Source: Syntrophotalea acetylenivorans (GTDB lineage: Bacteria > Desulfobacterota > Desulfuromonadia > Desulfuromonadales > Syntrophotaleaceae). From it: a stretch of DNA of 64,000 bases. Location: NCBI RefSeq assembly GCF_001887775.1, contig NZ_CP015519.1:620001-684000 (forward strand), given 5' to 3'. The notes under the pieces are model-generated. The model had not been told where the DNA came from. It made no database searches and saw only the letters and a list, made by a program, of their open reading frames with translations. Positions 1 to 64,000 of this stretch are shown here, in pieces; position 1 is the first letter of the stretch, and each line of letters starts with the position of its first letter. A program made the position numbers and the translations under genes.

Positions 1-1122
1 GATGATCTTGACTTCGATTTCCGGCAGTGCCGCACCGACGGTGCCGGTGCGCTGGGCCACAGAATCGTCAGTTCGGGTCTGGGTGATTACCGGCGAGGCT
101 TCGGTCAAGCCATAAGCGATGGTGATATCCGTGCAATGCATTTTCTCCATCACTTGACGCATGGTTTTCTCAGGGCATGGGGAGCCGGCCATGATTCCGG
201 TGCGCAGGGAACTGAGATCGAACATGTCGAACATCGGGTGATCCAGTTCAGCGATAAACATGGTGGGTACGCCGTAGACCGCGGTACACTTCTCTTTCTG
301 GATTGCCGCCAGGGTCAACAGGGGATCGAAGATTTCCAATGGGACCAGGGTGGTTCCGTGGGTCAGTGCCGCCATTACTCCGAGCACGCAACCGAAACAG
401 TGGAAAAGGGGTACCGGCAGGCAAAGGCGGTCGGCCTCGCTGAACTTCTGGCGATTGCCGATGTAATAGCCGTTGTTGAGGATGTTGTAGTGGCTGAGCA
501 TTACCCCTTTAGGGAAGCCGGTGGTCCCTGAGGTGTACTGCATATTGATGACATCGTGCGCGGAGAGAGAGTTCTTGATCGCGTTCAGCTCGCTGTTATC
601 ATCCTGGTCACCAAGCAGCATCAACTCTCGGGTGTTATATGTGCCACGGTGCTTCTCCTGGCCGATGAAAATAACGTTCTTCAGCGCCGGGAACTTCTCG
701 CTTTTGAGCTGTCCCCTTTTACAAGAGGAGAGTTCCGGTATCAGATCGTTGACCGTTTTCAGGTAATCGTGATCGCGGAAGTGTCCGATCAGGGCCAAGG
801 CCTTAAGGTCGGCCTGCTTAATCAGGTATTCCAACTCGAAACTGCGGTAATGGGTGTTGATGGTAACCAGCACCGCGCCGATCTTAGCGGTGGCGAACAT
901 GAAGGTGGTCCAGTCCGGGACGTTGGTCGCCCAGATACCGACATTGTCACCCTTTCCGATCCCGATCGCCAACAAGCCTTTGGCCAGACGGTTGACCCGG
1001 TCGTCGAACTGCTTGAAGGTGAAGCGCAGATCGCGGTCCGGATAGACAATAAATTCATGATCTGACAGGCGCTGTACCTGCTCCTCGAAAAAGGCACCTA
1101 TCGTTTTGTCTGTATGTGGCAT
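1..1122 (-). CDS. AMP-dependent acyl-CoA synthetase, C-terminus cut by window edge
   Basis: Member of the ANL (acyl-CoA synthetase) superfamily, which activates a carboxylic acid with ATP to an acyl-adenylate and transfers it to CoA. 374 residues lie in the window; the rest runs off the left edge. The phosphate-binding motif [11 protein letters not shown] and the later AYGLTEASP motif are visible; the C-terminal lysine domain is missing. The start ATG lies 7-8 nt after AGGAG. The gene follows the XRE-cupin gene by 12 nt and is probably cotranscribed with it, so that regulator is the likely controller. Medium- or short-chain fatty acids are a reasonable substrate guess; the sequence does not fix the chain length. 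Family is certain, substrate is not. Confidence 0.92.
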
Positions 1123-1134
1123 AGCGGCCGTCTC

Positions 1135-1713
1135 CTAACAGGGGGTGTAAACGACGGCCAGAATACGCGCGTTTTCGTCGCCTTTGGCATGGACATCATG
1201 GGGAATGACCGAATCGTAATAGATACTTTCGCCCGCCTTCAATTCATAAGAAGTTTTTCCGTAGGTGATTTGGATGGCACCGGAAATAACAAAGATAAAT
1301 TCCTCTCCTTCATGAGCAGAAAGCGGTGGCGCCTCACCGCTGAGTGGCTTGACATCGATCATAAAAGGTTCCATGTGACGGTCTAGCTTGCCGGCTCCCA
1401 TTGAATAGAAGTCTAAGTTGCTGCTTGTCGCATTCGGATCTTTCCCGGAAAAGCGGATTACGCCGGGAGCTTGAGCCGATTTGAAGACTACCGGGCCTTC
1501 GATCGGATCATCATCCAGCAGGGTGCCAAGACGAACACCCAGGGCTCGGGAAATCTCCATCAGGGGTGTGAGGGAAGGTAGCAGGGCTCCTTCCTCAATC
1601 TGCCGGATCTGGTCGATATGGCAGTGACTCTGTTCGGCTAATTGCTCGACAGTCATCTCTTTGGTTTCGCGCAACTGGCGTACTTTGGCTCCGATCTTGA
1701 CCTCTGTAGACAT
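1135..1713 (-). CDS. XRE-family regulator with C-terminal cupin domain
   Basis: DNA-binding transcription factor of 192 residues. Residues about 8-65 form a lambda-repressor-type helix-turn-helix (VEQLAEQSHCHIDQIRQIEEG), and residues about 110-190 a cupin beta-barrel containing HEGEEFIFVISG and ending in HDVHAKG. In this architecture the cupin usually binds a small ligand that tunes repression. The start ATG follows GGAGA. It is the first gene of a two-gene unit with the acyl-CoA synthetase, so control of acid activation is the natural inference. The upstream 384 nt should hold its promoter and operator. The ligand is unknown. Confidence 0.9.
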   Translation of the reverse strand: MSTEVKIGAKVRQLRETKEMTVEQLAEQSHCHIDQIRQIEEGALLPSLTPLMEISRALGVRLGTLLDDDPIEGPVVFKSAQAPGVIRFSGKDPNATSSNLDFYSMGAGKLDRHMEPFMIDVKPLSGEAPPLSAHEGEEFIFVISGAIQITYGKTSYELKAGESIYYDSVIPHDVHAKGDENARILAVVYTPC

Positions 1714-2097
1714 TTTCTCTCCTTTTTAGACAGTGTTCTATATGAAAAACATAGATAGCTGGAAGCTTAACTCTCTAGGATTTCATAACCTGCCCCATAA
1801 GCCGAAAATGGTCAAGAAAGAAAGTTTGTCCTGGCTTAAGTTTTGTTTTGGTAGGATTAAAACCTGATTATGATTGGAGGTTTTATGAGCGTATTTTATG
1901 CGTTGTAATCTTCTTTTAATGGAGGTTCGCAGGGTGAATATAAAGATGTTTGTCGGTGATAAGGGTTTATTTGCATGTTGACATAGGATGGCTGATGGGA
2001 AGGAGTTACTGGCTAATTCACATAGCGCCCCAGTTGTCCTTCTTGAAATCCGTATATGATCTTGATGTATAATTTTCAGCTAGAGATCTCCCTTGAC
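1714..2097. other. Gene-free stretch upstream of the XRE-cupin gene
   Basis: 384 nt between two minus-strand genes. It must carry the promoter of the regulator gene. An imperfect inverted repeat (CTATATG, AAAAA spacer, CATAGATAG) at about 1738-1759, close to the start, could be an operator, but the match is weak. I see no RNA gene, strong terminator or credible ORF. Confidence 0.4.
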
Positions 2098-2346
2098 TTA
2101 GTGGTAACCGGCAGACATACCTTTGTCATAGCTTGTTACCGCCTCATTCAAGGATCTAAGCAGCTCATCCAGATTAATGTGCTGGGCATGGGCCATTGTG
2201 CGCAGTTTCATGAAATGCGACGAAACCTGGAAAATGCCTTTGTGGATATCGGGGCAGCCGTATTGCCGAAATACGCCATAGGTTTCGGGATGGTCTTGGA
2301 TTACGTCCCAAACCTTCATGTCTCCATTGATCACCTGTCTTTTCAT
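2098..2346 (-). CDS. DUF1858-like small protein lacking the second cysteine
   Basis: 82-residue protein related to DUF1858 (hybrid-cluster-associated redox disulfide domain). It keeps the family layout: a short N-terminal strand, a DVIQDHPETYGVFRQYGC helix-turn, and a final LDELLRSLNEAV helix. The canonical member at 29130 has GCVGC; here the matching stretch reads YGCPDIHKG, so only one cysteine of the CxxC pair remains and disulfide chemistry is unlikely. AGGAGT lies 5 nt before the ATG. It is transcribed divergently from the VWA gene. Function is unknown; a ligand-binding or regulatory remnant is possible. Confidence 0.75.
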   Translation of the reverse strand: MKRQVINGDMKVWDVIQDHPETYGVFRQYGCPDIHKGIFQVSSHFMKLRTMAHAQHINLDELLRSLNEAVTSYDKGMSAGYH

Positions 2347-2451
2347 CGTCGACTCCTGCTAAAATAAAGACTCCTACTTCTATAATCCTCCTTCCCGATT
2401 TCGGGCGTCAAGTAGCTTTGGGAAGGCAGAGGTATTGCATAAGGGAAATCG

Positions 2452-3642
2452 ATGTTTGTGCCTTTCTTTTATACCCTTCGTAAACGAGGAGTGATGGTCA
2501 CACCTACTGCCTTTCTGCGTCTGCAGAAAGCCTTGAGTCTGAGGCTGGTGGTTTCGCTGGATGACTTTTACATCGTGGCTAGATCGATTCTGGTAAAGAG
2601 CGAACGGGATTTCGATACCTACGATCAGGTGTTTGCCGAGTTGTTCGCCGGGGTAGAAACGGTGCCCCTGGAGGGACTTGAGCTGGATGAAGCAGCTCGC
2701 CAACTCCTTAAAACCTGGGTAAAAACGCCCCAGGACCTCGCCAAAGCCCTTGGTTTGACCGAGAAGGAACTTCGCCGATTGACCGCTGAAGAGCTGGAAC
2801 AGTATCTGCTGGACCGGCTGAAGGACCAGAAAGCAGTGCATTACGGCGGTCGCAAATGGATCGGCGCCGGTGGGGTTTCCCCCGTCGGCCATTCGGGAAA
2901 TAGACCTGGTGGCATGCGCATCGGTGGCGGGTCCCGCGCTCGAAGCGCCAGCAAGGTGGCTTTGGAACGACGCTATCGGGATTATTCTCGTACGGCTCCT
3001 TTAACGCGCAGTCAGATGGGAGAGGCTCTGCAGCGGCTTCGTCATCTTAAACCGGTCGGACCGATGGATGAGTTGAACCTGGATAAAACGATCACTGAAA
3101 CTATGCGTAATGCCGGAGAAATTGAAATTGTCTTTGACAGGCGCATGGTGGACCGTCTCAAAGTCTTGCTCCTGATCGACAATGGTGGCTGGTCTATGGA
3201 CCCTTATGTGGAAACAGTCCAGGCGCTGTTTCATCACGCCCGCTCCCAGTTCAAAGAGCTTTCCATTCGCTATTTTCACAACACCATCAGAGACCGAGTC
3301 TGGTGCGATGCCGAACGTCGCCATAAGCCCGAACCTGTAGAGGATCTTCTGCGGCGCGATCCCGAAACACGGCTGATTTTCGTTGGGGATGCCAGCATGG
3401 CCCCGGAAGAATTGCTCGACATCAACGGTTCAATCGAAATCGAATTCCGCCAGAAGAAACCCAGCATCGAGAATCTGAAAATGCTGGCAGGGGCTTTCCG
3501 TCATGCCGCCTGGTTCAATCCCAGTTCCTCGTCATTGTGGAGTTATGGTGAAACCATCAGCATTATTCGTGATATTATTCCCATGTTCGAGTTGAATCTG
3601 GATGGGCTGGAAAAAGGGGTTCGGCATCTCAGTGCCCGTTGA
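2452..3642 (+). CDS. VWA domain protein, CoxE-like
   Basis: 396-residue cytoplasmic protein without signal peptide. The N-terminus MFVPFFYTLRKRGV is typical of CoxE-like VWA proteins. A von Willebrand A fold occupies about residues 210-390. The metal-site motif reads DNGGWSM, a degenerate form of DxSxS that recurs in this family. A basic, Gly/Arg-rich linker lies at about residues 140-180. Such proteins normally work with a MoxR AAA+ ATPase that remodels a metalloenzyme or membrane target, but no MoxR gene is in view. A second possible start at residue 15 is less like the family. The methyltransferase gene follows 34 nt later. Confidence 0.85.
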   Translation: MFVPFFYTLRKRGVMVTPTAFLRLQKALSLRLVVSLDDFYIVARSILVKSERDFDTYDQVFAELFAGVETVPLEGLELDEAARQLLKTWVKTPQDLAKALGLTEKELRRLTAEELEQYLLDRLKDQKAVHYGGRKWIGAGGVSPVGHSGNRPGGMRIGGGSRARSASKVALERRYRDYSRTAPLTRSQMGEALQRLRHLKPVGPMDELNLDKTITETMRNAGEIEIVFDRRMVDRLKVLLLIDNGGWSMDPYVETVQALFHHARSQFKELSIRYFHNTIRDRVWCDAERRHKPEPVEDLLRRDPETRLIFVGDASMAPEELLDINGSIEIEFRQKKPSIENLKMLAGAFRHAAWFNPSSSSLWSYGETISIIRDIIPMFELNLDGLEKGVRHLSAR

Positions 3643-3676
3643 TTGTGTAGACCCTTTTGGTTCAAGGGAGGATAAA

Positions 3677-4672
3677 GTGCCGGAATACAAATGGAATCCC
3701 CAATCCCTGCTGGAGCTGTCCAATGGCTATTGGCAAACCAGTGTCCTGCATGCGGCGATCAAGATCGACCTTTTTAGCGTTTTGGACGAGCAGGCATTGC
3801 GGGCTGAGGAACTAGCCGATAAAATCGGAGCCGACAAGGATGGCCTGCAAAGACTCCTCACCGCTTTAGTCGCAATAGAACTACTAGTTAAAAAGGACGA
3901 CTGTTTTTCCTGTACTCGCAGCGCTGCCGTTTTTCTGTCTCGCCAATCCCCGTTATATCTCGGCAATATCATTCAACATCACCGGCAACTTATGGAATCC
4001 TGGGCGCATCTGGATGAAGCCGTCATGACCGGTCAGCCCGTGCGGGCAGCTTATGCCGGCGACGATCCCGAATGGCGTCGTAATTTTTTGTTGGGGATGC
4101 ATGACCTGGCCATGTTGTTGGCGCCGAAACTAATCTCCCAGATCGATCTGGGTGGGCGCCGGAGGTTGCTTGACCTGGGAGGAGGGCCGGGCACCTGGGC
4201 TATTCATTTCTGCAAGAAATATCCAGAACTGCAAGCCACTGTTTACGATCTGCCGAGCAGTCGCTCTTTTGCTGAGGAAACCGTTGCCTGTTTTGGTCTA
4301 GAGGAGAGGGTCGGCTTTGTCGGTGGTGACTTTTTACTGGAGAAGGTGAGCGGGAGCTACGACGTGGTCTGGCTCTCCCATATCCTGCACGGGGAGGGAC
4401 CGCAGGAGGTGCGCATTATTCTGGACAACGTGGCCTCGGTCCTGGAACCGGGAGGGCTATTGCTCATTCACGAATTCGTTCTCGACGACGCTGGCAGCGG
4501 GCCGCTGTTCCCGGCCCTGTTTTCGCTGAACATGTTGCTCGGCACCCCGGCCGGCCGCAGTTATTCAGGCGAACAGCTATTCGAACTCTTGCGGGATGCA
4601 GGTTTTAAAGATACGCAGAACCTGGACCTTGATTTGCCCGGTAGTTCTTCGGTGATCGCCGCCAAGGTTTAA
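3677..4672 (+). CDS. SAM-dependent O-methyltransferase with dimerisation domain
   Basis: Class I methyltransferase of the hydroxyneurosporene/acetylserotonin O-methyltransferase type, 331 residues. The N-terminal winged-helix dimerisation domain (about residues 1-90) is followed by a Rossmann domain with the SAM motif LLDLGGGPGTWA and the post-motif segment VVWLSHILHGEG. I chose GTG at 3677, 5 nt after GGGAGG; an ATG at 3602 would overlap the VWA gene and has no such site. The position right behind the VWA gene suggests cotranscription. The substrate is unknown. Homologues act on small hydroxylated molecules such as quinone or tetrapyrrole intermediates and secondary metabolites. Confidence 0.85.
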   Translation: MPEYKWNPQSLLELSNGYWQTSVLHAAIKIDLFSVLDEQALRAEELADKIGADKDGLQRLLTALVAIELLVKKDDCFSCTRSAAVFLSRQSPLYLGNIIQHHRQLMESWAHLDEAVMTGQPVRAAYAGDDPEWRRNFLLGMHDLAMLLAPKLISQIDLGGRRRLLDLGGGPGTWAIHFCKKYPELQATVYDLPSSRSFAEETVACFGLEERVGFVGGDFLLEKVSGSYDVVWLSHILHGEGPQEVRIILDNVASVLEPGGLLLIHEFVLDDAGSGPLFPALFSLNMLLGTPAGRSYSGEQLFELLRDAGFKDTQNLDLDLPGSSSVIAAKV

Positions 4673-5014
4673 GCCGGCCGTTTTTACAAGACGATAAACC
4701 TGCTAGATGCTGGTGGTGGATACAACCTGCGGGGCCCGCCCCCTCCTTTACCGTGCCTTTAAACAAGACATAGTTGCTGAAAGTGCCTGGATAGTAGTCA
4801 TTGGTTTGCTGTTTTTGAGCTTTTTTGTTTTTCATTCCTGTTGTCTATAAAGCGATCCTCTGGAAACCCTGGGGGTAGATCGCCGTAAGCCCTGTGGTTT
4901 GGCGTATGATTCCCAAGGCGAGAGTGTATTTTTACGAAACTCGGTATGAAATCTGCTGGCAACAACTTAACTATGACCGATTTCGTAATAAAACCTCAGC
5001 CTGGGAGTACTACC
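4673..5014. other. Gene-free stretch before the zinc-ribbon gene
   Basis: 342 nt. At 4849-4894 GCGATC and GATCGC can close a stem around a G/C-rich interior, followed by GCC-rich sequence. It resembles a structured leader but matches no riboswitch consensus I know. A poly-T-rich run near 4810-4835 is not preceded by a convincing hairpin. No ORF is credible. Confidence 0.3.
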
Positions 5015-5314
5015 ATGGAACCACTTGACAAGGATACGGCAAAAAAACTGTATAAATATTATCGCCAGAATCGTGACGGCATCCGAAACTGCCCCGAGAT
5101 GGGAACCATCTGCCTGATCTGTGAATCAATCAATATAGATCCCGTTGAAGGAGTGCCCAATCAATTTGTCTGCCGCAATTGCCGTTTCAAATTTATTCGA
5201 TACCAGTGCAGTGCCTGCGGGAGCACCGTCGACAGTCGTGACCCCCGGAATCCTCTCTGCGAAGAGTGTGGTTTACGCATTTGTACCTGTGGAACCTGCG
5301 AATGTGAGAAGTAG
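5015..5314 (+). CDS. Zinc-ribbon protein, function unknown
   Basis: 99-residue cytoplasmic protein with an acidic/basic N-terminal helix and a cysteine-rich remainder: CLIC, CRNC, CSAC, CEEC and CTCGTCEC. These CxxC knuckles suggest two or three zinc ribbons. The start at 5015 is 7 nt after GGGAG; a longer reading from 4946 has no such site. It is followed by a rhodanese lipoprotein 83 nt later. I do not recognise a named family. A role in nucleic-acid binding or metal/sulfur handling is possible but unsupported. Confidence 0.75.
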   Translation: MEPLDKDTAKKLYKYYRQNRDGIRNCPEMGTICLICESINIDPVEGVPNQFVCRNCRFKFIRYQCSACGSTVDSRDPRNPLCEECGLRICTCGTCECEK

Positions 5315-5397
5315 TTTGTCTGGCTAATTGTTTCAGTTGTACACTGAGGAATGTCCAAACGTTTTGTATCGGTTATTGATTTACCAAGGGTTCCCTG

Positions 5398-5817
5398 ATG
5401 AAAAAATATCGCTACTTGTTGCTGTTTGTTTTGCTTCTAGGGCTATCGACCTCCTGTAACGCTACGGGATATCTTAATCAGCCTTTGACCAACGCCTTGG
5501 TTGGTTCGGGGATTACCATCGTGGATATTCGTACCGAAGGGGAATGGCGGGAAACAGGAGTCGTCCCCGGTTCGTTGTTGATGACCTTTTTTAGACTGGA
5601 CCGCAGCTACGACCTGGAAGGTTTTGTTGCCGAATTAAGCAAACATGTTGAGAATGGGGACGATGTCGCTCTTTTGTGCCGCCGAGGGAACCGCTCGGCC
5701 AAACTCGCTGCTCTGCTCAGTAAACGGGGGTTTACCTCCATCACCAACATTACCGGTGGTATAAGCCTCGCAGAAGGCAACGCAGTGCAACTGGTTGCCT
5801 ATCCGTCAGTGCCATAA
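5398..5817 (+). CDS. Rhodanese-like lipoprotein
   Basis: 139-residue exported protein. A lipobox LSTSC at residues 16-20 follows a hydrophobic N-terminus, so it is probably anchored to a membrane on the periplasmic side. The rest is a single rhodanese domain with VDIRTEGEW and the catalytic-loop sequence LCRRGNRSAK, whose cysteine would carry the persulfide. The following GGI segment (NITGGISLAEG) is typical. Such proteins move sulfane sulfur or act as redox relays; the partner is not evident. The length is normal for a single-domain form. Confidence 0.85.
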   Translation: MKKYRYLLLFVLLLGLSTSCNATGYLNQPLTNALVGSGITIVDIRTEGEWRETGVVPGSLLMTFFRLDRSYDLEGFVAELSKHVENGDDVALLCRRGNRSAKLAALLSKRGFTSITNITGGISLAEGNAVQLVAYPSVP

Positions 5818-6034
5818 AATGCCCCGTAGGTTCGCGACAGCGGGTGGAAAAATCTTTGTAAATACAAAAGGGAAGGGTCGGTCAAGGTGCATCCCTTTTA
5901 TGTGCGTTAAAACTTCCGCTATGTTTCTGCCGGGGGGATGGTCCTACGAGAGCCAGCCGCAGAGCACCAAATGCAGGGATGCGGAGCAAATCATGATCAT
6001 TTAAGGTATAATGGACTAAAATGCAACTGTGACG

Positions 6035-6053
6035 GTTTGCCTGAGTGGCAAAC
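6035..6053 (+). promoter_or_regulatory. Leader hairpin before the CxxC lipoprotein gene
   Basis: GTTTGCC, TGAGT loop, GGCAAAC: a perfect 7-bp stem about 35 nt before the start codon at 6090. No T-run follows, so it is not a classic terminator. It may stabilise the mRNA or serve as a binding site. Function is inferred only. Confidence 0.3.
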
Positions 6054-6089
6054 GGGTACCTCCTCACCTGGAAGAAAGGGGATATTATC

Positions 6090-6236
6090 ATGAAACGGAT
6101 TAAAGTATTATTCGGAGCACTCTTTTTGCTGTTTGTTCTGGCCGGTTGCGCTACCACCGGCGGCACCGGACATGGAGGCGAATCAGTGAAATGCCCGGCG
6201 TGTGGTTTCGAGTTCAACGTTCCTTCAGATGCTTGA
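6090..6236 (+). CDS. Small lipoprotein with a C-terminal CxxC knuckle
   Basis: 48-residue protein with signal MKRIKVLFGALFLLFVLAGC; the lipobox LAGC gives a mature lipoprotein of about 29 residues. The mature part is a Gly/Thr linker and CPACGFEF, a half zinc ribbon. The start at 6090 is preceded by AAAGGGGA. It is too small for an enzyme. With a single CxxC it could bind metal or form a disulfide, possibly as a dimer. It lies in the same stretch as the rhodanese lipoprotein, but a shared role is only inferred. Confidence 0.65.
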   Translation: MKRIKVLFGALFLLFVLAGCATTGGTGHGGESVKCPACGFEFNVPSDA

Positions 6237-6288
6237 TCCCGCTGATGGATTGTTTCCAACTGGAAGTTAAGGCCATAACAGTAGTAGG

Positions 6289-6320
6289 GGAAGGGGCGGA
6301 CTGAATAGTTCGTCCCTTCC
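6289..6320 (+). terminator. Strong hairpin after the CxxC lipoprotein gene
   Basis: A 13-bp stem (two G-T wobbles) with loop TGAATA: GGAAGGGGCGGAC pairs with GTTCGTCCCTTCC. It lies 53 nt after the stop codon. The following sequence is only weakly T-rich, so it may be a processing or stability hairpin and not a full intrinsic terminator. Confidence 0.5.
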
Positions 6321-6599
6321 GTCGTATATACCTTTTGCAAAAAAATTGCGTCGGGGTCCAAGTGGCCTTTACACTGTTAGAAGGGTGGAAAAGATCTGCT
6401 GATGTTTGCATTCTCGGTTGGAAATATTATAGTCTAAAAGCAAGACCGATTCGGTAATAGATCAAGAGGAGTCCCTTATAAACGATTTACCTTCCAGGAG
6501 AGATTCTAATCCGGGAGAGGTCCAGTGTCTCTTTTACAGACTGTGAATCGCTGGTATTGGATGCCCCACAAATTTTCTGCAACATTTTTGGAGGCGATT

Positions 6600-6872
6600 A
6601 TGAAGGGTAGCGAGCTACTTGAAAAGATCGACTTGTTGATTGACCAGGGCAACATGACCTGGGAAAGCCCCGGACGCAATGCAGACCTTGATATAGCCCG
6701 CTTTTGTAGCGCTGTTCAAGGGCTGGTTCATGAAATATATGGCGCTGATCACCCGTATCTGCAAAAAGACACAGAGGGTTCCAAAGAACAACAAAATGCG
6801 CTTGGTGAAGGGATGTCGGTTTTGAAATCTATTCGAAAGGAAGTAGAGTACTCTTCTCAATTGGGTCATTGA
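6600..6872 (+). CDS. Hypothetical small cytoplasmic protein
   Basis: 90 residues, mostly helical and mildly acidic, without signal peptide, membrane segment or cysteine motif. The start ATG at 6600 is preceded by TTGGAGGCG, a good Shine-Dalgarno; the longer frame from 6525 lacks one. A strong terminator 25 nt downstream supports a real single-gene transcript. I do not recognise a family. Confidence 0.7.
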   Translation: MKGSELLEKIDLLIDQGNMTWESPGRNADLDIARFCSAVQGLVHEIYGADHPYLQKDTEGSKEQQNALGEGMSVLKSIRKEVEYSSQLGH

Positions 6873-6897
6873 AAAAGAACAACATCTACGCATGATC

Positions 6898-6939
6898 AAA
6901 TAAGGGCATCGACTTGGGTCAGTGCCCTTATTTTATTTT
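6898..6939 (+). terminator. Intrinsic terminator
   Basis: AAATAAGGGCA pairs with TGCCCTTATTT (11 bp, 14-nt loop), followed by further T-rich sequence. It closes the 90-residue hypothetical gene. Confidence 0.8.
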
Positions 6940-7249
6940 CAGGTTGTGAGTGGAGGGGACACATGGGCGAGGCGATCAGAGTTAGTTCGACAGTGCTTCA
7001 ATTACCCTCATGATTATCTCATAGCCGACCTGCTTTTGAGTTTATGCTCAAAGTCTCTAAGGCCCCAACGTAATGGCATTTAGGAAAAGGAATTTAGAGA
7101 TGCATCAGGTTGGCCTGTATTGAGCGATGGGTGTGGTATAAATTATTTCAGGATAACGCCACATCTTGTTCTCGGCAGATCTTCTGTGACAGAAGCCGCA
7201 GGAGATGCTTGAATTGCTGGTTCGCCTGTTTTTTAGAAAGGAATCGCCT
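6940..7249. other. Gene-free stretch between terminator and DUF6868 gene
   Basis: About 310 nt that should hold the promoter of the DUF6868 gene. I see no repeat, RNA gene or supported ORF. Confidence 0.4.
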
Positions 7250-7492
7250 ATGGACCTCAATTTTCTTCGCTCCTTTTTTGCCTGGTGTACCGTCATCAAT
7301 CTCTGTCTCTACTTTCTGTCTTTTCTGATTTGTGCTTTTGCCGGGGATTGGGTTTATCGTATGCACAGCATGTGGTTCCCCATGACTCGGGACGCTTTTA
7401 ATCTGGCCATCTACGGATTTATCGGTCTCTACAAACTGTTTATTATTGTCTTCAATGTCGTACCGTATATTGCGGTGGTTATTGCAAGTTGA
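7250..7492 (+). CDS. Small inner-membrane protein, DUF6868-like
   Basis: 80 residues with two long hydrophobic segments (about residues 12-34 and 50-78) separated by a conserved-looking WVYRMHSMWFPMTRDAFN stretch. This matches my memory of the DUF6868 family, a small two-helix membrane protein of unknown role. AAAGGAA precedes the ATG at 7250; the longer frame from 7205 has no ribosome site. A strong terminator 26 nt downstream makes it monocistronic. Confidence 0.75.
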   Translation: MDLNFLRSFFAWCTVINLCLYFLSFLICAFAGDWVYRMHSMWFPMTRDAFNLAIYGFIGLYKLFIIVFNVVPYIAVVIAS

Positions 7493-7518
7493 ACTCGTAT
7501 TCGGTTAATGGCAAGACC

Positions 7519-7547
7519 AGGCTCTTCTAACGAAGGGCCTTTTTTTG
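7519..7547 (+). terminator. Strong intrinsic terminator
   Basis: AGGCTCTTC, loop TAAC, GAAGGGCCT followed by seven T; a 9-bp stem with one wobble. It ends the DUF6868 transcript. Confidence 0.9.
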
Positions 7548-7695
7548 CAAACGGCCTGAGGTTTTACTAAGGCATATAAACTGCAGCATTGCTCTGCTGT
7601 CTTTTGAAAGATTCATGTTTGATATTCAATCAATTGAATAATACATTAAAATCAACCATTTGAAGACCCGCCTTGGTGCGGTCGAGGACTATGCT

Positions 7696-8745
7696 ATGGC
7701 AAAAATTGACGCTCTGTTCAAAATTTTGAAAGATAAGGGGGGCTCGGACCTGCATTTGTCTCCGTCCAATCCGCCATTGATTCGCCGTTCGGGCGACCTT
7801 GAACCGGTTATCGATCGCGCCATTGGCCGAGATCAGATCAAATCCCTGCTTTATGAAATCATGACTGAGTCTCAGCAAAAAAGCTTTGAATCGACCCATG
7901 ATCTCGATTTTGCTTATGAGGTTCCCGCTTTGGAATCTCGTTTTCGTGCCAATATCTTCATGGGTCGTCTCGGTATCAGTGCTGTTTTCCGGCTGATACC
8001 TGCCAAAATTCTCACCGCAGAGCAGCTGGGTTTAACTCCGGGGATTCTCAACTTTACTCAATTCAAAAAAGGCCTGGTTCTTGTTACCGGACCGACGGGC
8101 AGCGGAAAGTCGACTACATTAGCTGCGATGATCGATCATGTTAACAAGACCCGGAAAGAACATATCCTTACCGTTGAAGACCCGGTCGAATTTGTCCACA
8201 TCAGCCAGAAGAGCCTTGTTAACCAGAGGGAAGTCGGTCGCCACACCCAATCCTTCGCCGCAGCTCTTAAGGCGGCCTTGCGAGAAGACCCCGATTTGAT
8301 TCTGGTGGGTGAAATGCGTGATCTTGAAACTATCGAGCTGGCCATTACCGCAGCGGAAACCGGCCACCTGGTCTTTGGCACCTTGCATACCAATAGTGCT
8401 GCTAAGACCGTCGACCGCATCATCAACGTTTTTCCCACCAACCAGCAAGAGCAAATCAGGGCTATGCTTGGAGAATCGTTACAGGGTGTAATTTGTCAGC
8501 AATTACTACGTACCCTGGATGGGAAACGCTGTGCGGCCATGGAAATTTTAGCCGTCAACCCGGCGGTGTCGAACTTGATTCGCGAAGGTAAAACATTTCA
8601 GATCCCATCGATAATACAAACCGGCCGTGCTCAGGGAATGCAATTGATGGATCAGGCGATTCAGGACTTACTCTCCGAAGGGAGAATTAGCCGCGAAGAA
8701 GCTTATAAATACGCTACCAACAAGTCGTTGTTTCAGGAAGGTTGA
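7696..8745 (+). CDS. pilT: Type IV pilus retraction ATPase, PilT family
   Basis: 349-residue hexameric secretion ATPase that powers disassembly of type IV pili at the inner membrane. It shows the N-terminal PAS-like domain with GGSDLHLS, Walker A GPTGSGKST, the Asp box DPVEFVH, Walker B DPDLILVGEMRD, and the His box GHLVFGTLHTNSAAKT. The start at 7696 is 8 nt after GAGG; an upstream in-frame start at 7660 is less likely. No other pilus gene of the type IVa machine is in the window, as is common for extra pilT copies. It is followed by a duplicated-domain protein 8 nt later, probably in one operon. PilU-like function cannot be excluded. Confidence 0.92.
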   Translation: MAKIDALFKILKDKGGSDLHLSPSNPPLIRRSGDLEPVIDRAIGRDQIKSLLYEIMTESQQKSFESTHDLDFAYEVPALESRFRANIFMGRLGISAVFRLIPAKILTAEQLGLTPGILNFTQFKKGLVLVTGPTGSGKSTTLAAMIDHVNKTRKEHILTVEDPVEFVHISQKSLVNQREVGRHTQSFAAALKAALREDPDLILVGEMRDLETIELAITAAETGHLVFGTLHTNSAAKTVDRIINVFPTNQQEQIRAMLGESLQGVICQQLLRTLDGKRCAAMEILAVNPAVSNLIREGKTFQIPSIIQTGRAQGMQLMDQAIQDLLSEGRISREEAYKYATNKSLFQEG

Positions 8746-8753
8746 GAACTGTT

Positions 8754-9203
8754 ATGAACGATCAAAAAATTACTAAAAATCGCCGAAGTGTTTCATTCAC
8801 TCTTGCCGATGGTAGTAACGTGGAAGGTTATGTCTTTCTCAGTCTTTACGAGGCGTGCCACGAAGGACCACAAAGAGTAGGCGATTTGTTGAACAACGTA
8901 GAGACCTTTGTCCCGGTAGACACGTCCAGCGGAATGCTTCATCTGAATATTGGCAACATCATTGCCGCCTATACGCCGCTTTCGGAAGAGAAAAGTGATC
9001 TTATGACCCTTGGCGCGAAACATAAGGTGCAGATAACCACATCTCTTGGATCGGTCATTGACGGGGAGATCTTTGTCAATCTCCCCCATGAACGCAATCG
9101 AGTTAGTGATTATCTTAATCAAGGAGAGCGATTCTTCCGTATTTTTTTGGCTGAAAAAATAGTATATATTGGGTCCGGATATATCGTCACCGTAAGGGAT
9201 TGA
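8754..9203 (+). CDS. Protein of two tandem small beta domains, next to pilT
   Basis: 149 residues, cytoplasmic. Residues about 10-65 and 85-148 look like copies of one domain: V-x-F/I-T…G…G-x-(V/I)F…L, then RVGDLLNN in the first and RVSDYLNQ in the second, then LNIGNIIAAY against YIGSGYIVTV. This resembles the DUF6812 type of beta protein in my memory, and duplication is the safest statement. The start ATG at 8754 is 8 nt after the pilT stop; a TTG at 8742 overlapping that stop is an alternative. Tight coupling to pilT suggests a role near pilus retraction, but no partner motif is visible. Confidence 0.75.
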   Translation: MNDQKITKNRRSVSFTLADGSNVEGYVFLSLYEACHEGPQRVGDLLNNVETFVPVDTSSGMLHLNIGNIIAAYTPLSEEKSDLMTLGAKHKVQITTSLGSVIDGEIFVNLPHERNRVSDYLNQGERFFRIFLAEKIVYIGSGYIVTVRD

Positions 9204-9248
9204 CCCGAAAATTCGGTGTTTTAAGTTTCGTATAGTTGGGGACTAGTT

Positions 9249-9704
9249 TTGCAATTAAGAGCCATTGTTATCGATGACGATGAGGCATGCCGCTTATTGT
9301 TGGTCCAGATGCTGAAAAGAAGAGGTTACGAAGTTTTCAGTTTGCCAAGCCCAGAGGCATGCCCTGTATTTAAAGATTCAGAGTGTACTTGTCCACAAGA
9401 GGCTGCCTGCGGCGATTTTTTACTTACAGACAATCAAATGCCGGGTATAACCGGTCTAGAATTTGTCGCTCGCCAAGTACAGGCTGGTTGCAAAGGGGAT
9501 GTTTCCAACAAAGCCGTGCTTTCAGGCACTTGGAGTCAAGAGGAATTGTGGCAGGCTCAACAACTCGGATGTAAGGTTTTTGACAAACCCTACCGAACCG
9601 GGGAGATTGAAGCTTGGCTCGATGCCCGGGAAAAACTTATCCCGAAGGATAGAAGGCTTCTCGATGCTGAAACTTTTACTGTGGTTGGTCGCGATAAATC
9701 TTGA
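9249..9704 (+). CDS. Stand-alone receiver protein with a Cys-rich insertion
   Basis: 151-residue response-regulator receiver domain without output domain. It has the acidic pocket VIDDDEA, the phospho-acceptor Asp in LLTDNQMPG, the conserved Ser/Thr region LSGTWS and the Lys in FDKPY. Between beta-2 and beta-3 sits an extra segment EACPVFKDSECTCPQEAAC with four cysteines (C-x7-C-x-C-x5-C), absent from CheY. It may bind a metal or respond to redox state. The start is TTG at 9249, after GGGGA. No histidine kinase is nearby. It follows the pilT pair and faces the Flp pilin gene. Confidence 0.88.
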   Translation: MQLRAIVIDDDEACRLLLVQMLKRRGYEVFSLPSPEACPVFKDSECTCPQEAACGDFLLTDNQMPGITGLEFVARQVQAGCKGDVSNKAVLSGTWSQEELWQAQQLGCKVFDKPYRTGEIEAWLDAREKLIPKDRRLLDAETFTVVGRDKS

Positions 9705-9706
9705 AG

Positions 9707-9886
9707 TCAGTTGTCAGGCATCAAGTCCGCCATATTCTGGAACGTATTGTTGACCTTGTTACCCATGATGGCGATGGCAATAATACAGACAATGATGATC
9801 AATGCCAGCATTACTGCGTATTCAGTAGCGGTTGCACCTTCTTCACTTTGAATGAAATCACCATAATTCAAGGATATTTTTGACAT
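9707..9886 (-). CDS. Flp-type (type IVb) pilin
   Basis: 59-residue prepilin. The N-terminus MSKISLNYGDFIQSEEG ends at the prepilin peptidase site EEG|ATATEYAVM, with the family Glu and Tyr (TEY), and is followed by one hydrophobic helix (LALIIIVCIIAIAIM) and a short tail. Such pilins are processed by a TadV/PilD-type peptidase and assembled by a Tad system. AGGAGT lies 8 nt before the ATG, and a sigma-70-like promoter sits at 9946-9973. The stop codon is 2 nt from the stop of the receiver gene on the other strand. No tad genes are in view. Confidence 0.9.
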   Translation of the reverse strand: MSKISLNYGDFIQSEEGATATEYAVMLALIIIVCIIAIAIMGNKVNNTFQNMADLMPDN

Positions 9887-9945
9887 AATGAAGACTCCTG
9901 ATAATCATGAGAGGCTTTTCTGCGAAGACGATAATCTTTTCATTC

Positions 9946-9973
9946 AGCGTATCCACTTTTCAGGGTATGTCAA
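9946..9973 (-). promoter_or_regulatory. Sigma-70-like promoter of the Flp pilin gene
   Basis: Read on the minus strand: TTGACA (-35, at 9968-9973), a 16-nt spacer, TACGCT (-10, at 9946-9951). The -35 is a perfect consensus match and the -10 is moderate. It gives a leader of about 50 nt before the pilin ATG. Confidence 0.6.
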
Positions 9974-10045
9974 GTAGCCTAAAAACTGTATATCTTGTTG
10001 GTTTGACTTAACAATTTCATATACAAACAACCGTATGGTGGCTCT

Positions 10046-11215
10046 ATGATTTTTGAAAGTCCGTCCAGGTTTAAGGGCCCTCTTGTTTTTTTCTATATAT
10101 TTATTCTGCTGATACTTGCTTCCTGTGGACGGCCTCCGATCCCTTCGCCTCCAGTACCACCTGTAATACCCCCGCCGATTGAACCATTGCAATCAGTAAC
10201 CTGGCAAGATGTGCCCGACTGGAACAGCGAAGATTTGCGGCCTGCTTTGCAAACCTTTATCATCAGCAGTCCTTCCCTGAAAAGAGACCCACAATGGCAA
10301 GCCGTCTGTGACGAAGCGCTGCAGGTTAATGCTACGGACGAAGAAGCCGTCCGCCGTTTTTTTGAAACCCGGTTTGTTCCGCACCGTGTGAACAACTCAG
10401 ACGGAACGGACCGTGGGGTAATTACCGGTTATTACGTTCCCGATTTGCAGGGTAGCCGCACTCCTGACGAAAGTTACCGTTATCCTGTGTTGGCCGTTCC
10501 CGATGATCTGCTGATTGTCGAACTGGGCGCCCTTTATCCGGACCTGAAGGGGCGCCGTTTGCGGGGTAGGCTCGAGGGCAGGAAGGTTGTTCCTTACTGG
10601 AGTCGGGCTGAAATCGACACTGGACAGGCACCGGTTGAAGGCAAAGAACTTTTCTGGGTAAAAGATCCCGTAGACCTGTTTTTTTTGCATATTCAGGGTT
10701 CCGGCCGGATTTCCACCGAAGATGGCGAGCGGGTAATGGTCAACTATGCCGATCAGAACGGGCATCCCTACCGTTCTATCGGGCGATTACTTCTTGAATC
10801 AGGAGCCATGACCAGAGATCAGATGTCCGCGCAAAATATTAAGGCCTGGGGCCGGCGCAACCCGGATAAGGTGATGAAACTTTTAGGAGAAAATCCCAGC
10901 TATGTTTTTTTTCGTTCTGCTGAACAGGACCTGACGAGTCCCCCCGGCGCCCTTGGTTATCCATTGACCCCCGAACGCAGCCTGGCGGTCGACCCGACAA
11001 CCATTCCTCTCGGTGCTCCGGTCTTTATCGCCACCACTTGGCCGAACAGCCAAAGTCCTCTGCACCGATTGATGGTAGCACAGGACACCGGTGGGGCGAT
11101 CAAGGGGGCTGTGCGAGCCGACTTTTTCTGGGGTCTCGGTAACGAAGCCGGAGCGAAAGCGGGCCGAATGAAACAAGATGGAAGGTTATGGGTTCTTTTG
11201 CCAAGAGCTGACTAA
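10046..11215 (+). CDS. mltA: Membrane-bound lytic murein transglycosylase A (MltA family)
   Basis: 389-residue lipoprotein that cleaves the MurNAc-GlcNAc bond of peptidoglycan to give 1,6-anhydro ends. The signal ends in lipobox LILASC, followed by a proline-rich linker (PPIPSPPVPPVIPPP), so it should sit in the outer membrane. The MltA barrel follows, then the 3D domain with AQDTGGAIKG, whose Asp is the catalytic residue type in this family. Length is close to the normal 365-400. It is monocistronic and divergent from the Flp pilin gene. Confidence 0.93.
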   Translation: MIFESPSRFKGPLVFFYIFILLILASCGRPPIPSPPVPPVIPPPIEPLQSVTWQDVPDWNSEDLRPALQTFIISSPSLKRDPQWQAVCDEALQVNATDEEAVRRFFETRFVPHRVNNSDGTDRGVITGYYVPDLQGSRTPDESYRYPVLAVPDDLLIVELGALYPDLKGRRLRGRLEGRKVVPYWSRAEIDTGQAPVEGKELFWVKDPVDLFFLHIQGSGRISTEDGERVMVNYADQNGHPYRSIGRLLLESGAMTRDQMSAQNIKAWGRRNPDKVMKLLGENPSYVFFRSAEQDLTSPPGALGYPLTPERSLAVDPTTIPLGAPVFIATTWPNSQSPLHRLMVAQDTGGAIKGAVRADFFWGLGNEAGAKAGRMKQDGRLWVLLPRAD

Positions 11216-11472
11216 ACGGCTGAGCCTTTATACATTGATGAAGAACTTGCTTTTGACCGCCGCTCATGATATCGCTGATATCTGCAAAGCAGGTCTGCTG
11301 TTCAAGACTGGCATTATTTATGTATATTCCTATATTTAAGTTGATCTTAGAATGGGCCCATACCACATCGGCCACAATGACCATGTATCAGCTGTTGCAA
11401 TAGTCATACGATCATTCATTGTCTTACATTTACTCCAAGCCCCCCTCTTACTCTAGTAATAGTGTAATTACC

Positions 11473-11745
11473 ATGACCAAATATCACGATATCTACCGAG
11501 CCGCTCTGGCCAAATGGGGTGAAGAGGCCCAATACGACCAGGCGGTCGAAGAGTGTGCCGAATTGATAACCGCTTTGAAGCATTTCAAAAGGGACAAGGT
11601 CGGGCGACAACAAATTGTCGACGAACTTGCCGATGTTGCCTTAATGGTCGGTCAACTATCCTACATGTTGGGCGAGGATACGGTAGAAAGAGCTATCGAA
11701 TCCAAAATCCTGAAGCTTAAAAAGCTACTTGCTCCCGATAATTAG
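11473..11745 (+). CDS. MazG-like nucleotide pyrophosphohydrolase-type protein
   Basis: 90-residue all-alpha protein. The paired acidic motifs of the MazG/dUTPase-2 fold are present: VEECAELITA (ExxE) and DELADVALMV (ExxD), which bind Mg2+ and a nucleotide triphosphate in relatives. I chose ATG at 11473; the frame is open back to a TTG at 11419 but that has no support, and the Shine-Dalgarno at 11473 is itself weak. The RelE-like gene begins 11 nt after its stop, so the two are likely cotranscribed. The substrate is not predictable. Confidence 0.82.
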   Translation: MTKYHDIYRAALAKWGEEAQYDQAVEECAELITALKHFKRDKVGRQQIVDELADVALMVGQLSYMLGEDTVERAIESKILKLKKLLAPDN

Positions 11746-11756
11746 ACTGAACAATC

Positions 11757-12101
11757 ATGACACCCTTTGCCTATTTTCCCACTCCGCAGTTTTCCGCCAA
11801 AATGGAGAAAATTCAGAAGTCGGATCCCCCCGGTTATCGTCGAATTCTTCAGGTTATCGAGAGACTATTGATCTATCCGAGCGATGCGGATGGTCAAATG
11901 CGTGGCGTTCACCACGGTCGACTTAAAAAATACGTTGGTCGCCGGGACTATCGACTCATCTACGAGTGGTGTCAAATATGTCGAAAAAAGAGCCGCCGTA
12001 TGGCGAAGCAGTGCAACCACTGCATCAAAGTCCCAGATCACAGTGTTATTTTTTTTGACATCTATCATAAAAATGAACTGGCCCATCTGAAACATATCTA
12101 A
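11757..12101 (+). CDS. RelE/ParE-fold protein with a four-cysteine insertion
   Basis: 114 residues. The core fits the RelE/ParE toxin fold: an N-terminal strand, two helices with YRRILQVIERLL, then VHHGRLKKYVGRRDYRLIYEW, then a final VIFFDIYHKNELA strand. Between strands sits CQICRKKSRRMAKQCNHC, two CxxC pairs 12 residues apart, which looks like a small zinc knuckle and is not part of ordinary RelE. No antitoxin gene lies next to it; the upstream neighbour is MazG-like. It may be a solitary toxin relative or a domesticated RNA-binding protein. The fold assignment is by pattern, not by search. Confidence 0.75.
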   Translation: MTPFAYFPTPQFSAKMEKIQKSDPPGYRRILQVIERLLIYPSDADGQMRGVHHGRLKKYVGRRDYRLIYEWCQICRKKSRRMAKQCNHCIKVPDHSVIFFDIYHKNELAHLKHI

Positions 12102-12189
12102 ATCCTTTTCTCAAAGTTGGAACTGCAGTTGGTTCCAGGTATGATTTCAGACAAAGATTTCTATCCATTTTTTTAAGAAAGAGACTAGG

Positions 12190-12714
12190 ATGCTGGATTT
12201 GTTACGTAAACGACGCAGCGTGCGCCGTTTTCTGGAACGCCCGATCGAGGCAGAGAAGGTCGAACTCCTGATTGAAGCCCTGCTTAGATCCCCCTCGTCT
12301 AAAGGACGTAATCCCTGGGAGTTCATCATCGTAACCGACCCCGAACAGCGCGCCAAGCTGGCAGCAGCCAAACCGAGGGGAGGTTCCTTTGTTGCCAATG
12401 CGCCTTTGGCGATCGTCGTTTGCGCCGATCCCGACAAATGCGATGTCTGGGTAGAGGATTGTTCCATCGCGGCAATTATTCTACAGCTGGCCGCATTAGA
12501 GCTGGGACTCGGTAGCTGCTGGTCCCAAATTAGAAAACGCAACCATATCGATGGCGACCCGTCATCGGACTATTTGTGTCAACAACTCAACCTTCCTGAT
12601 CGATACGAAGTTGAGGCAATAATCGGCATCGGTTATCCTTTAGAAGAAAAAGCCGGTCATGACAAAAACAGTCTGGCATACAACAAAATACACAGAAATG
12701 TTTTTGGAAGTTAA
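12190..12714 (+). CDS. Nitroreductase family protein
   Basis: 174-residue FMN-dependent oxidoreductase of the NfsB-like superfamily. The N-terminal RRSVRRFLERPIE is the usual phosphate-contacting motif, and RSPSSKGRNPWEFIIV and LGLGSCWSQIR are the other FMN and dimer regions. Members reduce nitro groups, quinones or flavins with NAD(P)H. The ATG is preceded by GAGACTAGG. It stands alone between the RelE-like and TM2 genes. The physiological substrate is unknown. Confidence 0.88.
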   Translation: MLDLLRKRRSVRRFLERPIEAEKVELLIEALLRSPSSKGRNPWEFIIVTDPEQRAKLAAAKPRGGSFVANAPLAIVVCADPDKCDVWVEDCSIAAIILQLAALELGLGSCWSQIRKRNHIDGDPSSDYLCQQLNLPDRYEVEAIIGIGYPLEEKAGHDKNSLAYNKIHRNVFGS

Positions 12715-12803
12715 TGTCGACAAGTTCCAAACAAGGACAACTATTTACAATCCATAGTTAATGTAGTTTCTTGGCTTTACTCTTTGGTCTGGAGGCAACT
12801 ATT

Positions 12804-13202
12804 ATGACAGTCGTCAAAGATACCCACAGCAAAGTTATCGGTTACATTCTCTGGCTTTTTGGTTTTACCGGATCGCATCGTTTCTATTACGGAAAGCCTA
12901 TCTCCGGGACGATCTACTTCTTCACCTTTGGTCTGTTGCTTATCGGCTGGATTGTCGACCTCTTTTTGATTCCCTCCATGGACCGGAAGGCGGATTTGCG
13001 ATTTGAAGCGGGCAGGGCAGACTACAATATCGCATGGATTTTGTTGGTCTTTTTCGGCATTTTTGGAATTCACCGTTTCTATCTAGGCAAATGGATCACC
13101 GGTATCATTTATTTGCTTACGGGTGGATTTTTCCTGGTGGGCGTGCTTTATGATTTTTGGACCCTGAACACCCAGATATCAGAAGTTAATCGTCAAACCT
13201 GA
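12804..13202 (+). CDS. Double TM2-domain membrane protein
   Basis: 132 residues made of two TM2 units. Each has a short helix, the loop GSHRFYYGK or GIHRFYLGK, and a second helix, giving four membrane helices. The repeat suggests internal duplication. The start ATG at 12804 follows GGAGG by 8 nt; an upstream in-frame ATG at 12771 lacks a site. Bacterial TM2 proteins have no settled function. Confidence 0.85.
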   Translation: MTVVKDTHSKVIGYILWLFGFTGSHRFYYGKPISGTIYFFTFGLLLIGWIVDLFLIPSMDRKADLRFEAGRADYNIAWILLVFFGIFGIHRFYLGKWITGIIYLLTGGFFLVGVLYDFWTLNTQISEVNRQT

Positions 13203-13245
13203 CCAGGAGTTGTTGTTTGCACATCTATAGAGAGGAACAAATACC

Positions 13246-13641
13246 ATGAACCTCGACAAGGATCGTGGGTGTTTTGTTTGCGGTCCTGATAATTCCATGG
13301 GCCTGCAGGCAGTTTTTTCTTGCGATAAAGAGTCGAAGCAATCCTTCTGTCGATTGACCATCGAAGACAACTTTCAGGGCTGGCACTCTATAGTCCATGG
13401 CGGCATCATCGCCTCCTTGCTTGACGAAGCCTGCATTTACGCGGGGCGGGCCTTGGCGGAGACCCTAGTAACTGCTGAATTGTCCGTGCGTTATCGCAAA
13501 CCTGTTCCCGTGGGGCAAGAGGTTGTCATCACCGGGAAAGTTCTGGAAAAGCGCCGGAAGGTTTTAAAAGTTAAATCGTGCCTTGAGCTTAACGGTGAAA
13601 TTCATGCCGAAGCGGAAGGCAGGGTCTTCTTGGTTGATTGA
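13246..13641 (+). CDS. PaaI-type hotdog thioesterase
   Basis: 131-residue acyl-CoA thioesterase of the PaaI/YiiD hotdog superfamily. The motif IVHGGIIASLLDEA contains the HGG and the acidic residue of the active site. The N-terminal CFVCGPDNSMGL segment is common in this subgroup. The alpha/beta hydrolase gene starts within a few bases of its stop, so they are an operon. The acyl substrate is unknown. Confidence 0.88.
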   Translation: MNLDKDRGCFVCGPDNSMGLQAVFSCDKESKQSFCRLTIEDNFQGWHSIVHGGIIASLLDEACIYAGRALAETLVTAELSVRYRKPVPVGQEVVITGKVLEKRRKVLKVKSCLELNGEIHAEAEGRVFLVD

Positions 13642-13646
13642 AGAAG

Positions 13647-14171
13647 ATGCCGTTGGATGACGCTAAACTGACAGTAGTTTTTGCTCATGGCAAAGAAAGT
13701 GGCCCCTGGGGGACTAAAATCACTTTGTTGGCCGGGATCGCCAAGGAGCACGACTGTCATGTTGAGAGTGTCGACTTTAGAGGAGTCAGCGACCCGGACG
13801 TTAGGGTCAGCATCTTAAAAGCCTTTCTTGCCAAACTGCAGGGCCCCTTTTTCCTGGTCGGCTCCAGCATGGGGGCTTACGTTGTCACCGTAGCCTCCGC
13901 CACGTTTTTTCCCACAGCCATGTTGCTGTTGGCCCCTGCGGTTTATCTGTCCGGTTATGCCGAACAAAATCCTACCCCATTTGCCGGGCAAACAGTTGTC
14001 GTACATGGCTGGCATGATCAGGTTGTGCCGGTAGACAATGTCCTGCGTTTCTGCCGTGAACATTCCATCGAGTTACATGTTCAACCCGATGGTCATCAGC
14101 TTTTGGGTTCCCAACTTCAGATTAAGTTGTTGTTCCGGGAAATGCTGCAACATGTTCTCTGCCGTTTCTAA
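13647..14171 (+). CDS. Small alpha/beta hydrolase
   Basis: 174-residue serine hydrolase of the YqiA/YdeN-like class. It has the FAHGKESG oxyanion region, the nucleophile elbow GSSMGAY, an Asp in HGWHDQVVP and a late His in DGHQLL, giving a full Ser-Asp-His triad. I start at ATG 13647, since a TTG at 13638 overlaps the thioesterase stop; neither has a clear Shine-Dalgarno, so coupling is likely. It probably cleaves an ester or thioester, as its operon partner does. Confidence 0.8.
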   Translation: MPLDDAKLTVVFAHGKESGPWGTKITLLAGIAKEHDCHVESVDFRGVSDPDVRVSILKAFLAKLQGPFFLVGSSMGAYVVTVASATFFPTAMLLLAPAVYLSGYAEQNPTPFAGQTVVVHGWHDQVVPVDNVLRFCREHSIELHVQPDGHQLLGSQLQIKLLFREMLQHVLCRF

Positions 14172-14456
14172 AACCCACACCTTAACACCACCTGTTTCCA
14201 CTTTTTTCGCACCCCTTTACATCCGCTGAATCGTACCTGGTTTATATGCGGGTATTTGCCAGGTTACAAAAATTGACGGGAACTTTTCATCTTCCCGGGG
14301 TCTTGAGTTCGACAAACAAGATTTGTCCATTGCATAATATCAACGGGCCGTCTATATTTAGTTGTTTTTGTTACATAATTGACTTGTTGGTTTGGCTTGG
14401 TGCCAGCTTTGCTCCGAATTGGAGCGGTTCGTGGAAAAGCCAAAGGGGAGAGCTTG

Positions 14457-16271
14457 ATGCTGCAGCGGTTACAGTTATGGAACGCCCTGGACAAACTTGA
14501 TATTCGTAATGTCGGGCGATTCATGTTGCTTAGCTGTCTCGTCGGCATGGTGTCGGGAATCGGTGCAGTAGCCTTTTATGTAGTGACCAATTTTAGCGAG
14601 TTTTGGATTCTTGACCAGTGGGCAGGATTTCACCCGCCGATGGGGGAGGGGGCTTCCGCCTCAGAAGGCGATTTCATCAACTCTTTGTTTGTACCTCATC
14701 GATGGTTCTTGTTTCTTGTTCCTGCCGTGGGTGGGCTATTTTCCGGATGGCTGGTCTTTACCTTTGCTCCAGAAGCTGAGGGGCACGGTACGGACGGAGC
14801 CCTTGATTCCTTTCACAACCAAAAAGGGCGCATTCGGGCCAGGGTCCCCTATGTCAAAGCCCTCGCTTCCATCGCCACCATCGCCACAGGCGGTTCGGCC
14901 GGTCGTGAGGGACCTATTGCCCAGATCGGAGCCGGCTTCGGCTCTTTTCTTGCGGATCGGCTTAAACTTGGAAATGTAGACCGACGCACTTTGCTTTTGG
15001 CCGGAATGGCCGGTGGTATCGGCGCCACTTTTCACGCGCCCCTCGGGGGAGCCTTGTTTGCCGTCGAGGTCCTCTACCAGGACCCCGAGTTCGAACACGA
15101 GGGGCTAATCCCCTGCATTATCGCATCTATAGTCGCCTATTCCTTTTTCGGCGTCATTACCGGTTGGAAACCGCTTCTAGCGACTCCCAATTTCCAGTTT
15201 CGCCATCCCTCAGAGTTAGTTTTTTATTTTGTACTGGCGATCCTTTGTGCGGTCATGGGTCGCCTTTACGTAAAAACTTTTTACGGCGTTCATGCCATGT
15301 TTGAGCGGCTCCATTTTCCCAAAGCTTTGAAACCTGCCCTTGGAGGTTTAATGCTGGGCCTCCTGGCGATGGCGGTGCCTCAAGTTCTTGGCTCAGGCTA
15401 TGGCTGGGTTCAGGCCGCGCTGTATGGAAAAATGGCCTTGTGGTTGATGCTGCTGTTGGCTCTGGCCAAGATCGTGGCAACCAGTTTAACCATCTCCTCC
15501 GGTGGTTCAGGTGGGGTCTTTGCGCCAAGTCTTGTCATTGGAGCGATGGTCGGCGGCACGTTCGGAGCGGCCTCCCATGCTCTCTTTCCAACAATGATTC
15601 AGGACCCGCGGGTTTGCGTGTTGCTCGGCATGGCCGGTTTTTTTGCCGGCGTGGCCAACACGCCTATTGCCACCTTGATCATGGTCAGCGAATTGACCGG
15701 CAACTATGCTCTACTGGCGCCATTAATGCTGGTTTGCGTTGTGGCCATGGTCGTTTATCGGCGTAACACCATCTACCAAAAGCAAGTCCGCGGTCGGGTT
15801 GATTCTCCGGCTCACCTGGGAGATCTGGTGATTGATGTATTAGAGGGGATAACCGTTGGTGAGTTGGCTGAGTTGGGGCGAGAACCGACCCTGATTCCGG
15901 AAGGGATGCCGTTGAGGGCTATTCTGGAAAAAATGGCCGGAGCTGCTGGCGGCTACTATCCGGTCATCAATGATGACGGCCGTTTAAGCGGCATCTTTTC
16001 GGTCAATGATATTCGCCGTATTCTGCACGAAGAGATTCCCGCCGGCTTGATTCGTGCCCGCGATATCGCCATGTCTCGTGTTGTGACCACCAGTCCTTCC
16101 GAATCATTGACAGGGGTCATGAGAAAACTCTCTCTCCGGGGTCTGGAAGAAATTCCGGTTGTGGATGATGAAGATCCGGGCAAGGTATTGTTTATGCTCT
16201 CGCGCCGGGTCGTTTTGGCTCGCTACGCAAGCGAACTGGAACGGCAAAAAGGTGTCTTTGCGGAAGCCTGA
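14457..16271 (+). CDS. ClC-family chloride channel or transporter with two CBS domains
   Basis: 604 residues. About 10-11 hydrophobic helices form the ClC core, with the anion-filter motifs GGSAGREGP (gating Glu present) and GGSGGVFAPSLVIG. Two CBS domains lie at about residues 455-590, which in relatives bind adenine nucleotides. The gating Glu argues against the fluoride-specific CLC-F branch. GGGGAG is 6 nt before the ATG at 14457. The gene is preceded by 285 nt without features and ends 21 nt from the convergent acyl-CoA synthetase. H+/Cl- exchange or channel function cannot be told apart here. Confidence 0.92.
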   Translation: MLQRLQLWNALDKLDIRNVGRFMLLSCLVGMVSGIGAVAFYVVTNFSEFWILDQWAGFHPPMGEGASASEGDFINSLFVPHRWFLFLVPAVGGLFSGWLVFTFAPEAEGHGTDGALDSFHNQKGRIRARVPYVKALASIATIATGGSAGREGPIAQIGAGFGSFLADRLKLGNVDRRTLLLAGMAGGIGATFHAPLGGALFAVEVLYQDPEFEHEGLIPCIIASIVAYSFFGVITGWKPLLATPNFQFRHPSELVFYFVLAILCAVMGRLYVKTFYGVHAMFERLHFPKALKPALGGLMLGLLAMAVPQVLGSGYGWVQAALYGKMALWLMLLLALAKIVATSLTISSGGSGGVFAPSLVIGAMVGGTFGAASHALFPTMIQDPRVCVLLGMAGFFAGVANTPIATLIMVSELTGNYALLAPLMLVCVVAMVVYRRNTIYQKQVRGRVDSPAHLGDLVIDVLEGITVGELAELGREPTLIPEGMPLRAILEKMAGAAGGYYPVINDDGRLSGIFSVNDIRRILHEEIPAGLIRARDIAMSRVVTTSPSESLTGVMRKLSLRGLEEIPVVDDEDPGKVLFMLSRRVVLARYASELERQKGVFAEA

Positions 16272-16292
16272 TCCCTTGGCAAGGCCTTGTCC

Positions 16293-18134
16293 TTAGATCG
16301 AGGTCTTGATGTCGGCTTCCACCGCAAATCGTTTGATTTTACGCGTCGTTGTTTTAGGAAATTCGTCGTCCCGCAAAGTAAAACGTTTAATGCGTTTGTA
16401 ATCTGCCAGTCGCTGCCCCGCCTGTAATACCTCCTGACGAAGCAAGGATTCGACTGCGTCTTGATTGAGAGGTCTAATACCTTCTCTGGCGGCATAAGCA
16501 TCGAGCGCATCCTGGTCCGGATAGATCTGCGCATGGACCTCTTCCGCGGTTGCATCGATTCGATGCCCATACACCATGACTTCAGCGATCAGTGGGCTTT
16601 TCAGTAGTTCGTTCTCGACCTCTTCGGGATAAACATTCTTGCCGTTGGGAGTGACAATCAGATTTTTCAAACGACCGCAAATATAAAGAAGCCCTTCCTC
16701 ATCAAGACGACCCAGGTCACCGGTATGATACCAGCCATCCTTTATCGCTTCGGCCGTCGCTTGAGGTCTGCGATAATAGCCCTGCATTACATTGTCTCCC
16801 CGCACCAAAATTTCACCGACCCCCTCTTTATTCGGTGCATTAATTCGCACCTCGACCCCGGGGATGGATCGGCCGACACTTCCTAGTTTTTTTGCGCCAG
16901 GACATTCTACCGAAATAATGGGCGATGTCTCAGTGATCCCATATCCCTGGTGAAGAGTAAAGCCAAGCTTTTCCATGCCAAGAGCAATTTCAGGATCAAG
17001 TGCAGCACCGCCGCTGATGAAGGTCGGCGAGCAGCCGAGTTTCTTTCGCACCTTGGCGGCGATCAACGGGCGGGTCAATGACATACCGAAGAGGGTGCGC
17101 GCCAGGGGTTTCTCAGAAATATTCTTCATAATGCGATTGAAAAGCAGGCGGTAGACGGCCGGAACTCCCATGAAGTAGGTCGGCTGTACCTCCACCAGGT
17201 TCTGGGCTATTTTTTTTATGGACTCTGCAATAGAAACGGTCCCGCCCAGAGACAACGGGGCTAAAGTGCCTGCGACCTGTTCGAAGACATGGTTGATAGG
17301 CAAAAATGACAGGGTGTGCATCGTATGATCTGCCCCCATCTGAGGGATAGCATTCTCGATATTCGACACGATATTGCGATGACTGAGCATGGCTCCTTTC
17401 GAACGGCCTGTTGTCCCCGAAGTGTAAAGAATGACAGCTGTATCATCGGCGTCTCGACGAACCGCTGCGGGCAATTCGTCTTTCAGTAAATCGCTGAACA
17501 GGCTTAGGTCGCATCCTTTAGGTAAAATCGCATCAGGCGTCGCGCCGGCGCGGCCAATCCACCGTTCGCCTATATCGATACCTGCCATGTCTTGAATCTC
17601 GCGGCTTAAATATTCCAGCGGCTGCAGATCCTTATCCGGTATAGAAAACTGTTTCGCTAAATGACGCCATGCGGCGACTAAGGCCTTCAATTTTTCCTGC
17701 AGGGGAGGCTGCTTGTGCTTCACTGTATCCATGTCGAACAACACAACTCCCTTCAACTCCGACAGGTCACCAGCAATATCGGCAATAATTTCGAGAGCGG
17801 AAGGTTCACAGATCAGCAATCGGGCGCCGCAATCATCAAGAACGTGGCGCATTTCTGCACTTTTGAGGTCTTTGTCAACGGGAACCACAATACCCCCGCA
17901 GCGAAGAATGCCAAGATAGCTGCTTATCCAATAAGGCGAATTGCTGCCTAACAAAGCAATTCGGTCGCCAGGAACGACGCCCCTGGCCTGCAGCCCTGCA
18001 GCGATCTGACAAACGGTGATCCATAATTGTCGATAACTGGTCTCTTGCCAATGACCACATTCTTTGTGTCGAATAGCAACTTTATCCGAAAACTTCTTGC
18101 AGCTTGCTTCAATAAATCCGTCGATAGTTTTCAC
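16293..18134 (-). CDS. Long-chain acyl-CoA synthetase (FadD/FAA1 type)
   Basis: 613-residue ANL enzyme of the long-chain type, membrane-associated, forming acyl-CoA from fatty acid, ATP and CoA. Motifs: YTSGTTGRSKGAMLSH, then HQGYGITETSPI, then GWYHTGDLG and the lysine-bearing GRLKNLIVTPNGKNVYPEE. The start is GTG at 18134, 8 nt after AAGGAG; the open frame reaches a TTG at 18194 without support. It is monocistronic and divergent from lepA. It is distinct from the shorter synthetase at the left edge. Confidence 0.9.
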   Translation of the reverse strand: MKTIDGFIEASCKKFSDKVAIRHKECGHWQETSYRQLWITVCQIAAGLQARGVVPGDRIALLGSNSPYWISSYLGILRCGGIVVPVDKDLKSAEMRHVLDDCGARLLICEPSALEIIADIAGDLSELKGVVLFDMDTVKHKQPPLQEKLKALVAAWRHLAKQFSIPDKDLQPLEYLSREIQDMAGIDIGERWIGRAGATPDAILPKGCDLSLFSDLLKDELPAAVRRDADDTAVILYTSGTTGRSKGAMLSHRNIVSNIENAIPQMGADHTMHTLSFLPINHVFEQVAGTLAPLSLGGTVSIAESIKKIAQNLVEVQPTYFMGVPAVYRLLFNRIMKNISEKPLARTLFGMSLTRPLIAAKVRKKLGCSPTFISGGAALDPEIALGMEKLGFTLHQGYGITETSPIISVECPGAKKLGSVGRSIPGVEVRINAPNKEGVGEILVRGDNVMQGYYRRPQATAEAIKDGWYHTGDLGRLDEEGLLYICGRLKNLIVTPNGKNVYPEEVENELLKSPLIAEVMVYGHRIDATAEEVHAQIYPDQDALDAYAAREGIRPLNQDAVESLLRQEVLQAGQRLADYKRIKRFTLRDDEFPKTTTRKIKRFAVEADIKTSI

Positions 18135-18331
18135 CGGCAGCACTCCTTCTTCTGTTCGCAGCAATGCGCATATCCTAGCCGTGACTTGAGGCAAGGCAAA
18201 GTAAAAAATTCTTAAAGAATGGTTTTCTGCCTGCAGTCGGCAGCAGGGCTTTTTACTTTACAAATGACAGCACCTTTTGTAGATTGAGAGGTCTTTGTGT
18301 AACACACTTTTGCTAGGAATACTAAGCCACT

Positions 18332-20134
18332 ATGGATCAAAGCCGAATTCGTAATTTCTCCATTATCGCCCATATCGACCACGGCAAATCAACCCTGGCC
18401 GACCGCCTGCTTGAAGAAACTGGAGCCCTCTCCGACAGGGAAAAGACCAACCAGTTTCTTGACAAGCTCGACCTGGAAAGGGAGCGGGGCATCACCATCA
18501 AGGCCCAGGCGGTACGACTTAAGTATCGGGCTGATGATGGTCAGGATTATATCCTCAATCTTATCGATACTCCCGGCCATGTCGACTTCAGTTATGAAGT
18601 TAGTCGTTCTTTATCCGCCTGCGAGGGGGGGCTGTTGGTTGTGGACGCCTCCCAGGGGGTCGAGGCCCAGACTCTGGCCAATGTTTATTTGGCTATTGAC
18701 CAGAACCTCGAAGTCTTTCCCGTGTTAAACAAAATAGATCTTCCCGGCTCTGAACCGGAGCGCATCAAGGAAGAGATCGAAGAGATCATTGGTTTAGACA
18801 CCTCCGACGCAGTTGAAGCCAGTGCCAAGGAAGGCATCGGCATCCACGACATCCTCGAATCGATTGTTGCCAAAGTGCCGCCACCTGAAGGCAATCCGAA
18901 TGCACCACTCAAGGCCCTGATCTTCGATTCCTGGTATGATTCGTACCAGGGTGTCATTGTGCTGGTGCGGGTAGTGGACGGCACCTTGCGTAAGGGAGAT
19001 AAAATCAAGTTCATGGCTAATAATAAAAGTCATGAAATCTTGAAGATCGGTGCTTTTTCTCCCCATCCGGTCGAGTTACCCGAACTGGCAGCAGGGGAGG
19101 TCGGTTTTCTTATTGCCGGTATCAAGGTTCTTCATGATGCCAAAGTTGGTGATACGATTACTCACTTGAATCGTCCCGCTGAAAAGGCGCTGCCGGGCTT
19201 CAAAGAAGTTAAACCGATGGTCTTTTCAGGCCTCTATCCCATCGACAGCGGCGATTATGATTCCCTTCGTGACGCGATGGAAAAGTTGCGATTGAACGAT
19301 TCGTCCTTTACCTTTGAACCGGAAAACTCCATGGCCCTCGGCTTCGGCTTCCGTTGCGGCTTTCTTGGCCTGCTGCACATGGAAATCATTCAGGAACGGC
19401 TTGAGCGCGAGTTCAATGTTGACCTGATCACCACGGCGCCGACCGTAAGTTACCAGGTGACGACGGTCAAAGGTGAGGAACTGATCGTCGACAGTGCCAA
19501 CAAATTGCCTGAAGTCCAGTTTATTCAAGAGATCCGCGAGCCGTTTATCCTTGCCTCGGTTCATGTTCCTAACGAATTTGTCGGTGCGGTATTGGCGCTT
19601 TGTACAGAAAAGCGCGGTATTCAGCGGGAAATCAAGTATCTCACCGCTAATCGTGTAATGGTTGTCTATGAGCTGCCGTTGAATGAAATCGTTCTCGATT
19701 TCTTTGATCGCCTCAAATCGATCAGTCGTGGGTACGCCTCTCTCGATTACGAATTTATCGACTATCGCCCGAGCGATCTTGTCCGGCTCAACATTCTGGT
19801 CAACGGTGAAGTCGTCGATGCGCTGTCTCTCATCGTGCATCGAGATAAGGTTCAATTCAGAGGCCGTGAACTCGTAGCCAAAATGAAAGAGTTTATTCCT
19901 CGTCAACAATTTGAGGTAGCTATTCAGGCCGCTATCGGCAACAAGGTCGTCGCCAGAGTCAACGTCAAAGCCCTGCGTAAAGACGTTACCGCCAAATGTT
20001 ATGGCGGCGACATCACCCGTAAGCGCAAACTGCTCGAAAAACAGAAAGAGGGTAAAAAGCGCATGAAGCAGGTTGGCAGTGTTGAACTTCCCCAAGAGGC
20101 CTTTTTGGCTATTCTTAAAGTGAAAGAGAAATAA
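18332..20134 (+). CDS. lepA: Elongation factor 4 (LepA)
   Basis: 600-residue translational GTPase that back-translocates stalled ribosomes or helps initiation. The G domain has AHIDHGKST (G1), the switch region [18 protein letters not shown] (G3) and NKIDLPG (G4). EF-G-like domains and the LepA-specific C-terminal domain, ending in a basic tail ([19 protein letters not shown]), follow. Length is exactly typical. lepB starts 2 nt after its stop, the widespread lepA-lepB pair. Confidence 0.98.
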
Positions 20135-20136
20135 GC

Positions 20137-20787
20137 ATGTCTCTTATGTCACAGGACGGTAATGGTAAGAAACCCTGGTACCGCGAATATGGTGAAGCTC
20201 TGCTTTTCGCACTGATTCTTGCCTTGATCATTCGCACCTTTTTGTTTCAGGCTTTCAAAATACCTTCCGGATCCATGGAAGATACGCTGTTAATCGGTGA
20301 CCATCTCCTGGTCAATAAATTTATCTACGGCACTCAATTGCCCTTCATGGAAGACCGTTTTCTTGCATTGCGAGATCCCGCGCGTGGAGATATTATCGTT
20401 TTTGAATTTCCGATGGATGCTGAAAAGTCCTACTTTCAGAGGCGGGACTTTATCAAACGGGTAGTCGGTATGCCCGGAGATCGAATCGAGGTGCGTAATA
20501 AGCAGGTTCTGGTCAATGGTGAACCCTACAAGTTGCCGCAAGAGATTCATAAAGAACTGGATATTATCCCGGGCAATATGCAACCAAGAGATTTCATGGG
20601 GCCGGTTGAAGTCCCCGATGGTCACTATTTTGTGATGGGTGATAACCGAGACCGGTCATTCGACAGTCGTTTTTGGGGGTTTGTTCCCGAAGGAAAGATT
20701 AAGGGATTGGCCTTTATCAAATATTGGTCCTGGAACAGGGAGAAAAATCTGCCAAGGTGGAATCGTATCGGCCGTCTTATCAATTAG
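20137..20787 (+). CDS. lepB: Signal peptidase I
   Basis: 216-residue inner-membrane serine protease that removes signal peptides from exported proteins. A single N-terminal membrane helix (LLFALILALIIRTFLFQAF) is followed by IPSGSMEDTLL with the nucleophile Ser, RRDFIKRVVGMPGD with the general-base Lys, and GDNRDRSFDSRFWG. It is shorter than the E. coli form, as is normal for this clade. It is coupled to lepA. Confidence 0.97.
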   Translation: MSLMSQDGNGKKPWYREYGEALLFALILALIIRTFLFQAFKIPSGSMEDTLLIGDHLLVNKFIYGTQLPFMEDRFLALRDPARGDIIVFEFPMDAEKSYFQRRDFIKRVVGMPGDRIEVRNKQVLVNGEPYKLPQEIHKELDIIPGNMQPRDFMGPVEVPDGHYFVMGDNRDRSFDSRFWGFVPEGKIKGLAFIKYWSWNREKNLPRWNRIGRLIN

Positions 20788-20887
20788 GAGGCAGTTTAAA
20801 TATCCATAAGGCAGCTTTAAATCCGTTTGTTTGGCCCGTATAGCCCGTCAGACTACCGGCGCCCTGAAGAAATCTCTGGTTTTGCCG

Positions 20888-20916
20888 TTGACCCCTTGGA
20901 AAGAATCTGATAAATT
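20888..20916 (+). promoter_or_regulatory. Sigma-70-like promoter of the pyr operon
   Basis: TTGACC at 20888-20893, a 17-nt spacer, TAAATT at 20911-20916. Expected start is near 20923, about 20 nt before the PyrR-binding hairpin, which fits an attenuation leader of about 165 nt. Confidence 0.6.
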
Positions 20917-20942
20917 CGGATAAATTTGGCTGAACAAAATAC

Positions 20943-20973
20943 CTTTTAAGTTGATCCGAGAGGTTAGCAAAGG
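20943..20973 (+). promoter_or_regulatory. PyrR-binding loop (anti-antiterminator) of the pyr leader
   Basis: CCTTT and AAAGG form a lower stem around TTGATCCGAGAGGTTAGC, close to the PyrR recognition loop known from Bacillus (UCCAGAGAGGCU). Its 3' arm, AGCAAAGGT, can instead pair with ACCTTTTCGCT in the 5' arm of the terminator at 21015, giving an antiterminator. When UMP-bound PyrR holds this loop, the terminator forms. The mechanism is known for this RNA class; its use here is inferred from the match and from pyrR being the next gene. Confidence 0.85.
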
Positions 20974-21014
20974 TGGCAAGGCATTGGTACAACATACAAA
21001 AGTCAGTATATTCG

Positions 21015-21052
21015 AGTACCTTTTCGCTATCCGGCGAAGGGGTACTTTTTTT
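21015..21052 (+). terminator. Attenuator terminator of the pyr leader
   Basis: AGTACCTTTTCGC, loop TATCCG (21028-21032 region), GCGAAGGGGTACT, then a T-run: a 13-bp stem with two wobbles ending about 35 nt before pyrR. It sits between the PyrR-binding loop and the first gene, as in classic PyrR-regulated leaders. Confidence 0.9.
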
Positions 21053-21086
21053 GTGTCCAATCTCTAACGAATAGGAGTATCGGCAC

Positions 21087-21623
21087 ATGGCCGTTCGGGA
21101 AACCATCATATTGGACCAGCCGGCGATAAACCGGGCTCTAACCCGCATTGCTCATGAAATACTGGAACGCAATAAGGGGACAGATGATGTAGCCCTCGTG
21201 GGGGTAGTTCGAGGCGGCGACCATCTAGCTCGGTGCTTGCAGCAGCGAATCCAGGATATTGAAGGGGTAGAGATACCTCTAGGTTCTCTAGACATCACCA
21301 TGTACCGCGATGATCTCGCGTCCCGTGGTTCGCTTCCCGTTGAAAAAACTGACCTGCTTTTTCCCCTGGAAAATAAGCGCATCGTGTTAGTCGACGATGT
21401 ACTTTTTACCGGACGTACCATTCGGGCCGCCATGGATGCTTTAATGGATATTGGCCGGCCCCGGTCCATACAGTTGGCTATTCTTGTCGATCGCGGGCAC
21501 CGGGAACTCCCGATTCGCCCCGATTATATAGGTCGCAATGTACCGACCTCGGTATCGGAAAAAATCGTTGTTCAATTCAACGATGAAAACAATCCGACCG
21601 AAGTGAGGGTAGCCAAACCGTGA
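21087..21623 (+). CDS. pyrR: Pyrimidine attenuation regulator / uracil phosphoribosyltransferase
   Basis: 178-residue PRTase-fold protein. It binds pyr leader RNA in the presence of UMP and promotes termination; many members also make UMP from uracil and PRPP. The PRPP loop [12 protein letters not shown] and the flexible-loop sequence DITMYRDDL are present. AGGAG lies 9 nt before the ATG. It is the first gene of pyrR-pyrB-pyrC-carA-carB and follows a leader with its expected binding site. Confidence 0.96.
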
Positions 21624-21734
21624 GATGGTTCGATGTTGATTGCCCAGGATTATGAAATATCGATGTCTTGTTTTTAAATCAGTGAAGCGAATCAGTTATA
21701 TAGGGCGATAAAAGGCCCGCAACAGGAGGTCCCC

Positions 21735-22676
21735 ATGTCCTTTGGACACAAACATATTCTCGGGATTGAACAGCTTTCAGCCGATGACATTACGTTAATT
21801 CTCGATACCGCTGAAAGTTTTAAGGAAGTCAGCACCCGCGAAATTAAAAAGGTACCGACTCTGCGCGGCAAAACGATTATCAATATATTCTTTGAAGCCA
21901 GCACTCGCACCAGAGCATCCTTTGAGATTGCCGGCAAACGGTTGTCCGCTGATACCATGAACATCAGTGCTTCGACCTCTGCGGTGGTTAAGGGTGAGAC
22001 CCTTGAGGATACGGCTAAAAACCTTGAGGCCATGCATCCTGATATCATCGTTATGCGCCATGGGCATTCGGGAGCCCCCCATTACCTGGCTGAGCGCTGT
22101 GGCTTTTCTGTCGTCAATGCTGGTGATGGAGCCCATGAACACCCGAGCCAGGCACTGCTCGATCTGATGACCATACGTGAAAAGAAGGGCACCATCGAGG
22201 GTTTGGTTGTAGCGATCGTCGGCGATATCGCCCATAGTCGCGTGGCCCGATCGAATATCTATGCTTTAAAGAAAATGGGGGCCACAGTTCGGCTGGCCGG
22301 TCCCGGAACCTTGCTGCCAACCGAGATTGAGCGCATGGGTGCCGAAGTCACTACGGACATGAATACGGCATTGGACGGGGCCGATGTGGTTATGATGCTG
22401 CGTATCCAGCAAGAAAGGCAGGGCAAGGCCCTGTTACCTTCGAATCGAGAGTACAGCCGCTTCTATGGTCTCAATCCGGAAAACCTGAAACTGGCTAAAG
22501 CCGATGCTCTTGTTATGCATCCAGGGCCGATGAATCGCGGTGTTGAGATATCCTCGGCCGTTGCCGACGGCGCGCAAAATGTCATCCTTGACCAGGTTGA
22601 AAATGGTGTGGCGGTTCGCATGGCCCTGCTTTATCTTGTCTCCGGCGGTGAACAATTAGCCGAACAGAGCGCCTGA
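21735..22676 (+). CDS. pyrB: Aspartate carbamoyltransferase, catalytic subunit
   Basis: 313 residues. It condenses carbamoyl phosphate and aspartate to N-carbamoyl-aspartate, the committed pyrimidine step. The carbamoyl-phosphate motif [12 protein letters not shown], the loop [10 protein letters not shown], the HPSQALLD motif and the late [10 protein letters not shown] are all present. AGGAGG is 5 nt before the ATG. No pyrI follows, so the enzyme is of the kind lacking the E. coli regulatory subunit. Cytoplasmic, with pyrC 34 nt downstream. Confidence 0.97.
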
Positions 22677-22710
22677 TATATTTCCAACTCATCACCAACT
22701 GGGGTAGACC

Positions 22711-23991
22711 ATGAAAATTCTTATAAAGGGCGGTCGCCTGATTGACCCGGCCAACAGCATAGACGATCAGCTGGATGTGCTCATCGAAAACGGTTGTGTA
22801 GCGGCTGTTGGTACGAACCTGGACTCCGATAATGCTCAGGTGCTCGACGCGACAAATCGCCTGGTTGTTCCGGGGCTGATCGATGTCCATGTTCATCTTC
22901 GGGAACCCGGATATGAATACAAAGAAGACATTCAGTCCGGCACTCGAGCGGCGGTGGCAGGTGGATTCACTTCTGTAGCCTGTATGCCGAATACTGATCC
23001 CGTTAACGACAACAAAACCGTTACGAGCTATATCTGTCAGAAAGCCGCCGAGGTTGGGCTGGCAACGGTTTTTCCTGTAGGCGCCATCACTAAAGGCCTT
23101 AAAGGCGAATCCTTATCAGAAATGGGACAATTACGGGAAGCTGGGTGTGTCGCAGTTACCGATGATGGTCGTCCGGTAGATGACGGTGAAATTATGCGCC
23201 GGGCCATGGAATATGCGCGGTCCTTCGACCTGCCGGTCATCAGCCATGCTGAAGACCTGGCGATTGTCGGCGGCGGTGTCATGAACGACGGTTTTGTCGC
23301 TACCGAACTCGGCCTGAAGGGGATACCCTGGGTCGCCGAAGATGCCATGGTCGCACGGGATGTGATGCTCGCTGAATTTACCGGAGCTCGCCTTCATGTT
23401 GCTCATGTCTCTACCCGCGGCGCCGTCGAAATTATCCGGGCAGCACAAAAACGTGGTGTGGCCGTTACCGCTGAGGTAACACCTCATCACTTCACCCTGA
23501 CTGAAGAAGCGGTGCGGGGCTATGACACCAACGCCAAAATGAACCCTCCGTTGCGTAGCGCTGATGATGTTGCCGCAATAAGGCAAGGGCTTGCCGACGG
23601 AACAATCGGCGTTATCGCCACCGATCACGCTCCGCATCACCGCGACGAGAAAAACGTGGAGTTCAACATTGCGATGAACGGCATTGTCGGACTTGAAACG
23701 GCATTGCCCTTAACCCTGAGGTTGGTCGAAGAAGGGGTCCTGTCTTTGTCTGAGGCTATAGCGCGACTGACGTGTGGTCCCGCCCAGGCGCTCAACTTAT
23801 CTCGAGGGTCCCTCACCGTCGGGAGCATTGCCGATGTCACTGTCATTGACCCCGAATGCGCTTGGAAATTAGAGGCTGAAGAACTGTTGTCCAAGAGCAA
23901 GAACACTCCCTTTGACGGCTGGAGCTTGAAGGGCAAAGCCACCAACACTTTGGTCCGCGGGAAAATCGTTTACAATAGTGATGAAGTTTAA
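22711..23991 (+). CDS. pyrC: Dihydroorotase (class I, multifunctional type)
   Basis: 426-residue zinc amidohydrolase that cyclises carbamoyl-aspartate to dihydroorotate. The first metal site [10 protein letters not shown], the middle His residues in ISHAEDLA and LHVAHVST, and the Asp of ATDHAPHH are present. The PyrC sits in the operon right after pyrB, as is usual where the two form a complex. Length and motifs are of the long class I form. Confidence 0.96.
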
Positions 23992-24080
23992 AGTCTCATA
24001 TCCACAACAAATATTTATATCTAAATCATTTTGTTAATATATCGAACAACGATGCATCAGTATCAGAGGAGTAACAATTT

Positions 24081-25205
24081 ATGAAAGCAGTTCTGGCCCT
24101 TGCTGACGGCAGGGTTTTCTACGGTAAGGCTTTCGGTGCCTGCGGTGAAACAACCGGTGAGGTTGTCTTCAATACCAGCATGACCGGCTACCAGGAGATT
24201 CTTACGGATCCTTCCTATTGTGGTGAAATCGTCACCATGACCTATCCGCAAATCGGTAATTACGGCATCAATCGTGAGGATGTTGAGTCGGGTAAACCTC
24301 ATCTGTCTGGTTTTGTGGTTAAGGAATATTGCGATTTCCCGAGCAATTGGCGTTCGGACATGACCCTTAACGACTACCTCGTTGAAAACGGTGTGGTCGG
24401 AATTCAGGGCATCGATACTCGTGCGCTGGTTCGGCACATACGGGACAAGGGTGCCCAAAACGGCATTATTTCCAGCGTTGACCTCGATCCAGAGAGTCTG
24501 ATTGCCAAAGCCCGGAAGGCTCCGTCACTCGTCGGCCAGGATCTGGTACAGAAAGTTACTTGTGACTCTCCTTACAAGTGGCAAGAAGGCATCTGGACTC
24601 TCGGCAGCGGTTATAGTCAGGCCGAAGGGGATGGCCAATTTAAAGTTGTCGCTTATGACTTCGGTATCAAGCGCAATATCTTGCGTCACCTTACTGAAGC
24701 CGGGTGCCGAGTGACGGTAGTGCCCGCCGATACTCCCGCACAAGATGTACTGGCGATGGATCCGGACGGAATTTTCCTTAGCAATGGCCCCGGAGACCCG
24801 GAACCCATTGCCTATGCCCAGGACAACATTCGTCAGCTGCTTGGCAAGAAGCCGATCTTCGGTATCTGTCTCGGTCATCAATTGTTGGCGCTGGCCCTTG
24901 GCGGCAAAACCTTCAAGCTCAAGTTCGGGCATCGCGGCGGGAATCAGCCGGTCATGCGCCATGAAAGCGGTCAAGTTGAGATCACCTCACAGAATCATGG
25001 TTTCGCAGTAGAAGCGGGAAGCATCGATGATGAGGCGGTACAGACCCATATCAACCTTAATGACAACACCATTGAGGGGCTTGAGCACAAACGATTGCCC
25101 GCCTTTTCGGTGCAGTATCACCCCGAAGCATCTCCCGGGCCTCACGATGCTCGCTACCTGTTTGAACGTTTTACCGCTTTGATGGCAAAACAACGCGGCG
25201 AATAA
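24081..25205 (+). CDS. carA: Carbamoyl-phosphate synthase, small (glutaminase) subunit
   Basis: 374 residues. It hydrolyses glutamine and passes ammonia to CarB. The N-terminal CarA-specific domain has [15 protein letters not shown]; the class I amidotransferase domain has the nucleophile Cys in [15 protein letters not shown] and the His/Glu pair in [17 protein letters not shown] precedes the ATG. The 89-nt AT-rich gap before it could hold an extra promoter, but I see no clear one. It is cotranscribed with carB. Confidence 0.97.
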
Positions 25206-25273
25206 CCGGGCGCCAGCCCCCAGTTAACGACCATCCGTCTCATAAGACGGTTCACACTATAGAAGGACTGAGA

Positions 25274-28200
25274 ATGCCTAAGCGTACCGATATAGAAAAA
25301 ATCCTCATCATCGGAGCCGGCCCCATTATTATCGGCCAGGCCTGCGAGTTTGACTACTCTGGGACCCAGGCCTGCAAGGCCCTCAAAGAAGAGGGTTATT
25401 CGGTGATTCTGCTCAACTCCAATCCGGCCACTATCATGACCGACCCGGATTTTGCCGACCGTACTTATATCGAACCGGTCACGCCTGAGTCTCTTGAGCG
25501 AATCATCGCAAAAGAACGCCCTGATGCCGTTTTGCCCACCCTGGGTGGCCAGACTGCTCTCAATACCGCAGTAGCGGTAGCCAAGTCGGGAGTTCTGGAA
25601 AAGTACGGTGTTGAGCTCATTGGTGCCAAACTTCCGGCTATTGAAAAAGCTGAAGACCGCACCCTCTTTAAAGCCGCCATGGAAAAGATTGGCGTGGCCG
25701 TACCCCGTTCCGGTCTGGCCCACGATTACCACGAAGCCATGGAGGTTGTTGAGCATGTCGGTTTCCCGGCCATTATCCGCCCCTCTTTCACCCTGGGCGG
25801 CACCGGAGGCGGCATCGCCTATAACCGGGAAGAATACGAAGTCATGGCCATGGCCGGGATTGACGCCTCGCCGACCGACGAAATCCTCGTTGAAGAATCA
25901 GTCATCGGCTGGAAGGAATACGAGCTTGAGGTCATGCGCGACATGGCCGACAACGTGGTGATTATCTGCTCTATTGAAAATCTAGATCCCATGGGCATCC
26001 ATACCGGCGACTCGATCACCGTGGCTCCCGCGCAGACCCTGACCGACAAGGAATATCAGATCCTGCGCGATGCATCCCTGAAGATCATTCGCGAAATCGG
26101 CGTCGATACCGGTGGCTCCAATATTCAATTCGGCATCAATCCCAAAGACGGTCGACTCGTCGTCATTGAAATGAATCCCCGAGTCTCCCGTTCCTCGGCT
26201 CTGGCATCCAAGGCTACCGGCTTTCCCATCGCCAAAATCGCCGCCAAGCTATCGGTGGGTTATACCCTCGACGAGATCCCTAATGATATTACGCAAGAAA
26301 CATTTGCCTCCTTTGAGCCGACTATCGACTATGTGGTAACCAAAATACCACGGTTCACCTTTGAAAAATTTCCTCAGGCCGACAGCACTCTCACCACCCA
26401 GATGAAATCGGTTGGGGAGGTCATGTCGATCGGCCGAACCTTTAAGGAGAGCCTGCAAAAGGCCTTGCGCTCACTGGAAATTGGTTCCTACGGATTCGAA
26501 AGTCGCATCTATGAAACACCGGCTGTCTATGGCCAGCCCCTCTCCGAAGAGGTTAAAAACCAACTCTACAGCAAGCTGCGAACTCCCAATTGTGAGATGC
26601 TCTGGTATCTGGCCGATGCTCTGCGTGCCGGTCTAAGTTGCGACGAGCTGTATAAGGAAACGGCCATTGATCCCTGGTTTTTAAATAATATTGCCCAGAT
26701 CGTGGCAATGGAAAAGGTGCTCTTCGAGCGCAAGCCAAGTTCCGTCATTGATGACCAATCCCTCGCCGATATGCTGCGGGAGGCCAAAGAATATGGCTTT
26801 TCGGACCGACGTTTAGCTGCCCTCTGGCAAATCACAGAAGGAGAGGTGCGGGCCTTACGGTACCGACTGAACGTCCGCCCCGTATACAAACGCGTTGATA
26901 CTTGTGGCGCCGAATTTGTTGCCCACACACCCTATCTCTACTCGACCTACGAAACCGAATGCGAGAGTTTGCCCACCAACAAAAAGAAGATTATGATTCT
27001 TGGTGGTGGTCCGAACCGCATCGGCCAGGGAATTGAATTCGATTATTGTTGTGTACACGGTGTTATGGCCTTGATCGAGGCCGGTTACGAGACCATTATG
27101 GTCAACTGCAACCCTGAAACGGTATCAACTGACTACGACACCTCCGATCGTCTGTATTTTGAACCATTAACCCTGGAAGATGTCCTGGAAATCGTGGATA
27201 TCGAAAAGCCCGAAGGGGTTATCGTTCAATTCGGCGGGCAAACTCCCCTTAAACTTGCCGTGGCATTGGAAGAAGCTGGCGTGCCGATCATTGGTACCAG
27301 CCCTGACGCCATCGACCGCGCCGAGGACAGGGAACGCTTCCAAGCACTACTTCATAAACTCGAACTCAAACAACCGGAAAACGGTCTGGCCCGTTCTTTT
27401 GAAGAAGCGGAACAGGTCGCTGCCCGTATCGGTTACCCGGTCGTAGTAAGACCGTCCTACGTACTCGGTGGCCGGGCCATGGAAATTGTTTACCAGGTTG
27501 AACAACTGCGTAACTATATGCTCCATGCAGTACAGGCTTCACCGGACCATCCTATCCTGGTTGACAAGTTTCTTGAACAAGCGATCGAGGTTGATGTCGA
27601 CGCCCTTTGTGATGGAACGGATGTGGTTATCGGCGGCATCATGCAGCATATTGAAGAGGCCGGCATCCACTCGGGGGACTCGGCCTGCGTCCTGCCGCCA
27701 TTTTCCCTTGATCCTGAATTGGTTGAAGAGATTCGTCGGCAGACCCGGGCTCTTGCCCTTGAGCTTAATGTTATCGGCCTGATGAATATTCAGTTTGCCG
27801 TTAAGGATGGCGTCATCTACCTGCTTGAGGTGAATCCCCGAGCCAGTCGTACGGTACCGTTTGTCTCCAAAGCGACCGGCAGACCTTGTGCTAAAATTGC
27901 TGCGCGAATTATGGCTGGCGCCACTCTTGCCGAACTTGGTGTCGAGGGGGAACTCACGCCTGAATATATGTCGGTCAAAGAAGCGGTTTTCCCCTTTGTC
28001 AAGTTCCCGGGTGTCGACACTCTCCTTGGTCCTGAAATGAAATCGACCGGTGAAGTCATGGGCATTGATGCTGATTTCGGCAAGGCCTTTGCCAAAGCCC
28101 AACTCGGTGCCGGTGTCAAACTGCCAACCTCTGGCAAAATATTTGTAAGCATCAAAGATACCGACAAGCCCTTGGTTGTCGATGCCATGCGGCAGCTTGA

Positions 28201-28531
28201 AGGAGCCGGCTTCGAACTGCTTGCTACCGGAGGAACCGCCAGCTACCTGCAAGAGCAGGGCATAAAAGTAACTGCGATCAATAAGGTTAAAGAGGGACGT
28301 CCCCATTGTGTTGACGCTATCAAGAGTCGTGAAATAGCCATGGTTTTCAATACGACCTTTGGCCCCGATTCGGTCTCCGATTCCTATTCCATCCGCCGCT
28401 CTGCACTGATGCAGAACCTGGCCTATTTCACCACCGTTGCCGGCATTGAAGCGGCTGTGGCAGGAGTTCTGGCCCTTCAGCGAGAAACCCTTGACGTTAC
28501 CCCCCTTCAAGAGTATTATGTGCAACGTTGA
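25274..28531 (+). CDS. carB: Carbamoyl-phosphate synthase, large subunit
   Basis: 1085 residues with duplicated ATP-grasp halves. The first half has [19 protein letters not shown] and the second [18 protein letters not shown]; an oligomerisation domain lies between them. The C-terminal MGS-like allosteric domain (about residues 945-1085, with [17 protein letters not shown]) binds UMP, ornithine or similar effectors in homologues. It makes carbamoyl phosphate from bicarbonate, ammonia and two ATP. It ends the pyr operon and is followed by a strong terminator. Minus-strand open frames over it are by-products of codon use. Confidence 0.98.
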
Positions 28532-28567
28532 AAAACTAGCATTCAGACATCATTAAAACATTCACCT

Positions 28568-28599
28568 TCGGGCGGGTTTTCCCGCCCGATGATTTTTTT
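28568..28599 (+). terminator. Intrinsic terminator of the pyr operon
   Basis: TCGGGCGGG, loop TTTT, CCCGCCCGA, then TGATTTTTTT: a perfect 9-bp G/C-rich stem with a T-run, 37 nt after carB. Confidence 0.95.
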
Positions 28600-28620
28600 A
28601 TTTAAGGAATCAATACCAGT

Positions 28621-29097
28621 ATGTCACGTTCAATCCCCATGACCGAGGAAGGTCATCGCCTTCTTCAGGAAGAGTTGAAAAATCTGATTCGTGTCGAGCG
28701 CCCCAAAGTCGTGCAAGAAATCGCCGAGGCTCGCGATCACGGTGACCTTTCTGAAAATGCTGAATACGATGCAGCCAAAAACCGTCAAGGCTTTATTGAA
28801 GGCCGTATCAAAGAGCTCAACGATAAAATAGCTCGGGCGGAAGTGATCGACCCTGCCACCTTGACTGGAGACAAAGTGCTTTTTGGGGCTAAGGTCACTC
28901 TATTCGACATTGATATCGAAAACGAAGTCACCTATCAAATTGTGGGTGAAGACGAAGCCGACATCAAAAAGGGGAAAATTTCCGTCACCTCACCGGTTGG
29001 CAAAGCCTTAATTGGGCGTAGCCTCGATACGGAAGTGCGCATTGCCGTACCTTCTGGCGTCAAAATTTATGAAATTACCGAAATCTGTTACGAATAG
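28621..29097 (+). CDS. greA: Transcription elongation factor GreA
   Basis: 158 residues. It enters the secondary channel of RNA polymerase and stimulates cleavage of backtracked RNA. The N-terminal coiled coil carries RDHGDLSENAEYDAAKNRQG with the acidic tip, and a C-terminal FKBP-like domain holds SPVGKALIGR. It begins just after the pyr terminator and probably starts a unit with the DUF1858 gene and recG. Confidence 0.97.
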   Translation: MSRSIPMTEEGHRLLQEELKNLIRVERPKVVQEIAEARDHGDLSENAEYDAAKNRQGFIEGRIKELNDKIARAEVIDPATLTGDKVLFGAKVTLFDIDIENEVTYQIVGEDEADIKKGKISVTSPVGKALIGRSLDTEVRIAVPSGVKIYEITEICYE

Positions 29098-29129
29098 TCG
29101 TCGTTTATTCGGCAGCGAAAGGACCTCGC

Positions 29130-29333
29130 ATGAACCTCAAAGTTAATAAGAATATGACCTTTAAAGACGTCCTCGATATGGGACCTGAGGTGGTGCAGGT
29201 CTTTGTTAAATACAATATGGGTTGTGTCGGCTGCGCCGCCGCCAAATTCGAAAGCATTGAGCAAGGCGCCAAAGCTCACGGTGTAAATCTCGATGATCTG
29301 CTCCGAGATCTTAATAATGCCCTTAACGATTAA
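29130..29333 (+). CDS. DUF1858 redox-disulfide domain protein
   Basis: 67 residues, close to a minimal DUF1858 domain: VNKNMTFKDVLDMGPEV, YNMGCVGC with the CxxC pair, and LDDLLRDLNNALND. The family is associated with hybrid-cluster proteins and is suspected to be a redox or ligand-binding module; its role is unknown. It lies between greA and recG with short gaps. It is the intact relative of the one-cysteine protein at 2098-2346. Confidence 0.88.
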   Translation: MNLKVNKNMTFKDVLDMGPEVVQVFVKYNMGCVGCAAAKFESIEQGAKAHGVNLDDLLRDLNNALND

Positions 29334-29349
29334 TTGACGGGGAGGGCAG

Positions 29350-31503
29350 GTGTCCGCCTCTCGCAATGAACCGCTAAACTCTAATCCCCTTGCCACTCCC
29401 CTAAGCAACTTAAGGGGAGTGGGCCCGCGCATCGCCGAAAAACTTGGCAAATTAGGCCTTTCAGACGTCGAAAGCGTCCTATACTCCCTTCCTTTACGCT
29501 ACGAAGACCGCCGCCAAATACGCAAAATTTCACAACTACATGATCATGGCATACAAGTTTTTTCCGGGAAAATTCTCGCGGTTGGTGAGTCTCAGACCGC
29601 AAGACGCCGTAAAAAACTCTACGAAGTGGTAGTCAGTGATGGCACCGGACAAGTATCTCTCAAATGGTTTCACTACCGTAAACCCTTCATGCAGCAACGT
29701 TTTATCGTTGGTCGTCACGCGGTGTTCATCGGTGAACCCAAACGTTTTGGTGCTGTTCGGGAAGTTCACCATCCGGACGTGGAATTTCTTGCCCCAAACC
29801 AGTCAACTTCCGAGTTAACGGTCACGGATCCACTATCCTATGGCTGTTATTTACCCGTATATCACCTGACAGAAGGCCTTCACCAAAAAACTGCCCGCAA
29901 AATATGGCGTGAGGCCGTGGAACGTTATGCACCCTTAGCTTTTTCGCCACTCCCCGACGAAATTCGCCAACGCCAGGGGTTATTGCCCCTTGCGAAAGCC
30001 TTACAAGAAGCCCATTGGCCCAGCTCTGAAACATCTTTTGATGAGTTGGAAGGAGGGACCGACTTGGCTCGCCGCTCGTTGGTCTTTGACGAATTTTTCT
30101 TCTTGGAACTCGGCTTAGCTCTTCGTCGTCAAGGCATTGAGCTTGAGAAGGGTTTTGCTTTTACTGTGGCCCACAAGTATACGGCACCTTTGGCCAAGAT
30201 GTTGCCTTACCGATTAACCGAAGCCCAGCGAAGGGTCCTTAATGAAATCAAACGGGACATGATGGTCGAGCGGCCGATGAATCGTTTATTGCAGGGGGAT
30301 GTCGGCAGCGGAAAAACCATTGTCGCTTTGATGAGTGCCTTGATCGCCATTGAAAATAATACTCAGGTGGCTTTAGTTGCTCCAACGGAAATTTTAGCTG
30401 AGCAACATTACCTACAGTTTCACCCCTGGCTCGACAAGCTGGGTCTTAGAGTTGTGTATCTATCAGGCTCAACTTCGGTAAAGGATAAAAAGGCCATCTT
30501 GCACCAAATCGCTGTCGGTGAAGTCCATATGGTGGTCGGTACTCACGCGGTTTTACAGCAGGGCGTTGAATTTCATAAGCTGGGTCTCGGTATCATCGAT
30601 GAACAGCATCGTTTTGGCGTCAAGCAAAGGGCCGCCTTGCGTAAAAAGGGAAAACACCCCGACTTGCTGGTGATGACGGCAACACCCATACCTCGTTCCC
30701 TGGCTCTTACGGTATACGGGGATCTGGCCCTGAGCATTATTGATGAGTTGCCACCCGGACGCACCCCCGTTAAAACCTTGTGTTTGACGGATCAATTCCG
30801 GCAAAAAGCCTACAAGCACATTCAATCTAAGATCGCCAAGGGGGAACAGGCGTATATTGTTTACCCCCTGGTCGAAGAAACAGAAAAAAGTGACTTGTTA
30901 GCCGCCACCGAAGGTTTTGAGTGTTTACAGAAGGATATTTTCCCTGACTTTAAGCTCGGGTTGTTACATGGTCGGCTTAGACCAGAAGAAAAGGAACAGC
31001 TTATGCGCGAGTTTAAGTCCGGCGAAATTCAACTGTTGGTGTCCACCACAGTCATCGAGGTCGGAATCGACGTGCCTAACGCATCCGTTATGATGATTGA
31101 ACACGCTGAAAGATTCGGCCTTGCACAATTGCACCAACTTAGAGGCCGCGTCGGTCGGGGTGCGGCTGAGAGCCATTGTTTACTAATGCGTTCTGAGCGC
31201 TGTTCAGAAGTAGGCCGGAAACGCTTGGCCGTGATGGTAGAAAGCAACGATGGTTTCCGCATTGCTGAAGCGGACCTTGAAATCAGGGGGCCCGGCGAGG
31301 TGTTAGGTACAAAGCAATCAGGGATGCCGGACTTTCGAGTCGCTAATCTTTTAAAAGACGGTCGTGTTTTAGAAGAGGCTCGGCAGGAGGCCTTTCAATT
31401 GGTTGAAGGCCATAAATTCCTCGATAACCCTCGATATGATGATTTGCGTCTTGAGTTAAAAAAACGATGGGGAGGACGCCTGGAGTTAGCCAGTCTTGGT
31501 TAA
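29350..31503 (+). CDS. recG: ATP-dependent DNA helicase RecG
   Basis: 717-residue superfamily 2 helicase that reverses stalled forks and processes branched DNA. It has an N-terminal wedge/OB domain, Walker A GDVGSGKT, DEQHRFG box (motif II), TATPIPRSLALT (motif III) and the TRG-region motif HQLRGRVGRG. The start is GTG at 29350, after GGGGAGGGC. It is normal in length and follows the DUF1858 gene by 16 nt. Confidence 0.97.
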   Translation: MSASRNEPLNSNPLATPLSNLRGVGPRIAEKLGKLGLSDVESVLYSLPLRYEDRRQIRKISQLHDHGIQVFSGKILAVGESQTARRRKKLYEVVVSDGTGQVSLKWFHYRKPFMQQRFIVGRHAVFIGEPKRFGAVREVHHPDVEFLAPNQSTSELTVTDPLSYGCYLPVYHLTEGLHQKTARKIWREAVERYAPLAFSPLPDEIRQRQGLLPLAKALQEAHWPSSETSFDELEGGTDLARRSLVFDEFFFLELGLALRRQGIELEKGFAFTVAHKYTAPLAKMLPYRLTEAQRRVLNEIKRDMMVERPMNRLLQGDVGSGKTIVALMSALIAIENNTQVALVAPTEILAEQHYLQFHPWLDKLGLRVVYLSGSTSVKDKKAILHQIAVGEVHMVVGTHAVLQQGVEFHKLGLGIIDEQHRFGVKQRAALRKKGKHPDLLVMTATPIPRSLALTVYGDLALSIIDELPPGRTPVKTLCLTDQFRQKAYKHIQSKIAKGEQAYIVYPLVEETEKSDLLAATEGFECLQKDIFPDFKLGLLHGRLRPEEKEQLMREFKSGEIQLLVSTTVIEVGIDVPNASVMMIEHAERFGLAQLHQLRGRVGRGAAESHCLLMRSERCSEVGRKRLAVMVESNDGFRIAEADLEIRGPGEVLGTKQSGMPDFRVANLLKDGRVLEEARQEAFQLVEGHKFLDNPRYDDLRLELKKRWGGRLELASLG

Positions 31504-31590
31504 AGACAAATATTTCCCTTTATCATTTTGTTAGTTTACATAATATATATTATCCGACTCAACGTCTAATGGTCGTTTGGGTGGTCTCTC

Positions 31591-31809
31591 ATGACTACCC
31601 CTGGCCAACGTCGGACACAGCTTGCCAGAGAACGCCTTTCTAAGCTCCAATTCTACGTTGACTCCCTGACCAATATTGAGCGGTCCAAGCTGGCTGCTCG
31701 ATACCTTCGTAAAGTTCCTTCTAAATACCGTTCGTATCTTCTCCGTAAGATGACCATTGCAGAGCTTGCCTTCTGCCAGGTCTTTTCTAGGGAGACCTAC
31801 GGATGGTAA
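31591..31809 (+). CDS. Small basic hypothetical protein
   Basis: 72 residues, rich in Arg/Lys and helical (RSKLAARYLRKVPSKYRSYLLRK), with no signal peptide or known motif. The Shine-Dalgarno is poor (GGGTGG). It lies in a gene-poor stretch after recG, and a second small ORF overlaps its stop. It may be a genuine accessory gene, a fragment, or chance. I do not recognise it. Confidence 0.4.
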   Translation: MTTPGQRRTQLARERLSKLQFYVDSLTNIERSKLAARYLRKVPSKYRSYLLRKMTIAELAFCQVFSRETYGW

Positions 31810-31934
31810 CTACTCCAACCAACTATCGAAAAAAGAGCGGTAATGTTTATCCCTTCTTCACGGAACATCCTCGACATTATATATGCATGTACATCACGCA
31901 CCCAATTCTCTCTGTTGAATTGACGCAATTTTGA
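31803..31934 (+). CDS. Possible 43-residue ORF coupled to the preceding one
   Basis: The ATG overlaps the TGG-TAA end of the preceding ORF, and GGGAGA lies about 8 nt before it, so translation could be coupled. The product (MVTTPTNYRKKSGNVYPFF…) is unlike anything I know. It could be a remnant of a decayed gene. Weak call. Confidence 0.25.
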   Translation: MVTTPTNYRKKSGNVYPFFTEHPRHYICMYITHPILSVELTQF

Positions 31935-32365
31935 ATCAGGTCTTGAAGATGCGTCTTCCATGGTGATTCAGGAGGGAATACTTTTTCTGGGAATCAACAA
32001 TAGCATTTACCATATTTCTACTATCATTTTTGTGGTAGGGAAATGGAACTTGCAATAATATGGCGGCAACACCCAACTGGCTTATTTATATAGAGAAACT
32101 CCAGCCTTTGGATATAAGTTGGGGTTCAGTTTTGATTATCGCCCTTCCCTCATCTGATGCGAAGCCATCGTCAATTGAAATAGTTTTTTAGAGAGAATTG
32201 ACGGGGACGGCCGGCACAACAACGACAAGGACTTTTAAGAAAAACTGCGGAACCTTCCCTGAACAACACCAAAGGTGAACAAGGTGGACATAACCCACTG
32301 TCAACCAAAGGAGGCCATGTGCCATACGTATGGAAAAATGGCTCCGCAGCTCTTGAATACGATTG
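31935..32365. other. Gene-poor stretch between the small ORFs and the porin pseudogene
   Basis: About 430 nt without a supported ORF, RNA gene or clear terminator. Near 32075-32135, CCAACT…TTATTTATA can pair imperfectly with TATAAGTTGG. The TTGACGGGGA word at about 32199-32208 also occurs before recG. Neither gives a function. It may be decayed accessory DNA. Confidence 0.35.
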
Positions 32366-33689
32366 TCAGAAAGAATAAATCAGTTCGGCACGAAGGAACG
32401 AGGCCGTATGATCCTGTTGATCGTCCGTATAATAATTTCCAGGTTCCATGAATTCAAACAAAAGATGTCCTGAAAGTTTATCTTTCTGGGTAAACAGTTT
32501 TTCCTTGAGGGTAAAGTTGTTTTTGCAGGTAATAAGCAAACCGCGGTCATGGCCTCCGCCCGCACCGTTGTCCTCAGGGGCCCACATATATCCGAGCAGG
32601 AGGTTAATCTTCAATTTTTTAAGGGGTGAAATGGAAAAGTCGATATAGGGCATATTCAAGTTGGACCAGCGGCCTGCGCCATCGGTGTCATATGCATAGA
32701 CGTATAATTCGCTGTATTGCGGCCAACGAGCCCAGAGCGGATTCCATCCCTCATCCTTGGACGTATCGGGATCGTCGCCTGAAAGATAATACCAGCCGAG
32801 GCCGAGGCGTGCCTTCTGCGCGGCAAGGGCTTCTATGAACAAAACTGCCTTGGCATCGATCATAAACGCAGAGATGTCATCGCCAACCTGATAGGCTGCC
32901 TCCAGGTTGCCCTTTAGATGAGTGGTGAGGGTCGGCATCAAGCGGGTGCCAACGGTATGGCGGTCATTGTTGTTAAGAAAAGAGACATCTTGTTCATGGG
33001 TCTTGATGAGATAGTACGCCTCAAACGGAAGCTTTTCGATGGATTTGTTTTTAACATAAACACCGCCCCCCGTTTCCGCGCCGTCAAAGGCGTTTCCGCC
33101 CGTAAAGCCGACAATGTCGCGATCTTGGGTGTGCATGGCTAGGGGATCTTGCGCCTGGGTGTGTAGTAGAAGAAAGTCGACAGTTGTGTCTGCAAAACCG
33201 GAATAGGTCAATTTCACGGCATCAAAGTAAATCGTTCTAGAACCATCCTTGGGGGTTCCGTCAAGGATCAGTTTCCCTGTTCCATAAATCAGGTCCTGGC
33301 GTCCGAAGCGCAGGGTCCAGTCGCTCTTTTTCCAGTCAAAAAACAGGTTGTCGATTACAATTTCGTCTAACGAGTCCCAGGAGTCGTTGTCCGGATCCAG
33401 ATAGGTGCGGAATTCATTTACGAGGCGGGCTTTCACCAAAAAGTCATCGCTGCGGTGGTACTCCCCCAGAGGCGGGTCCGATAACGCTGGAAATGATTAT
33501 GGCCACCACGTGCCTCACCGCCGTTGGTGTAAGGAATATTGTCAAAATAGACCTCGCGAAGCCGAATGTCCCCCCGAACAAAAACTCCGGACCTGCAGCC
33601 TCAGCTTTCACATTTTGATCAGCGCAGACCGGGAAAGACAGAAAGGCCATCAAAAGCATCAGGAAAGTAATTTTCAATTTGCACCCCAT
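32366..33689 (-). pseudogene. Outer-membrane porin (alginate_exp type), broken by two frameshifts
   Basis: A beta-barrel protein of about 441 residues if restored. The signal peptide is intact (MGCKLKITFLMLLMAFLSFP…CADQ, from 33689). After FLFGG the frame is lost at a six-G run (about 33569-33574 on the minus strand); one more G gives DIRLREVYFDN. A second shift follows RYRTRLWG at a five-G run (about 33472-33476); one more G gives EYHRSDDFLVKARLVNEF. The rest (LVKARL… to the terminal aromatic ELIYSF) is intact and alternates like a barrel. Loss, sequencing error or slippage variation are all possible. The barrel would sit in the outer membrane; the cargo is unknown. Confidence 0.8.
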
Positions 33690-34086
33690 AACAACACCCC
33701 TTTTTACATTCCAAAAAAAGATCCAAGATTAAAGCAACCTCACTGTGGCAAAAACAGGCCTTGTTTGTTTTTGTCACCCCCGAACTTGGTCCAAGTGGAG
33801 GATTAAAATACGGTTCTATAAACCAAAACGAGAATGCCATGAACGTCAACAGAAACGCAACACCTTTTCCATCAAAGCCAGTGTTTTTGGCGTCCTTGAA
33901 GCAGTGGCATGGCCAGAAAATGCTGTCTTATTCGTATTGTCACTGGGATATAGTCTGCTGTTTGACTTGTAGGCTGGATTGTAGAAATTACCACGGGCAG
34001 TTAATGGTCATGCCCCGACCCCATTCCACAACACCTATAGGCACTGAACTGTAAAGTAATATGTGTAGTTGTGTAGCTTTAAACGT
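33690..34086. other. Gene-free stretch between porin and tRNA-Pro
   Basis: About 400 nt; open frames here lack ribosome sites and look like chance. The porin promoter should lie here on the minus strand. It directly faces the 3' end of the tRNA gene, a common integration spot, but I find no integrase or duplicated tRNA end. Confidence 0.4.
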
Positions 34087-34118
34087 AAAAAAGCCGTGAC
34101 TTTCGTCACGGCTTTTTT
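34087..34118 (-). terminator. Terminator of tRNA-Pro
   Basis: Symmetric hairpin: AAAAAAGCCGTGAC, loop TTTC, GTCACGGCTTTTTT. Read on the minus strand it gives a T-run right after the stem, five bases beyond the tRNA CCA end. Confidence 0.9.
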
Positions 34119-34122
34119 GGCG

Positions 34123-34200
<78 letters not shown>

Positions 34201-34287
34201 TCAATCAACGCGTGCGGATTATTGTCCATCCGCCATAAAATGTCAAGAATAAAAGACCCTTGAAACACGCCTCTTCTTACAAAAAAT

Positions 34288-34309
34288 CAAGTGGCCTGCA
34301 AGTGGCCTG
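34288..34309. repeat. Perfect 11-bp tandem repeat
   Basis: CAAGTGGCCTG occurs twice without a spacer, between the ACT gene and tRNA-Pro. It is too short to assign; it could be a protein-binding site or a remnant. Confidence 0.7.
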
Positions 34310-34335
34310 GTTTTACTTCATAGGCCTTAAAATTA

Positions 34336-34767
34336 CTACATACTGTAGACAGCTTCGGCTGACAGAACCTCGACGTCATTCGAGGTTAAGGCCGCAATTG
34401 CCTGCTCACTGTCATCGAAACGAAAAATAATGACCGCATGATCCCCACAACGCTCGACAAAGGCATAGAGATATTCAACGGTAATTTTGGCTTCATCCAG
34501 GATGTGTAAGATATGCGCGAGCCCCATGGGACGATCAGGCACCTGGACCGCCACCACATCCGTTTTATCCACGGTGAAACCCTCTTCCGTGAGTGCCTTT
34601 TTCGCCACATCTGTCCGGTCGACAATCAACCGCAAAATGCCGAAATCGGAGGTCTCAGCTAAAGAAAGAGCCCGAATATTCACTTCGGCCTTGCCAAGGG
34701 CGGCAGTGGCCTGAGCAAGTTTCCCTGCTCGGTTTTCTATAAAAACAGAAATTTGTTGTACGGTCAT
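34336..34767 (-). CDS. Tandem ACT-domain protein linked to phenylacetate-CoA ligase
   Basis: 143 residues forming two ACT domains: about 5-70 (QISVFIENRAGKLAQATAALG) and 71-140 (VPDRPMGLAHILHILDEAKI). ACT pairs bind amino acids; this short stand-alone form is regularly found beside PaaK and IorAB, where it may sense aromatic amino acids or their products. AAAAGGAGAG precedes the ATG and paaK ends 22 nt upstream. A regulatory partner of that pathway is the best guess. Confidence 0.88.
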   Translation of the reverse strand: MTVQQISVFIENRAGKLAQATAALGKAEVNIRALSLAETSDFGILRLIVDRTDVAKKALTEEGFTVDKTDVVAVQVPDRPMGLAHILHILDEAKITVEYLYAFVERCGDHAVIIFRFDDSEQAIAALTSNDVEVLSAEAVYSM

Positions 34768-34789
34768 CTGCCCTCTCCTTTTAATCTTG

Positions 34790-36091
34790 CTAGCCTTTAC
34801 GCAGATCGATAACCCTCTTGGCTTTTCCTTCGCTCCGGGTTATCGATTTTGGTTCCACCAGGCGAACCTTGCAGGTGATGTTGAGAAGACTTTTGATCTC
34901 GTGACGTATGCGCTCGCTCAAACCCTGCATGACACGGATCTCATCGGAAAAAAGATCTTCAGTGACTTCGACCTGAACTTCGAGGGAGTCGAGATTGTCT
35001 TCACGGTTAACGATTAGCTGGTAGTGAGGTTCGACACCTTCGACCTGCATTAACACACTTTCGATTTGAGACGGGAAAACGTTAACCCCACGTATGATCA
35101 ACATATCGTCGCTGCGCCCACTCATGCGTTGCAGGCGACGATGGCTACGGCCACAAACACAGGGCTCGCTGATGAACCGAGTGATATCACGGGTGCGATA
35201 ACGAATCATGGGAATGCCTTCTTTGGTGATGGTAGTGATCACCAGCTCCCCTTCTTCGCCGTCGGCTAATACTTCTCCCGTCTGCGGGTTGATAATCTCG
35301 GCAATAAAATGGTCTTCCCATATATGGAGGCCGTTTTGAGCTTCGATGCATTCGATGGCCACACCGGGACCGAGAATCTCCGACAAGCCATAAATGTCGA
35401 TAGCCTTGATGTTCAGTTTTTGCTCGATTTCCTGGCGTATCGATTCGCTCCAAGGTTCGGCACCAAGGATACCAACCTTGAGAGCAAAAGAACGGATGTC
35501 CAGACCTTCCTCGGCAGCGGCTTCAGCAAGGTAAAGGCTATAGGAAGGGGTGCAGGTAATGACAGTGGAACCGAAATCCTGCATGATCATGATCTGCTTT
35601 TTGGTGTTGCCGCCGGACATGGGAATGACTGCAGCGCCGAGCTTTTCGGCTCCGTAATGAGCTCCAAGACCACCCGTAAAGAGACCGTAGCCGTAGGCAT
35701 TATGAATTACATCTCCGCGGGCTACACCGGCAGCTGCAAATGAACGAGCCATCAATTCGGACCACATATCGATATCGCGACGAGTATAACCAACAACGGT
35801 CGGCTTCCCGGTCGTGCCTGATGAAGCATGCAAACGCACAATCTGCTCCATCGGCACGGCAAACAAACCGTAAGGATAGTTGTCACGCATGTCCTGCTTA
35901 AGCGTGAAGGGCAAACGCTGCAGGTCTTCCAGGCTCTTTATCTGCTCGGGTTTAATCCCTGCCTTGTCAAAAGATTCCCGATAAAAGGGAACCCGGGCAT
36001 AGACCCTTTCCAGGGTATGTTGCAGACGTTTCAACTGCAGTGCAGCCAAAGCCTCGCGAGGTAACGTTTCGAATTCATCATTCCAGATCAT
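34790..36091 (-). CDS. paaK: Phenylacetate-CoA ligase
   Basis: 433-residue ANL enzyme activating phenylacetate (or indole- and hydroxyphenylacetate) to its CoA ester with ATP. Motifs: [38 protein letters not shown] and the C-terminal basic end with [12 protein letters not shown]. It matches the short PaaK form in length. Gene order iorA-iorB-paaK-ACT points to use of aryl-acetates or thioester products from aromatic amino acids. Confidence 0.95.
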
Positions 36092-36156
36092 GGCTGTATC
36101 CTATAACACTCGGTTATGACCAGATAAACAGTGTCAGCACCGAACAATTTACCAAG

Positions 36157-36735
36157 TCACAGATTGCGACCCAAGCTGAAGGCCTTCAGGTTTTCTTCCA
36201 GGTACTTAGCGGGAACCATTTTTTGTAAAGTCTGCTGCCAGAAGCTGTCGTCAATATCGATATTCTTCGACAAGGCTCCGAGTAGCACGACATTCACGGT
36301 TCTCTGATTGCCGGCATCGGAAGCCAGCTGCAACCCGTCAACGAGCTTGGTGTCAGGGAAAGCCGCCTTGATTTTTGCCGGTATATCAACAGGGTAACTC
36401 TCCTTGCCAAGGGTAACCGGAGCAGGAAACACCTGCAGGTTGTTGGCTAGAACGCTCCCGCCCTTCCGAACCAGCGGCAAGTAACGATAGGTCTCAAGCA
36501 ATTCAAAGCCGAGCAGCATATCAGCCTGCCCTTCGGGAATAATTGATGAATACACCTTCTTACCGTAACGGATATGGGAAACAACACTGCCACCCCGTTG
36601 AGACATGCCGTGGATTTCATTTTTTTTGACGTCAAAACCGGCCAGCATGAGTACTTCTGAAAGGACTTCACTAGCCAGCAGGATGCCCTGGCCGCCTACA
36701 CCGGAAATGAGAATATTGGTCACTTCATTACTCAT
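36157..36735 (-). CDS. iorB: Indolepyruvate:ferredoxin oxidoreductase, beta subunit
   Basis: 192 residues. It is the gamma-type domain of the 2-oxoacid:ferredoxin oxidoreductases, with GVGGQGILLASEVL and SQRGGSVVSHIRYG. With IorA it turns aryl-pyruvates into aryl-acetyl-CoA and reduced ferredoxin. I start at the ATG at 36735, which overlaps the iorA stop region by 8 nt; a longer reading starts inside iorA. Confidence 0.95.
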   Translation of the reverse strand: MSNEVTNILISGVGGQGILLASEVLSEVLMLAGFDVKKNEIHGMSQRGGSVVSHIRYGKKVYSSIIPEGQADMLLGFELLETYRYLPLVRKGGSVLANNLQVFPAPVTLGKESYPVDIPAKIKAAFPDTKLVDGLQLASDAGNQRTVNVVLLGALSKNIDIDDSFWQQTLQKMVPAKYLEENLKAFSLGRNL

Positions 36736-38491
36736 TGATATCTCCAATAGCGTCGACATTACAAACCTGGTTGCAAAGACCGCAGCCGACACAGAATAAA
36801 CTATTAATATGAGCCACACCCTTACCGTCAGCAGTAGTGCGCCATTCGATGGCCGGGCAACCCAGCTTGAGACAAGCCCGGCAACCAGTACAGCGGTCTA
36901 GATCGACCTTCATGGCAGGCTTGCGCGCAACCGGATCGCGTTTGACAAGCATGCAAGGCCGACGGGCAATAACGACAGAGACCTCAGGGCGTTCCATTTC
37001 TTCTTTAAGAACTTGACGGGTAGCGGCAACCTCGTAAGGATCAACAACCTTTACGTGTTGAACACCAACCGCTCTGCAGAGTTGCTCCAGATCAACCCGG
37101 TAACTGTCCGCTCCCATCAGAGTGTAGCCTGATGAGGGGTTCTCCTGACGACCGGTCATGGCAGTAATGCGATTATCAAGAATGACCACGGTAGAGACCG
37201 CACTGTTGTACACCATATCCATCAAACCATTGATACCGGTATGCAAAAAGGTGGAGTCACCGATCACGGCAACCACCTTCCGCTGCTCATCGCCGGAAAG
37301 CAGTTTACTCAATCCCGTAGCATTGCCGATACTGGCGCCCATGCAGATGCAGGTGTCCATAGCCGCCAGAGGCTCCATAAAACCGAGGGTATAGCAACCA
37401 ATATCGCCGGTAACAAATGCCTTCAGGCGGTTAAGAGAATGAAAAACACTGCGATGCGGGCACCCCGGGCACATACTCGGCGGACGGTTCGGCAGAGTCT
37501 CGCTGTGGCTGAAAAAAGGTTGTTCATCTTTACCGGAGAGGCTTTTAGCGACTCGACCAGGGGTCAATTCTCCACAAATGGAAAAAAGGTCCTTGCCCAC
37601 AACTTCGATCCCCATGGCACGGACCTGCTCTTCAATGAAAGGGTCGAGTTCTTCAATGACATAGAGGGTGTCGTATTGGGCGGCAAAGTCACGGATTAAC
37701 TGCTTGGGAAGCGGATAAACCATGCCCAGCTTAAGAATGTCAGCATCCGGCAAAGCCTCCCTGGCATATTGGTAGCTTACGCCGGCAGTGATCACCCCGA
37801 TTTTACCACCGACCTTTTCAACCCGATTAAAGGGCTGCTGACAAGCCCACTCTTCTAGCCGGGTAATGCGGTCTTCGACAAGAGGATGCCGTTTACGCGC
37901 ATTGCTGGGCAACATGACAAATTTGGCGGGATCTTTTTCAAGGCCGGGCTCGGGCAGACCGGTTACCGGGTCTTGCAGAGTAACCACCGATTTAGAGTGA
38001 GAGATGCGGGTGGTTGTGCGCAACATAATCGGTGTATCAAATTGCTCACTGGTTTCCAGAGCAAGGCGAGTATAAGTCAGAGCTTCCTGACTATCCGCCG
38101 GCTCGAACATGGGGATTTTGGCAAATTTTGCATAGTTACGGCTGTCCTGCTCATTCTGTGACGAATGCAACTCGGGATCATCAGCTACGGCCAGGACCAG
38201 ACCACCTCTGACACCGGTATATGAAAGAGTGAATAAGGGGTCAGCAGCGACATTAACCCCAACATGCTTCATCGCGACCAAAGCTCGTCCACCGCCAAAA
38301 GAGGCACCAATCCCGACCTCCAGGGCCACTTTTTCGTTAGGAGCCCAAGAGGCGTCGATGGTGGGATATTGCACCACATTTTCGAGAATCTCTGTACTCG
38401 GGGTCCCTGGATAAGCCGAAGCGACTTTAACGCCGGCTTCATAGGCTCCGCGAGCGATTGCTTCATTACCTGACAAAATAGCACGTTCCAT
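36728..38491 (-). CDS. iorA: Indolepyruvate:ferredoxin oxidoreductase, alpha subunit
   Basis: 587 residues. It joins the pyruvate-binding and TPP-binding domains (ASAYPGTPSTEI; CPGCPHRSVF; TGDIGCYTLG; MTGRQENPSSG) and ends with two [4Fe-4S] motifs, CTGCRACLKLGCP and CVGCGLCNQVC. It decarboxylates indole-, phenyl- or hydroxyphenyl-pyruvate and passes electrons to ferredoxin. The start at 38491 follows AAGGAT by 9 nt. It heads the iorA-iorB-paaK-ACT unit. Confidence 0.95.
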   Translation of the reverse strand: MERAILSGNEAIARGAYEAGVKVASAYPGTPSTEILENVVQYPTIDASWAPNEKVALEVGIGASFGGGRALVAMKHVGVNVAADPLFTLSYTGVRGGLVLAVADDPELHSSQNEQDSRNYAKFAKIPMFEPADSQEALTYTRLALETSEQFDTPIMLRTTTRISHSKSVVTLQDPVTGLPEPGLEKDPAKFVMLPSNARKRHPLVEDRITRLEEWACQQPFNRVEKVGGKIGVITAGVSYQYAREALPDADILKLGMVYPLPKQLIRDFAAQYDTLYVIEELDPFIEEQVRAMGIEVVGKDLFSICGELTPGRVAKSLSGKDEQPFFSHSETLPNRPPSMCPGCPHRSVFHSLNRLKAFVTGDIGCYTLGFMEPLAAMDTCICMGASIGNATGLSKLLSGDEQRKVVAVIGDSTFLHTGINGLMDMVYNSAVSTVVILDNRITAMTGRQENPSSGYTLMGADSYRVDLEQLCRAVGVQHVKVVDPYEVAATRQVLKEEMERPEVSVVIARRPCMLVKRDPVARKPAMKVDLDRCTGCRACLKLGCPAIEWRTTADGKGVAHINSLFCVGCGLCNQVCNVDAIGDINE

Positions 38492-38633
38492 ATAAGTATC
38501 ATCCTTAGAATAGGTGCCGGCAAGATTGACATCAGCCAGCAATAGGCTCAGTAAAACGGCATTTGACTATAGTGAAATATCAGGGGGCTGTCAATCGTAG
38601 GATATGCAAAAGGAGGCTGTTGTTAAAGCCCAA

Positions 38634-40322
38634 TTAAGTCTCGCCAAGACCGCGAGTGATATTTCCAACATGTTCTCCAACCTTGGCGACATGATGTAAA
38701 ATATCGATAAACAACAGACCTTGTGCAGTATTGCATTCGCCGGTACTCAGGCGCTGAATATGATTATTTCGTAATTCTAACTCGAGATCAAAAATAGCAG
38801 AAGCATGTTGCTCCCCTTCCCTGTTTTGAATTTTCGATTCACTATCGATAGCGTTGATGGTCAGGAGTAAAAAATTTCTAGTATGTGAAACAAGGTCGTC
38901 GAGTTCTTCTATAGCTGCTTCGGAAAATTCGATTTGCCGATCGATTCTGGTCACCAGAAGGTGTTGTAGATTTTCGCAATGATCCCCGAGCCTTTCCAGA
39001 TCATTAACAATATGCATCAGTCCGGCGGCTTGCCTGGAAGCCTCTCGAGTTATCGATTGCTGGGATAAATTGACCAGAAAATCTGTAATCTCCCGTTGCA
39101 GCATATCCATGGAACCCTCTTCCCGGCTTAAATGCCTGATCTTTTCTTCGCTGTATCCAGGCAAAAGGTCCAAGGTTTTATCGAATACTGCCAGACTTAA
39201 GTGCGCCATGCGTTTGGTTTCGAGCTGAGCCTGACTAAGAGCAAGAATCGGCGTATTGAGAACCCTGTTGTCGAGATATTGCAAATGAAATGATTGTGTA
39301 GTTAAGCGACCTTTCATCAATAAAGTCGTGAATCGGGCCACCAAACTAAGCAAAGGCAAAAAAACCAAGGCATTGACCATGTTGAATAGGGTATGACTGT
39401 TGGCGATATGACGCGCAATAAAGGGCTTATCGCCTATTGCAGCGTCAAACTGAGCAGCGAGCTGGGGGGTATTGAGAACGAAATCGGGATCACCTGGAGT
39501 GAGTAAGTCGACTAAATGGAGGAAATAGGGAAAAAGCAGTAAAACATAGGCCACACCGATCAGGTTGAAGAGCAAATGAGCCAATGCGGTACGACGTGCG
39601 GCAAGGTTGGTATTAAGGGCTGCAATATTAGCACTGCATGCAGTACCGATATTTTCACCGAGAATCAGGGCAATACATAAATCGAAGGGAAGAAGACCAT
39701 TCCCCGCGAGCACCAGGGTTAGCCCAATAGTAGCGCTACTGCTTTGAATCAGAACGGTTAGTAAGGCGCCGAGGGCCACAGCAAAGATCTGATGTTGGCT
39801 GACCAAAAGTAAAAAATCGTGAAAAGAAGCATTGTCCTTAATCGGGACAAAAGTTCCTTTCATGATAGTGAAACCAAAAAACAAAATGCCGAAGCCTAGC
39901 ACAACTTCGCCAAATAGGGACCAACGCTTATTGGAACAGAACAGCTTAAGGCCGGTACCGATACCAATAGCCGGCAAGGCAAAATGGCCTATATTGAAGG
40001 CCAGCAACTGAGCGGTTACAGTGGTGCCGATATTGGCCCCGAGCAAAACCCCGAGCGCCTGGGCAATGGACATGAGCCCGGCATTAACGAACCCTACCAC
40101 CATCACTGCGGTAGCGTTGGACGATTGTACGATAGCGGTTACAGAAGCGCCGGTGAGGACGCCCAACAGACGGTTGTTAGTTAAAGAGGAAAGCCCCCTG
40201 CGCAGACGATCTCCGGCTATCTTCTGTAGTGCCTCCGACATGATTTTCATGCCGAACAATAAGAGGCCAAGACCGCCAATCAGGCCGAATAACAATGGTT
40301 GATTTATAAAGTCCGGCAGCAA
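38634..40322 (-). CDS. Na+/phosphate cotransporter (NptA/PhoU fusion type)
   Basis: 562 residues. Two inverted-repeat transport cores hold the family QSS motifs (QSSNATAVMVVGF and QSSSATIGLTLVLAG) with about eight to ten membrane helices. The C-terminal third (about 350-560) is a PhoU-like helical domain. It likely brings phosphate in with sodium, or regulates it. The start is TTG at 40322 with a GAGAG-type site. It is not next to pst or pho genes. The next gene upstream is the YrdC-like one. Confidence 0.9.
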   Translation of the reverse strand: MLPDFINQPLLFGLIGGLGLLLFGMKIMSEALQKIAGDRLRRGLSSLTNNRLLGVLTGASVTAIVQSSNATAVMVVGFVNAGLMSIAQALGVLLGANIGTTVTAQLLAFNIGHFALPAIGIGTGLKLFCSNKRWSLFGEVVLGFGILFFGFTIMKGTFVPIKDNASFHDFLLLVSQHQIFAVALGALLTVLIQSSSATIGLTLVLAGNGLLPFDLCIALILGENIGTACSANIAALNTNLAARRTALAHLLFNLIGVAYVLLLFPYFLHLVDLLTPGDPDFVLNTPQLAAQFDAAIGDKPFIARHIANSHTLFNMVNALVFLPLLSLVARFTTLLMKGRLTTQSFHLQYLDNRVLNTPILALSQAQLETKRMAHLSLAVFDKTLDLLPGYSEEKIRHLSREEGSMDMLQREITDFLVNLSQQSITREASRQAAGLMHIVNDLERLGDHCENLQHLLVTRIDRQIEFSEAAIEELDDLVSHTRNFLLLTINAIDSESKIQNREGEQHASAIFDLELELRNNHIQRLSTGECNTAQGLLFIDILHHVAKVGEHVGNITRGLGET

Positions 40323-40447
40323 AATGACTCTCTTCCAACTTCAAAGAGCCGGCACAATCCAAAAATCCGATTCATGCCGGGTTATTTTAAGGATAAGGTA
40401 TTGCTTGAGACGAGATTAACCAGATGCAACTGGTCGGTTGAGGACCG

Positions 40448-41062
40448 TCAAAGTTGATGAATCCAGGAAGTGTCGCCACTGCCCTGCCGCAACACTTCCA
40501 CCTTATCATCAATGAGACTGATAACGGTCGATTGCTCACCAAGCAGATTCCCCCCATCGACGACCATATCCAATTGTTTACCAACCTGCTGATTAATTAT
40601 TACAGGATCACAGTGGCTCTCTTCGCCGGAAATATTAACACTGGTGGTCACTATGGGATGACCCAGTTCCCGCACAATAGACAAGGCAATGGGGTTGTCG
40701 GGGATGCGAATGCCAACTGTTTTTTGCCGGGTAGTCAGCACATCGGGTACAACTCGAGTGGCTTCCAGGACGAAGGTAAAAGGCCCAGGAAGATAACGTT
40801 TCATTATTTTAAAAGCAAAGTTACTCACTTGAGCGTAGTTTGAGACATCGGAAAGATCAGCACAGATAAATGAAAACGGTTTTCTCGGGTCCCGCTGTTT
40901 AATCTGATATATCTTTTTGACCCCTTTTTTATTGAAGATATCGCAACCCAGACCGTAAATGGTGTCTGTAGGATAGGCGATTACCCCCCCCTGTTTCAGA
41001 CACTCAACCACACGATTAACCAAACGTTGTTGAGGATTTTCAGGATTGAGTGCAAGGATCAT
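40448..41062 (-). CDS. L-threonylcarbamoyladenylate synthase (YrdC/TsaC family)
   Basis: 204 residues. It makes threonylcarbamoyl-AMP from threonine, bicarbonate and ATP for the t6A37 modification of tRNAs. The motifs YPTDTIYGLGCD, KRDP-like KQRDPRKPF, PGPFTFVL and TTSVNISGEE are present. The start ATG at 41062 is 6 nt after GGGAGG; an earlier start at 41077 lacks it. It is the single-domain form without the Sua5 C-terminal domain. Confidence 0.92.
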   Translation of the reverse strand: MILALNPENPQQRLVNRVVECLKQGGVIAYPTDTIYGLGCDIFNKKGVKKIYQIKQRDPRKPFSFICADLSDVSNYAQVSNFAFKIMKRYLPGPFTFVLEATRVVPDVLTTRQKTVGIRIPDNPIALSIVRELGHPIVTTSVNISGEESHCDPVIINQQVGKQLDMVVDGGNLLGEQSTVISLIDDKVEVLRQGSGDTSWIHQL

Positions 41063-41121
41063 GTTGGGCCTCCCCAAAGAAAATAGGATCTACGAGTTTC
41101 GAACTGTTTATAAAGATATTA

Positions 41122-41160
41122 GCATACCCGGGGCAACAATCTTGTATTTAACCGGTATGC
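41122..41160 (-). terminator. Hairpin overlapping the dut stop codon
   Basis: On the minus strand GCATACCGG and CCGGGTATGC pair with one bulge around a 19-20-nt loop, starting inside the dut stop region, followed by a T-rich but interrupted run. It may end or stabilise the long rimP-to-dut transcript. Weak terminator. Confidence 0.4.
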
Positions 41161-41588
41161 CCAAAACCTCCAGCCTCACGAGCGGTTGTATCCAGTTCGT
41201 CAACTAAAGTCAGGGAGGCTTGATGTACCGGTGTAATGATCAACTGAGCTATTCTGTCGCCGCAAGCTATCGTCACCGGTTCTTGGCCATGGTTGATCAT
41301 CACAACCTTGATCTCTCCACGGTAATCGGCATCGATAGTACCTGGTGCGTTGACAAGACTCAGGCCCTTTTTTATCGCCAACCCGGAACGCGGCCGCACC
41401 TGCCCTTCGTAACCTGCGGGTATGGCCAAGGCAATGCCGGTCGGGATCAAACACCGTTGACCTGGAAGCAATTGCTGGCTTTCTTCAAGACAGGCGAATA
41501 GATCCATGCCTGCAGCCAATTCTGTCATATACACGGGCAATTGCGCAGTGTCGCGCAATAATTTTACTTGGACATCGACCATACTCAT
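41148..41588 (-). CDS. dut: dUTP diphosphatase
   Basis: 146-residue trimeric enzyme that turns dUTP into dUMP, keeping uracil out of DNA. All five motifs are there: AAGMDLFA, RPRSGLA, NAPGTIDADYRGE, GDRIAQLI and REAGGFGHTG. A second ATG two codons in is an alternative start. It follows the M16 peptidase by 27 nt at the end of the large operon. Confidence 0.97.
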   Translation of the reverse strand: MSMVDVQVKLLRDTAQLPVYMTELAAGMDLFACLEESQQLLPGQRCLIPTGIALAIPAGYEGQVRPRSGLAIKKGLSLVNAPGTIDADYRGEIKVVMINHGQEPVTIACGDRIAQLIITPVHQASLTLVDELDTTAREAGGFGHTG

Positions 41589-41615
41589 CCTTACCCTTTC
41601 TACAGGAAGCGGCTA

Positions 41616-42878
41616 TCAACCAAGAGTCAGATCCATTAATGGGAAGGCATCATTGGTCAGATCCCCGACCATTTGCAGCACCAGACCCTTATCTTGAAAT
41701 AGATTTTTTGCAAGCCGCTGAATATCCTCAGCATTAACCTTGTCGATATTTATCAGAATCTCTTCGGGATCCAATACTTTCCCCAAATAAACTTCATTTT
41801 TTGCCAACCGTGTCATACGGTTATCGGTGCTTTCCATGGACAGCATAAACTGCCCCTTCAGTTGATCCTTGGCTGCTTGCAACTCATCAGGAGAGACAAT
41901 TTGATTTTTAAAAAGATTCAGTTCCCGCAGTATAACGCCAATAGCATGACCTGCATCGTCAGGCGAAACTCCGGCATGCACGATCAGGGTACCACAATCT
42001 AAATGAGCATTTAGATATGAATAAACAGAATAGGCCATACCTCGTTCTTCACGAAGTTTTTGAAAAAGACGCGAACTGATGCTGCCACCAAGGATGGCAT
42101 TGAGAATTTGACCGACATAGCGCAAACGATGTCCTTGTGGTAATCCTGCCGTACCAAGACAAAGATGAACCTGTTCAAGTTTTTTCTTGAGGATATTAAC
42201 CTGGCGTAAAGGCAAATTGATCGGCGGAACAACCTGGGTCTTACTTCCGGACGGCAAATCACCAAGGGCTTTGGCGACATGATCTACCACTTGCTGATGG
42301 TCAAGATCACCGGCGGCAGAAATAATTAGATTTTTGCCGGAATACTGCTTGGCAAAAAAATCCAGCAAAGTCGAACGGTCAAGGGACGAAACGCTTTGAG
42401 GTGTGCCAAGGATGGGTCGGCCAAGGGAATGATCGGGCCAGAATTTTTGAGCAAAAAGTTCGTGAATTCGTTCGTCGGGACTATCCTCGACCATGTGGAT
42501 CTCTTGCAGAATGACTCGACGCTCTTTTTCAATTTCGTCAAGATCAAATAGAGAATGGCAAAGAATGTCGGAAAGCAGATCGATGGCTAAGGGCAGCTTA
42601 TCGCCAGCCACTTTAGCAAAATAACAACTCAATTCATGGCTGGTAAAAGCGTTCAGTGCGCCACCGACCGAATCAATTTCTTTAGCAATATCGAGGGCGC
42701 TGCGGCGCCGGGTTCCCTTGAACAGTAAATGTTCAATGAAGTGCGACGCACCATTCAGCGCCCTCGATTCATGTCGTGCCCCATTCTCGACCCAAAAACC
42801 CAAAGCGGCAGAATATGCCGAAGGGATCTTTTCGGTCAGTATGCGAATACCATTATCGAGAACAGTCTTTTGATACAT
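41616..42878 (-). CDS. M16-family zinc peptidase
   Basis: 420 residues, insulinase/processing-peptidase fold with two homologous halves. The zinc motif HFIEH (inverted HxxEH) is at about residues 46-50, with the third ligand Glu downstream in ELSCYFAK…ERRVILQE. Such YmxG/PqqL-like enzymes often follow pnp in bacteria. It has no signal peptide, so it is cytoplasmic. The substrates are unknown. Confidence 0.93.
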   Translation of the reverse strand: MYQKTVLDNGIRILTEKIPSAYSAALGFWVENGARHESRALNGASHFIEHLLFKGTRRRSALDIAKEIDSVGGALNAFTSHELSCYFAKVAGDKLPLAIDLLSDILCHSLFDLDEIEKERRVILQEIHMVEDSPDERIHELFAQKFWPDHSLGRPILGTPQSVSSLDRSTLLDFFAKQYSGKNLIISAAGDLDHQQVVDHVAKALGDLPSGSKTQVVPPINLPLRQVNILKKKLEQVHLCLGTAGLPQGHRLRYVGQILNAILGGSISSRLFQKLREERGMAYSVYSYLNAHLDCGTLIVHAGVSPDDAGHAIGVILRELNLFKNQIVSPDELQAAKDQLKGQFMLSMESTDNRMTRLAKNEVYLGKVLDPEEILINIDKVNAEDIQRLAKNLFQDKGLVLQMVGDLTNDAFPLMDLTLG

Positions 42879-42891
42879 TCCCTAGCCGCTA

Positions 42892-44991
42892 TCAGCCTTC
42901 TTCTGGCAGGGTCTGTCCCAACGCTTCTTTACGGGACAGCTTAATTTTACCCTGACGGTCAATGTCCAGGCACTTAACCAGAACCTGATCGCCCTCTTTC
43001 AGGATATCGGTAACGTTGCGTACCCGCTCCTTATCCAACTCAGAAATATGAACCAGGCCGTCGGTTCCTGGGAAAATTTCGACAAAAGCACCAAACTCCA
43101 TAATCTTTCTAACGGTGCCCATATAAAGTTTGCCTTTTTCCGCTTCCTGGGTCAGGTCGCGAATCATTTTGATCGCCATCTTGCAAGCATCGCCATCGGC
43201 AGAAGCAATGTTGATCCGACCATCATCTTCGATATCGATAGCGCAACCAGTGGCTTCGATAATTCCACGAACGTTTTTACCGCCGGAACCGATAACGGTA
43301 CGTACCTGATCGGGTTTAACCTGAATTGTAGTAATGCGCGGAGCGTATGGTGACAGCTCTTCTCGCGGAACGCTGATAGCTTCAGCCATTTTGCCAAGAA
43401 TGTGAATACGGCCTTCACGAGCCTGCTCGAGGGCCTGCTTCATGATCTCTTTGTTGACGCCGCCAATCTTGATATCCATCTGCAGTGCGGTAACACCTTC
43501 AGCCGCGCCGGTCACTTTAAAGTCCATATCGCCGAGATGGTCTTCATCACCGAGGATGTCGCTCAAAACCGCAACATCATCACCTTCTTTGATCAGACCC
43601 ATGGCAATACCGGCCACAGCTTTCGTCACAGGAACGCCAGCATCCATCAATGCCAGGGTAGCGCCACAAACACTGGCCATGGAAGAAGAGCCGTTGGATT
43701 CAAGCGTTTCGGAGACAACCCGAATGGTGTACGGGAAATCGTCATGAACGGGCAGGATCTTGGAAATAGAACGTTCGGCAAGCATGCCATGGCCAATTTC
43801 GCGACGGCCGGGAAAAAGGCGCATGCTGGTTTCACCAACGCAGAAAGGAGGAAAGTTATAGTGCAACATGAACTTTTTGAAGTCCATTGACTGGACATTG
43901 TCCATGCGCTGCTCATCTTTGCTGGTACCGAGGGCTGCTGCTACCAAGGCCTGGGTTTCGCCACGGGTAAAGAGGGCACTACCATGAGCACGGGGCAGCA
44001 GACCGACTTCGCTACTAATTGGACGAACAGTTTTAAAGTCACGACCATCGATACGAATTTGATCGCGAATAATCATCTGCCGCACAACTCGTTTCTGCAT
44101 AGCGGAAAAGATCTCGCTGATCTCTTCCTTATTGGTGCCTTCCTCATCAACCAATTCAGCGACGACTTCTTCCTTGATTTCTCCAACCGCTGCATAACGG
44201 TCTTGTTTGCTCTGAATCTTGACAGCTTCAAGCAAGCGCGTCTCCGCTAAAGCGGCAACCTGCCCTGCCAGAGCTTCGTCAGTTTCAGGAACAGAGAACT
44301 CTCTTTTCTCTTTACCGGCAATCTTGCGCAATTCAGATTGCACTTCGATCAGCGGCTGCATGGCCTCATGACCAAAGAAAATGGCCTCAAGGATTTCATC
44401 TTCACTGAGAAATTCGGATTCCCCTTCAACCATGATGATCGCTTCACGGGAGCCTGCAACGGTCAGATCCAAATCGCTGGCTTCGCGCTGTTCAATGGTA
44501 GGGTTGGCAACCAGCTGACCTTCAACCCGGCCTACCCGTACCGAGGCAATGGGGCCATCAAATGGAATGTCGGAAACTTCAAGAGCCGCTGAGCAACCGA
44601 CGAGAGCCAGGGTATCCGGATCATTCTCCATGTCGACAGAGATAACCGTCGGCATAATCTGGGTTTCAAACATATAACCCTTAGGAAAGAGCGGCCGCAA
44701 CGGACGGTCGATAAGGCGACAAATCAAGGTTTCCCTTTCAGTTGCCCCTCTTTCACGACGGAAGAAGGAACCGGGGATCTTACCGCCGGCATAGAACTTT
44801 TCCTGGTAGTTGACCACCAGAGGGAAAAAGCCCTGACCTTCCTTCATTTTTTTGGCAGAGACGGCGGTGCAGAGTATTTTTGTGCCGCCATAGGTAATAA
44901 CCGTAGCACCGTCTGCTTGACGGGCCATCTTGCCGGTCTCGATGGTCAACGGTTGGCCGTTGAACTCAATTTCTACTTTGTGATAAGCCAA
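42892..44991 (-). CDS. pnp: Polyribonucleotide nucleotidyltransferase
   Basis: 699-residue 3'-5' phosphorolytic exoribonuclease. Two RNase PH domains (first with GSFFRREGRATER-like [10 protein letters not shown]; second with [16 protein letters not shown]), a KH domain ([12 protein letters not shown]) and an S1 domain ([17 protein letters not shown]) follow in order. The start is TTG at 44991, 6 nt after AAGGAG; the open frame to 45147 has no site. It is preceded by a terminator-like hairpin after rpsO. Confidence 0.97.
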
Positions 44992-45143
44992 TTTTTTCTC
45001 CTTTTGTTTGGAACTTGCGCCCGCAGTCGCTATTTTTTTTCTAAGCATAAAACAGCCAAAGGAGGTTGGCCTGAGACAGGAGTCGGTCCTGCCAAACGGC
45101 AAACCAAACCGATCCCTCTCTCCGGACAGCCTCCCGAGCTGTA

Positions 45144-45192
45144 CCAAAAACTCAGGCAGCAGACCCTACGCTGCGGCGAAGGGCGTGCTGCC
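45144..45192 (-). terminator. Terminator-like hairpin between rpsO and pnp
   Basis: GGCAGCA and TGCTGCC pair around an inner CCCT/AGGG stem (45155-45192), followed on the minus strand by TGAGTTTTTGG. It sits 8 nt after the rpsO stop. The same intergenic place holds a terminator and processing site in E. coli. Confidence 0.65.
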
Positions 45193-45199
45193 TGTGATT

Positions 45200-45466
45200 T
45201 TACCTGCGAATTCCCAGGGCTTTGATAATGGCGCGATAACGCTCAACTTCGATCTTTTTCAGATAGTCGAGCAGTCTACGTCTCTGTCCGACGATCTTCA
45301 ACAGGCCGCGACGAGAATGATGGTCCTTCTTGTGGGTCCGAAAATGATCGGTCAGATAAGTGATGCGCTCCGAAAGCAGCGCAATCTGTACTTCTGGAGA
45401 TCCGGTATCGCCTTCATGGCGCTTAAACTCATTGATAATTTCCTGTTTGCGTTCTGTGGCCAGCAC
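45200..45466 (-). CDS. rpsO: 30S ribosomal protein S15
   Basis: 88 residues, four-helix S15, with [25 protein letters not shown] and [14 protein letters not shown]. It binds 16S rRNA in the platform. The start is GTG at 45466, 6 nt after AAGGAGAT; the longer frame adds residues without a site. It sits between truB and pnp, the common order. Confidence 0.98.
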
Positions 45467-45566
45467 TGTGCCATCTCCTTTCACACTCGGTTCTTTTCGA
45501 TAAGGGCGCGAATACGCCTAAAAACTTTCAACTTTTACCATAGAAGTCAGGCAGTGTAAAGACCTA

Positions 45567-46478
45567 TTAACCACCACTGAAGACTCTTAACAACTCAAAA
45601 TCGCCACGTTTTTCTTTGCTCCGTGAAGGAGCAAAATGAGCCATTGCCAAAGCTTGGCCCTTCGAAGTCAAAAGCACCTTCTGTCCTTCATCAAATTCAG
45701 GCTCGACGGCTAAATGCTCTAACAGTGGCGGTATACCGTGGCGAAGCTTCTTACACCCTTCTTCGTTAACCTCGCATGCGGGGTAATCACGCAAGGCAGA
45801 CGCCAAAGAAAGAAATTTTCCGCTGATATCTTTTGAACTGGCCTGTTCCAGCCAATCGAGAGTCACTGCTTCCTTAATGTCAAAAGACCCGCTTCGAATG
45901 CGGCGCAAAGAGCTAAGATGAGCAGCGGTGTTCAGCTTGCGGCCAAGGTCATGGCAGAGGGTTCGAATATATGTCCCTTTGCTGCATTCTACCTCAAAAG
46001 AGAGACTCGGCAACGCCAAATCATTAACTGTGATTCGATGGATATGTACAGACCGGGCCGGCCTTTCAATCTCTATCCCCTGACGAGCTAAACGGTGGAG
46101 CGCAACCCCTTTGATCTTAATCGCAGAATACATAGGTGGAATCTGTTGTATTTCACCGACCATTTCCTGACAGGCCTGTAAAACGGCAGTGTCTTCAAGG
46201 TGATCAACAGGACACTGAAGGGTGATTTCACCTTCTGCATCCTGGGTAGTGGTTTCGCAACCAAACTGTAGCGTCGCCTGATAAGTTTTGTCACCCTCGA
46301 CCAGAAATTGTACTACACGTGTCCCCTCCCCTACTGCCACCAACATTAAACCGGTAGCCATCGGGTCGAGAGTGCCTGAATGTCCTACCCGTCGAGTTTG
46401 ACAAATTCGCCGAAGCCGCCGAACGACATCATGGGAAGTCATCCCAGCGGGTTTATCTACAATCAAAACTCCATTCAT
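45567..46478 (-). CDS. truB: tRNA pseudouridine-55 synthase
   Basis: 303 residues. It isomerises U55 in the T arm of tRNAs. The catalytic Asp is in GHSGTLDPMATGLM; KPAGMTSHDVV and the later GTYIRTLCHDLG are standard. The C-terminus is a PUA-like domain. It starts just after nrnA, within 4 nt, and precedes rpsO. Confidence 0.97.
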   Translation of the reverse strand: MNGVLIVDKPAGMTSHDVVRRLRRICQTRRVGHSGTLDPMATGLMLVAVGEGTRVVQFLVEGDKTYQATLQFGCETTTQDAEGEITLQCPVDHLEDTAVLQACQEMVGEIQQIPPMYSAIKIKGVALHRLARQGIEIERPARSVHIHRITVNDLALPSLSFEVECSKGTYIRTLCHDLGRKLNTAAHLSSLRRIRSGSFDIKEAVTLDWLEQASSKDISGKFLSLASALRDYPACEVNEEGCKKLRHGIPPLLEHLAVEPEFDEGQKVLLTSKGQALAMAHFAPSRSKEKRGDFELLRVFSGG

Positions 46479-46481
46479 GGG

Positions 46482-47432
46482 TCAGGGCAGAAGGTTCTGC
46501 AGGCGGCTAAAAACCATATCCTGGATCGAAGTCAGATCACCGTTCAGGGTGGCACCAGCGGCATTATGGTGACCGCCACCGCCTAATTGGCGGGCCAGAT
46601 CACCGACATTAACTTCGCCCTTAGATCGAAATCCGACCTTAAAACAGTCTTTATCGGTCTGGCGGAAAAGGAGTGCAACCTTCACGCCCTGAATAGACCG
46701 TGGGTAATTAATCAGTCCGTCGGTATGTTCCGGTCCTGTACCTGTTTCAGCCAGCATCTGTTCGGTGACGCTCACGGCGCCAAGTCGCCCACAATCGGAG
46801 ATGATCATAGTTTTAAGCGCTGCGGTCAGGAGACGAAGTTGCTTTTCTGGCCGATTTTCATAAATATTCGCGGAAACGTCCCAGGGAGAAACTCCAAGAG
46901 AAACCAGTTCGGAAGCAATTTCAAAGGCTTCAGGATTGGCATTGGAATAACGAAAAGAGCCCGTATCAGTGAGTATAGCCGTATAGATGCAAGTCGCCAC
47001 CGGCAATGACAGGCTGTGCCCGGCCTTTTTCAAAATGCGATAGATCAAGGCACCGGTGGCACAAGCACTCTCGTCCACATAATAAATACTGCCGAAATTT
47101 TCTGAATGAGGATGATGGTCGATGTTGACCAATGACTTACAATGATCTTTAAGGTGGCTTCCGGCGCGACGTAATTCACCGCTATCAAGGATAAAACCGG
47201 CGTCAAAGCTTTCGTTCGCCTCTAAACTGTCAACGACCATTGAAGCGCCGGGCAAGAAAGCTAGTTCGGCAGACATTCCGTCCTGGTTATAGGCCACAAC
47301 TTCTTTGCCCATTTCCAGCAAAGCATTAGCCAATGCCATGGTCGAGGCAAGAGCATCACCATCCGGGTTGCCATGAGCAGCAACCAAAAATCGCTGGCCG
47401 CGGTCGATGGTGCTCAGAATGGCATCAATCAT
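46482..47432 (-). CDS. nrnA: DHH-family oligoribonuclease / PAP phosphatase NrnA
   Basis: 316 residues. It hydrolyses nano-RNAs and 3'-phosphoadenosine 5'-phosphate. DHH motifs: [33 protein letters not shown] and, in the DHHA1 domain, [11 protein letters not shown]. The start ATG at 47432 is 6 nt after AAGGAA and overlaps the rbfA stop by 8 nt. Confidence 0.95.
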
Positions 47433-47781
47433 GTTCTTCCTTCTGTTTGATTTCTTGCAAAAGCGACTCGATACGATTGCCGTATTCAAGAGCAGAATCA
47501 AATTCAAAGATCAATTCCGGTACATGCCGCAACCTGAGCCTTTTGCCCAATTCTCTCCGAAGATAAGCGCTGGCACTGGTAAGCCCCTGAGTTGTTTCTC
47601 GCCGAACCTTCTCCTCACCCATAACGGTGAAATAGATACGGGCCAAACCCAGATCGGAAGTAACCTTAACTTCAGTAATCGTGACAAATCCGACCCTGGG
47701 ATCCTTTAAACCTTTTAGCAAAAGGGCCGATATTTCTTTTTGAATCTGTTCCCCAACTCGTTGGGATCGTTGAGACCGCAA
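47425..47781 (-). CDS. rbfA: Ribosome-binding factor A
   Basis: 118-residue KH-fold protein that matures the 30S subunit. It has [29 protein letters not shown] and the C-terminal [20 protein letters not shown] start at TTG 47781, 5 nt after AGAGG; a GTG at 47787, right behind the DUF503 stop, is the other choice. It belongs to the nusA-infB operon. Confidence 0.95.
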
Positions 47782-47789
47782 GGACACCT

Positions 47790-48080
47790 CTATGAGTAAT
47801 GAAGAAATTCAACAAATCGATCAACAATCTCAGCCAAACCGATCTGTTCAATTTCGTTTTCTATATTTTCAAATAAACTATGAGCTGATGCTTCAGTGCC
47901 CGCAACTACAGCGAAACCCAGTTGAGTACTTTGTCTGAAATCCTGTAAACCCGTTTCGGCGCAGGAAACGGGGAAACGGGTTCGGCAGCGCCCAAGTATC
48001 TTTTTGACTACCGAGCGTTTTCCCTTGAGACTGGTGGTGTCAGGCACCACCAGTTCAAGACGCAAAACTCCGACAATCAT
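47790..48080 (-). CDS. DUF503 family protein
   Basis: 96 residues with [23 protein letters not shown] and [10 protein letters not shown]. It commonly sits between infB and rbfA. The role is unknown; the fold is suggested to be ferredoxin-like and dimeric. GGGTAGG is before the ATG. Confidence 0.93.
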
Positions 48081-48094
48081 AACCTACCCCAGGA

Positions 48095-50830
48095 TCAAAG
48101 GGTCGCCTTGGTCGCTTCCATTTCAAAGGCTTCAATAACATCACCGACTTTGATGTCGTTGTAGTTCTCGAGGCTGATACCACACTCATAACCGTTGGTG
48201 ACTTCTTTGACATCGTCCTTGAATCGCTTCAGGGAGCTCATTTTGCCTTCCCAAACAACGATATTGTCACGAACAAGTCGTACCTGGGCCCCTCGAACTA
48301 TTTTACCGTCGGTAACGTAGCAACCGGCGATCGTGCCAACCTTGGACACATGGAAGGTCTCACGAACCTCAACGCGACCGAGTTCCTTCTCTTTGAAGAT
48401 CGGGGCCAACAGGCCTTCCATGGCGTTTCGGATATCTTCAACAGCATCGTAGATAATATTGTAAAGACGAATATCGACACCGTCCAAGTCGGCCTGAGCA
48501 TTAGCTTTGGGCTCGGGACGAACATTAAACCCAAGAATAATGGCATCAGAAGCCGCCGCCAGAGACACGTCACTCTCGATAATGCCACCGACAGCGCTGT
48601 GAATTACCACCAGGCGACATGCGTCCGTAGAGAGCTTGCCCAAAGTATCTTTGACCGCTTCAACGGAGCCTTGAACATCGCCCTTAATAATAACCTTAAG
48701 TTCCTTGACATCACCTTCCTGGAGACGGGCATAAAGCTGATCAAGAGAAATCTTGCTAGAACTGGCCAGCTCGGCTTCGCGCAATTTCCGTTGCCTGTGA
48801 CCGGCGACGTCCTTAGCCGCTTTCTCGTTTTCTACGGCATGGAATGGTTCGCCGGCATCAGGCGTACCCGACAGCCCTGTAACTTCCACAGGGCAAGAAG
48901 GGCCAGCTTCTTCAAGCTGGCAACCACGATCATCGGTCATGGTACGAACGCGACCAAAGTTAACTCCGGAAACGATAGGATCACCGATACGCAAAGTACC
49001 TTCCTGAACCAGAACCGTAGCTACCGGTCCTCGCCCTTTATCAAGGCGCGCTTCGACGATAATCCCCTTGGCCCGTTTAATTGGGTTAGCCTGGAGCTCC
49101 AGAACTTCAGCCTGCAGCAGTATCATTTCCAGCAGGGATTCGAGGTTGGTGTGTTCCTTGGCGGAAACCTCGACAAAGATCGTGTCGCCACCCCAATCCT
49201 CGGGTACCATTTCAAACTCTGTCAGTTCCTGCTTGACCCGGTTGGGATCGGCGCCAGGCTTGTCTATCTTATTAACAGCCACGATAATTGGGACGCCGGC
49301 GGCCTTGGAGTGGTTAATCGCCTCTTTGGTTTGAGGCATCACGCCATCATCGGCTGCCACCACCAGAACTACTATATCTGTAGCCTCGGCCCCACGGGCG
49401 CGCATGGCGGTAAAGGCCTCATGGCCAGGGGTGTCAAGAAAAGTAATTTTGCGGCCATCCAGCTCAACATCGTAAGCCCCGATATGCTGAGTGATGCCTC
49501 CAGCCTCGCCAGCAGTGACATCGGTGGTGCGGATAGCATCCAGGAGGCTGGTTTTACCATGGTCAACATGTCCCATGATGGTGACCACCGGCGGCCTGGT
49601 CTGCAGATTGCTTGAATCCTCCGAGGCATCGGACTCAATGCCAACGTCCTCCAGAATGATATCCTCGTCAAAAGCGACGTTTTCGACTTCGTGGTTGAAT
49701 TCAGTGGCCAGCAATGCCGCAGTTTCATAATCCAAAGGATGATTGATGGTCACCATACTGCCCTGACGCATCAATTCCTTGATCAGGTCGTTGGCTTTTA
49801 TCCCCATACGCTTGGCAAGTTCACCAACCGTTATGACATCGCTAATTCGAATAATTCGCTTGATGGCCTTAGAAGTGGTCACCTCTGTTTTTTGTACAGG
49901 CTTAGCACCCTTTTTTCCCCTGCGGGGACGGCGATCACGATCAGGCTCAAAAATCTCTCTTTTCGGCCGGCGACCCCGGCCACCGTCACGCAAATCGTTC
50001 TCGCGTGGGCCGGAACCCTTGCCCTTTTTCTTTTTGCCAGCCCGGGAAGTTTCTTCCTGGACAAGCACTTCGGGCGGCACAACCTGAGTAGGCCTTTCCT
50101 GAGGACGTGGAGAACCATTGCCGCGAGCGGGACGAGGACGACTCGGCTTAGCAGGTGTGGCTTTCTTAGCCGGCGCCAATTGGGAAAGTTCGACACGGCC
50201 AAGAATCTTCGCCTGGGAGGCCGTTGCCTCCTGCACAGCCGCAGCTTTGGGCTTTTCTTCCTTTTCTTCCTTTTCAGATTTTTCGGTAACTTTGGGCTTT
50301 TCAACCTCTTCCGAAACTTGGGGTGCGGGTGGGGCCTTTGCCTCCGGTTCCGCCTTAACCTCAGCAACGGGTTCTTTTGTTTCTACCTCGCTTGAGGCTT
50401 CCTCAGAAACAGCAGTATCTTCCTCTGCGGGAACCGGAGCCTCGGCAACTGGTTCTGCCGCCGGCGCAGCTTTCTCTACCATGTCGGTCTTTTCGATGGG
50501 CGCGACTGCTTCTTCACCTGTGTCAACGGATTCTGGCTCGGCAGCGACCGGCTCATCAGCAGGCACTTCATCAGCCTTGGGAACTTCCTTGCGACGACGT
50601 CTGATGATTCCGGGATTAATCCGTTGTTCCTCAATTTTTTCCTCAACCACCTTCTCTTCTGAAGCTTCAACAGGGGCATTACCACCCTCAAAAGCTTGAA
50701 GAGCTGCTGCGTCTAAAACGCTTAAGTGATTTTTGGCTTCAATCCCAGCAGTCTTAAGGCGCTCCAGCAGTACCTTATTGTCCAATCCCAGCTTTTGCGC
50801 TAATTCGTAAACTCGCATTTTGTCACCCAT
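48095..50830 (-). CDS. infB: Translation initiation factor IF-2
   Basis: 911 residues. It brings fMet-tRNA to the 30S subunit. After an N-terminal IF2-N domain ([15 protein letters not shown]) comes an acidic, Ala/Pro/Glu-rich linker and a basic RPRRGKKG patch (about residues 60-330), then a second IF2-N, the G domain ([29 protein letters not shown]) and domains II-IV. The length is normal for long-linker forms. Its ATG overlaps the stop of the YlxR gene (TGATG). Confidence 0.97.
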
Positions 50831-51408
50831 CAGGCCTCTCCCGCAATCTGCTTGTATCTTAAAATTTCATCATTTATTGTCTCCGCAAGCGGGCTAGAAC
50901 TTAGCGCCACAACGCTTCGCTCCCCCTTGCCCATCAACTGTCCCAAATAGCCTTTGTCAAAAATGACATAGCAAGGGACCCCACGACTTTCTGCTATTGA
51001 TTTCACCTTACTGGCAATAGTTGCGGACAAGTCTTCACTCAGCAGAACTAAAGACAGTCCTGAATCACGTCCCAGTTCGGTCATAACCAAACGGCTGCCG
51101 GACACGACCACTCCCGACTTTCGGGCCATCCCCACCAGATTTGCAATGCGCTGCCTGACTTGCCTGACTAAATCCTCTTTCAGGCCCTGGCAAGTAGGGG
51201 CAACAGACAGCCCGGTAAAAATACGTTTAAACTGGCTGCGCTTAACCGCTGTTTCCAGGCAAGTGATGTCGCAGCAGGTATATCCGCCCCGGCCGGGTAA
51301 TTTTTGTCCGTAATCAACCAAGACCTCCCCCTGCGGGGAGAGAACATACCGCACCAAAATTGACTGGTCAAGAACCTTACGACAAGCAATACAGCTGCGT
51401 TGAGGCAC
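50830..51408 (-). CDS. YlxR (DUF448) fused to an L7Ae-like domain
   Basis: 192 residues. The N-terminal half is YlxR ([18 protein letters not shown]), an RNA-binding fold that follows nusA in many genomes. The C-terminal half (about 95-190) looks like an L7Ae/L30e-type RNA-binding domain ([29 protein letters not shown]). In Bacillus these are separate genes, ylxR and ylxQ. Start GTG at 51408 has GGGAG 7 nt before it; a TTG at 51429 overlaps the nusA stop. Confidence 0.9.
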
Positions 51409-51425
51409 TTGGCGACTCCCTTTAC

Positions 51426-52691
51426 TCAATCCTGACTCCGCTCCTCGTCAACGACGGTTTCATCATTGGAAGCTGAATCATCCTCTTGCAGAGTATCTTC
51501 TGCAGGAGTCTCGCCTTCAGGCTCAGACTCCAAAGGCTTGGCGGTTTCGACCGTTGCAGCATCTCCGGTCTCTATCGAGACCTCTTCAGCTGTATCAGCC
51601 TCACCTTGTCCTTCACCCTTTCCAGAGGTTTCCCCAGCGAATTCTTCCATGGCGGCTTCTGCGGCCCGGGTTTCGCTCTTGATATCGATATTCCAGCCGG
51701 TCAACTTGGCAGCAAGCCGAACATTCTGTCCTTTTTTCCCAATTGCCAAGGAAAGCTGATCGTCCGGCACAATGACTTCGAGGGACTGCATTTCATTGTC
51801 GACGTAGATACGAGTTACCTCCGCAGGTGAAAGCGCCGAACAGGCAAATCGTCCCACATCCATGGTCCAGGGGATAATATCGATCTTTTCGCCACGCAGT
51901 TCCGAAACGACATTTTGTACGCGCGATCCACGCATACCGACACAAGCCCCAACAGGATCTACGTCGGAGTCGTAGGACGAGACAGCAATTTTGGTGCGAC
52001 TGCCGGCTTCGCGTGCAACAGCCTTGATCTCGACAATCCCCTCGGAAATCTCCGGTACTTCAAAGTGAAACAGCGCGGCTACCAGGTTGGGATGACTGCG
52101 CGACAAAATGATTTGCGGTCCCTTGGTCGCCATCTTAACTTCTGAGATATATACGCGAACCCGGTCGCCCTGACGGTAATTTTCCCGAGGCACCTGTTCA
52201 CGGTGCGGAAGAAGCCCTTCAGACATGCCTAGGTCCACAATGAGGTCGCCTCGTTCATAGCGACGGACGATACCATTGACCAGTTCACCAACCCGATCCT
52301 TGAACTCGTTAAAGACTTTCTCTCGTTCTGCTTCCCGCACCTTTTGAATAATGACCTGCTTAGCAGTCTGAGCGGCAATTCGACTGAAGCTGCCGGCGTC
52401 CATCTTCATGCCGAGGGAATCACCGGCCTGAACATCCGGATCAATCTCTCTTGCTTCATCGAGGTCAATCTCTTTATAAGAGTCAAGCACTTCATCGACC
52501 ACAGTGACAAACTCAAAAATCTCCACTTCACCCAATTCATCGTTGAAATGAGCTTCGAGATCACGGGTATTACGAAATTTTTTATTAGCTGCAGACAAGA
52601 CCGCGGACTCAAGCGCTTCGACCAAAACGGCTCGATCGATCCCTTTATCCTTAACGACCTGATCAATAATGTGATTGAGATTTTCAAGCAT
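51426..52691 (-). CDS. nusA: Transcription termination/antitermination factor NusA
   Basis: 421 residues: N-terminal polymerase-binding domain, S1 (NGIVRRYERGDLIVDLG), KH1 and KH2 (VGACVGMRGSRVQNVV; AIGKKGQNVRLAAKL), then a 70-residue acidic Glu/Thr/Ala tail. The two C-terminal AR repeats of E. coli NusA are missing, as in most bacteria. GGGGGA lies before the ATG. Confidence 0.97.
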   Translation of the reverse strand: MLENLNHIIDQVVKDKGIDRAVLVEALESAVLSAANKKFRNTRDLEAHFNDELGEVEIFEFVTVVDEVLDSYKEIDLDEAREIDPDVQAGDSLGMKMDAGSFSRIAAQTAKQVIIQKVREAEREKVFNEFKDRVGELVNGIVRRYERGDLIVDLGMSEGLLPHREQVPRENYRQGDRVRVYISEVKMATKGPQIILSRSHPNLVAALFHFEVPEISEGIVEIKAVAREAGSRTKIAVSSYDSDVDPVGACVGMRGSRVQNVVSELRGEKIDIIPWTMDVGRFACSALSPAEVTRIYVDNEMQSLEVIVPDDQLSLAIGKKGQNVRLAAKLTGWNIDIKSETRAAEAAMEEFAGETSGKGEGQGEADTAEEVSIETGDAATVETAKPLESEPEGETPAEDTLQEDDSASNDETVVDEERSQD

Positions 52692-52754
52692 TTTATCTAT
52701 ATCCCCCTAATTTTCATATATTTGTTCGCGACTGGGAATAGCGATCGCAAAGTT

Positions 52755-53243
52755 CTATAAGTCTATTTCTAAGTTCGCGTGCTCAATATCGCTCAAAGGC
52801 AACTCAACGAGACCGCCCTTCTTGTCCGTCTGCTCCAGCAAAACCATTCCATCGCGCAAACCAAGCAGCTTGCCGACAAAGGTTTTACGTTGATGCCCTC
52901 TCTGATCGGGATCGCACTTGACGGACATCTTAATCTTGGCCAAGCGCGTGCGAAAGCGTTCGTAATCGGCAGCCTTTGTCAAAGGGCGGTCTATGCCCGG
53001 AGAGGAGACCTCAAGACGGTAGGCGCAAGTTATCGGATCTTCCACCTCGAGCAAAACACTGACTTCACGACTGATTTCGGCACAGTTGTCCAGAGTGATT
53101 CCCCCCTCCTTGTCAACATAGAGCCTCAAAACCATGTCGCGCCCTTCCCGCCGATATTCGAGCAAGACCAGCTCAAACCCTTTTTCATCAAGAACCGGCT
53201 CAACAAGCTCCGTTATTCTATCGATGATGGCCTTTCCTGACAT
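52755..53243 (-). CDS. rimP: Ribosome maturation factor RimP
   Basis: 162 residues; early 30S assembly factor. It has VEPVLDEKGFELVLLEY, LRLYVDKEGGITLDNC and LEVSSPGIDRPLTKAADYERF. The start at 53243 is chosen by family; an earlier ATG at 53300 would lie within the leader hairpin. First gene of the rimP-nusA-infB operon. Confidence 0.95.
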   Translation of the reverse strand: MSGKAIIDRITELVEPVLDEKGFELVLLEYRREGRDMVLRLYVDKEGGITLDNCAEISREVSVLLEVEDPITCAYRLEVSSPGIDRPLTKAADYERFRTRLAKIKMSVKCDPDQRGHQRKTFVGKLLGLRDGMVLLEQTDKKGGLVELPLSDIEHANLEIDL

Positions 53244-53264
53244 AAACACCAAGCCCCGAAATAG

Positions 53265-53291
53265 AAAAAGTGAGCTGCAAGCCCACTTTTT
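53265..53291 (-). promoter_or_regulatory. Attenuator-like hairpin in the rimP leader
   Basis: Minus strand: AAAAAGTGGGC, loop TTGCA, GCTCACTTTTT (11 bp, one wobble), then CTATTTC. It lies about 5 nt after the predicted transcription start and 21 nt before the rimP ATG. A short alternative stem CACT…AGTG overlaps its 5' arm. NusA-dependent attenuation of this operon is known in E. coli; here it is inferred. Confidence 0.55.
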
Positions 53292-53302
53292 AGTGAACAA
53301 TA

Positions 53303-53332
53303 ATTATCTCTCTTAAGTACCATAAAGAACAA
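53303..53332 (-). promoter_or_regulatory. Promoter of the rimP-nusA-infB operon
   Basis: Minus strand: TTGTTC (53327-53332), 18-nt spacer, GATAAT (53303-53308). The -10 is strong. The start is expected near 53296, just before the hairpin. Confidence 0.55.
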
Positions 53333-53414
53333 GCATCTGCAAGAACATTTTACGCCGACAACAATCACTTTTGCGGCGACTCGTAGATCAGTTGTAAAGT
53401 TTTCAAAATTTGAT

Positions 53415-54026
53415 TCATTTCGACTTTATCCTGCGGGTCACGGAGTGGATCATTATAGTACAGGTAGAATCGATACGGTGCCCTAAAGCCAACGACCCCA
53501 TGAATAATTGGGGTTTTCCATCAAGAGAATAATTGGCTTCCATCTTACCTGCCCTGGAACCACCATTGATTGCCAAAGATCCGATATGGCTCTCGAGGTC
53601 GGCCACCCCCTCTTCATTTTCCAGCGCCAGCAAAGCACCAGACGCGGAGGCCTGCAACTCGGACAGGGCCGGGCCTCCCTTGCCCTCCCTCCGCAAACTG
53701 AAGTCGATCATCAGCAAGGCACCGCTGTGCTTGTTGAAAACATACCCTTCGTTAACCGCCAATCGTTTTTGAGCAAGCGACAACAGTTGCTTAACTTCAA
53801 TGTCTGGCGCAAAGGCCGAGACCTCCTGACGCAGGTGATCGGTCATTTTTTGTGCGAGAAAGTCGGGAGGTTCTTCACTGAGCTGCCAGCGTGGACTCGG
53901 CAGAACCAGAGCCAGCTGCAAATGCTCGTCGATCGAAAGGTGGTGCGTGGGAGTTTGTCTTGTCGCTGGAGAACAGCTAACAGCCGTCAGCATAAACACA
54001 AGGACAAGAAAGAAATTCCTGTGCAT
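53415..54026 (-). CDS. Hypothetical lipoprotein
   Basis: 203 residues. Signal peptide MHRNFFLVLVFMLTAVSC with lipobox TAVSC. The mature part is soluble and mixed alpha/beta with no motif I know (SIDEHLQLALVLPSPRWQ; QKRLAVNEGYVFN). AGGAGG lies before the ATG. It is monocistronic between rlmD and rimP. Function unknown. Confidence 0.8.
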   Translation of the reverse strand: MHRNFFLVLVFMLTAVSCSPATRQTPTHHLSIDEHLQLALVLPSPRWQLSEEPPDFLAQKMTDHLRQEVSAFAPDIEVKQLLSLAQKRLAVNEGYVFNKHSGALLMIDFSLRREGKGGPALSELQASASGALLALENEEGVADLESHIGSLAINGGSRAGKMEANYSLDGKPQLFMGSLALGHRIDSTCTIMIHSVTRRIKSK

Positions 54027-54126
54027 AGCAGCCTCCTAAAGATTGAGTCTCGGTGCTATTGATCAGCAATCCATGCGAGCCACCACAGATAAAAGCATCT
54101 GAAGGCAGTAGCCTTAAGGGTCGGAA

Positions 54127-55422
54127 TCATTTTCTGTGCAACAAGGTTACACTTTCAATATGGTGAGTCTGAGGGAAGAAATCGAACGCCCTGCTCCACT
54201 CCACACTATATCCACCCCGCAACAAGGGTTGCAGATCCCGGACCAGAGTCGGCGGTTCGCAGGAAACATAAAGAATATGCCGAGGCTGCAAGGAAAGTAA
54301 ATCCTCAACCACCTCAAAGGCACCGCTTCGGGGCGGATCAAGCATGACGAGATCAAACCCCGAATCCTTGGCCAATTGCCCTATGGCACCGCCAGCGGAA
54401 AGATGGTGAAACGATGCATTATGGATATCATTACGCCTTGCGTTTGCACGGGCCTTGGCAATAGCGGGAGCAAAGTCTTCGACCCCGACAACTTGGTCGA
54501 CTTGGCGTGCAACCGGCAGAGACAGATTGCCCATGCCGCAATAGAGATCGAGCACCCTCATCGCGCCGCATTCCTGAACGGCAGCAGTGACGGTTTGTAC
54601 CAAGGCTCGATTCTGCTCAAGATTAACTTGAGCAAAGCCCCCGGGACCATAGGCCAACCTCAAGGGCGGTTCGCCGACCTGAATAAAGAGATCCTCATCT
54701 CCGCAAATCGATTGCGGTTTCGCCTGACGACCGCCCTGCAAATACAGAGCAATACCCGCGCCAGCGATGCGAGTCCGTAGAAACTCAGTTACAGAGCCTG
54801 ATTCGGTGCCTAGATAGTGCAACACAGCCCGCACCTGATCATCATCACCTATTCCCAGGTCCAATTGGGGCATATGCCGGCTGTGATGAACTCCGCTCAA
54901 CAGCCTGCGAAACACGGTGGCAGCCTGATTAAGGCGCGGGTCGAGAATCGGACACTGCTGGTGGTCTATCACGGCATGGCTGCCCCGACGAAAAAACCCC
55001 ATGGCCAGTTGTTGGCCCTTGATCTGCAACTTCAGTTGAGCCCGACTGCGATAGTGCCAAGGCTCGGGAGCGGCCACCAAGGATCGAATACTTCTTTTGT
55101 CGATCACGGCCTGACGTTGAAGAAGGTCAGAAAAAATCCGTTCCTTCCAGTGGATCTGGGTCGCATAAGGCATATGTTGCCACTGACAACCTCCGCACAG
55201 ACCGAATACCGGACAGGCTGAAGGACAGCGCTCGACAGAGGGTTCCAGGACCTTCTCAAGACGCGCTTCAGCAAAACGTTTTTTCGACTTCACCACGCGA
55301 CAGTTTACCCGGTCTCCGGGAGACGTCTGCGGCACGAAAATCACTTTGCCGTCGTGATATCCCAGACCGTTTCCTCCGTAGGCCAACGATTCTATCTTCA
55401 GATTCGTAATAACCTGGCTCAT
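54127..55422 (-). CDS. rlmD: 23S rRNA (uracil-5-)-methyltransferase, RlmD/RumA type
   Basis: 431 residues. TRAM domain at the N-terminus, [4Fe-4S] cysteines in CPSACPVFGLCGGC, SAM motif LDLYCGMGNLSLP, DPPRSGAFEVV and the catalytic Cys in YVSCEPPTLVRD. It makes m5U in RNA; which U (1939 or 747) is not decided by sequence. It overlaps trmJ by 4 nt. Confidence 0.92.
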   Translation of the reverse strand: MSQVITNLKIESLAYGGNGLGYHDGKVIFVPQTSPGDRVNCRVVKSKKRFAEARLEKVLEPSVERCPSACPVFGLCGGCQWQHMPYATQIHWKERIFSDLLQRQAVIDKRSIRSLVAAPEPWHYRSRAQLKLQIKGQQLAMGFFRRGSHAVIDHQQCPILDPRLNQAATVFRRLLSGVHHSRHMPQLDLGIGDDDQVRAVLHYLGTESGSVTEFLRTRIAGAGIALYLQGGRQAKPQSICGDEDLFIQVGEPPLRLAYGPGGFAQVNLEQNRALVQTVTAAVQECGAMRVLDLYCGMGNLSLPVARQVDQVVGVEDFAPAIAKARANARRNDIHNASFHHLSAGGAIGQLAKDSGFDLVMLDPPRSGAFEVVEDLLSLQPRHILYVSCEPPTLVRDLQPLLRGGYSVEWSRAFDFFPQTHHIESVTLLHRK

Positions 55423-56168
55423 TTTTGTTTAGTCGCCCCCTTGATCCGCTCTCGCTCCAGCCAATCAAGACGACTCCACAGGCCTCTTAAAATACGAACT
55501 TCACGATCATTAAGTCCGGCACGACCAAAGATCCGCCTTAAGCTGCGCAAAATATGATCCGGGTTTTGCTCATCCAAAAACCCAATATCACATAGAGTGC
55601 TTCGCATGTGTCGGTACATGCTCTCAAGAACCTTGTTCGTAGCAAGTTTTTTGCGGCCTCCCGATTTCAATTCCGATGCGGCCCGGGCTTTGCTAATTTC
55701 GTAAAGACATAAAACAACCGATTGGGCCAGGTTCATAGATGGCAATTGGTCGCTGGTCGGAATAGTGATCAACCTTTGGCAAAGATCCAGCTCGTCCGTG
55801 GTAAGGCCCTTGTCTTCCCGGCCGAACACAAGAGCCACCCTTCCCTTCTCGGACCAGGGCAAGAGATAGCTGGCTGCCTGATCGGGATGAAGAAAATCTT
55901 CGCGATACTTTCCAAAACGCCGCGTTGTTGCGAGTGCAAGATGGCAATCTTGCAAAGCTTCACCCAAACTGGAAAACATACGGCCCCCTTCAAGCAAGCC
56001 ACCAGCCTTTACGGCCATTCTCCGCGCTTCGTCACATAAATGATCGGCCCTGGGATTAACCAATCTCAGATCACTGAAACCAAAATTCATCATGGCACGA
56101 CATACTGATCCAATATTCAGGGGACCTTGCGGCTCAACCAATACAACACTAATGTTATCAATATTCAT
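55419..56168 (-). CDS. trmJ: TrmJ-like tRNA 2'-O-methyltransferase
   Basis: 249 residues, SPOUT fold. VLVEPQGPLNIGSVCRAMMN, ALVFGREDKGLT and the knot motif SMNLAQSVVLCLYE are present, with a C-terminal helical tail. It methylates position 32 in several tRNAs in E. coli. It lies between rsmE and rlmD, so this is a small RNA-methylation group. Confidence 0.9.
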   Translation of the reverse strand: MNIDNISVVLVEPQGPLNIGSVCRAMMNFGFSDLRLVNPRADHLCDEARRMAVKAGGLLEGGRMFSSLGEALQDCHLALATTRRFGKYREDFLHPDQAASYLLPWSEKGRVALVFGREDKGLTTDELDLCQRLITIPTSDQLPSMNLAQSVVLCLYEISKARAASELKSGGRKKLATNKVLESMYRHMRSTLCDIGFLDEQNPDHILRSLRRIFGRAGLNDREVRILRGLWSRLDWLERERIKGATKQK

Positions 56169-56180
56169 AAACTACTTTAT

Positions 56181-56978
56181 CTATCCGGTGTAATTATTCG
56201 TTTTTACATCAGTATCCAGATCGCCAGAGACCATCTGGCAAACAGTTGCGGCAACAATTGCCGCCGTTTCGGTTCGAAAAATACGCGGCCCAAGAGACGC
56301 GACCCTCGCCCCTTTTTTTTGCGCCAAAAGAACTTCATTATTACAAAAACCGCCCTCGGGACCAATTATCAAGGCCAGGCTATTCAGCTGTCGTTGCCGT
56401 AAAATCGACCCGACACCTTGTCCCTCCTGTCTTTCGTAAAACAGCAGGGCTTCTTGAGAAGCCGAGATTTCTTCCAGAACATGAGTCCAGTCGACTACCG
56501 GGGCCAGTTCAGGAATCATCGCTCTACGGCATTGTAAGGATGCCTTGAGCAAAATTGACGGCCAGCGATGGGCTTTTTTTTGGGCCATTTCTCGCTCGGA
56601 GAGGGTTGTTGAACGTGTGCTTTGAAAGGGGACTATACGGTGCACGCCGATTTCCGTGAGCTTTTGCAAAATGAGCTCAAACCGCTCCTTTTCCGGCAGG
56701 GCCTGAAAGACTGTAATCGACAGAGGACTTTCAACCGGAAAAGGCAGTTCGACAAAAGGCACCACCTTTGCGGAAGAATCAGACACCTCCGTCAAGCGGC
56801 CTCGAAAATAGCGTTCGCCGGGAGCAACCAAAGTAACAATTTGGCCGTTTCGTGCCTGCCAAAAAGTCAAGGCCCTGACCGATTCCGACGGCAGGGCCAA
56901 TTCTTTTTCAAGTATCGGGTTAGCAACAAGGCAGATCTGACTGCCTGGGCCACCCTGGTTAACGCATGGCCACGGCAA
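56181..56978 (-). CDS. rsmE: 16S rRNA (uracil1498-N3)-methyltransferase
   Basis: 265 residues. N-terminal PUA-like domain and C-terminal SPOUT knot with LIIGPEGGFCNNEV and LGPRIFRTETA. I moved the start to TTG at 56978, 5 nt after AGGGAGG; an ATG at 57002 has no site and overlaps holC more. Overlap with holC is 20 nt. Confidence 0.92.
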   Translation of the reverse strand: MPWPCVNQGGPGSQICLVANPILEKELALPSESVRALTFWQARNGQIVTLVAPGERYFRGRLTEVSDSSAKVVPFVELPFPVESPLSITVFQALPEKERFELILQKLTEIGVHRIVPFQSTRSTTLSEREMAQKKAHRWPSILLKASLQCRRAMIPELAPVVDWTHVLEEISASQEALLFYERQEGQGVGSILRQRQLNSLALIIGPEGGFCNNEVLLAQKKGARVASLGPRIFRTETAAIVAATVCQMVSGDLDTDVKTNNYTG

Positions 56979-57375
56979 AACCGGCCTCCCTGTAACTGGC
57001 ATATCTCTGGCGCGCTTGGCTGGCTAAATCCTGATCGTAAACTTCCGCAAAATCGACCACATGACGAAAATGGCCCATAAATTCAAAACTGCAGGGTTGT
57101 CCCATGATAAGGATTTCGGCCCCATGGGGATTACGTTCGCCGAGCTCAATAATAATAGGTTCATCAAGACAATCGACGGCACCATTATTATAAGCATGGG
57201 GAATAAACGAACCTTTGTGCCAGGTCCACATGAAGCGATCCAGGGTTACAGCCTGGTTTTCATCGCTTACCGTAATGAGTATTTTATTCCCGCTATTAAA
57301 AAAATGTTCGGCCAACTCACATAAGTGCCTGGCCTTTTCCGGTCGTTTAAGCTTAACAAACTCGACTTGGGTCAT
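56959..57375 (-). CDS. holC: DNA polymerase III chi subunit-like protein
   Basis: 138 residues. HolC-type fold: VEFVKLKRPEKARHLCELAEHF, TLDRFMWTWHKGSFIPHA and LGERNPHG. It links the clamp loader to SSB in E. coli. The start is M at 57375; the open frame begins at 57396. It follows the gamma-type oxidoreductase gene by 21 nt, likely by read-through. Confidence 0.85.
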   Translation of the reverse strand: MTQVEFVKLKRPEKARHLCELAEHFFNSGNKILITVSDENQAVTLDRFMWTWHKGSFIPHAYNNGAVDCLDEPIIIELGERNPHGAEILIMGQPCSFEFMGHFRHVVDFAEVYDQDLASQARQRYASYREAGFAVAMR

Positions 57376-57396
57376 GCGGCTTAACCTTTTTAGCAA

Positions 57397-57954
57397 CTAT
57401 GCCTTGGCAAAATCGTAGCCGCGGTCGAGAGCCTGCAAGTTAGCAGGAATAAAACGCTTATTTCGCTCAGGGATAATAATGTCAAGAGCCTGTTTAATGC
57501 TCTCGAGCGACACCATTGGATTGAGGGCCAGCAGCGCTCCCAGCATCACCATATTAGCCAATTTGACATTTCCGACCTCAGTCGCAATCTCGTTGGCAGG
57601 GATAGCCAAAACATTAATATCACTGCGCTGATAGTCGCTGGCATCAATCAAGGAACTGTTGTACAGGCAAAGTCCTCCGGAACGAACCCTGGGAAAATAC
57701 TTTTCCATCGAGTTTTGATTCAGCAGCAAGACATTGCCTGGCTCTCCAACCACTGGCGAACCGATATCTTGATCGGCGACAATTACACTGCACATAGCTG
57801 CCCCACCCCGCTTTTCGGGGCCATAGGCTGGAAAAAAGGAAGCGTTTTTTCCAGCTTCGATAGCAGCATATGCCAGCAAATTCCCAATAAGCAATATGCC
57901 CTGACCGCCGAAGCCAGCCATAAAGACATCTTCATTCATTTGATTGTTGTCCAT
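57397..57954 (-). CDS. 2-oxoacid:ferredoxin oxidoreductase, gamma subunit
   Basis: 185 residues. The GFGGQGILLIGNLLAYAAIE and AYGPEKRGGAAMCSVIV motifs mark the POR gamma family. It belongs with the alpha, beta and delta subunits upstream. AGGA is before the ATG. Substrate may be 2-oxoisovalerate or 2-oxoglutarate. Confidence 0.93.
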   Translation of the reverse strand: MDNNQMNEDVFMAGFGGQGILLIGNLLAYAAIEAGKNASFFPAYGPEKRGGAAMCSVIVADQDIGSPVVGEPGNVLLLNQNSMEKYFPRVRSGGLCLYNSSLIDASDYQRSDINVLAIPANEIATEVGNVKLANMVMLGALLALNPMVSLESIKQALDIIIPERNKRFIPANLQALDRGYDFAKA

Positions 57955-57977
57955 GCAAAGAGTCCTATTATCGAAGC

Positions 57978-58739
57978 TTAGCCTTGAGAAGCGCTCAAAT
58001 CCTTAAAGGTGCCGAGGGGAAAACAAGGCATCATTTCCTGGCTGATTCGCTCGTTCGCGTCAAGGGCGGAGAGCCCCCAGTTGGTTGGGCAAGCAGCTAA
58101 AACCTCAACAAAAGTAAAGCCGGCACCATTCTTCTGCATTTCGAAGGCTTTTTGAATTACCCTGCCGGCCTGCGCAACCCGTTTTGGAGCGTCAACCGCC
58201 ACTCGTGCGGAAAAATGAGTGCCGTCGAGCAATGCCATCATTTCTGCCATACGGATAGGATTACCATCTTTTTCAAGATCACGACCGTAAGGTGTTGTGG
58301 TCGTCACCTGTCCACCCAAGCTAGTTGGTGCCATTTGTCCGCCGGTCATGCCATAGGTCGTGTTGTTAACAAAAATAACAGTAATGTTTTCCCCACGATT
58401 GGCAGCATGGATGATCTCGGCGGTACCGATTGCCGCCAGATCTCCGTCACCCTGATAAGTAAAAACAATACTATCGGGGTGGACTCTCTTAACCCCTGTG
58501 GCCACGGCAGGTGCACGCCCATGGGGAGATTCAACGACATCGATGTCAAAATATTCGTAAAGCAAAACACTACAACCGACAGATGCAATGCCGATGGTCT
58601 GTTGTTGCAGCTCAAGTCGGTCAAGAGCTCTAGCTACCAGTCGGTGAACCGTGCCGTGATGACAACCGGGGCAGAAATGACTGGACACTGGTTTAAGGGA
58701 GCGGGGACGTTCAAATACCGTAATCATACTGTCGGTCAT
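57978..58739 (-). CDS. 2-oxoacid:ferredoxin oxidoreductase, beta (TPP) subunit
   Basis: 253 residues. TPP-binding part: HFCPGCHHGTVHRL, YQGDGDLAAIGTAEIIHAA and NNTTYGMTGGQMAPT. It carries the catalytic thiamine diphosphate. AAGGACTGAC precedes the ATG; the alpha stop is 2 nt upstream. Confidence 0.94.
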   Translation of the reverse strand: MTDSMITVFERPRSLKPVSSHFCPGCHHGTVHRLVARALDRLELQQQTIGIASVGCSVLLYEYFDIDVVESPHGRAPAVATGVKRVHPDSIVFTYQGDGDLAAIGTAEIIHAANRGENITVIFVNNTTYGMTGGQMAPTSLGGQVTTTTPYGRDLEKDGNPIRMAEMMALLDGTHFSARVAVDAPKRVAQAGRVIQKAFEMQKNGAGFTFVEVLAACPTNWGLSALDANERISQEMMPCFPLGTFKDLSASQG

Positions 58740-58741
58740 AG

Positions 58742-59809
58742 TCAGTCCTTATAGTGCTTTTGCAACTGTTCGAAAAGCTCTTCCGGGGTCGGCAGCGAAC
58801 CGGTACCACCGGGCCGGCCGTAAAAACGAACATCAGCCTGGCGATCGACGGACAGCCGAACATCTTCAACCATCTGGCCGTTGTTGAGTTCAACACAAAG
58901 GACTCGGTTGCAACGTTCGGTAGCTTGTCGGAAAATCTGTTCCGGGAAGGGAAACAGGGTGATGGGACGAATCAGGCCAACCTTCAGCCCGGCTTGGCGT
59001 GCCATGCTAACCGCCGTCTTCGCTATACGCGCCGTACTGCCGAATGCGGTAAGAATCAATTCTGCATCTTCGATGCCGATCGTTTCGCAACGCACCTGCT
59101 GGTCCTTCAAGTCCTGATAGCGACCATGCAACCGCCAATTGTGAGCTTCAAGAGCGCCATCCGCCAAATAAAGGGACTTGACGGTATTGCCCTTTTCGCG
59201 TCCCCTCTTACCGGTTACGCACCAATCCTTGTTCGGCAATTCGCCCAAAGGTTTATAATCGTGCGGAATCAGGGCTTCTTTCATTTGGCCGATCATGGCA
59301 TCGCCAAGAATCATTGCCGGCATACGATATTGATCGGCAAGATCGAAGGCGACCATAGCAAGATCATATAATTCCTGAATTGAATCAGGAGCCAATACAA
59401 TCATGTGGTATCCGCCGTGGCCTCCACCCTTAACGGCCTGAAAGTAATCGGCTTGGGATGCATCGATACCGCCAAGGCCAGGTCCGCATCGCATCATATT
59501 TACAATAACGGCTGGCAATTCGCTGCCAGCCATATAAGACAGGCCTTCAGCTTTAAGAGAAATGCCAGGTCCCGATGAAGAGGTCATCACCCGAGCTCCG
59601 GCCGCTGAGGCGCCCAGCACCATATTGATAGCGGCTACTTCACTCTCAGCCTGCAAAAATGTGCCTCCTAGCCCGGGTAATTCTCGGGACATGTATTCGG
59701 GAATTTCATTTTGAGGCGTGATCGGATAGCCGAAGTAATAACGGCAACCAGCGGCAATTGCGCCGATACAGACCGCTTCGTTACCCTTAACAAAGAGCCT
59801 TTTATTCAA
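58742..59809 (-). CDS. 2-oxoacid:ferredoxin oxidoreductase, alpha subunit (VorB-like)
   Basis: 355 residues. KGNEAVCIGAIAAGC, YPITPQNEIPEYM, SSSGPGISLKAEGL and the GSTARIAKTAV/VELNNGQM motifs of VorB/KorA. I start at TTG 59809, 5 nt after GGAGG, which also gives the usual MxKRL…KGNEA start. It is the pyruvate/oxoacid-binding subunit. Confidence 0.93.
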   Translation of the reverse strand: MNKRLFVKGNEAVCIGAIAAGCRYYFGYPITPQNEIPEYMSRELPGLGGTFLQAESEVAAINMVLGASAAGARVMTSSSGPGISLKAEGLSYMAGSELPAVIVNMMRCGPGLGGIDASQADYFQAVKGGGHGGYHMIVLAPDSIQELYDLAMVAFDLADQYRMPAMILGDAMIGQMKEALIPHDYKPLGELPNKDWCVTGKRGREKGNTVKSLYLADGALEAHNWRLHGRYQDLKDQQVRCETIGIEDAELILTAFGSTARIAKTAVSMARQAGLKVGLIRPITLFPFPEQIFRQATERCNRVLCVELNNGQMVEDVRLSVDRQADVRFYGRPGGTGSLPTPEELFEQLQKHYKD

Positions 59810-59866
59810 GAGTTCCTCCAAACTGCATAGATCAGGCTTGCGCGATGAATTACAGTTGACCTCGCA

Positions 59867-60088
59867 TCAATCCTTTTTGAGTTGATAGACGGAGATCGCC
59901 CCATCGGGACACATCCGGGCACAGGCCGAGCAGGCAGTACACTTAACCTGGTTGGCATCGCTGATTTGGGCCAGGGGATATCCCTGTTTATTAACCTTTT
60001 TACCCAGCGTAATCAGCTCCAATGGACATGCGATAACACACAGACCGCAACCCTTGCAGAAATCTTCATTGATGACGAGTTTTTTCAA
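59867..60088 (-). CDS. 2-oxoacid:ferredoxin oxidoreductase, delta (ferredoxin) subunit
   Basis: 73 residues with two [4Fe-4S] motifs: CKGCGLCVIACP and CTACSACARMCP. It passes electrons from the TPP site to free ferredoxin. A TTG at 60088 is favoured: the predicted promoter (start near 60129) leaves only about 10 nt before the other candidate, GTG 60118, and the family begins here. First gene of the VOR/KOR unit. Confidence 0.9.
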   Translation of the reverse strand: MKKLVINEDFCKGCGLCVIACPLELITLGKKVNKQGYPLAQISDANQVKCTACSACARMCPDGAISVYQLKKD

Positions 60089-60135
60089 CGGATGCTCTTC
60101 CTTTAACTTACGCAACACAACACTTAAACTGTCGA

Positions 60136-60164
60136 ATCATAACAAATGTCGGAAAATTTAGCAA
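60136..60164 (-). promoter_or_regulatory. Sigma-70-like promoter of the VOR/KOR operon
   Basis: Minus strand: TTGCTA (60159-60164), 17-nt spacer, TATGAT (60136-60141). The -10 is close to consensus. Confidence 0.65.
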
Positions 60165-60366
60165 ACACAGGATCAATCAAGGGTCCACATCCTGTTTACT
60201 AAACTAAACAATATTTTGCGTAACCACCCAATACCTCCCTAAAAGTAAAAAAGCAACCCTCCTGTCAAGTCGTGTTGGCCTGGCCTTTAAGTCATTTGTA
60301 AACTTTTCCTCCCCAGCGTCGTCAGAAGTACAAAACCAACACCCAAGAAAACAGGAGGAAGTTATC

Positions 60367-60837
60367 ATGAAACAAAAAAAAGTATGGTTAGGCATTATGT
60401 TCTGCTCACTTTTAATCTGGACCGGTAATGCTTTTGCGGATGGACCGGCATCCCAGCGCCAAAACCGCCAGCAACATCGCATCGAACAGGGTGTGCGCAA
60501 TGGTAATATCACCAGGTCTGAACTGAAACATCTAAGAAAAGAGCAACGTCATATTGCCAATTTTAAACGACGGGCACATCGCGACCACCACATAACTCGT
60601 CACGAAGCGCGGCGCCTCAACCGCATGCAGGATCGCGCCAGCGACAATATTTATCGCTACAAGCACAATAAGGCCAAACAACCGCGCATGTATCGTCATG
60701 CCCATAAACAGCATAAAAATTATCCGGCACCACGAGTTCATCGTCACTGCAACGTCGACCGATATATTGGCAGTTCGATCAACGGCATTTTTGCCCAGCC
60801 GGGAATATCCCTGGCCTGGAACATCGCCCTTGATTAA
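60367..60837 (+). CDS. Exported His/Arg-rich protein of repeated helices
   Basis: 156 residues. Signal peptide ends at NAFADG. The mature part has a duplicated unit: RIEQGVRNGNITRSELKHL and, about 33 residues on, RRAHRDHHITRHEARRL, each a helix with an N-G-N-I-T/H-H-I-T turn reminiscent of an EF-hand-like helix-loop. The tail is His-, Lys- and Tyr-rich and has one Cys. GGAGGAAG precedes the ATG. A periplasmic metal or anion binder is a guess. Homologues with the repeat are not named to my knowledge. Confidence 0.8.
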   Translation: MKQKKVWLGIMFCSLLIWTGNAFADGPASQRQNRQQHRIEQGVRNGNITRSELKHLRKEQRHIANFKRRAHRDHHITRHEARRLNRMQDRASDNIYRYKHNKAKQPRMYRHAHKQHKNYPAPRVHRHCNVDRYIGSSINGIFAQPGISLAWNIALD

Positions 60838-60866
60838 TCGGCAACCCTCTAAACATCTAAATCCAA

Positions 60867-60914
60867 TTACACAAGTGCCACTCTTGGCTGCAGCCAAGAG
60901 TGGCACTTGTGTAA
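60867..60914. repeat. Perfect 48-nt palindrome
   Basis: TTACACAAGTGCCACTCTTG is followed by GCTG at the centre and by its exact complement, 24 bp per arm with no loop. A further AATCCAAT…ATTGGATT pair flanks it with an offset. No T-run follows on either strand, so it is not an ordinary intrinsic terminator, though it could end transcripts. It begins 29 nt after the His/Arg-rich gene. Confidence 0.95.
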
Positions 60915-61124
60915 AAACAAACAGATTGGATTCATGCGAAAAACCTTAGTCCGCGCATTAACCAATCTCTAACTATGAGAGCTACGGTATTACCAAAAAC
61001 GATTTGGCGTTGTTTCAGCGGGACACCTTTTATATGTTAACCCTCACCCGTTTGCCACTTAGCTTTATAATCTTATTAGGTTGATTCAGGACGAAATCAT
61101 GATCAGGAGCCCTATCTCGGCAAA
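60915..61124. other. Gene-free stretch between palindrome and ligase gene
   Basis: About 210 nt with no ORF, RNA gene or terminator that I can see; it lies between convergent genes. Confidence 0.4.
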
Positions 61125-63437
61125 TCAATGCCGCTGGCCTTCAAGCTGATTCAAATGCCGTCTAAGTTCCAGGTCCTCAGGGGTGTGAATAAGAATTTTG
61201 CGATATATCTCTGCTGCCTTGAAAGTAAGCCCCAAACGCTCGTGCAAACGTCCGGAAACTTCCATCATGGCTAGATCTTCGGGATAAAGACGCGTTCCAA
61301 CCAATACAGTATTAAGAGCTTTTTCATATTCTTGTCTGGCTTCAAAAAAGGACACCATACGCCAAACAACATCAGGCTGAAAAGATTCAGCGCCCTGAAG
61401 AATACGCAATGCCTTGGAATAACTGTTCGCAGCAAGTTCAGGCAGATCTCTTTCTAACAGATAATCACCAAAGTCGATATAACATTGAGGATGCCCTGCG
61501 AGGACGACTGCAACTTCGGTGACCTCGAGTCCCTTATCATTTAAAAATCTCAGCCATTCCAGGGTCCGTGGAGGATCTATGGCGAGGATCTGTCGAACAT
61601 GTTTCAGCGCAGCCGTTTTTTGACCCTTTGTCAAAAAACGGCTGACAAAGTCGACATGCAAAACCTGATTGCTCCAGTCGTTCTCCAGGCCGTGTTGCAT
61701 CAATTTTATAGCGAGATCTTCCTGGCCGGCATCGGCCATGTACATCCCCATCCGATAGGTTTCAAGACCGGCCAGCGGATCGAGTCGCAACGCTTTTAAA
61801 AAATGGGACATGGCTCTCCGGGTTTGTCCCTGTTGCAACAGGCCCCAGGCAAGATCTTTGCGATATAACGCTTCCCAGGGATCATATAATGCAGCATGCT
61901 TCAACAGTCGCAGCTCGGACAAAGACCCCGGTCCGCCATGAGCATCAGCGTTTTTAGCAGAATTAGCCAACCCCTTAGCCAGAATCCCGCCACCATGAAA
62001 CAACAAAGACAAAATCACCAGGCCACCAGCGACCATTGTTGCCAGAGAATAACGCCGGTTGTAGGTTGCCGGTCGAAAATCATCCTTGTCTGATGCTTGA
62101 TAGGATGATTGAGAGGACGCTGACACCAGGCCAGCCAGTGCAAAAGCGTAATATTGAAACCAAACTGGAATCGACAGCTCCCAAAAAGCTACCGCCAGGA
62201 CGAAAAACAACAGACCTCCTAAGCTGCCGCCAAATAGATAGATCGCCAGTTTATTACGACGCCTTCGCCATTTGGGCCACGATCGCCAGAGTAAAATTGT
62301 AAAGAAACCGATTAAAACGATAATAGACAGCCATCCAATTTCCGTTCTGGCGCGAATTATCAAAGGTCCGGAAGTAGTTGAAAAATCATGCCCCGCTCCC
62401 TGCACTTGTTGCCGCTTATAAACCTTTTCATAGGTCCCTAAACCCGACCCGGTCAATGAGTATTGGGAAGCCAGTTCCCTGGCGATTTCATGATCGGTTT
62501 TTGTAATTAGTTTTTCTGGGGATTTTTCATTATCTCCACCGTTATACAGGCCGATACTCACCGCACTTACGAGCAGCACTAAAATCAAGGAGAAATACGG
62601 GATTTCCCGGCGGCCTCTCTTTTTGATAAACAGCAGAGCCCAGAGCAGACCCAAGGCTAACAAATAAAAGAGCGCATTGCGCCAATCCAACAAAGCCAGA
62701 CCAAAGGGTACTAATAATGCTGAAAGTGCAACAATCAAGAAATGATCTTGTACCGTGGCTTGCCAATAACTGTTTACCCTTTCCTGCAGGGTTCCGTAGC
62801 GGGAAGACGGTCGAAAGGCCAGCATCGTTGCAAGGGCTACGGGACCAATCAGCAACAGTAACAGACCGAGGAAGGCCAGATCATTTTGCAGAAAAACAGC
62901 GAGGTTGTTATCTATTTCAATATATTCGGAAATGAACTGTTTTATAAAATACAAAGCGATGGTTGCAGCCGCCACTCCACCTCCGATTCCAGTTAACCAG
63001 AGGGCTGCCTGTTTGAGTCGATGTCGGTCTTGCAACAACTGAGCAGTCAGAAGATAACAGGCCATTCCGGAGCAAAGTGTAAAAATGGCCTGCAAGGTCC
63101 CCTTGGGATATAAAGACAACCTCATCCAAGGATCCGTTACCAGTGCACCTACACTCTGTTGATAGATCTGCCAGGTATGGGGAGATAAGAGTTTCACCAG
63201 GAAGGCCGGTAAAGGAACCAACTGCAGCAGCCCCCAGCCGACCAGTATCAGCAGGACGTATGACCCCGGTGGCAACTCAAACGATTCGTCGCCATGGCGT
63301 TTTTTCCAGAACCAGAGCGCCAAGGCAATGAGCGGCATCACCTCAATTGCTGTGCCCAGCCAATCCGATCCCATAATTTGGTTGAATGGCGCCAATAACA
63401 ATACTGCGCCAATGAGCAACACGAGAAATTTAGCCAT
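61125..63437 (-). CDS. O-antigen-ligase-like membrane protein with C-terminal TPR
   Basis: 770 residues. About 10-12 membrane helices in the first 490 residues, with the long periplasmic loop of Wzy/WaaL proteins around residues 320-370 (SLTGSGLGTYEKVYKRQQ). The final 250 residues are tetratricopeptide repeats (AALYDPWEALYRKDLAWGLL…). This is a common WaaL/PglL-like fusion in polysaccharide loci. The start at 63437 is 7 nt after GGGAGG and overlaps the CpsB-type gene by 8 nt. Confidence 0.85.
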   Translation of the reverse strand: MAKFLVLLIGAVLLLAPFNQIMGSDWLGTAIEVMPLIALALWFWKKRHGDESFELPPGSYVLLILVGWGLLQLVPLPAFLVKLLSPHTWQIYQQSVGALVTDPWMRLSLYPKGTLQAIFTLCSGMACYLLTAQLLQDRHRLKQAALWLTGIGGGVAAATIALYFIKQFISEYIEIDNNLAVFLQNDLAFLGLLLLLIGPVALATMLAFRPSSRYGTLQERVNSYWQATVQDHFLIVALSALLVPFGLALLDWRNALFYLLALGLLWALLFIKKRGRREIPYFSLILVLLVSAVSIGLYNGGDNEKSPEKLITKTDHEIARELASQYSLTGSGLGTYEKVYKRQQVQGAGHDFSTTSGPLIIRARTEIGWLSIIVLIGFFTILLWRSWPKWRRRRNKLAIYLFGGSLGGLLFFVLAVAFWELSIPVWFQYYAFALAGLVSASSQSSYQASDKDDFRPATYNRRYSLATMVAGGLVILSLLFHGGGILAKGLANSAKNADAHGGPGSLSELRLLKHAALYDPWEALYRKDLAWGLLQQGQTRRAMSHFLKALRLDPLAGLETYRMGMYMADAGQEDLAIKLMQHGLENDWSNQVLHVDFVSRFLTKGQKTAALKHVRQILAIDPPRTLEWLRFLNDKGLEVTEVAVVLAGHPQCYIDFGDYLLERDLPELAANSYSKALRILQGAESFQPDVVWRMVSFFEARQEYEKALNTVLVGTRLYPEDLAMMEVSGRLHERLGLTFKAAEIYRKILIHTPEDLELRRHLNQLEGQRH

Positions 63438-64000
63438 TAATATCCCTCCCGGCAACAATCGCCGCGGGATTAGTTGTCACCAGGCTTCGGGCGGCTTCCT
63501 CACCGATAATGGCTGCCGCAGCCTTTGTTCCTTCAGACAACACCGGCAACCGATGGGTGGCCGAATGACCGTCACTGGCCAAAAAGTGAACCTGCCCCAT
63601 TCTTAACAGATAAGCAGCACAATCTCTCGAATCAGCACCAAAATCCCCAACCAGGCTACCGGCGGTAACCTGCACAAGACAACCAGCGTCGACCAGACTG
63701 AAAAGAAGTTCAGGGTCACGAATAATAGACGGATTACGTTCCGGATGAGTAATGATTGGCCGTAACCCGGACAGCAGTATCTGAAATACAAGTTCGTTAG
63801 CGTTATGTGGAAGATGACTATGGGGAAATTCGAGCAAAAAGTATTTACCACCATTGATGGTATAACGGGCCAACACATCAGGGGGCAGCATGGCGCTGAC
63901 ATCAGCGCCTGTTACAATGAGCAGTGGGTAACCTTGTTTTTTCAGGACCGCATTAAAATCGGCCACCTGCTGTTGCAGAAATTGAGGAGAATGCACCTCT
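63430..64000 (-). CDS. CpsB/CapC-type (PHP) phosphotyrosine phosphatase, N-terminus cut by window edge
   Basis: 190 residues in view. VTGADVSAML, LLEFPHSHLP, RPIITHPERNP and HFLASDGHSA are the metal-binding motifs of PHP-fold CpsB/YwqE phosphatases, which remove phosphate from the tyrosine kinase of capsule export. The frame runs off the right edge; an internal GTG at 63996 is not the family start. It lies just before an O-antigen-ligase-like gene, so a polysaccharide locus continues to the right. Confidence 0.9.
   Translation of the reverse strand, partial: EVHSPQFLQQQVADFNAVLKKQGYPLLIVTGADVSAMLPPDVLARYTINGGKYFLLEFPHSHLPHNANELVFQILLSGLRPIITHPERNPSIIRDPELLFSLVDAGCLVQVTAGSLVGDFGADSRDCAAYLLRMGQVHFLASDGHSATHRLPVLSEGTKAAAAIIGEEAARSLVTTNPAAIVAGRDING

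Follow-up and report, generated by a model that had tools for sequence, protein, structure and literature searches.

A perfect 48-bp palindrome between two convergent genes of Syntrophotalea acetylenivorans as a predicted bidirectional terminator

The closest described counterparts of the element reported here are the bidirectional intrinsic terminators, for which a section of a Term-seq study (PMC12207403) names A-rich upstream tracts as a feature and mentions a dependency that links U-tract strength with hairpin stability. As for the symmetry of such stems, part of another study (PMC8794818) describes template switching in replication as a process that can both create and mend perfect stems. 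In the stretch of the S. acetylenivorans genome analyzed here (64,000 nucleotides, hereafter the window), the longest perfect inverted repeat with arms up to 60 nt apart is a palindrome of 48 bp, situated between two convergent genes. On the basis of its sequence and that of its relatives, we read it as a predicted bidirectional terminator common to both genes, with a probability of roughly three in four.

The palindrome and its neighboring genes

The features of the locus, in window coordinates, are the following:
60367..60837, plus strand: gene of a 156-aa His/Arg-rich protein (open reading frame; matches in 9 of 20 related genomes)
60860..60867, no strand assigned: left half of an outer repeat pair, AATCCAAT, whose last base is the first T of the palindrome
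60867..60914, no strand assigned: 48-bp perfect palindrome, RNA hairpin from either strand (inverted-repeat search and fold)
60925..60932, no strand assigned: right half of the outer repeat pair, ATTGGATT, 10 nt past the palindrome
61125..63458, minus strand: convergent TPR-repeat gene (open reading frame and domain search)

The two arms of the palindrome (60867-60890 and 60891-60914) are 24 nt each, 100% complementary and separated by a spacer of 0 nt, and with uniform base composition about 2e-10 palindromes of this kind would be expected by chance per 64 kb. A preliminary description of this DNA, which had reported a perfect zero-spacer palindrome of 24+24 nt after the His/Arg-rich gene, is hereby confirmed, the palindrome being far beyond chance, and the interval 60855-60935 from which it had been reported contains both the palindrome and the outer pair. 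When either strand is transcribed, the RNA can form a stem of up to 22 bp closed by a UGCA tetraloop. It is because these four loop bases are self-complementary that the DNA is perfectly palindromic, and the earlier term "loopless" consequently holds for the DNA only. The fold of the 111-nt stretch 60840-60950 reaches -46.7 kcal/mol (z -8.55), and none out of 200 shuffles was as low. Two properties expected of a terminator are thereby seen at this locus, i.e. a stable RNA hairpin with G-C pairs shortly 3' of a plus-strand stop codon (29 nt after that of the His/Arg-rich gene), and a position between convergent genes (60367-60837 on the plus strand and 61125-63458 on the minus strand), where 210 nt separate the palindrome from the TPR gene stop codon. 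A known RNA family was also considered and rejected: a search of RNA families gave seven matches at E <=1, none at its gathering score, and four of them, namely three microRNA models (best E 7e-5) and one archaeal sRNA model (E 0.2), overlap the palindrome and were regarded as fortuitous hits on a bare hairpin.

The His/Arg-rich protein has a signal-peptide-like start, as judged by eye, and no Pfam match at E 0.001. Its gene was present in 10 out of the 21 genomes searched, that of the window included, and these 10 represent 3 of 12 genera, and all ten translations carry the C-terminal motif QPGx(S/A)xAW. The TPR protein has a hydrophobic N-terminal part, again by eye, and is probably located in the membrane. 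Within its coding sequence there is a further perfect inverted repeat at 61610-61644, with arms of 15 nt and a 5-nt spacer (CAGCCGTTTTTTGAC/GTCAAAAAACGGCTG).

The outer pair around the palindrome (AATCCAAT / ATTGGATT) does exist, as had been noted before. A flank match of at least 8 occurred in 53 out of 20,000 flank shuffles, a post hoc figure, as the pair was noticed first. The pair was not seen in any of the three orthologous hairpins described below, where the longest flank matches were 3, 5 and 6 nt, and a role as a second functional layer was rejected on account of its absence from all three.

Orthologous hairpins and conservation of pairing

Of the four further genomes in this genus, three (G001, G003 and G004) contain both flanking genes, in each case on one contig and in the same convergent order, with partial genes at contig ends in G001 and on the G004 contig. 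The fourth genome (G002) gave no match to either gene and is for that reason uninformative on the hairpin. In G001 (L008), G003 (L010) and G004 (L009) the gap between these genes contains a hairpin whose core is CCACTC...GAGTGG. The automatic hairpin list (perfect arms of at least 9, loops of at most 12) gave only L010, and the other two were recognized by the core in the sequence and then folded. When folded, the three show loops of 3-7 nt, partly accompanied by inner mismatches, and of the four hairpins in the genus the window alone has one that is perfectly palindromic. The G004 hairpin comes after a dispersed repeat and is shifted away by about 200 nt.

The dispersed repeat, of about 175 bp, starts near a CATCCGGAAACTCCGGATG hairpin and in G004 separates the orthologous hairpin from the His/Arg-rich gene (L009:480-690, G004:C349), while G003 has a partial copy in the same gap (C47:499-617). 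A copy in the genome of the window is found e.g. at G000:C1:2639712-2639885 (L055), and the five genomes of the genus gave at least 23, 34, 45, 40 and 48 matches, pieces included.

Fold-back synthesis can yield perfect palindromes, and an artefact of inverted duplication had been suggested for this one. We regard such an artefact, of assembly or of amplification, as extremely improbable, because three other genomes hold a hairpin of different letters between the same two genes, and because the pairing in these orthologues spans both the inner and the outer stem.

Outside the genus, a hairpin was seen in five of the six genomes with the His/Arg-rich gene (L011-L015), with a T-run either within its 3' arm or following it, and the sixth (L016) has none within the cut-offs of perfect arms of at least 9 and loops of at most 12. 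According to the preliminary description, an ordinary terminator with loop and T-run in related genomes would have spoken against its view of the palindrome. Half of this was found within the genus: all three orthologues do have a loop, but only 4-6 T in the best 8 nt. A contig scan with the His/Arg-rich protein as query returned no relative. When the neighboring oxidoreductase subunit was used instead, the two nearest records among the best 80 loci (94 and 93%) were Desulfuromonadales MAGs, and the hairpin core was found among these 80 only in L061 and L062, which add no new evidence since they are the contigs of G001 and G004 again.

Conservation of pairing was analyzed in an alignment of the four genus sequences, using the 22-pair stem of the window's version. 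The resulting figures are to be read with the small number of sequences, their relatedness and the origin of the structure from one of the four in mind: 92.0% of the alignment cells were paired, vs 29.5-48.9% in slid versions, and both this value and the covariation score were matched by only 1 out of 500 shuffles. Ten of the 22 stem pairs are invariant, three changed on one side, seven changed on both sides and two differ only by unpaired cells. As many cells changed on both sides were seen in 4 out of 500 shuffles, and as many such pairs in 12, while further pair types were a weak measure, with 132 out of 500 shuffles as high. The mid-stem reads AAGUG/CACUU, AAAUA/UAUUU, AGACG/CGUCU and AAGAG/CUCUU in the four genomes, and the hairpin center is different in each of them. 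These paired mid-stem changes are what selection on an RNA hairpin would leave, whereas in a DNA-binding site the letters themselves would be expected to be conserved.

This bears on another proposal, namely that the palindrome is a target at the DNA level for a recombinase, an integrase or some dimeric protein. The perfect dyad symmetry of the DNA is in keeping with such a site, which we nevertheless consider very improbable, given that letters change in pairs between the relatives while pairing stays and that the center differs in all four genomes. Moreover, the recombinase target of the preliminary description gains no support from copy number or mobility. The palindrome occurs at a single place in its own genome (3,218,469 bases in one contig, both strands searched), with all other matches at E 2 or worse, so that the further copies which were to be looked for are lacking, and it has no match in collections of plasmids (72,556 records) and phages (50,697 records). 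A mobile or dispersed palindromic repeat was rejected on the same grounds.

A covariance model built from the four hairpins and searched against 14 genomes of the family, with up to the best 150 candidates each, recovered its own four hairpins (4.8e-15 to 6.2e-18), the reverse strands of which reached 1.5e-5 or better. Among the matches listed, all others were at 7e-5 or worse. Five of these weaker matches were examined (one each in G000, G002 and G010, and two in G001) and turned out to be different hairpins, one of them between ORFs called convergent (L057) and four not. As the other matches are all weak or different hairpins, the element is a local feature kept in the genus and not a repeat family.

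U-tracts and long hairpins in the same genome

By sampling 20 stretches of the genome in addition to the window, 464 kb in total, we found 29 hairpins with perfect arms of at least 12 and loops of at most 12. The palindrome has the longest arms (24), followed by arms of 21, 20, 19, 19, 19, 18, 18, 17, 17 and 17, and loops of 0-1 nt recur in four other hairpins with arms of 15-18. Similar hairpins thus form a series, with the palindrome at its extreme. Seven of the ten others with arms of at least 17 are, by a simple ORF call, situated between convergent ORFs, compared to a convergent share of 47 out of 282 among all gaps of at least 30 nt (binomial p 3e-4), the latter count coming from a slightly different setting of the same ORF caller. 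Together with the synteny, the genus-wide hairpin and the compensatory changes, these long hairpins in convergent gaps lend support to one of the options raised beforehand, i.e. a transcription stopper for convergent genes.

The absence of a T-run, also pointed out in the preliminary description, holds true: near the end of the stem, the best stretch of 8 nt has at most 4 T on the plus strand (ACTTGTGT) and 5 T on the minus strand (TTGGATTT). The ten other long hairpins each have 5-7 T of 8 on both strands, and out of all 28 others, 12 have no more than 5 T on the better strand and 10 no more than 4 on the poorer, most of them with arms below 17. In a terminator consensus scan the palindrome was terminator-like only on the minus strand, against a background of 6 such sites in 2 kb where 2.6 were expected.

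With a U-tract this weak, intrinsic termination without helpers is not assured, which makes a hairpin protecting 3' ends the main rival. The polymerase would then be stopped downstream by Rho or another factor, and the hairpin itself, no terminator, would block 3' exonucleases and so define the mature 3' terminus of one mRNA or of both. Such a role would suit a very stable stem whose U-tract is weaker than in all ten other long hairpins sampled, whose pairing is preserved where the U-tract is poor, and which leaves a long gap of 210 nt to the stop codon of the minus-strand gene. We consider it rather unlikely all the same, as in symmetry and convergent placement the palindrome resembles this genome's further long hairpins, with their terminator-like T counts, and as one strand of the G001 orthologue carries 6 T in 8.

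As a bidirectional terminator, the palindrome would present the same hairpin (22 bp, UGCA loop) to a polymerase from either side, and owing to the outer stem ACACAAG/CUUGUGU both strands would have some A on the 5' side and a modest content of U on the 3' side. Termination would probably depend on the great strength of the stem, perhaps with the aid of helper factors. That long, U-poor and nearly fully double-stranded hairpins of this genus, the palindrome and its three orthologues among them, should stop transcription from either side through stem strength and accessory factors, and not through a U-tract, is a speculative extension to which we give little credence.

Origin of the perfect symmetry and comparison with known systems

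A short-loop hairpin was probably present at the same place already in the ancestor of the genus. The inner segment of the S. acetylenivorans version, CUUGGC-UGCA-GCCAAG, differs in both arms from the three sister hairpins, and it would be here that both arms were altered and the loop became the self-complementary UGCA. Arm-to-arm copying by template switching may have made the palindrome perfect in this way, and stepwise paired changes would serve equally well.

The preliminary description had further held that perfect palindromes of this size are unstable in most hosts. This is overstated for 48 bp: the failure to be kept in Escherichia coli is reported, in the relevant part of one source (PMC4057610), for palindromes above 200 bp, and fork-linked cleavage by SbcCD was, according to a portion of another (PMC3315005), detected solely with artificial palindromes that exceed the natural ones in length. 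It is also stated there (PMC3315005) that any closely spaced inverted repeat whose hairpin SbcCD recognizes could be a starting point of inverted duplication, and therefore some risk may exist at 48 bp. The available text of a third source (PMC7999016) gives no length threshold for palindromes.

Comparison with relatives thus makes a striking perfect palindrome explicable. Selection most probably acts on the RNA stem as its unit, the missing loop being an accident at the level of the species, and the locus adds one more probable case of hairpins in convergent gaps that evolve by paired changes. It is an ordinary hairpin of a known kind, most probably a bidirectional terminator, whose stem is unusually perfect and whose U-tract is poor. 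The joint departure of both inner-segment arms from the sister genomes resembles quasipalindrome correction, with the difference that the comparison here covers only four extant sequences. The compensatory stem changes between relatives have a parallel in those described, in part of PMC5381666, for terminators of Bacillus cereus. Like terminators of convergent genes, the hairpin is situated in a convergent gap and usable from both strands, but it differs from bidirectional intrinsic terminators in its longer perfect stem (22 bp), its self-complementary loop of 4 nt and its weaker U-tract.
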